Source of the DNA: a virus
DNA: 28,572 bases
Virus record (IMG/VR): IMGVR_UViG_3300025127_000190
Location: 1 to 28,572 of that record
Reading direction: 5' to 3' (one strand)
Each line of letters opens with the position of its first letter. The stretch's first letter is position 1. A program made the translations under genes and the position numbers. The notes beneath the pieces are model-generated. The model saw only the letters and a program-made list of their open reading frames with translations. It made no database searches and was not told where the DNA came from. Below, one piece after another: positions 1-28,572 of the stretch.

Positions 1-155
1 GGTTCCTTGAAGAAAATGACACGATGAAAAAGGAGCAGTATCGTATGTTGGTCATGTTTGAGAATTGGAAGGACGATGCTGACGCTGTTCAAAAGAAGTT
101 GGATGCATGGGGCGTGGATGCGGACACCATTCGTTCTTGGGGAAGTGATTTGTGA
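1..155 (+). CDS. 3' end of an unidentified gene (possibly large terminase subunit)
   Basis: An open frame enters from the left edge (first full codon at base 3) and ends at TGA 153-155, giving the last 50 residues of a protein. The piece is charged and helical, with two Lys/Asp-rich stretches, and ends in SWGSDL. No catalytic motif lies in this fragment. The stop overlaps the ATG of the portal gene by one base (TGATG), so the two are probably translationally coupled. The gene just upstream of a portal gene is commonly the large terminase subunit. That is the best positional guess, but the fragment itself does not show it. Confidence 0.5.
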   Translation, partial: FLEENDTMKKEQYRMLVMFENWKDDADAVQKKLDAWGVDADTIRSWGSDL

Positions 156-1900
156 TGGCAGAAGAACGTGTTAAGGGCGTGCTCGGTCGTTTGGCCGACC
201 GATTTCGACGACGACGCACACCTGAGCCTCAGATGCCGTTGTACACAACGGGCATCCAAGAGCCAGTTATCGTTCAAGGAATTACGATACCTGCATTGTA
301 TTCGGTTGCTTCTGAGAATCTAATCCTTCGTACTGTGCTTTCGACCTTGCAACAAGAGATATTCCGACGTGGGTACTACTGGGACAAGAAGTTTCACAAG
401 AAGTGTATAGAGTGTGACAAGGAATATCAGCACGATGTTGATACGTGCGTCGAATGCGGTGGTGACGTCCGTGACCCTGACCCGAATGAAACAGTATACG
501 GTCGATGGCTCGTCAATCAACGCAATTCGATGGAACAGAACTTCATGGATGTGCTGCGTGAAATAGAATACGACCTCAACATCATGGACGATGCATTCTT
601 GATTCTTGTCAAAGAATACTATGTTGACCCTGAAACCAACGAAGTTGCTTTCTATCGTGTCAAAGAGATTCTACGTGGCGACCCTATCTTCATGCGTATC
701 GTTGCGGACAAGCGAGGTGTACGTGGTGGGCGATACAAGGTGTGCCCATTGCATCGTAACCAAGTTCGTGGCTACAGCGAGACGGACAACAACTGTGAGA
801 TATGCAATCACGAGTTAGAAGACGTACATCACGTCAACACGGGCGGTGCAGGCAAGACACAGTATTATCTCAAAGGTGAAGTTATTCACGTCAGTAAGTA
901 CTATCCTTCCAAGTTGTATGGGAAGTCACCAGTATCAACGCTTTGGCGTCAGGCTATGACACTTACAGCAATGGACAACTACATGTACACAGCGTACAGC
1001 AAACGTCGTGTACCTCGTGGTTTGATTTCTATTACAACAGACAATCTTGAATCGATGAAATCGTTTTGGAAGGGCGTTGATGAGAAACTTGAACGTGACC
1101 CACATTACATTCCGAAGGTCGGTATCGAAAGTCAAAGCGGACGAGGTGGTGTGAACTGGGTCAAGTTCATGGACACGCTTGAAGAGATGCAGTACATCGC
1201 TGTTCGTGACGAAATGCGAACCCGCATTGCAGCGTTCTATGGCGTATCGAACGTGTTCATGATGGACACAGGTAAATCAGGTGGATTGAACAACGAAGGT
1301 TTGCAAATTCTTGTTACCAATCGTGCTGTTGAGTTCGGTCACAAGGTGTACACTGACCATCTCTTCCCACGACTGATGGAAGAAATGGACATCAGCGATT
1401 GGAAACTTACGCTCTATCCAAACGAAGAGGAAGACGAGGTTACTCGACTCCGACGAGACGAGATGGAGGTCAACATTGCACAGCGTATGGCACAACTCGG
1501 ATTCAAGCCTGAACTTATCGAGGAAGGCGGTCGAGATATTCGTTTCATTTACAAACCGATGCAGGAAGGTATGGGCGGTCAACCTCAGATGGGTGGCATG
1601 CCGGGTGGCATGCCCGGTGGTCCTCAACCAATAGCACAGCCCGGTGGCCTGCCAAGTCGGAACATGCCACCACAGTTGGCAGGTGCACTGGCAGGACAGG
1701 CAAGTGCAGGCTTGAGACAAGCACAAGGGCCTGCTTCACAGCCCGGAGGAGAGGGGATGGGTATGCGTACTCCACGTGGACCTGCCAGTCCACAGAATCG
1801 AACAAGCATGGGTTCAGGCGCTCCGTTTTCAAGTGTTCAGCAACGAGGGCCGCAAGGCACACCGCTTAGCCAAGCCATGAACAACATACGAAGAAATTGA
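155..1900 (+). CDS. Portal protein with two Cys-cluster (zinc-knuckle-like) insertions
   Basis: Portal proteins form the dodecameric ring at the capsid vertex through which DNA is packaged and ejected. Identification rests on the length (581 residues), position before the protease and capsid genes, and the C-terminal half, where the stretch around FYGVSNVFMMD followed by a Gly/Asn-rich loop and a long helix resembles the stem and crown of phage portals. The N-terminal half carries C84-x2-C87...C98-x2-C101 and C197-x2-H200...C214-x2-C217, two plausible zinc sites that typical portals lack. The last ~120 residues are Gly/Met/Pro/Gln-rich and probably disordered. A GTG at 152 is also in frame, but ATG 155, fused to the upstream stop as TGATG, is the more natural start. 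SD is weak, consistent with coupling. Confidence 0.85.
   Translation: MAEERVKGVLGRLADRFRRRRTPEPQMPLYTTGIQEPVIVQGITIPALYSVASENLILRTVLSTLQQEIFRRGYYWDKKFHKKCIECDKEYQHDVDTCVECGGDVRDPDPNETVYGRWLVNQRNSMEQNFMDVLREIEYDLNIMDDAFLILVKEYYVDPETNEVAFYRVKEILRGDPIFMRIVADKRGVRGGRYKVCPLHRNQVRGYSETDNNCEICNHELEDVHHVNTGGAGKTQYYLKGEVIHVSKYYPSKLYGKSPVSTLWRQAMTLTAMDNYMYTAYSKRRVPRGLISITTDNLESMKSFWKGVDEKLERDPHYIPKVGIESQSGRGGVNWVKFMDTLEEMQYIAVRDEMRTRIAAFYGVSNVFMMDTGKSGGLNNEGLQILVTNRAVEFGHKVYTDHLFPRLMEEMDISDWKLTLYPNEEEDEVTRLRRDEMEVNIAQRMAQLGFKPELIEEGGRDIRFIYKPMQEGMGGQPQMGGMPGGMPGGPQPIAQPGGLPSRNMPPQLAGALAGQASAGLRQAQGPASQPGGEGMGMRTPRGPASPQNRTSMGSGAPFSSVQQRGPQGTPLSQAMNNIRRN
1591..1614 (+). repeat. Tandem 12-bp repeat in portal C-terminal tail
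   Basis: Two exact copies of GGGTGGCATGCC (1591-1602 and 1603-1614) encode a GGMP-GGMP repeat inside the Gly/Met/Pro-rich tail of the portal protein. It is an in-frame slippage-prone repeat that could change tail length by four residues per unit. Confidence 0.85.
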
Positions 1901-1930
1901 CGGAACATTCAATACGATGAAGGTTATGGG

Positions 1931-2278
1931 ATGCGTATGGACCTGACGAAGATGGACCCTATGGCTCGTAAAATGCGTTCACATGTTGATGCATTTTTCA
2001 AAGCAATCGAAAACAATGATAGTGTGTCGGCAAGTTCGCACATCAGCGAAGTGAGTAAGTATGCTGAGTACTTGTCCGAAGACGTTTCAAAAGCACTACT
2101 GAAAGCCGATATGCCACAAACACGAGGTGTCAACGACATCTACGCAGGCGGCGTACCAGTCCGCAAATTCAACACAATCCAAACCGTTCACGAGCCAACG
2201 ACTCAAGTTTTGCCCGGTACAATCCGAACAGCACGACGTGGCCCTATCATGCAACGTCGAAACAACCGAACTATTTGA
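1931..2278 (+). CDS. Small unrecognised head protein (115 aa)
   Basis: I do not recognise this protein. The N-terminal ~60 residues look helical, and the C-terminal half is Arg/Pro/Thr-rich and probably extended, ending in a very basic patch (RRGPIMQRRNNR). At residues 56-60 it carries LLKAD, also present in the major capsid protein and similar to sites in the 3068 protein and the scaffold, which I propose as a prohead-protease cut site. The ATG at 1931 follows GAAGG at 1919-1923. A second in-frame ATG lies at 1937. It sits between portal and scaffold genes with small gaps, so a minor or internal capsid role is likely but unproven. Confidence 0.75.
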   Translation: MRMDLTKMDPMARKMRSHVDAFFKAIENNDSVSASSHISEVSKYAEYLSEDVSKALLKADMPQTRGVNDIYAGGVPVRKFNTIQTVHEPTTQVLPGTIRTARRGPIMQRRNNRTI

Positions 2279-2289
2279 GGTGAACAAAT
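2273..2289 (+). promoter_or_regulatory. Possible weak hairpin around the SD of the 2288 gene
   Basis: ATTTG (2273-2277) and CAAAT (2285-2289) are perfectly complementary and flank AGGTGAA, so the SD would sit in the loop and the first bases of the ATG in the stem. The stem is only 5 bp and AT-rich, so it may be chance. It is listed because two firmer hairpins occur at other gene junctions in this window. Confidence 0.25.
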
Positions 2290-2668
2290 GAGTGAAGAAG
2301 TCGTAGAAGAGGGAACGGCTCAGAAACTTATGGGTGCTTTGATTACGAAAATGGAAAGCATGGACAACAGTTTGAGCATACTCAAAGCCGAAAACAGTGC
2401 ACTCAAGCAACTTGTTTCTGACCCTGCTGTGTTGTTGAAGCGCGCAGGTTTTATCCGAAGCGGTTCTAACAGTGCACCAATGGACGTCATGCCTGATTTG
2501 TTCCGTGGTGACGCTACCTATGATATTCTCAAAGATGAGTCAGCCAGCGGTATTCCAATCCCTGAGAGCAATCAGGAATTCCACGAAATGGATTGGGCTG
2601 ACATTCACCGCCTTGCTGACGAAGCAAAAGGTACTGGCAATATAGGAAACAACATCGGAATGGAGTGA
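2288..2668 (+). CDS. Small coiled-coil protein sharing a C-terminal motif with the scaffold
   Basis: A 126-residue acidic protein of unknown family. The ATG follows a strong SD (GAGGTGA, 2277-2283). Residues ~10-45 predict a coiled coil (heptad-like KMESMDNSLSILKAENSALK). The middle is loop-rich. Residues 101-110, MDWADIHRLA, closely match MSWDEVHSLA near the C-terminus of the protease/scaffold protein (8459 gene, residues 469-478), with M, W, H, L and A identical and D/E, I/V conservative. Such a shared tail suggests both proteins bind the same partner in the procapsid, for example capsid or portal. LLK-RA at 49-53 and ILK-AE at 31-35 fit the putative processing motif. An internal head protein or accessory scaffold is the best guess. 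Confidence 0.75.
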   Translation: MSEEVVEEGTAQKLMGALITKMESMDNSLSILKAENSALKQLVSDPAVLLKRAGFIRSGSNSAPMDVMPDLFRGDATYDILKDESASGIPIPESNQEFHEMDWADIHRLADEAKGTGNIGNNIGME

Positions 2669-2672
2669 TAAC

Positions 2673-3053
2673 ATGCGACCACGATACGAACCACGAAGTC
2701 CAAAAGTCGACATACTGTTGAAAGCAGCAAAAGAACTTGAGAGTCGACTCATTGCAAAGGAGCAAGGTATCTCTTTCCAACAAAAGGAAGGAACAACACT
2801 TGGTGATGTTCAGTTCCACGTACAGGTCGGTGGCGAAACTGGTGTCCAAAATCAATACTATTCGACCAACCAACGTCTGATTGACGTTGAAGATGTCACA
2901 AACAAGGGTGCTATCTCAGAAAACAGCGACATCCTTGACAAGAACCCACACTACCCGACGGCACTCTCAACGCTCGCAGGGCACTTTGTGGACGGCGGTG
3001 GAGAAGCGCAATCGCTCAAGAAAGCGTTGGAAGCACGCATGAACCGCCAATGA
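2673..3053 (+). CDS. Small unrecognised head-region protein (126 aa)
   Basis: ATG 2673 is preceded by GGAGTGAT overlapping the previous stop (TGA 2666-2668). The protein starts very basic (RPRYEPRSPK), has a helix around residues 10-30, a probable beta segment at ~45-60 (VQFHVQVGG), and ends in a Lys/Arg helix (SLKKALEARMNR). I recognise no domain. Its stop codon lies in the loop of a strong hairpin (3043-3061) that pairs with the SD of the next, very long gene, so translation of this gene probably controls that one. Confidence 0.75.
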   Translation: MRPRYEPRSPKVDILLKAAKELESRLIAKEQGISFQQKEGTTLGDVQFHVQVGGETGVQNQYYSTNQRLIDVEDVTNKGAISENSDILDKNPHYPTALSTLAGHFVDGGGEAQSLKKALEARMNRQ

Positions 3054-3061
3054 ATGGCGGT
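3043..3061 (+). promoter_or_regulatory. SD-sequestering hairpin before the 1793-residue gene
   Basis: ACCGCCA (3043-3049) and TGGCGGT (3055-3061) form a perfect 7-bp, GC-rich stem with the 5-base loop ATGAA. The loop contains the stop codon of the 2673 gene (TGA 3051-3053). The 3' arm contains most of the SD (GGCGGTGAT) for the GTG start at 3068. A ribosome terminating on the upstream gene would melt the stem and expose the SD. Free mRNA would keep it hidden. This is a textbook layout for translational coupling, inferred from sequence only. Confidence 0.6.
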
Positions 3062-3067
3062 GATTAA

Positions 3068-6000
3068 GTGACGATTCCGAACCCCAGTGACGGAACACAA
3101 GTATTTGACCCTGCACGAGAGGGCGGCCAGTTTAGTTTTGAAGACGAATCGTTACAGGTCATTGACCCTATGACCGAGCGTGTCGGTATGGGTTTGAAAG
3201 AAGCACCCAAAACAATCTCAGAGTCGTTCCCCGGCCAACACCCGTACGACGGTCGTATACGGCAGCCTCAGTCAGTCAACCACATGGGTCAGGAGTGGAT
3301 GCATCAACAAATTCGACCTGCTACACGTGAACACTTGGGTACATCGAGCGAACACTTTGGTGACATGTCGATGCACCACCCTGACGTTGCACCGCTTTGG
3401 GAAGAGACTGCGGTTGGTGAAAACAACGTCCCTGCATGGTGTGAACGGCTGGATTCACACATTCGTAACGGTGTGTCAGCAGTACATCGTGACAAAGAAC
3501 AGGCACATCGTCAACACTTCAATGACTCAGCGTTGTACACTTATGGTATGTATGGTCCTCACGAAACGTATGTACCTCAGCACGGATTGTATGAACGTGC
3601 TTACAACAATTGGGCGCTGTCTGACGAGGGCAAGCGTTTTGCTACCGAACTTGATGCGGAGGGTATTCATGGACCTGAGCAAGAGCAGTATCTTCGCCAC
3701 TATCACATGGAGATAGCGAGGTCGGGTTGGCAATCGAATAATACAGAAGAACAAACAGGTCGACGAAAAGGCTTGGGCGAGATGGATTACTATCTCGGCC
3801 TTGAGTGGCTTACACCTGCCGAGCGTGCGATGGTGTACAGGCACATCAAAGAACATGGTTTCCATGACAAAAACAACTACACCATCAGTGACATTCATGT
3901 AGGCGACAAGCCTCTTTCGATGGGTCGACTTGTAGCGAACATGCATCAGCGGTATGCACCCGTGTTCAGTCATCATACACGTGACCCTGACGCTACAGGG
4001 CAGGCATTTGCTGTCGGTATGATTCCACTCGGTCAAACCTCTCGCGTAAACCCTGATGAATTGTACAAAGATTTGGAAGATTCAGCGCTGGGTCAAAGAA
4101 TACGTGCGTTCTACGAAAATCACGATGACGAGGTTGAACATTTACCAAGACGTGCCGACAAAGGGTTTCGACAACAAGACAAACCCAAGATGGACATCGA
4201 AGGTGTGTATGCATTGGCAGGTATTAAGGCAGGCTTGGACGGTAAACTTGAGTTTCACAGAAAAGGTGAGTCACCGCATTATGAAGAAGGATGGACAGGT
4301 GACCATGACTGGACAGTCGAAGAAGTTGAGGAGTTCTTGAAACCGCACCTTCTTGCGCGTGACATGCAAGGTGCTGGGCGTAAGGCAAGAAACGAAATCC
4401 AAGCGTACCTCAATCCGTACCTCGCCACCGAAGGCGTAGGTGCACACTCCGATAACTACACGTTTGGCGATATGGAGTCGCTTGCCCATCACTGGAGCGA
4501 ACCGTTTGAAGGCCGAGGTGGTTTGGGCAAGACACATACGACGAAGTTGGACATGCTTCATCAGATGTTGTCGTTAGAGGGAGAGCGTGACGGTCTACTT
4601 GGACGCATGCAGGCAAGAGAAGATTACTTTCAAGACGAATCGCTTGAATCAAAGGGTGGAGAAGTCCTCAACATACACAACAAGGTTAGAGGGCTGATGG
4701 CGCCGTTTGGTCTGCCGTTAAGTGAACTGAGTGAGGCACGACGACAGATTGCACGAGGAAGGGAAACCGACACAGTCTCCGTATCTGAAATCGATGCGAT
4801 GGCGGGTTTACCTGCTGCATTGCATCCTCACAATACGTTCATCGCAGGGACTGGAGCATTAGCAAACGCAAAGGTCAACCAAGGATTACACGGAACCACG
4901 CATTCGCCTGAGCATCACAACGAGGTGTATCAGGCATCGTTAAGAGCAGGTCGTACGCAAGGTAAATCTAAACTAAAGGAATTCAGAAACGAGTTGCACG
5001 GTGATAAAGACCAGTACAGATTCACACACGGTATGGGTCACGCTTTTGGTTTAGCAACAGAAAATGACAAATTAAAACGAGACGGTGACGTTTCGCATCG
5101 AGCGATTCGTTTGATTGGTATGCTTGGCGGACTCAACAACCCAAGAGCACCTTCGGTTGACGGTGTACAGCACCCGAACCAATTTTCGTTTGAAACTGAA
5201 CTACCAATCAAGCGTGAGGATTACAACGTCCGTCAGCGCACACACGTTGACAATTATGAGGCAAGCAAGGACGAGTTGAACATTTTAAATCAAACACTCA
5301 AAGAATTAGAAAGAGGTATGTCAGAAGATGAGCGATTGACTATGGAGCGTTCTTTACAAGATTTAGAAACACGTCCTTTGCGTCAGCATGAAGCAAGATA
5401 CAAGCAACTTCATTCACAAAGAGAGGCACTCAACAATGTGGTTGAAGAATATGACGAGGCTGAAAATGAATTGAATCAGTTGTTTGAACAGCGTGAGTTT
5501 TTTCCTGAGGGGAGCGATGAGCGAGCGCACTTTGACCACCTCATCGAAGAACAACAAGAAGTCCTTGATGAGATTGCCAAGAAGCACTATGGCGAGAACT
5601 CAAGGTCAAGTAGAGAACTTGAACACGATAACACACACCACACGCAAGTCAAAGGCCACCACGACGCTATCGTAGAGATGGCTGATAGGATAGGGCAAGA
5701 GATGCAGAGACAAATGCCTGAACTGTATGAGTCAGTTCCCCCTGATACCATGGCAGCGTGGAAAATGTACACAGCAAATCAATTCCTTGCTCGACAAGAC
5801 GCTGAGCATCACAACATCAGCGCACCAGTAGCAGGCCAACAGATACAAGAAGCACGGGCAAGAGGTGCGATTGATAACGCTCATGACGGTATGTCGAGTC
5901 AACTGCACGAGAACGGTCATGAGATTGACCCTGACATGTCTGTGAGTGAAGCAGGTGAAATGATATTCGGCGATGCTATGAAACCTTACGAAGAACGCAT

Positions 6001-8449
6001 GGTCAAAAATTTGCTCAAAAAGGTACGTGCTTTAGGGAAACCACTGAGGGTCATGACCATGATGGACATGGTTCAGCAAATGGGAGAAGCCGGTGATAAA
6101 CATTTCAAGCCCATGTATGATACGGGGGCGGAGGATGTTCTCAATCAATTGACTGGGTTCAAGCGCCACAAAGTCGATTACGACAACGACCCGAATTACG
6201 GTGTTCCTGAAAAGCGAAGCGTGCCAAGAACCGGTGGGCGTGGAGGTCACATGTCGCACAAAGACATCACATCGAGTCTTGCTTACCGAGCAGCACAGCG
6301 TTTGCATGCTGCTGTGTCGACAGGTGATAGGAAAAGCGAATTAGGCGAACGCTCGATGGAAATAATGACGCCGTCGTCAGACAATCAGGAATCACTCAAA
6401 GGCAAATTCAGAAATGAAAGTTTAGGTTATGAAATCAGAAACCTACCTAACGAGTTGAAAAACGAAGCAACGCTTCACGATATGGTTAACCACTTGCACG
6501 GACTTGTTGTATCAAGTGCCGACGAGTATGACCCAACGAAAATCATCGACACTGAAAAGAAACCTATGTTGATGCACAAACCGATTGGTCGTGGAGGTCA
6601 CCCGAAGTCAAAGGCCACCATTATGTCGATGTTTAACTCAGACGGGTTGCGTGGCAACTTTGGGCACATACACGACATACCGTTTGCGATGGATGTCAAA
6701 GACGGTCAGATGTCGTTCCGAATGTTGCCCAAGCCAAAGAAGATGCGATTGCTCACGCCGAACATGGAAGCAATCAAGGCGATGATGCCCGAACACCATC
6801 ATGGTCACTTTGTTTCACCTTCACAGGCAAAGACCGACCCAAGGATAAGAACTGATATAGCAAGGTCCCCCGTCGCAACACGCGCTAATCAAGTAGGAGA
6901 ACCGTTTATGGACACGCCGGAAGCGATACATCACAAGATGGACGGACCTGCATTGCTGGCTTCGCTGACCAACCCTGATTATATCCGCAAGGATATGCCT
7001 GAGGGCTTGCCATCACTGCAACCAATGCATCGCATTTTTGATGTCGATGACCTTGAACACCTGCGTGGATTCACAGGCGATTGGGTCGTTAGTGACTATC
7101 CTGAGGGCGACCGAATGTTCGTCACAAAGAAGGACGACGATGTCAAAAGTAAGGGTTCACTTACAGACGAAGAGAAGAAAGCGTTCAAGCAGGTATCTGA
7201 CAAGGATTTCTTGGTTGACGTTATACGACGTGAGAGTGGATTGTACATCTTTGAGGTCATCGAGTTCGATGGCAAGGAGGTTCACGACATACCGATTCAA
7301 GACCGCATCAAGTTGTTGCGTGGTGCGCTACAAAGCGTCGAGGGTGTCGAAGCCCCAAGCGCATCCGACACGAAGTTGACCGACGATGTCGGACTGGCTG
7401 ATGCTATCAAGAACATAGAGAGCGACCGCATCTTGTTGCGTGATGCAAAGTCTACGTACATGAAAGGCGAAGCACGCCATCCCAAGTGGGTCATGTATCA
7501 GAAAGGCAACGACGTCACACTCATGGTGCTTGAGCGACGAGGCGAGTCACCGTACACGTATCGACTCGGCACAGGTCCAATCATCCATGGCGAGGACTTG
7601 GGCGACCGTGCAGTCAAGATTGAGGATGACATTTACATGGACATCGGTGCATCGTTCAATGCTCCTGAGAAGTATGAGGTCGGTGACTTCGTCAAGGTCA
7701 ACGTCACAAGCGTGACAGAAGGTGAAGCATCTGAAAACCAAAAGGTGTACACCGTTCACGCACCACGTATCGAGGGCGAGGCTGAGGGCGAACCACTGGT
7801 CAGCACAGAGAGCCTTGCCATGTTAGCAAAGGCTGACATGGCGCAAAGTCCACTCAACATCTATAGAAGCGACCGTCACATTCGTGTATCGTTTGAAGCA
7901 GGCGATGTTCTGTACAAGGCGACCACACGTGGCTCGTACTGGACTGTGCACACACCTGTAGCCGATAACGACTATCTGATTCGTTTATCTGAGAGTCAAC
8001 GACCGTTTTGGTCACCCGTAGCAGGTGTCATGCTCAAAGGCGACTTTTCTATAGAAGAACGAGAGGACAAGGCTGAGGTTCACGAAAGCAAAGGCGACGG
8101 TAAACCACTCATCCCTCCAAGAAAAATCCAAGACACGAACAGGTGGGACAAAGAGAAGAACAAGGTTATGAAGAAGGGTGTCGAACTTCTTGAGAAACTT
8201 TTGGCGAAGAGTGGTGTGGGTCAAGTAGGTGCCAGTATGTCAGGACCCAAAGGACTCGGCATAGACTACGGTACACCAATTCAATCACCGACAGGACCGA
8301 CAAACCCTGACGATGCGAAAACTATGCCTGACTATGATGTGCGTGACATTGAGCGTGACAGGAAAGACGAAGAAGAAGAAACGAAGGACGTCGAGGAAGT
8401 TGATAGTAAGTTAGAACTTACAGAAGATAAGGCTGTCTACCATATCTGA
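3068..8449 (+). CDS. Giant head-region protein with C-terminal degenerate DNA-ligase-like domain (1793 aa)
   Basis: The GTG start (3068) directly follows an in-frame TAA (3065-3067) and has the SD GGCGGTGAT. The first ~1300 residues match no family I know: rich in His, Met and Glu, mostly helical, with a long coiled coil at ~728-842. Residues ~1325-1590 resemble an ATP-dependent DNA ligase/nucleotidyltransferase plus OB fold. LYIFEVIEFDGKEVHDIPI (1392-1410) matches the ligase motif IIIa region ending in the PL-x-x-R-x-x-L helix, and an OB-like strand set follows with VGDFVKVNVTSV. However, the motif I position reads YPEGDR (1344-1349) instead of KxDGxR, and motif V reads KWVMYQK (1473-1479), without the two inner lysines. 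It should not adenylate. LAK-AD (K1588) and LAK-SG (K1714) fit the putative protease motif, and the tail is acidic. Position between portal and protease suggests a packaged internal or minor head protein. Confidence 0.8.
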   Translation: MTIPNPSDGTQVFDPAREGGQFSFEDESLQVIDPMTERVGMGLKEAPKTISESFPGQHPYDGRIRQPQSVNHMGQEWMHQQIRPATREHLGTSSEHFGDMSMHHPDVAPLWEETAVGENNVPAWCERLDSHIRNGVSAVHRDKEQAHRQHFNDSALYTYGMYGPHETYVPQHGLYERAYNNWALSDEGKRFATELDAEGIHGPEQEQYLRHYHMEIARSGWQSNNTEEQTGRRKGLGEMDYYLGLEWLTPAERAMVYRHIKEHGFHDKNNYTISDIHVGDKPLSMGRLVANMHQRYAPVFSHHTRDPDATGQAFAVGMIPLGQTSRVNPDELYKDLEDSALGQRIRAFYENHDDEVEHLPRRADKGFRQQDKPKMDIEGVYALAGIKAGLDGKLEFHRKGESPHYEEGWTGDHDWTVEEVEEFLKPHLLARDMQGAGRKARNEIQAYLNPYLATEGVGAHSDNYTFGDMESLAHHWSEPFEGRGGLGKTHTTKLDMLHQMLSLEGERDGLLGRMQAREDYFQDESLESKGGEVLNIHNKVRGLMAPFGLPLSELSEARRQIARGRETDTVSVSEIDAMAGLPAALHPHNTFIAGTGALANAKVNQGLHGTTHSPEHHNEVYQASLRAGRTQGKSKLKEFRNELHGDKDQYRFTHGMGHAFGLATENDKLKRDGDVSHRAIRLIGMLGGLNNPRAPSVDGVQHPNQFSFETELPIKREDYNVRQRTHVDNYEASKDELNILNQTLKELERGMSEDERLTMERSLQDLETRPLRQHEARYKQLHSQREALNNVVEEYDEAENELNQLFEQREFFPEGSDERAHFDHLIEEQQEVLDEIAKKHYGENSRSSRELEHDNTHHTQVKGHHDAIVEMADRIGQEMQRQMPELYESVPPDTMAAWKMYTANQFLARQDAEHHNISAPVAGQQIQEARARGAIDNAHDGMSSQLHENGHEIDPDMSVSEAGEMIFGDAMKPYEERMVKNLLKKVRALGKPLRVMTMMDMVQQMGEAGDKHFKPMYDTGAEDVLNQLTGFKRHKVDYDNDPNYGVPEKRSVPRTGGRGGHMSHKDITSSLAYRAAQRLHAAVSTGDRKSELGERSMEIMTPSSDNQESLKGKFRNESLGYEIRNLPNELKNEATLHDMVNHLHGLVVSSADEYDPTKIIDTEKKPMLMHKPIGRGGHPKSKATIMSMFNSDGLRGNFGHIHDIPFAMDVKDGQMSFRMLPKPKKMRLLTPNMEAIKAMMPEHHHGHFVSPSQAKTDPRIRTDIARSPVATRANQVGEPFMDTPEAIHHKMDGPALLASLTNPDYIRKDMPEGLPSLQPMHRIFDVDDLEHLRGFTGDWVVSDYPEGDRMFVTKKDDDVKSKGSLTDEEKKAFKQVSDKDFLVDVIRRESGLYIFEVIEFDGKEVHDIPIQDRIKLLRGALQSVEGVEAPSASDTKLTDDVGLADAIKNIESDRILLRDAKSTYMKGEARHPKWVMYQKGNDVTLMVLERRGESPYTYRLGTGPIIHGEDLGDRAVKIEDDIYMDIGASFNAPEKYEVGDFVKVNVTSVTEGEASENQKVYTVHAPRIEGEAEGEPLVSTESLAMLAKADMAQSPLNIYRSDRHIRVSFEAGDVLYKATTRGSYWTVHTPVADNDYLIRLSESQRPFWSPVAGVMLKGDFSIEEREDKAEVHESKGDGKPLIPPRKIQDTNRWDKEKNKVMKKGVELLEKLLAKSGVGQVGASMSGPKGLGIDYGTPIQSPTGPTNPDDAKTMPDYDVRDIERDRKDEEEETKDVEEVDSKLELTEDKAVYHI

Positions 8450-8458
8450 TTAAATAGA

Positions 8459-9913
8459 ATGACGCCTGTAAGAACTACAATGGTCATGGCATCGCCACTA
8501 CAATCCGCCCGATTTGAAGGCGGTGGCACCATATCGCTTCTCAAGAGCGACAATGGCCTCGTGATTGCAGGTTATGCGAGCGTCGAAATGGTCGACAAGC
8601 AAGGTGACCTCATCACCACAGGTGCACTCAAGGGTGCATTTGACAGTTTCATGAAAGCGGACGGATTCCGCAACGTACAACTCGCACACTCCAACATCCA
8701 AGTTGGAGAAGTTATTCCACAGTACACTGACAGCAGTGGTCGACTGTGGAAGTCCGGTGTCGATGACGCTGGACTCTTCGTTGTCATCCAAGTACGTGAT
8801 GACATCGAAAAGGCTCGTGAAGTAGCCAATGAAATTCGCAAAGGCGCCCTTCGGGGTTTCAGTATTGGTGGACAAGCATTCAAGAGAATGCGAAAAGCCG
8901 ATTCGGAGCACGGTGATTACACCGAGATTTCCAAACTGGAACTTCACGAGGTAACGATTTGTGAAAAAGGTATAAACCCGGAGGCGACATTCCGTATATT
9001 GAAGGAGGACATAACAATGACCGAAAACACAGATATGAACACAATGAGCGAATTGTCGTCCGTCTTGGACCGCATCAACACCCGCCTCGACGTAATGGAG
9101 AAAGGTGATATGCCCGAAGGCTTGAAACAGCACATGAAGGATAAGAAAGACGACAAGGATGAAGACAAAGGCAAAGAAATGGCTGATGAAGGCAAAGACG
9201 AAAAGATGTACGGTTCCGAACACAAAGGAATGCATGATTCTGAAAACAAAGGAATGCATGGCGACATGGAAAAATCTGAGTACTCTGATGTCATTACCCA
9301 AGATTACTTGCACTGGATGGAAAACACCTTGAAGTCGGGTGGCGTTGATATTAACAGCGCTCGTGCACACTTTGATGCACTTGAGAAGGCACAACTTGGT
9401 GGCTTCGACAACCCATCTTCTGTTGACGGTGCCGATTACTTCGGCGGCCAAGTACGTGGCCGAGCACAAGAAGGCGGCAACCCATCTACAGGCGCAATTG
9501 GCAAACTCAACAGCGGCTCCAAAGCCGATGTTGCAAAGGGCTATTTGTCTCCTGAGGACCTTTCCCCTGCACAACTTGAAGAAGCATATGCTGCTTACAA
9601 GGCTGCTTCCATTGAGAAGCAACTCAAGGGAACTCTCAGCGATGTCTTCGCTGACCGACTCGCCAAGGAACAGCGCAGTGAGGCTGAAAGCCGACAAGCA
9701 CAAGCATTCGATGCTCGTGCTCCACTCGCATCAATCGAAAAGGCAGTCGCTGCTCTAAGCGACCGAATCGATAACCTTGCATCAGGTGCAACCGGAACGA
9801 CTATCCAAAAGTCCGCACCTGTTTCTAACGTTGAAATTCCATCCACTGTAGACATGGCAAACATGTCTTGGGATGAAGTACACAGCCTCGCAGGAAGTGT
9901 ATTCCACAACTGA
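8459..9913 (+). CDS. HK97-type prohead protease fused to scaffold (484 aa)
   Basis: Residues ~20-182 match the HK97/U35-type prohead protease fold: the catalytic His in VQLAHSNIQVG (H77), the Ser in LRGFSIGGQA (S135), and the conserved acidic strand LHEVTICEKGINPEATF (E164 region). Residues ~187-484 are a highly charged, helical scaffold, Lys/Asp/Glu-rich at 220-275 with an 8-residue KGMH repeat, coiled coils at ~360-445 and a terminal MSWDEVHSLA motif. The protease should process scaffold and head proteins after capsid assembly and then itself. ATG 8459 has only weak SD-like TGAT. ATGs at 8480 and 8486 are alternative starts. A strong internal SD precedes Met187, so scaffold is probably also made alone (9017-9913). 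The major capsid gene follows 15 bases later. Confidence 0.88.
   Translation: MTPVRTTMVMASPLQSARFEGGGTISLLKSDNGLVIAGYASVEMVDKQGDLITTGALKGAFDSFMKADGFRNVQLAHSNIQVGEVIPQYTDSSGRLWKSGVDDAGLFVVIQVRDDIEKAREVANEIRKGALRGFSIGGQAFKRMRKADSEHGDYTEISKLELHEVTICEKGINPEATFRILKEDITMTENTDMNTMSELSSVLDRINTRLDVMEKGDMPEGLKQHMKDKKDDKDEDKGKEMADEGKDEKMYGSEHKGMHDSENKGMHGDMEKSEYSDVITQDYLHWMENTLKSGGVDINSARAHFDALEKAQLGGFDNPSSVDGADYFGGQVRGRAQEGGNPSTGAIGKLNSGSKADVAKGYLSPEDLSPAQLEEAYAAYKAASIEKQLKGTLSDVFADRLAKEQRSEAESRQAQAFDARAPLASIEKAVAALSDRIDNLASGATGTTIQKSAPVSNVEIPSTVDMANMSWDEVHSLAGSVFHN
9002..9019 (+). promoter_or_regulatory. Strong internal ribosome binding site for scaffold
   Basis: AAGGAGG at 9002-9008, one of the best SD matches in the window, lies 8 bases before an in-frame ATG (9017-9019) at residue 187 of the protease-scaffold gene, exactly where the protease domain ends. 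Its strength and position argue for use as a start, giving free scaffold in excess of protease. Confidence 0.75.
9017..9913 (+). CDS. Nested in-frame scaffold protein (298 aa)
   Basis: Proposed product of internal initiation at ATG 9017 inside the protease gene, sharing its stop. Scaffold proteins guide capsid-protein assembly and are degraded before DNA packaging. The segment begins at the domain boundary, is very hydrophilic, has an 8-residue repeat (KGMH twice), long predicted coiled coils and a conserved C-terminal MxWxxVHxLA motif that could contact capsid protein. The layout equals lambda C/Nu3, where the scaffold is an in-frame internal product of the protease gene. MEK-GD (K215 in the fusion) and IQK-SA (K451) fit the proposed cut motif. 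Visible evidence is the SD and domain boundary. Expression is inferred. Confidence 0.7.
   Translation: MTENTDMNTMSELSSVLDRINTRLDVMEKGDMPEGLKQHMKDKKDDKDEDKGKEMADEGKDEKMYGSEHKGMHDSENKGMHGDMEKSEYSDVITQDYLHWMENTLKSGGVDINSARAHFDALEKAQLGGFDNPSSVDGADYFGGQVRGRAQEGGNPSTGAIGKLNSGSKADVAKGYLSPEDLSPAQLEEAYAAYKAASIEKQLKGTLSDVFADRLAKEQRSEAESRQAQAFDARAPLASIEKAVAALSDRIDNLASGATGTTIQKSAPVSNVEIPSTVDMANMSWDEVHSLAGSVFHN
9222..9260 (+). repeat. 24-bp-period direct repeat in scaffold
   Basis: ACAAAGGAATGCATG occurs at 9222-9236 and 9246-9260, offset by 24 bases. It encodes an eight-residue unit of the form (E/S)(H/N)KGMH(D/G)(S/D) in the hydrophilic linker between protease and scaffold helices. Confidence 0.85.
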
Positions 9914-9928
9914 ATGGAGTGATTAAGA

Positions 9929-11095
9929 ATGGCAAGAAACTATCTAAGAACAGTAACCGACATGGAACGCTACTACTACGGTGCAGGCTCAAACATGGGC
10001 TTTCACTACTCAGGTAGCGAACTTTTGAAAGCAGACGCACCACTATTGTCCACAACTGCTGGTACCTACCAAGCAATCTATGGACGAAAGGTTTGGAGCC
10101 AGTTGAACCAAGAGTTCAACGCATTCTCCATCCTTCCTAAGAAACCTTGGGACCGAAGTGGATGGCGTGTCGTAACCGCACGACCTGACACCACCAAAGG
10201 TGGAGGTATTGCGGAGAACGGTACACTACCGGACACCACAAAACCAACTTTCCAAAACATCGCTGCAAAGCCTAAGACCATTGCACACACCTTCGACATG
10301 AGTGAAGTTGCAATCTTCCTCAACGACAAGGATGACGGTCTCGGCGACATTCGCAGTGTTCTCAAGGAAGAAATGGGTAAGCACCACGCTGAGGAAATCA
10401 ACAAGATGCTTCTCCAAGACGTGACTACACCTGCTGGCAACGACTACGAGTCTCTCGACCGTGTCACCTCAGGTTCAATCACTGCAAGCGGAGATGCTGC
10501 TGACACCATGGACTTTGGTGGAGCCGGAAACGATTACGGAACAGCCGGTGATGAAGACATTTACAGCATCGACCGAAGCGGCAACTCTTGGTCCGAAGCC
10601 GAGGTCAACACCTCTGGTGCAAAGGGAACCAACCGTGTTCTCTCGCTTGACCACCTCGACGACATCTTCCAAAAAATTTGGGTGCGTGGTGGAAACCCCA
10701 AGGTCATCCTCACTGGATATGATACACTTATGCGCCTTCAACAACTTCTCCAGTCGCAACAGCGATTTATGGAAGAGAAGCGTGTCACCCCTACCTTCAA
10801 CGGTGTAAAGGGTGTGCCCGGTGTTGAAGCAGGTTTCATCGTTGCTACTTACAACGGTGTCCCAATCATTCCATCCAAGGACGTACAACCTGACGGCATC
10901 AGCCGTATGTACTTCTTGGACACTGACTACATACACTTTAGTGTCGCAAAACCAACTCAATACTTTGAGTCAGGTATCGAAACTGGAGACCCATTCGCCA
11001 TCAACCGCCTCGGTCAAGAAGGACTTTACCGAACTATGGGTGAATTGTGGACTACTTTCTTTGGAGGTCATGGTTCAATCCGAGACTTGTCTTGA
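9929..11095 (+). CDS. Major capsid protein, HK97 fold (388 aa)
   Basis: Builds the icosahedral shell. Identified from position directly after the protease/scaffold, length, and HK97-fold hallmarks: an N-arm, a long helix region (residues ~125-155, with DIRSVLKEEMGKHHAEEINK), a Gly/Asp-rich variable loop at ~165-210, a P-domain/A-domain stretch (LDDIFQKIWVRGGNPKVILTGYD), and a C-terminal receptor-like segment with YNGVPIIPSKD and LGQEGLYRTMGEL. SD is GGAGTGAT, 8 bases upstream. There is no long N-terminal delta domain, which agrees with a separate scaffold. LLK-AD at 32-36 could be a short N-terminal cleavage site leaving Ala35 as the mature end. Confidence 0.9.
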   Translation: MARNYLRTVTDMERYYYGAGSNMGFHYSGSELLKADAPLLSTTAGTYQAIYGRKVWSQLNQEFNAFSILPKKPWDRSGWRVVTARPDTTKGGGIAENGTLPDTTKPTFQNIAAKPKTIAHTFDMSEVAIFLNDKDDGLGDIRSVLKEEMGKHHAEEINKMLLQDVTTPAGNDYESLDRVTSGSITASGDAADTMDFGGAGNDYGTAGDEDIYSIDRSGNSWSEAEVNTSGAKGTNRVLSLDHLDDIFQKIWVRGGNPKVILTGYDTLMRLQQLLQSQQRFMEEKRVTPTFNGVKGVPGVEAGFIVATYNGVPIIPSKDVQPDGISRMYFLDTDYIHFSVAKPTQYFESGIETGDPFAINRLGQEGLYRTMGELWTTFFGGHGSIRDLS

Positions 11096-11132
11096 GGTTG
11101 ATGGAGATAACACACACAGGAGATGATGAAAA

Positions 11133-11549
11133 ATGGCAGTAACATTTAGCAGAACAGCAGGCGCAGGCGGCGTAATGGCCGTCGATTTTGAAATTGACCT
11201 TTATGCAGGTGCTCTCGTTGATGGCACAGATTGGCTAAAAGGCGCAGCAGGTGGCACTTACCCCGGTAGTTTGACTGGGTTCCAAGCCACGAATGACGAT
11301 ACGGCTAACACAGCAGGGCGAGGACTCAAACTCGTCATGGGTGTGTTTACTCTCGTGCAAACTGGCAACGTCTTCACCGTTGGTGGAGATGCTGACAAGA
11401 TTCACGGAATGGTCGTTGGTGGCTCAGGAGTTGCAGGTAAATCGCTAACATGCACCACTGATTTTAGCGGTGCTGGAAGCGCTACTGCAACAATGCTCGC
11501 AGAAGGCACACTTGATAACCGAACGCTGTTTATGGCAATCGTATCGTGA
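11133..11549 (+). CDS. Small beta-rich protein, probable capsid decoration (138 aa)
   Basis: Gly/Ala/Thr/Val-rich, no transmembrane segment or signal peptide, mainly beta by pattern, and placed immediately after the major capsid gene where decoration (cement) proteins usually lie. The SD GGAGATGATG precedes ATG 11133 after the longest junction in this block (37 bases, no hairpin seen). Its C-terminal strand (TLFMAIVS) resembles that of the 11959 protein (TFMAIGRRS), and both begin MAVT, hinting at distant relationship. Function is inferred from context. Confidence 0.7.
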   Translation: MAVTFSRTAGAGGVMAVDFEIDLYAGALVDGTDWLKGAAGGTYPGSLTGFQATNDDTANTAGRGLKLVMGVFTLVQTGNVFTVGGDADKIHGMVVGGSGVAGKSLTCTTDFSGAGSATATMLAEGTLDNRTLFMAIVS

Positions 11550-11560
11550 GGTGCTTAACA

Positions 11561-11959
11561 GTGCCTACGATAACGTCACTCGGTCCTTACTATGAACGTA
11601 GGGTACCCGGTATGAAGCGAATCTACGCTGTTCGTGGAACTCCAATGGAAGTTACACAAGAATGGCTCGACGCTAACCGTGGTAGTCTTGCGAACAAGTG
11701 GTGGAGAATCGACGGAGACGCAGGTATCACAATCGATGCAGGCAACGATGGACTTCCCGACTCAGGTTGGACCAAGAAGGACATCACTGCATGGCTTGAG
11801 GGGCGTGGTGAAAGCGTTGGTGGATATGCGACCAAGTCCAAACTACTGGGCATGGTTGACCTAATCCTCAACCCTCCCGCCCCTGAGCCAGTCGTCGAAG
11901 AACCCGTCGTCGAAGAACCAGTGACAGAAGAAACAAAAACAACAGGAGATGAACAATAA
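11561..11959 (+). CDS. HeH/LEM-like domain protein (132 aa)
   Basis: The start is taken at GTG 11561, which has the SD GAGGTG (11548-11553) 7 bases upstream. An in-frame GTG at 11546 overlapping the previous stop lacks one. Residues ~65-105 (GWTKKDITAWLEGRG ... TKSKLLGMVDLIL) have the helix-extended loop-helix pattern of HeH/LEM or SAP-like domains, small folds seen in phage head-tail region proteins and DNA-binding proteins. A linker of EPVVE repeats and an acidic, disordered tail follow. A role in head completion or connector assembly is plausible. The final TAA overlaps the next ATG by one base. Confidence 0.7.
   Translation: MPTITSLGPYYERRVPGMKRIYAVRGTPMEVTQEWLDANRGSLANKWWRIDGDAGITIDAGNDGLPDSGWTKKDITAWLEGRGESVGGYATKSKLLGMVDLILNPPAPEPVVEEPVVEEPVTEETKTTGDEQ
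11888..11932 (+). repeat. Three tandem 15-bp units (PVVEE-type repeat)
   Basis: Three 15-base units (11888-11902, 11903-11917, 11918-11932). The first two differ at a single base (CCAGTCGTCGAAGAA / CCCGTCGTCGAAGAA). The third is degenerate. They encode PVVEE-PVVEE-PVTEE, an extended acidic linker at the end of the HeH/LEM-like protein. Confidence 0.85.
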
Positions 11960-12267
11960 TGGCAGTAACAATTGACCCACGACCAACATACTTTGGAGAC
12001 CGCATGGTAGTCACAGGCTCATACGCAGCAGGTGACACCAGCATTGACTTGAGCAGTTTACTTGTAAGCATTGACATGGCAACAGTAACACCTACAGGTG
12101 CTACAACAGCCATTCTTCCCGAAGCAGGCGCAGGTGCAAGTGCAGTCACCCTGAACATCAGCGATGTTTGCACTGTGAGTGGAACCACTATTACAGTGAC
12201 AGAAGGCGTTCAAGGCGGAGTAGGAACCGTTGGCGGAACATTCATGGCAATCGGTCGTCGCTCGTGA
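11959..12267 (+). CDS. Small beta-rich structural protein (102 aa)
   Basis: Starts at ATG 11959 overlapping the previous TAA, with SD AGGAGATGA. It is a Thr/Ala/Val/Gly-rich all-beta sequence with alternating hydrophobics (VTGSYAAGDTSIDLSSLL) and a final GGTFMAIGRRS strand, typical of small virion structural proteins. No catalytic motif is present. Position among capsid-adjacent genes suggests decoration, spike or head completion. Its TGA stop is in the 5' arm of a small hairpin at the next start. Confidence 0.7.
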   Translation: MAVTIDPRPTYFGDRMVVTGSYAAGDTSIDLSSLLVSIDMATVTPTGATTAILPEAGAGASAVTLNISDVCTVSGTTITVTEGVQGGVGTVGGTFMAIGRRS

Positions 12268-12279
12268 GGTGAACCCTCA
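12265..12279 (+). promoter_or_regulatory. Short hairpin covering SD and start of the 12279 gene
   Basis: TGAGG (12265-12269) pairs with CCTCA (12275-12279) around the loop TGAAC. The 5' arm contains the previous stop codon and the start of the SD (GAGGTGA). The 3' arm includes the A of the ATG. It would couple translation of this small gene to its upstream neighbour. Five base pairs only, so moderate weight. Confidence 0.4.
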
Positions 12280-12482
12280 TGGCGAACTTAGCCGGCTTGA
12301 AGTCGAAAGTGGTAGGTCCACTACCACCGGGCGACTTTTCCCGCACACCGACAGCAATCGAAGCACTGATTGACGCAGGCTTTGACGCAGTGACTGACGC
12401 TAACTCGGCTGATACCATTGCAGGTCTTGACACCATAACCGTTATGGGTAACGTATACATCATCATCATCTACAAGGCATGA
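12279..12482 (+). CDS. Very small structural protein (67 aa)
   Basis: ATG 12279 has the SD GAGGTGA at 12266-12272. The sequence is MANLAGLKSK at the N-terminus, a Pro/Gly-rich segment, a short helix around TAIEALIDAGFD, and a very hydrophobic C-terminal strand (VYIIIIYKA). That strand is too short for a clear membrane span and resembles the closing strand of the neighbouring beta-rich proteins. Coding status is supported by the SD and tight fit between neighbours. No function recognised. Confidence 0.6.
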   Translation: MANLAGLKSKVVGPLPPGDFSRTPTAIEALIDAGFDAVTDANSADTIAGLDTITVMGNVYIIIIYKA

Positions 12483-12492
12483 GGATGATTGC

Positions 12493-12774
12493 ATGGATGC
12501 AGCGACACTTGGACTTGACGAAATCAAGCGACTTGAGAAGCGTGGCGTACGACTGGCCGAGTCCTACGGGGCAGGTAGCGTCTTCAATCAAGAGAAACCT
12601 CTTGAGGGCGTAGTCAGCAAACAACGCATACGCAACCGTAAGGCAGGCGACGTTCTGAACATCGGCTCAGGCACACGGTGCAAATCGTGTGGTATGCTCT
12701 ACTTCTGTTGGGTTGACAATTGTCGGACATGCGGAACAAAGATGGACTTCAACTTGGGAACAAAGGAGGAGTGA
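12493..12774 (+). CDS. Small zinc-ribbon protein (93 aa)
   Basis: The start has SD GAGGATGAT. The N-terminal ~60 residues are basic and helical. The C-terminus carries C63-x2-C66 and C77-x2-C80 (with an additional C72) in TRCKSCGMLYFCWVDNCRTC, a compact zinc ribbon. Zinc ribbons mediate protein-protein or nucleic-acid contact and are frequent in archaea and their viruses. It lies between decoration-like genes and the long coiled-coil protein, so a structural or assembly role is likelier than transcription control, but both are possible. Confidence 0.72.
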   Translation: MDAATLGLDEIKRLEKRGVRLAESYGAGSVFNQEKPLEGVVSKQRIRNRKAGDVLNIGSGTRCKSCGMLYFCWVDNCRTCGTKMDFNLGTKEE

Positions 12775-12776
12775 CG

Positions 12777-14774
12777 ATGTGGATAGGTATACGCAAGGCT
12801 CCTGATGACCCCAACGTGGATGCAATGAAGCAGCAACTAAAGCGTCTTATGCAAGGTAGCAAGGCTACAGACATGAAGGAACGAATCCAACACATGCTAA
12901 GCATGGGTATGGGCCAAGAGCAAGCCGAGGATATGGCTCAAAAGTACGAAGAACATCTTGAGAAGCCGATTCAGGCTCGTATGGAAGAGTTACGCGAGCG
13001 TAGTCCTCAGATGGATGAAGCCCGACTTCGACGGATAGCCGAACAAGAAATCATGACACCCGGTAGCCCGATGCGCGTAGCATCGCCTGATAAACCAGCC
13101 GAAGAATCTGAAAAGATAGGTGAGCGAGAACAACGCCCGTCTCTTGGACGAGGACAGGCCCCTGCCCCACGTGGTGAGTTCCTACAGCCTCTTCGTGAGG
13201 GTGATGAGGAACGTCGCAAAAAGACGGTACAACTGGGCACAGAAAGTGGATTTGGTGGTCTTGGTAAAGAAACAATCATACACGACCCAACAGGGCAGCA
13301 CCCGTTGTTCTACGGAAGTCCACGCAAGTTGCAAGATGCACGGGCAAAGCATCAACAAGCATCACAGATGGCTGAGCGATTGCAACCGCAGGTTGACCGT
13401 TTGTACAGTCAAGTTTTACGACTGAGAAGCAACAAAGACGAGGAGGGTAACGAACGTACTCCTACTCCTCAAGAATTAGCACAAGCCGACCAACTCGATG
13501 AAGTTCGATTCAAGTTGATGAACGACCTTTATCCTCACACGCAACGTATGAGTGAAGCAAAGGCCGAGATGGAAAAACACGGTCCGCAATCTCACATGAG
13601 CCTTGAGAAGTATCTTGGTCGAATGTTGAGTGGAGCATCAGCAGGTGCTCGTGACATGCAATTCGGCGGACAAGGACGAAAGGGTGGAGTCGGACTGGCC
13701 GATTTCCAACAGAAAATCTTGGGACAAGATGTTGCTGATGTCGGGCGAGGTTCAGGCGGTCAACAGGAAATGATTGATAGAATGTTTGAACTTCATCAAA
13801 ACGACCCGCTGAATCTAAGCAGCAACGTGTTGAATCACTTGAAGACTGAGGGTTTGTCCATCGATTTGGAACGTAGCCCAAGCATGGCGAACCTTGACAT
13901 TGGTGGACAAACGGAGCGTCAAAAGAAACAGATTGAATATCAAATGCGGAGTGCTCAAAAGCGAGACGACTTCCTTGAAGATTTACGTGGTCGTTATATG
14001 GCAAACCCAACAGCCGAAAACCTTCAAAAAATCATGGACATCGACCGTGAACGAGAAGAAGTTGCTACGAGAATACGAGCACTAAACGCTCAAAAGGAAT
14101 CAGGTCACATGTCAGTCATGACGCCTGAGATACTCGCTGAACGTGTGTTCGGTCAAGGTCGAGACATGAGCAAAGACCCTGCAATCGTTCGACCCGGAGA
14201 AGGCGAAGATGCTATGGACACACGGATGGAGAACTCTCTGAACAATCTCGTTTCACGACTTGGGCTTGAAGAAGCACCTGCGAACGAAAGTGATGGCGAG
14301 CGAGCCATGCGTGAACAGCAAATCGTCGGCGCACGAAAACAATTCAGGGATTTAATTCAACAAGGAATGCCACTCGATGAAGTCAACGAACAAGTTCGAC
14401 AGACTGTCGAAGAAAGTAAGACTCGATTCGCAGGCGAAGCAGCGCCATACGGAACTCTTTCAGTTCTACAACCCGGACAAGGACTCGACACAGGTAAAGT
14501 TCGACAAGACTTCCCACACGCTCCACAAGGCGAAGATTACACACTCGACGATTCAGAGGCGCCTCCTGTTGACCCTGCACCTACACCGAGTTTCATGGAC
14601 TCACAGAAACAAAGGTTACGAGATAGGCGTCGGTTCGGTAATCCGTTTGGCTCGTTCGGCATGGATGTTCCTGAGAAAGAAGATGACGATGATGTTCAAA
14701 CAGGATTCCCGATGCACATTGGAGATGTGCTTATGAAGTCGGTTCAGAATCGTCTTTGGTGGCAAGGTCTATGA
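12777..14774 (+). CDS. Long coiled-coil head-region protein (665 aa)
   Basis: ATG 12777 is chosen because GGAGGAG lies just upstream. In-frame codons back to 12720 overlap the zinc-ribbon gene and lack an SD. The protein is hydrophilic, Gln/Glu/Arg/Met-rich, mostly helical, with coiled coils around residues ~190-265 and ~380-460, a Pro/Asp-rich linker near 580-620, and a short hydrophobic end (IGDVLMKSVQNRLWWQGL). No enzyme motif is seen. IRK-AP (K7) and LMK-SV (K654) place the putative prohead-protease motif at both extreme ends. Together with the 3068 protein it is a candidate internal or ejected virion protein. A minor head or head-completion role is an alternative. Confidence 0.75.
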   Translation: MWIGIRKAPDDPNVDAMKQQLKRLMQGSKATDMKERIQHMLSMGMGQEQAEDMAQKYEEHLEKPIQARMEELRERSPQMDEARLRRIAEQEIMTPGSPMRVASPDKPAEESEKIGEREQRPSLGRGQAPAPRGEFLQPLREGDEERRKKTVQLGTESGFGGLGKETIIHDPTGQHPLFYGSPRKLQDARAKHQQASQMAERLQPQVDRLYSQVLRLRSNKDEEGNERTPTPQELAQADQLDEVRFKLMNDLYPHTQRMSEAKAEMEKHGPQSHMSLEKYLGRMLSGASAGARDMQFGGQGRKGGVGLADFQQKILGQDVADVGRGSGGQQEMIDRMFELHQNDPLNLSSNVLNHLKTEGLSIDLERSPSMANLDIGGQTERQKKQIEYQMRSAQKRDDFLEDLRGRYMANPTAENLQKIMDIDREREEVATRIRALNAQKESGHMSVMTPEILAERVFGQGRDMSKDPAIVRPGEGEDAMDTRMENSLNNLVSRLGLEEAPANESDGERAMREQQIVGARKQFRDLIQQGMPLDEVNEQVRQTVEESKTRFAGEAAPYGTLSVLQPGQGLDTGKVRQDFPHAPQGEDYTLDDSEAPPVDPAPTPSFMDSQKQRLRDRRRFGNPFGSFGMDVPEKEDDDDVQTGFPMHIGDVLMKSVQNRLWWQGL

Positions 14775-14806
14775 CGGAGAACTATCTGTTGGAGATGAGG
14801 GGATGA
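14771..14806 (+). CDS. Possible 11-codon leader ORF before the adaptor gene
   Basis: ATG 14771 overlaps the previous stop as ATGA and opens an 11-codon frame (MTENYLLEMRG) ending at TGA 14804-14806, three bases before the adaptor ATG (14810). It contains the adaptor SD region (GGAGATGAGGGG). Reinitiation through this mini-ORF could link translation of the two flanking genes. It may be fortuitous. Confidence 0.2.
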   Translation: MTENYLLEMRG

Positions 14807-14809
14807 CGC

Positions 14810-17113
14810 ATGCCAGTAGTATTCTCACCCGGTGAAGCGGAAACACGTCCCCTCAACCCCGAAGAAATTGTTTACACGACTGCACAGAAAGTCGCTGACT
14901 TGCTTGGTATCGGGCCACAAGAAGCCGTCTTGATGTCAGCGAGTGCGGAAGCAAACGCAGTCTTTGTCACTGGTGCTGATTTTAGAAATGTCGGCTTTTC
15001 AGTTGATGACATCATACTCATTTACAGCGATGCCGACCCAATGGGCGTCGAACAAACAATCACTGCAATAACATCAACAACAAGCGGTGTGAAGTTAGCA
15101 TTTTCGTCAGCAATCAATCCCGGCTTGTATGAAACGACGGACAACGGCTATGTCCAAAACACTGCCTCGTTTACCAACGGCAAGACACGAGGCGTCAAAA
15201 AATCTCACGTCGAGCAGCGTATAAAAGAGATACAGGACCGCATCGACAACATCACTCACAACGCTTGGCGACCGACTCTCGTCTCAGCCGAGTACATCAA
15301 CTTTGACACATACAAGCCGTATCGACGTCGATATTACGTTGACTACGTTGGCAGCACGCCTTTGTTGTATCGCAATGTCCAACAAATGCTCCGCATTGAA
15401 CTGTGGCAGGGTGACGACTACCGTGAGATATGCAGTGCCGAGGCACGTTTGGAGATTGTTGACGAAGAAGGACTGAGTGGAGATTCAGTATACATTGGCA
15501 TGACTAATGGTAGCGTAGCAACGCTTAGTGTAGGCACAGGTAGTACCAATTGGCGTGCTGATTTTGATAAAGTAAGCACTGCACAAAATCTTGCTGACCT
15601 TATCAATAAAGAAGACAGGGTGTCAAAGGCAACGGTTGAGTTTTCACCTACGTTTACGCTTGAAGGCTCATCGAGCAACATAGGTGTTCATAATGAAATT
15701 CTCGCCACCGCCAACTCAGATTATGGTAATGGTAAGTTGAAAATTACAAGCCTACGTCAAGCCAAAGGAGGTGAGAACGTTATGATTGCTTCGACCGATT
15801 TGACAAACCTAACCATTTCACAGAACGGCTCACGTTCTACGAAAACAGCAAATGGATATTTTTCAACTGCTTTGACTGGAGTCAACAATTACGTGGAGGT
15901 CGCTTCTTATCCGCCTGCCGACACTCAAATGATTGTACAAGGTTTTCTTAGTAGCAGTACAATTATTGTCCTCAAATCAACTGCACCTGACCCAAGCACT
16001 ATTTTCACAACAGGTCAAGTCGTTTACAATGAAAACAGGCAAGAAGTAGGCACAATCTCCTCGTTTGGCGGAGGGGCAGGGGCTTATCAGATAGTCTTCA
16101 CCGCTGCGGTCACAAACATCTCGACCACTGAACAGTTGTATGATTTCAAGAAAGTCAATACTGTAAACACAGACGTATCTAATTTTTCGCCAGTTTCAAA
16201 TCTTGGTTACTTGGCATCTGATTCAAGTCCTATTTACTTGGCTGACGGCACGATTTATGGAACAGTGGTTGCCGCTGCTGACACGGGTTCAGCAACAATA
16301 ACATTTTCCTCACCAGTGACCAAACTGGCGACCAATACAAAGTTGTACAATCGAAAGGTCATCAAGGTCACAGGTTCAGCGTCACACACGTTTACAGCCG
16401 GAGAAACCATACACCAGTCGGACGGAACTCTCTTGGGCACGTACGCATCGACGACCACAACTGCTCACGCTACACTTTTCAGACTGTCTGACACATCGAC
16501 AGTAGTTCCAGTGTACACGGATTTACTTTATCGTGCAGGCGGAGTAAGAGCCGACACGTCTTCGACAACTATCACGGTTTCTGATGCAAGCAACTTCCCA
16601 AACAAAGGGATTTTGATGATTGTCAATGGTGCGAGCACACGTGTGTTCAAGTACACTGGTAAAACAACGGCACCGACACATACTTTCACTGGCGTAGCAG
16701 TATTGGGTGGAGGGGCAGCACTCACACAATTTGACACGGTTGGTACGGATATAACACAGTACCATTTCAAATCCGACATCGGTGCGTTCTCAGATGCGGG
16801 TGGCGACCAAGCCCGTCTCAAGGACTGGTGGATTGACTACGAAATTGGTATGATTTATTTCAACAACTCATACCCGTTCTTTGAGCACAACGCTGTCAAG
16901 GTTTCCTACATCTACGGCGAGCGATACTTGGAGAAGGCTATTGAGGAAGCGGCAACAAAGATGGTGGCCGTCGACCTGCTCATGGCTGACGACCGTTCTG
17001 TTCTCATTCCTGAGGGTAGTCAGAACGTACCGCTTGCACAGAAGATTCAGATGTTCAAAGAAGAAGCCAACTCACTCTTGAACAGATACAAAGAAATGGT
17101 TCTGTTTGAGTGA
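14810..17113 (+). CDS. Oversized head-tail connector/adaptor with beta-repeat insertion (767 aa)
   Basis: The two ends look like a head-tail adaptor: an N-terminal helix (YTTAQKVADLLG, ~21-33) and, after a beta hairpin with DYEIGMIYFNNSYPF, two C-terminal helices (YLEKAIEEAATKMVAVDLLM and QKIQMFKEEANSLLNRYKEM). Adaptors of this type normally have 100-250 residues. Here ~450 residues of beta sequence are inserted, including three related units at ~402-450, 473-520 and 530-578 (pattern DG-T-x-x-GT ... ITF ... LY) and an STTITVSDASNFP-type module at ~583-650. It would sit between portal and tail tube, with the insert facing outward. SD is GGAGATGAGGGG. The TGA overlaps the next ATG by one base. 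Confidence 0.72.
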   Translation: MPVVFSPGEAETRPLNPEEIVYTTAQKVADLLGIGPQEAVLMSASAEANAVFVTGADFRNVGFSVDDIILIYSDADPMGVEQTITAITSTTSGVKLAFSSAINPGLYETTDNGYVQNTASFTNGKTRGVKKSHVEQRIKEIQDRIDNITHNAWRPTLVSAEYINFDTYKPYRRRYYVDYVGSTPLLYRNVQQMLRIELWQGDDYREICSAEARLEIVDEEGLSGDSVYIGMTNGSVATLSVGTGSTNWRADFDKVSTAQNLADLINKEDRVSKATVEFSPTFTLEGSSSNIGVHNEILATANSDYGNGKLKITSLRQAKGGENVMIASTDLTNLTISQNGSRSTKTANGYFSTALTGVNNYVEVASYPPADTQMIVQGFLSSSTIIVLKSTAPDPSTIFTTGQVVYNENRQEVGTISSFGGGAGAYQIVFTAAVTNISTTEQLYDFKKVNTVNTDVSNFSPVSNLGYLASDSSPIYLADGTIYGTVVAAADTGSATITFSSPVTKLATNTKLYNRKVIKVTGSASHTFTAGETIHQSDGTLLGTYASTTTTAHATLFRLSDTSTVVPVYTDLLYRAGGVRADTSSTTITVSDASNFPNKGILMIVNGASTRVFKYTGKTTAPTHTFTGVAVLGGGAALTQFDTVGTDITQYHFKSDIGAFSDAGGDQARLKDWWIDYEIGMIYFNNSYPFFEHNAVKVSYIYGERYLEKAIEEAATKMVAVDLLMADDRSVLIPEGSQNVPLAQKIQMFKEEANSLLNRYKEMVLFE

Positions 17114-17556
17114 TGACTATGGTTAAAGAAGCACTTGACATCGTTATTGAAAAGTTGGAGGCTTGGAATAGAGCCAACACAAGCAACATCAAGCCAGTTA
17201 TCGCTGACATCGCTACGATTGCGCCTGAGCGTGGAAAGAGACAAGACCTACAGCGTTCGGACTTTGTACTCGTCTATGAGACAGCACACAACGAAGAAGT
17301 GCCTGACCTTCTATACAACTTCGTCACGACCCGTGTCAACATCACAGTCGATGTACGCACGGCCAAGAGCCGTTCTCACCTGCAACTTCTTGAGAACGAG
17401 ATTCGTCGCCTCATCCACGTTGCACGCAAGGGCGATGCGACCAACTACGACCGTATGGTGTTCAAGACACGTACGGACCTCAGCGACCGTACCAAGCGCC
17501 TTTTCAGGCATACGTTTCAAGTAGAAGTGGTGACACTCGCTGAATCAATAGCATAG
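17113..17556 (+). CDS. Tail-terminator / tail-completion-like protein (147 aa)
   Basis: Overlaps the adaptor stop (TGATG). A second ATG at 17119 is a possible alternative start. Layout is helix (ALDIVIEKLEAW), a basic/acidic linker, a strand with RSDFVLVYE, a strand VNITVDVRTA, a long helix LLENEIRRLIHVARK and a final strand RLFRHTFQVEVVTL. This alpha/beta arrangement and the position between adaptor and tail-tube genes fit the tail-terminator family (gpU-like), which caps the tube and joins it to the head. Assignment is by pattern and context, with no catalytic residues to check. Confidence 0.65.
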   Translation: MTMVKEALDIVIEKLEAWNRANTSNIKPVIADIATIAPERGKRQDLQRSDFVLVYETAHNEEVPDLLYNFVTTRVNITVDVRTAKSRSHLQLLENEIRRLIHVARKGDATNYDRMVFKTRTDLSDRTKRLFRHTFQVEVVTLAESIA

Positions 17557-17564
17557 GTGATAAG

Positions 17565-19592
17565 ATGGTAAGTCAGGCATACAAAGGAGACGTCTCGGAA
17601 GTCCTCATGGGGCACGAGACAGGCATCTTTATCGAGCACAACAAACCATGCGGATTTACAACAACTTATGTTTCAAGCACACCTGATTTCAATACAATCA
17701 CATTTACAGGCACAGGTAGTGGAAACAGCACCATATTTGAAAACAGTAAGGCTGTCCTCAAAGTCCCAGTTGGTATGCTCATCGGTCAGAAGATTTCGTT
17801 CCACAAGACTGGCAGTCCTACAAATTATGATTCTGTTCACGCTGATGGATTTAGTCAAAAGGTGTTTACAATCGTTGACCACACTGTTGAGAGCAACGCT
17901 ACAAAATTAAAAGTGGTGCCACGATTTACAGCAACCACACTCACAAGTAACACAGGTGATGCAATGCTCATCCATTCGACGGGTATGCCTACGCTTGCAA
18001 GCGGCTCGACATTTGCTCACAACGATAGCGCTAAGTTGTCAAGTGAGTTTTCACACATTGACCAGTTCATTGGTCTTGCATCACACATGAAACTGCCTGA
18101 CACAAAGGTCACAATGCACAGACACCACGTCATAGGACTTGGCCGTCAGGCTGCCATACAACAAACAGGTCGTGTGTTTCATCAAGGTGCTCAGTTAGAA
18201 ATGCCTCTCAACAATCCTCGATGGCTGTACTACAGTCTTGGGCGTGAAGTTGTCGACGATACCACAATGATTGCTGCTTTTTCAAAGTCAAAGACCGCAG
18301 CAGCAGCGGTAACGCCCGGACAGACTTATGTTGATGTAGCGGACTTGACCTTTGGTGGAGACCAAACAGTTGCAATCGGAGATTACATTCTTTTCCATGA
18401 CGATACGCTTACACCGACTGTACACTACAATGCAGTTGATGGTACAACCAGTCAGTTTTGGCCGTACAATCATGCCAGTAGTGGACTGTCAAATGATTCT
18501 GAACACTTTGAACAGACTATCACAAGTGAGATACGCCGTGTAGTAGCGATTGAAGGTACAACACGGTTGTTTTTGGACGACCCGTTACATTTTGAGCATG
18601 CTACTTCTGACGGATTGTATCTTTTTAGATTTGCATCAAACAACGCTACTGGTAGCCCACATGTTAATGCCGACGGCACAATTACAAATGCGGTTCGTCG
18701 ATTACTTTTTTCAGGTGACACACTTCCCTCATTCTGTATTGAACACAGCATTCGCAACCGTGATGTTGGCTCCTACAGTAATGAAAATAGTAACGTGCCC
18801 GGTTCAAGCACAGACAGCAAGCAACTGACTCGTGTGTTCCGTGGATGCAAGATTGTTGAGTACGAATTGAATGCAACCGTCGATGCTGAGGTCAAGTACA
18901 GATGTATCTTCGATGCGCTTTCATGCTATACAGACACTGGTCGCCTTGAGCCTGCTACAACAAGTCCTGACACAAACCCCGGCGACAGATACCGTGCTCA
19001 CCGCTTGTTCCAAAACACAGCCACTGACGCAGCGGGTCGAAAGGAAGCAGGCATAGCATCAGGTTCTGAGAAGCCGTTTATGTTTTACAACGGTACAATC
19101 ACAGCCTTTGGTCAAGACATAGGCTTCATCTCGACGTTTGAGTTACGTGGCAAGACAGGCGTCGAGATATTTCACACCATGGGCGGAACACCTGTAGCCG
19201 AATCAGTTGACAGCAACAACCGTTCACTCAAGCAAGTACCGTACGGTGGCACACGCAACGCATCGATTATTCGTGAAGGTCGTGAAGAGTTTGAACTTGA
19301 AATGGATGTCATCATCCGTGATTCGCTTCTCTTCCACGAACTTCGCACGCACCGTGAGGTATCAGGCACGGCTGGCTCAACTGACAGCATCATTGAGATG
19401 GTATTCACAAAACCTACAACTGGTACAACATCAGGTGCCCTTGCACCACAGATGCGTATCATCTGCGACGACTACGTGATTACAGATGCGCCCATACCCG
19501 TACCTGACGACAAAGGGTTACTGCACTCCAAAATTATGATTCATCCGAAGAACATCAAGGTGATTAGCACCGACACCCTTTTCCATTGTTGA
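17565..19592 (+). CDS. Major tail tube protein candidate (675 aa)
   Basis: SD AGGTGA lies 4 bases upstream of ATG 17565. The protein is almost entirely beta. Two segments resemble tail-tube repeats: CKIVEYELNATVDAEVKYR (~426-444) and the C-terminal part with FGQDIGFISTFELRGKTG followed by EEFELEMDVIIRDS, a pattern of strands that stack tube rings. Its position before the chaperone and tape-measure genes is the canonical slot for the tube gene. At 675 residues it is much longer than usual tubes, with a large Thr/Ser/Gly-rich insert in the first ~350 residues that could form surface decoration. No sheath gene is present in the window, so a non-contractile tail is favoured. Confidence 0.65.
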   Translation: MVSQAYKGDVSEVLMGHETGIFIEHNKPCGFTTTYVSSTPDFNTITFTGTGSGNSTIFENSKAVLKVPVGMLIGQKISFHKTGSPTNYDSVHADGFSQKVFTIVDHTVESNATKLKVVPRFTATTLTSNTGDAMLIHSTGMPTLASGSTFAHNDSAKLSSEFSHIDQFIGLASHMKLPDTKVTMHRHHVIGLGRQAAIQQTGRVFHQGAQLEMPLNNPRWLYYSLGREVVDDTTMIAAFSKSKTAAAAVTPGQTYVDVADLTFGGDQTVAIGDYILFHDDTLTPTVHYNAVDGTTSQFWPYNHASSGLSNDSEHFEQTITSEIRRVVAIEGTTRLFLDDPLHFEHATSDGLYLFRFASNNATGSPHVNADGTITNAVRRLLFSGDTLPSFCIEHSIRNRDVGSYSNENSNVPGSSTDSKQLTRVFRGCKIVEYELNATVDAEVKYRCIFDALSCYTDTGRLEPATTSPDTNPGDRYRAHRLFQNTATDAAGRKEAGIASGSEKPFMFYNGTITAFGQDIGFISTFELRGKTGVEIFHTMGGTPVAESVDSNNRSLKQVPYGGTRNASIIREGREEFELEMDVIIRDSLLFHELRTHREVSGTAGSTDSIIEMVFTKPTTGTTSGALAPQMRIICDDYVITDAPIPVPDDKGLLHSKIMIHPKNIKVISTDTLFHC

Positions 19593-19601
19593 GTGATAGC
19601 C

Positions 19602-19841
19602 ATGCCAATGAAACATGCAGTAGCACTTCATCCCCGCAACGAAATTGCTATTGTTGTTGAAGAGGAAGAAGAAGTATTCAATCCTGAGGCCGGTAAGGTC
19701 TCAGACGCCCCGTTCGGCGAACACGTCGCTCCCAGTGAGCCACGTGAGGCTGAACAAGAAGCCCCCTCAGAAGAGGCTGCTTCAACTGAAACAGTGAGTG
19801 AGTTGGATGACAACACCGAAGAGAGTGACAATGATAATTGA
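19602..19841 (+). CDS. Small acidic protein (79 aa)
   Basis: ATG 19602 is preferred: GAGTGAT at the previous stop is its SD, whereas GTG 19593 overlaps it. The N-terminal ~25 residues form one strand (NEIAIVVEEEEEVF). The rest is Glu/Ser/Ala/Asp-rich and disordered. It overlaps the next gene by 11 bases. It lies between tail tube and chaperone genes, so it may help tail assembly or shield the tube subunit. No family recognised. Confidence 0.6.
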   Translation: MPMKHAVALHPRNEIAIVVEEEEEVFNPEAGKVSDAPFGEHVAPSEPREAEQEAPSEEAASTETVSELDDNTEESDNDN

Positions 19842-20097
19842 CGGATGCGAAGTGACAATAGAGGTAGCCAAACCCACGTTCTTTGACGTGCAATCGTTGT
19901 CACCTATTTTCCTGAGTAGCGACCCGCAACTTGAGGATTACTGGCAAGAAGCATTCAGTCGATGGGTTACAGCAACACCTTCTATAGATTTCAACCAACT
20001 GTCAGCCGAGGATGGCGCTGAGATAGCAAAGATGCTACCAAGTCCATCCGAGGTGGTGAGTTGGCTAAATTTTCAACGAGCGAGGTCGGACGAATAA
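19831..20097 (+). CDS. Tail assembly chaperone, G-like (88 aa)
   Basis: Starts at ATG 19831 (GAGAGTGACA upstream) within the end of the acidic gene. It has an N-terminal beta hairpin (MIIDGCEVTIEVAKPTFFD) followed by acidic helices. Its place between tube and tape measure, small size and overlap with a second small frame fit the G component of the gpG/gpGT chaperone pair, which coats the tape-measure protein during tail assembly. Codons CTA-AAT-TTT near its 3' end form a canonical slippery heptamer (20067-20073). A -1 shift there would join it to the 20061 frame as a 165-residue GT fusion. Confidence 0.68.
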   Translation: MIIDGCEVTIEVAKPTFFDVQSLSPIFLSSDPQLEDYWQEAFSRWVTATPSIDFNQLSAEDGAEIAKMLPSPSEVVSWLNFQRARSDE

Positions 20098-20327
20098 GGG
20101 ACTACGTCAATGGACGTAAACCCGATGACTGGCCTCGCATACAACAACAAGCAGCAGAATATCTATTGATGACCCACTACTCGATGACACTGAACAAGGT
20201 GAGACAACTTGACCCGCAAGACGCAATTCAACTCCTCACATGGGCTACCGTCATGCAACAGCATGACAACCCTGAGCAACGTGACAGTATTTACTTGGGA
20301 TATGACATTATCCCGCCTTTGGAGTGA
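20061..20327 (+). CDS. Tail assembly chaperone, T-like (88 aa or -1 frameshift extension)
   Basis: This frame lies -1 relative to the 19831 gene, is open from base 20022 and overlaps it by 37 bases if started at TTG 20061. Two modes of expression are possible: a TTG start with an excellent SD (GAGGTG at 20050-20055), or entry by -1 frameshift at AAATTTT (20067-20073). The protein is helical (PDDWPRIQQQAAEYLLMTHY) with a C-terminal amphipathic helix around QDAIQLLTWATVMQQH. In tailed phages the T part is usually reached only by frameshift, and the heptamer here is positioned correctly. The SD suggests independent synthesis may also occur. Confidence 0.65.
   Translation: MAKFSTSEVGRIRDYVNGRKPDDWPRIQQQAAEYLLMTHYSMTLNKVRQLDPQDAIQLLTWATVMQQHDNPEQRDSIYLGYDIIPPLE
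20067..20073 (+). other. Candidate -1 ribosomal slippery heptamer
   Basis: A-AAT-TTT in the reading frame of the 19831 gene (CTA AAT TTT) fits X-XXY-YYZ. Both tRNAs can re-pair one base back as AAA and TTT. It lies inside the only window (20022-20097) in which a -1 shift can enter the 20061 frame. This is the known position of the frameshift in tail-chaperone gene pairs of dsDNA phages. Confidence 0.6.
20103..20118 (+). other. Hairpin downstream of slippery site
   Basis: TACGTC (20103-20108) and GACGTA (20113-20118) form a perfect 6-bp stem with a 4-base loop, 29 bases after the slippery heptamer. The usual spacing for a stimulatory structure is 5-9 bases, so it may be unrelated or act only within a larger fold. 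Confidence 0.3.
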
Positions 20328-20332
20328 GAACA

Positions 20333-20803
20333 ATGGTTGACGAAAAAATTGACACAGGTACGATGGAATCGATGAAACGATTCTCCGAGTTTAGCGAGAA
20401 GTCACGCAACAACATGCGTTCGCTGCGTGAAGAGATTCAAGAGTTCAACAAGGTCATGAACGCTGCTCATTCCACGACTGACGGCCTTCGTGAGTCCCTG
20501 CGACAGATGAGCAACGTGCAGCCTGCACAACCAATCACAGAAGCGCTTGAAGCGGAACGAACAACGGCTACGACAAATGCACGAGTTGCGAGTTCTCCTA
20601 CCCCCGCACAATCTCAGCCAGCCGAGTCTGTTGGGATGAGCCAAAACGTCACCATCAACACGCTTCGTATCGACGTCAGTGGAGTGACTGACCGCAGTGA
20701 TAAGCGTGCATTGGCACGTGAAATCAGCGAGATGGTTACAAAAGAATTACGAGCAAAGATGGGCGGTCCACTGTCCACGTCAGGATTAAATCGAGGTGTC
20801 TGA
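20333..20803 (+). CDS. Very short tape-measure-like protein (156 aa)
   Basis: ATG 20333 has the SD GGAGTGAG at 20321-20328. GTG 20324 is unlikely because it overlaps the previous stop. The N-terminal ~65 residues form a coiled coil (heptad-like SLREEIQEFNKVM), a Pro/Gln/Thr/Ala-rich linker follows, and the C-terminal 50 residues (VTINTLRIDVSGVTDRSDK, then a helix) look like the end of tape-measure proteins. Its position right after the chaperone pair is the tape-measure slot. Tape measures are normally 600 or more residues. At about 1.5 angstrom per residue this would specify a tail of only ~20-25 nm, suggesting a very short tail or a different role. Confidence 0.55.
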   Translation: MVDEKIDTGTMESMKRFSEFSEKSRNNMRSLREEIQEFNKVMNAAHSTTDGLRESLRQMSNVQPAQPITEALEAERTTATTNARVASSPTPAQSQPAESVGMSQNVTINTLRIDVSGVTDRSDKRALAREISEMVTKELRAKMGGPLSTSGLNRGV

Positions 20804-20807
20804 TTTG
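20793..20807 (+). promoter_or_regulatory. RBS deciding a TTG start
   Basis: GAGGTG (20793-20798) is followed by TCTGAT and TTG 20805. The upstream gene's stop (TGA 20801-20803) falls in the spacer. An in-frame GTG inside the SD itself (20796) has no SD of its own. Almost the same arrangement precedes the 23977 gene. Confidence 0.6.
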
Positions 20808-22535
20808 ACACAGCGCGTTCCTATTCGCCTTGTACAAGAGAATGGGGACCGTATCGACCTTGATGTGCAGACAATGGATATTGTTGTACATCGTATCTTC
20901 TCAGCATTCCCTATACCGTTTACAGGCGGCTTCAACGCAGGTGTCGACGTCAACCAAGCCAGCGTCGAGATTGAGTTGCAAGGTGTTTTTGTTGATGAGT
21001 CGGGTCAGGCTGAGAGTGCAAAAGCGTCGGCTACGATTGAGTTCGGTACAGATACACCTCCGTTTTCTCCTCCTGATTCGGGCAGTGGTCAAGGAGGTGC
21101 CCCTGAGACATTTCCACCAACGTCAAACGCTGCATCGAGTGGATTTCGTATTGGTGGCTCAGCGTTCAATCCTTTTGGACAACGACCAGTCATTCCAACA
21201 AGTCCGCCTACAACCGAAGATGAGGGACAAACAAATTACTTGGCACGTCTTCACAACGCTTTTTTTGATTTACCTCTTGCTTATCGATTGTCGAAAGGTA
21301 CGTTTTCTACACCCCCCAACGGCAATTACGTTCGCTTTATCTTTGATACGAAACGCAGCGGCTCAGTCAAGGAGCCGTTTGCCTTTCCAAACATGCAGCG
21401 TACGACTGACATCACGCTCGCATCAACGGCGTTGTCATCCAACTCCGACGGTACGCTAAGAGCAAGTGTTTCATCGGGTGACCCACGAACGTGGTTTGAA
21501 ACACCTGACGACATCGCATCGGGCGCATTCACTATGATTGCAGGCTCGACGACTTATGGCACTGTAAAAGCAGTCACCGCTTCAACAATCGACTTCTTTC
21601 CTGCAAGCGGAGTCACTACATCGACGTCAGTAAGTGGCACTGTTGAAATCAAACCACGTGGTACTTTTTTGTTTCCGTATGATAAAACAAAACATCCACC
21701 TGTTATTGTTATACCAGTCAAGCATATGTTTGACGAAAGCCCTCCAAACTTTGCTGATGGCTCAACTCGTTCTGTCGGGACTGCAACGGTGCCTGCTGAG
21801 GTTTTGGCATACATCGTATCACAAGCGATTTCAAGCACCACGGCTGCAACTGTTGGGGTCATTTCAGATTTTGATTTAGTTGCGGGTAGCGGTCAGTTAT
21901 CGGATGCGTTCACCACTGAACTCGTAACGGCAGGCAGTGGGTTCGACACCACTGTTAAGATTACACAGAAATTTGCCTTTGATATGGAAAGCAGGGGCGA
22001 AATATACGCACGCATACCTGCAAACATTCACCCTGTCATCAACCCTTTCACGGGTGGCAAGACGGGGAATAAAGTTAAGTCCGCAGGCGATAAGGTACAG
22101 GACATTCTCGGTATCGTTGCTAACAGTCAGAACTACATTCAGAACAACAATGGAACAGCAATTGGTGAAGCACTCGACCTCGGTACTGACTTTGTCAATT
22201 GGATGGAAGACCGACCTAAGGAAGTAACTGGTACAGGCGACTACATTATCGGAATTCAGATACCCTACGATAGCAAAGTCACATTAGGTTTACATGCACT
22301 GGACAAAAGTCTTGCTCAACGCAATTTTTTCACAACCTTTGGTGATGCAAAAGCGAACGAAAAGACTGCCGTCGCTAACAAAATACACGCATCCGTTGAC
22401 TTCAATCCAAGTGCACGCAAGCATCGCACGAACGGAATCAAAGCAGTGGTCACAGATTTTGTTACCATGCACGATGCACAAGAGCGACTGTACAACTTCT
22501 CAATGAAGTTGATTGCTGTTGACTCGCTACTATGA
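20805..22535 (+). CDS. Distal-tail/baseplate-like protein, copy 1 (576 aa)
   Basis: First of two adjacent paralogs. The N-terminal ~65 residues (with HRIFSAFPIPF at 29-39 and VDVNQASVEIELQGVF) match copy 2 at HRKLHAFPIPF. Near the C-terminus GIQIPYDS (483-490), RNFFTTFG and an AGDKVQDILGIVANSQN segment also match. The middle ~350 residues are a diverged beta-rich, Pro/Ser/Thr insert. Position after the tape measure and before the fibre is that of distal tail (Dit) or hub proteins. I infer that role without a diagnostic motif. TTG 20805 is preferred for its SD spacing. GTG 20796 (579 aa) is the alternative. Confidence 0.68.
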   Translation: MTQRVPIRLVQENGDRIDLDVQTMDIVVHRIFSAFPIPFTGGFNAGVDVNQASVEIELQGVFVDESGQAESAKASATIEFGTDTPPFSPPDSGSGQGGAPETFPPTSNAASSGFRIGGSAFNPFGQRPVIPTSPPTTEDEGQTNYLARLHNAFFDLPLAYRLSKGTFSTPPNGNYVRFIFDTKRSGSVKEPFAFPNMQRTTDITLASTALSSNSDGTLRASVSSGDPRTWFETPDDIASGAFTMIAGSTTYGTVKAVTASTIDFFPASGVTTSTSVSGTVEIKPRGTFLFPYDKTKHPPVIVIPVKHMFDESPPNFADGSTRSVGTATVPAEVLAYIVSQAISSTTAATVGVISDFDLVAGSGQLSDAFTTELVTAGSGFDTTVKITQKFAFDMESRGEIYARIPANIHPVINPFTGGKTGNKVKSAGDKVQDILGIVANSQNYIQNNNGTAIGEALDLGTDFVNWMEDRPKEVTGTGDYIIGIQIPYDSKVTLGLHALDKSLAQRNFFTTFGDAKANEKTAVANKIHASVDFNPSARKHRTNGIKAVVTDFVTMHDAQERLYNFSMKLIAVDSLL

Positions 22536-22544
22536 GGTGAAAAG

Positions 22545-23975
22545 ATGTCGTTACCAGTTCGTTTGATGTTTGGCGACAATCAATTCACTATACCTGTTCA
22601 GGCCGATGAGATTACCATGGCAGTTCACCGCAAGTTGCACGCCTTCCCGATACCATTTGATGGCTCGCAGCGAATAGGTATAGATACAAACATGGCGGCC
22701 ATGCAAATGAACCTATCATTGATTCTTCAAGACGATACTGGAACATTACCAAACGACGAGGGGCAACCTCTTGTGAACATCTTGAATTTTGCAAAGTATA
22801 AGACAGGTGTCAATTCGCTTTCTTTTGCAAACAAGTTACTGTTCATACCAGTGACGATTTTCGGTACAAGCACGGTTTATGGAACGACTGCTGATTATAC
22901 ACAATCTCAAATCAAACTCGTTATGGATGGTACAACGACATCGAATCTTGCAGGTGGCTCAGGTACACCCAGTGTACGTAGCGGGTATACGTTACTTGAG
23001 AACGGTCAAATCATCATTGATGTTCCCGTGGGCGGTATAGACTCGGCGCCTGATAACGGAGATTCAGCGGCCACCATTGCTCTCGCTGTAAAGGCAGCCT
23101 TAGAATTAACAACTCAGATTACGAACTTGAGCACTGGGGTTGACAATGTAGGAGGCAAGCGTGTTATTGATGCATTTACCGTCACTGTTTCAGGACAGAA
23201 TTCAGCAGTTCTTTTGGTAGAACAAAAATACGTTGACCCAACACGAGAGTTCTCCTATACCGTTGACAAAGCCCCTGACAAAATTACAGAGACAACAGTG
23301 AGTCTTGGTCCGGGTCAAGGCACTGTAACGTTTCCTCAAGTCACATTTGGAGGAGCGCTCCTCACCAATACTGTTACTTTACAACCTAACTTACCTTCGC
23401 TGGGTATTTCAGGTAGGACAATGAGTGCAGGCGACAAAGCACAGACGCTGATGGGATTGCTTGCTAACGCCAAAAACTCAAAAGATTTGCTGAGAGGCAT
23501 TCAAATCCCATACGATTCGTTGATTCAATCAGACGCAGTCACACCCGAAGTTCGTAACTTTTTTACCACGTATGGTCGAAACACATCCCCATTACGCAAG
23601 TCATCTGAGGCAAACACCTCACCTGCATCGAAGCCAATGCTATCACCATCTGTATCTTCTAAAGATGGACAGAGCGTACTGGATGAAGCATCTGAATCGG
23701 ACGGATTCAATTTGGTAGAGTCGCTAATTGGTGCAGGTGATGCAGTATTAGATTTTGCATTCGATGACATTTTGAATTTGGGTTCACTGTATGATGGGTT
23801 CAAGGACATCGCTACGGGCGTTGGTGATGCGCTAAGAGGAGAGGCTTCATCTCAATCAAAAGCCAACGGCATATACGTTCTACCTGAAAAGTTTCATTTA
23901 CGCAAAGAGGCTGGAAAGAATTACTACGTGGCTGACCTTGATTTGATTATGGTTCACAAAGTGGCAGGTGTTTGA
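22545..23975 (+). CDS. Distal-tail/baseplate-like protein, copy 2 (476 aa)
   Basis: Second paralog, starting at ATG 22545 with SD TGAGGTGA. Residues 28-38 (HRKLHAFPIPF), IDTNMAAMQMNLSLIL, AGDKAQTLMGLLANAKN, GIQIPYDS (318-325) and RNFFTTYG align in order with copy 1, so the pair arose by tandem duplication followed by divergence. Unlike copy 1, it has a ~100-residue Ser/Asp-rich segment with a helical stretch (SLIGAGDAVLDFAFDDILNL) between RNFFTTYG and the final strand. It may form a heteromeric ring with copy 1 or two stacked rings at the tail tip. Function is inferred from position. Confidence 0.68.
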   Translation: MSLPVRLMFGDNQFTIPVQADEITMAVHRKLHAFPIPFDGSQRIGIDTNMAAMQMNLSLILQDDTGTLPNDEGQPLVNILNFAKYKTGVNSLSFANKLLFIPVTIFGTSTVYGTTADYTQSQIKLVMDGTTTSNLAGGSGTPSVRSGYTLLENGQIIIDVPVGGIDSAPDNGDSAATIALAVKAALELTTQITNLSTGVDNVGGKRVIDAFTVTVSGQNSAVLLVEQKYVDPTREFSYTVDKAPDKITETTVSLGPGQGTVTFPQVTFGGALLTNTVTLQPNLPSLGISGRTMSAGDKAQTLMGLLANAKNSKDLLRGIQIPYDSLIQSDAVTPEVRNFFTTYGRNTSPLRKSSEANTSPASKPMLSPSVSSKDGQSVLDEASESDGFNLVESLIGAGDAVLDFAFDDILNLGSLYDGFKDIATGVGDALRGEASSQSKANGIYVLPEKFHLRKEAGKNYYVADLDLIMVHKVAGV

Positions 23976-23979
23976 TTTG
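23965..23979 (+). promoter_or_regulatory. RBS deciding a TTG start for the fibre gene
   Basis: CAGGTG (23965-23970) is followed by TTTGAT and TTG 23977, with the previous stop TGA (23973-23975) in the spacer. The junction reads GGTGTTTGATTTG, differing from the one at 20795-20807 by a single base, which supports the TTG start. Confidence 0.6.
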
Positions 23980-26900
23980 GTTGTATCAGCGGATTCCACA
24001 CATGCTATGCGATTTAATGGTATTTCAGATGCCGTCATCATTCCAATGCAAAAGTTTGCACAAGCGTCAGGTAACTTTCAATCAGGCACACCCGTCAACG
24101 ATATGGCGATGCCGAACGTCCTTGACTCATTTACGTTTGAGTCTTGGGTTATTCCTGATTCGGGAGGTATTGTATGGGAATACGAACACGTCATGCGACT
24201 TGTTGTCGGCGCTCCTTCAAGCAGTGCACCTGCGAGTTTCCAAGTGAAATTGCGAAGCAAAAACACAGGGAACGAAAATACTTTCACACTTAGCAGCGCT
24301 ACCGCTGTGACCAAGCCTGATGGAACAGTATCACATTATGATGGCGTCACCTATCCACGGGCTGCTTTGGTAGCGCACGATGCTTACGACGCACTCGACG
24401 GACTCAAGCCTCACAACGCTGCTGTGCATGATGGACACCGAGAGTTGTTGCAAGTGTCGGTTGTGTTCAACAAACGTCACCTATCTTTGCGAATCAACGG
24501 TGACGTTGTTGCCACAAAGATACTGACGTCTGACCATGAACTCGTAATTTATCCCACACAAGTGTTTGTTGGTGGACAGGGCGGTGAGTTCCGGGGAACG
24601 ATTGAGGCTATTCACTGGGCACGCGGTGCTCACGACAGCAGCGTCGACCCCTATGCCCCAGTATCAACCGACTCAACTCTTGGCCTTTGGCGATTTGAGG
24701 AGCCGATTGAACCCATCTCGACCATCCTTACACTACCATCACTCTCAGCATCGACGTCGGCTAATTCGACCATTACAATTGGAACAACAGAAGCCCAGTC
24801 ACTCATTGATACATTGACAGGCAAGAGTGGCATTACATCAACTGACTTGACTTCGACTGCATATTCGGCAGGTAATTACACCGTGACAAAAAATGCAGCC
24901 AACTCAGAAAGCACAATTGCAATTCCACAAGTATCTTTTAACTTACTTATTAACCCACTCGGCTATAACCGCACTACAGGTGTTGCGAATAGAGAAGCCC
25001 CCGAACGTGTACGACTAACAAACGTCGATGCGAGTGCTGGTACAATTACAGTCGAAAGCATACACCTTGACTTTGATTCAAACGCCTCTACTGGGCGACG
25101 TGGGTTGCTTATGGCACACAGTGCAAGCGATGCAGTGATTGTCATAGGTGATTGCCTCGTCGACAGCGGTACTGCAAACCAAGGTGTAGGTACAGGTACA
25201 CAATTTTCAAACAGGCAAGGGCAAGTTGTCATTGACGAAAGCAATTTTGAAAACCACGGTATTGTGTTTTCGACACGAATGGCAATCGCTGATGACCCGT
25301 ACATGAAATACTCAGCGACTACGAACATGGGTACTGCATTTACGGCGGGTCACACGGGCCGACACATACTCAATCATGTCAAAAGCCATCCGTACATTGG
25401 CATGCTACCACGCCCAATCGATTCAGAAGTTGAGCAAAACATTGACGGCTCAGCGTCAGTTATGACTGCTACATTTGCTCCACAGTATGCAAACGTACGT
25501 GATGCTGCGCCTGCTAACTCAGTAGTCTCATTCTACGATGTTACAGGACCATTTACAGTCGCATCTACGTCATTCACAACAGAAGTCAAGCAAGTTATCG
25601 AAAACGGCATGGCAGGTATCACAGACAGTAGCCGTGACCTTTTAGCGTTGGGTGTCGAAGATGTAAGAAACTTCTTACTTCGTTCAGCCACATCGACTTC
25701 TCTTACTTCTTTCACTACAGACAACGACGAGCACATCCGTCACATGACACCATCTTCTGAAAGCCGAACTGCCGTGTTGGAAATACCTTCGTTGTTGCAA
25801 CATGGTCGCCCTGCGCTTGTTCAAATCAAATACAACGCTGTCGACATTACTGGGCGTGGCATCAAACATGCCGCTACTGCACGGTTGACAACGGGTATAG
25901 GCAGTGGAGGCACCGTCCTAACATTTACTTCTGTCAAACAGTTCGGCGCAGATACTGGTACAATCACTGCGGACCTCATTAGCATAGGAGGTGTAGTAGC
26001 AGGTGCAAGTTCAATTACTGCAACAATTAGCCACTCAGCAAACACACTCACGTTTTCATCAGCCACGACAGGCGCATTTCAATCAGCGGCAGTTACAAAC
26101 GCAATTGTCAATTCGTATCTCAGCCATGGGGCGCTCCTCGTTGAGAGCACGTACCCTGATGTGGGCGAAGAAGTCACTTCGGGAACACGTATCATCGATT
26201 TGATTCACACGGACATAAAAGCAGGCAACGCTGTTGTGCATGCAGCAGGTGGGGTACTGCGTTGTGTGACCACGAGTCAAATGCTTTACAAAGAAGGTGA
26301 GTTGAACGGCGATGATGAAGAAGGGCATCAGACTGAGCGTGCCCTTGACTTTACAATGTGTCCCGACAACTATCTTCCGGTTCACAGTTCCGATTCGCCG
26401 CAACTAAACCCACGTCGTATACTTTCTCCTCGTGCAAGCAACAGCGCACGTGATTCAGTATTCAATCGAATTATCATCATACCGTCAAGCAATGGCAACG
26501 ACAAGTTCGATGTCGACTCGGACGGCTATCTTGTACAAGGTAAGCAAGGTGCTGTTCGTAAAAGCACAGGTGTATTTGTCAATAACAACGGCGGTCACGC
26601 AGCAGGGACGACCACGATTACTGTCGATGGTGTCAACGCTACCAATTTCTTCGGCGCAGGGACACGTTTGTTTAGCCTTAACGGTGTTCAACTTGGCACG
26701 GTAGGCAGTTCAACCAGTACCTCAATTACATTAGCATCAGGTAGCACACAAGCGGTCGTTGACAACGAGGAACTGTTTTATCAACCGATGGGTCGAGCCG
26801 TCGGGACAACTGCTCAAAGCAGCGCAGTGCACGAAGTATTTGACATCGTTTCGCACACAACTGACGGTATATACACCGAATTTGTTGTACAGCCTTCTGA

Positions 26901-28572
26901 CCGCAATCGTTTCACACAACTGTCAAAATTGTTCACAAACGAACAAGGGACAAGCGTAAGAGCCAACCAGTTTGAGATTCATTATCTCATGGGACGAGGA
27001 CGTGCGCTCACAATGTCTGACGGTGACGCAGGTACGTCTATTCTCCGAGCACACGGGCTTGGGGCTGACTTGGCTGCTAACTCAATCAGCGTCAAAGGTG
27101 ACGGCGCACCTGACTCATTTGTTGTCAAAGAGACTCTACCGGGTTCACCTGTTGTTACAGTGACGCTTGGAGGCGTAGGACAGGGTGCTATCAATACAAA
27201 GCCAACATACAGCCCGTCTCCGACGGCTCGACTCGGTTGGTCGACACGTAGGGATTGTTCGACGCGAGTGTCGGCAACAACCAGTACGAAGGTTACAGTT
27301 GTGCCTCTTAACAACAAATCGGCAGCACTTGCTTCATGGGGAACATATTGTTTTCCAAAGGTCGGTCGAATATACTTTGGAGTGCCTGTGGAGTCGGGTG
27401 ATAGTGCGACGAAGTATGCCTCAGCCGAATACACCAGTAAAGACGGAACGCAATTCACGTTCTCTTCGGGAACGGGTCATACTGGCAGTGGTAAGTTTGT
27501 ACTTACTGATGGGTCTGAAAGCGATTCTCTCAGCGCTTGGCTAACCGCAACTGGCCTGACAGTAGGCTCAATCATCGTGGTCGACGACCAGTTTGATGAA
27601 GGTTCAATGTGCAACGACGGTACAACCATCAACGACCGATTGTTTCAAACGCTTGATACAGTACAGCACGACTATCAACTTGGCACGCAATACGCAAGTA
27701 CGCGTGCAATGGTCGAGATACCTCTCTTCGACGACTTCTTCTTTGAAAACGAAGACGAAGGCATCTTCCCCGGACCTGATAACAGCATGAAGTTACATCT
27801 TGACCCGACGTATGCTGCGCCAACATGGGCGCCTAATCCTGTTGGGCGACGTGCACCATCTGTTGCCCCCGAAGACCCAACGGTCAACAGCGCATTTTCT
27901 ACGTCCATCAAAACAAATACACATCGCCGAGGTACCGTGATTAGCCAGCCATATGACTCGACCAACCGACGCATTTATGTTCAAGATTACAGAGTTTTCC
28001 CGATTGCTACGGCTGCACCTGTTACCGTAGCATCGATTGATGGTGCACTCCGTTTCCGTCGGGCGTTTCTACCATCAGGTGAATGGGTGCTGTACGACGT
28101 CCGTAACACAAGTGGCTATCTTGAAGTAGCGGGTAGCACGACGGCTGACGACAACTGGGCGTTCAGCAAGAATTTCTTGCAAGAACTGTCAGTCGGTGTT
28201 TCAATCATTCCCGCATCAGGCTTCCAAGATATGAATTATCCTTCGATTGCTGACAACCCGTTGGTAGATAGTGCAGGGTTTGAATCTCGGCGACCTTACT
28301 ATTTTGACCGTGCGAACGTCATGACACAGGGGGGTAACGTAGACTATGGTATGAAACAATATGTCAGTGCCGTCGAGTTCCGTGCAGGTCCTCGTGCAAA
28401 TCCACACCTCAAGCGCATCAAAAATAAACGTGCTCGTTCCACCAACAATCAGGCGTATCTTTCCAGTACACTGTTTTTGACTGACATAAGCGACTTTCCA
28501 AAGAGCAATGCACATGCATCGAATTACAAATACAGAATCGCTTGGTGGAATGGGACAGTGTACAAATTCGCT
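23977..28572 (+). CDS. Giant tail fibre/adhesin with N-terminal LamG-like domain (partial, >=1532 aa)
   Basis: One frame stays open from TTG 23977 to the right edge (1532 codons, no stop). I read it through codon by codon. Residues ~10-245 look like a LamG/concanavalin-A-like jelly roll: opening AMRFNGISDAVIIP, core FTFESWV (53-59), SLRINGDVVATK (~170-181), closing FRGTIEAIHWARG and LGLWRFEEP. The rest is Thr/Ser/Gly-rich beta sequence, typical of fibres and spikes, including a DG/NG...LGT...SITL...LFY unit (~895-940) resembling those inserted in the 14810 adaptor. LamG-like domains bind carbohydrate or protein ligands, so receptor binding is the likely role. ATG 24007 is an alternative start but would cut the domain's first strand. 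Confidence 0.75.
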   Translation, partial: MVVSADSTHAMRFNGISDAVIIPMQKFAQASGNFQSGTPVNDMAMPNVLDSFTFESWVIPDSGGIVWEYEHVMRLVVGAPSSSAPASFQVKLRSKNTGNENTFTLSSATAVTKPDGTVSHYDGVTYPRAALVAHDAYDALDGLKPHNAAVHDGHRELLQVSVVFNKRHLSLRINGDVVATKILTSDHELVIYPTQVFVGGQGGEFRGTIEAIHWARGAHDSSVDPYAPVSTDSTLGLWRFEEPIEPISTILTLPSLSASTSANSTITIGTTEAQSLIDTLTGKSGITSTDLTSTAYSAGNYTVTKNAANSESTIAIPQVSFNLLINPLGYNRTTGVANREAPERVRLTNVDASAGTITVESIHLDFDSNASTGRRGLLMAHSASDAVIVIGDCLVDSGTANQGVGTGTQFSNRQGQVVIDESNFENHGIVFSTRMAIADDPYMKYSATTNMGTAFTAGHTGRHILNHVKSHPYIGMLPRPIDSEVEQNIDGSASVMTATFAPQYANVRDAAPANSVVSFYDVTGPFTVASTSFTTEVKQVIENGMAGITDSSRDLLALGVEDVRNFLLRSATSTSLTSFTTDNDEHIRHMTPSSESRTAVLEIPSLLQHGRPALVQIKYNAVDITGRGIKHAATARLTTGIGSGGTVLTFTSVKQFGADTGTITADLISIGGVVAGASSITATISHSANTLTFSSATTGAFQSAAVTNAIVNSYLSHGALLVESTYPDVGEEVTSGTRIIDLIHTDIKAGNAVVHAAGGVLRCVTTSQMLYKEGELNGDDEEGHQTERALDFTMCPDNYLPVHSSDSPQLNPRRILSPRASNSARDSVFNRIIIIPSSNGNDKFDVDSDGYLVQGKQGAVRKSTGVFVNNNGGHAAGTTTITVDGVNATNFFGAGTRLFSLNGVQLGTVGSSTSTSITLASGSTQAVVDNEELFYQPMGRAVGTTAQSSAVHEVFDIVSHTTDGIYTEFVVQPSDRNRFTQLSKLFTNEQGTSVRANQFEIHYLMGRGRALTMSDGDAGTSILRAHGLGADLAANSISVKGDGAPDSFVVKETLPGSPVVTVTLGGVGQGAINTKPTYSPSPTARLGWSTRRDCSTRVSATTSTKVTVVPLNNKSAALASWGTYCFPKVGRIYFGVPVESGDSATKYASAEYTSKDGTQFTFSSGTGHTGSGKFVLTDGSESDSLSAWLTATGLTVGSIIVVDDQFDEGSMCNDGTTINDRLFQTLDTVQHDYQLGTQYASTRAMVEIPLFDDFFFENEDEGIFPGPDNSMKLHLDPTYAAPTWAPNPVGRRAPSVAPEDPTVNSAFSTSIKTNTHRRGTVISQPYDSTNRRIYVQDYRVFPIATAAPVTVASIDGALRFRRAFLPSGEWVLYDVRNTSGYLEVAGSTTADDNWAFSKNFLQELSVGVSIIPASGFQDMNYPSIADNPLVDSAGFESRRPYYFDRANVMTQGGNVDYGMKQYVSAVEFRAGPRANPHLKRIKNKRARSTNNQAYLSSTLFLTDISDFPKSNAHASNYKYRIAWWNGTVYKFA

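Follow-up and report, generated by a model that had tools for sequence, protein, structure and literature searches.

Gene organization of the locus

The window, that is, the whole stretch of DNA analysed here, is a 28.6-kb virus record that carries a portal gene, three small genes, a giant ORF, a protease gene, a capsid gene and further structural genes. The main features are given below.

152..1900, + strand: portal protein, 28-30% identical to Druskaviridae portals
3068..8449, + strand: giant ORF of the head module, 1793 aa, with a ligase-like domain near the C-terminus
3089..6937, + strand: variable N-terminal cassette, residues ~8-1290, swapped in frame, without a Pfam domain
7013..7792, + strand: ligase-like NTase and OB domain, residues ~1316-1575 (AF2, Foldseek, Pfam)
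7853..8446, + strand: conserved C-terminal tail, residues 1596-1793, as strongly conserved as the ligase-like domain
8459..9913, + strand: S78-type prohead protease
9929..11095, + strand: HK97-type major capsid protein (MCP), 34-35% identical to the HVTV-1 MCP

An earlier note on this DNA had placed a ligase-like domain between portal and protease genes, and the domain does lie at that position, in a head gene module. Complete homologous ORFs are 1683-2013 aa long and are sited between portal and protease. A portal gene upstream and an S78 protease gene downstream were found at 110 of 117 complete loci; at the remaining seven one neighbour was undetected, and some contigs among the 117 were fetched twice. 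The product of the giant ORF is thus likely to be a head-module protein, and the label 'packaged head protein' given to it earlier is drawn from this synteny. No relative was found by tblastn among annotated phages or in the sampled bacterial and archaeal genomes.

At one related locus (L002:1037-6543) two frames of 1007 and 838 aa stand in place of the single giant ORF, owing to a frameshift, a sequencing error or a natural split. In the portal protein (152-1900) CxxC motifs occur in two sets, CIECDKEYQHDVDTCVECGG and CPLHRN...CEICNHE, which may form a zinc-ribbon insert; the Pfam double zinc ribbon matches it at E 0.029 only.

The window is probably part of a magrovirus-like genome

Relatives of the window are 50-109 kb in length, several of them 90-109 kb. 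One of these (G002, 90.8 kb) encodes PolB, a clamp-loader-like AAA ATPase, a primase-like gene, an ERCC4 nuclease, a pyrimidine-dimer glycosylase and a thermosome, and PolB was present in six of the eight relatives tested. Druskaviridae have been grouped with magroviruses (PMC8651126). In view of the replisome genes of the relatives and the Druskaviridae-matching portal and MCP, the window is regarded as magrovirus-like; magroviruses infect marine archaea. It is probably a fragment of such a virus, its relatives having the ~90-110 kb genome size and the replisome of Magrovirales. Poseidoniales (MGII) are the candidate host: the thermosome gene fits the published MGII virus clade 1, and a search for a direct link of these viruses to this host found none. 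The tail module of the same relative contains an ORF of 4411 aa (G002:C1:39493-52728).

The C-terminal region of the giant protein has a ligase fold

The window protein matches Pfam PF01068 (DNA_ligase_A_M) at E=1.7e-4, with 21.8 bits against a curated cut-off of 26.2. The same family matches all 41 aligned homologues at E<1 (best 4.8e-8), and the curated cut-off is passed by 15 of 32 relatives, with scores up to 33.3 bits. AlphaFold2 modelling of residues 1316-1595 with 41 homologues gave a pLDDT of 86.6 and a pTM of 0.73. An earlier run on residues 1296-1660 had reached a pLDDT of only 53, yet it retrieved ligases; trimming and the addition of divergent rows raised the quality. When the model was compared with the PDB using Foldseek, the best 50 matches were all ATP-dependent DNA ligases (E 1e-10 to 1e-7), so the structure search proposed in the earlier note leads to ligases and not to an unrelated fold. 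Among viral matches, an 827-aa protein came first (26% identity, E 6e-23), followed by DNA ligases and capping enzymes. TM-scores of the model were moderate (0.41-0.55 by query), as would be expected if the NTase and OB parts were turned differently towards each other. Thus, the NTase-OB domain of ligase type that had been proposed from the letters is borne out by Pfam, AF2 and Foldseek.

With phmmer, the window region gave only chance FKBP matches among PDB sequences, and a family profile reached ligases weakly (E 0.0025-0.17). Against 21 archaeal ligases hhalign gave a probability of 31, and in a home-made profile alignment the local score fell inside the shuffle range; the narrowness of the two profiles accounts for these weak scores. 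A T7 ligase search brought up chiefly T7-like (Autographiviridae-type) phage ligases and was set aside.

Catalytic residues are replaced at the ligase motifs

The motif positions within the domain are as follows.

7097..7114, + strand: motif I slot YPEGDR, residues 1344-1349; Lys of KxDGxR replaced by Tyr, G1347 and R1349 kept
7208..7228, + strand: presumed motif III strand FLVDVIR, residues 1381-1387, assigned by topology only; Glu position hydrophobic
7241..7282, + strand: motif IIIa-like LYIFEVIEFDGKEV, residues 1392-1405; 0/300 shuffles
7424..7441, + strand: motif IV-like DRILLR, residues 1453-1458; Glu loosely D/E, Lys replaced by an almost invariant Arg
7484..7501, + strand: motif V-like KWVMYQ, residues 1473-1478; every homologue has M/L/V/I for the first Lys

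The strings on which the earlier proposal was based are all found where it had put them: YPEGDR at 1344-1349, LYIFEVIEFDGKEVHDIPI at 1392-1410 followed by R-I-K-L-L-R, and KWVMYQK at 1473-1479. Blocks for motif I, motif IIIa, motifs IV-V and the first OB strand were placed independently on the archaeal ligase profile (n=21) and were collinear. Shuffled sequences scored as high in 0 of 300 cases for IIIa, 11 of 300 for motif I, 34 of 300 for IV-V and 121 of 300 for the OB strand. The shuffle control is decisive for IIIa only; it is suggestive for motif I and weak for IV-V and OB.

This placement aligns Y1344 with the nucleophile Lys and pairs G1347 and R1349 with the G and R of KxDGxR. A shorter version of the motif I block was placed incorrectly on the ligase profile. 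The HMMER local alignment of the window starts at residue ~1348 (profile position 79), and the motif I register is ambiguous in the window alone. Pfam aligns the same stretch of the relatives to the motif I region (profile 17-78), which supports the register of Y1344. The replacement of the adenylated Lys by Y1344, as first read from the sequence, is therefore upheld. Among 125 distinct homologues the slot is occupied by W in 61, M in 48, Y in 9, L in 4 and F in 3. Lys is never found at the canonical position (0/125), which answers the question of whether any homologue retains it.

At the presumed motif III, where placement by sequence failed and the assignment is topological, the Glu position is I/V/F/T across homologues. 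If one residue is inserted after the Y..G loop, the first Lys of motif V is matched by M1476. The earlier reading, in which both motif V lysines were replaced, stands for the first, which is hydrophobic in all homologues; the second varies among them as K/R/S/Q. The pocket keeps G1347, R1349, R1458 and a Y-x-x-G-x-x-R-H-P-K-W loop, and R1470 and K1473 in the motif V loop are invariant basic residues. The retention of pocket residues beyond the needs of a scaffold makes ligand binding or another activity possible.

The homologues with W in the slot read SKWYDGKR; a Lys precedes the normal slot by one residue in 60 of 61, and DGI is frequent at motif III. The slot states are clustered on the tree. 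With the shifted Lys and the frequent DGI, this group looks closer to a working ancestor. The SKWYDGKR sister clade is large (L199, L205-L284, e.g. L237:6001-6858) and keeps YDGxR.

A ligase fold together with the loss of catalytic residues is very likely. With its active-site residues lost and the domain nevertheless very strongly conserved, the 'DNA ligase' that the literature ascribes to these viruses probably serves as a structural component rather than as an enzyme.

Selection and charge

For residues 1316-1595, comparison with a near relative (L003) gave dN 0.009 and dS 0.35, and comparison with L009 gave dN 0.065 and dS 1.40. The dN/dS of ~0.03 against the near relative indicates that the domain is not decaying. 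It has a pI of 4.7 and a net charge of -20 over 280 aa. The family mean is -4.9 per 100 aa versus +0.1 for archaeal ligases. The virus's own PolB and protease are likewise acidic, and the acidity of the domain is therefore not decisive with regard to DNA binding; it counts mildly against it.

The N-terminal part is variable and the C-terminal end is fixed

The ligase-like domain and the tail are the best conserved portions of the giant protein. When the window is compared with L003, identity is ~35% over residues ~8-1290, whereas residues 1300-1793 show 96-100% protein identity and the flanking genes ~90% DNA identity. Judging from these identities, residues ~8-1290 are swapped as an in-frame cassette between near-identical viruses, with the boundary at the ligase-like domain. 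In the comparison with L003/L004, residues ~8-1290 are exchanged, and the portal, the ligase-like end, the protease and the capsid genes stay ~90% identical.

No Pfam domain, toxin domains included, was found in the N-terminal part. There was no MuF match in the window ORF or in the N-terminal parts of seven homologues, and neither MuF nor another known portal-binding domain was found in the giant protein. An N-terminal ligase DNA-binding domain was not recognised upstream of the ligase-like domain. A dead zincin in the N-terminal part (HExxH-like, HGMGH at 654) was considered and rejected, the motif being unconserved among homologues.

Comparison with known systems

The domain was compared with ATP-dependent DNA ligases of PF01068, namely those of Thermococcus, Pyrococcus and Archaeoglobus, human LIG1/3/4 and the ligase domain of mycobacterial LigD. 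It shares with them the NTase and OB fold, the motif order I, IIIa, IV, V, the GxR of motif I, the IIIa strand-helix and the Y..G..R...KW loop. It differs from them in lacking both the nucleophile Lys and the first Lys of motif V, in having a hydrophobic residue at the presumed motif III Glu, in its shortened loops and its acidity, and in its fusion to a head-module protein of ~1300 aa.

Mu gp30 (MuF), with its inactive PBECR, and the MuF/polyvalent proteins also combine a dead or diverse enzyme domain with a large portal-adjacent protein; in the available parts of these accounts the ligase fold is not among the reported domains (PMC5512222, PMC5576092). In contrast to them, the giant protein has no detected MuF domain, and its fixed and variable ends are reversed. 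In HVTV-1 (Druskaviridae), gp113-gp115 are large proteins too and occupy the slot between the homologous portal and capsid genes; they have no detectable similarity to the giant-ORF family profile. In that slot (L122:4230-12564), which also holds a head assembly protein, gp113 has a zincin-like motif, HEMGHAFH. The gp115 protein is annotated as a zeta toxin and has a C-terminal ADP-ribosyltransferase-like sequence; an ADP-ribosyltransferase has been reported for HVTV-1 in the portal-capsid slot.

Function of the ligase-like domain

The best explanation overall, with a probability of about 0.5, is that the domain is a repurposed binding or anchoring module. Long ago, magrovirus-like tailed viruses of archaea would have taken an ATP-dependent DNA ligase core (NTase and OB) into their giant head-module gene. 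The core would then have lost its catalytic residues, strong selection keeping it as a non-enzymatic module. The giant protein may be assembled into the procapsid beside the portal. The fixed ligase-like domain and tail would then form a docking or scaffold end that binds another virion protein (portal, protease or capsid) or, alternatively, a nucleic-acid or nucleotide ligand via the remnant pocket. The exchangeable part of ~1290 residues would take on the variable task, perhaps leaving the capsid along with the DNA, and would vary with host or rivals. The reading builds on the computed fold, a nucleophile Lys that is missing from every homologue, the purifying selection and the synteny with portal, protease and capsid genes. 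It also draws on the large effector-like or toxin-like proteins that related haloviruses have at the corresponding position, and on the dead enzyme domains known from portal-adjacent proteins such as Mu gp30. The pairing of a fixed C-terminus with an N-terminus that varies points to docking of the dead ligase and the tail to a conserved partner; for this role, drawn from conservation and synteny, the chances are about even.

It is doubtful that the catalytically dead domain keeps ligase-like binding of DNA (ends, nicks or the packaged terminus) in the capsid or at injection. The NTase-OB fold, the invariant R1470 and K1473 and the position of the gene beside portal and packaging genes are in favour of such binding, but the strong acidity of the domain and the lack of a recognised DNA-binding domain upstream are against it. 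Retention for binding DNA ends or nicks, as suggested in the earlier note, is so far unsupported, given a net charge of -20 where archaeal ligase cores are near neutral.

Somewhat less likely still is an injected, polyvalent or toxin-like effector whose ligase-like domain targets the host, for example as a decoy ligase on clamp or replication proteins. The zeta toxin/ADP-ribosyltransferase proteins in the Druskaviridae slot agree with it, as do the packaged portal-adjacent polyvalent phage proteins, including the inactive PBECR of Mu gp30 (PMC5512222). Polymorphic toxins, however, vary the effector end and fix the delivery end, whereas in the giant protein it is the ligase-like end that stays fixed, and the N-terminal part yielded no toxin domain.

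It is improbable that the domain is still active as a divergent ligase, capping-like enzyme or nucleotidyl transferase of another kind, with a displaced lysine or some different residue doing the work. The early Lys and the kept YDGxR of the SKWYDGKR clade, the common lysine at 1354 and the very strong conservation could be read in this way, but the spacing of the Lys is unlike KxDG, the displaced Lys is missing in the other half of the family, the window included, and no member keeps the presumed motif III Glu or the first Lys of motif V. A resemblance due to chance, or a beta-rich fold unrelated to ligases, to which the weak hhalign and local profile scores could point, is largely refuted already by the Pfam matches in every aligned homologue, the ligase-only best 50 of Foldseek and the collinear motif blocks.

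Relation to the annotated magrovirus ligase

A DNA ligase is reported to be encoded by almost all magrovirus vOTUs and is listed with PolB, ERCC4 nuclease and glycosylase (PMC10160649), all three of which are present in G002. An ATP-dependent DNA ligase is also listed among the replication genes of magroviruses (Magrovirales; Aoguangviridae, Apasviridae) (PMC10768690, PMC12999244). For a group A magrovirus the 'ATP-dependent DNA ligase gene' is placed together with the prohead protease gene (PMC7318539), the same adjacency as seen here. From this pairing we infer that the annotated magrovirus ligase is the giant ORF. The identification, made against published descriptions, is probable; named reference genomes of magroviruses are OR863078 and ON649702.

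In the literature the magrovirus ligase is treated as a replication enzyme, whereas the sole PF01068 domain that turned up here across 32 relatives has a dead catalytic site and belongs to the head module. Outside the giant ORF, PF01068 had no match in these 32 relatives, some of whose records may be fragments and several of which are of full magrovirus length. The NAD ligase family PF01653 was not found in 10 records of long relatives, nor the RNA ligase family PF09414 in 12. No mention of a magrovirus ligase as inactive or as part of the head module was met in the literature searched (the original magrovirus and 2025 Poseidoniales virus papers lie outside this set).

Three points go beyond the earlier note: the C-terminus is fixed where the N-terminus is swapped, the virus is probably a magrovirus, and the gene has likely been mis-annotated as the replicative ligase of the virus. 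A bolder reading, in which a whole group of abundant ocean viruses has a pseudo-ligase in the virion that recognises, on entry, the packaged genome end or the host replication machinery and brings exchangeable N-terminal cargo into the archaeal cell, is tentative and rather unlikely.

The finding matters chiefly as a probable correction to the magrovirus gene inventory and as a putative virion pseudo-ligase. Magroviruses have been described as near host-independent in replication, partly on account of their encoded DNA ligase. If the annotated ligase is the dead head-module domain, they must borrow a host ligase, and the annotation repeated in papers and ICTV profiles would need correcting. 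The domain would then also be a clear example of how the fold of a replication enzyme can be taken over for use in the virion; its interface could be tested, and its partner region is modular and recombines.
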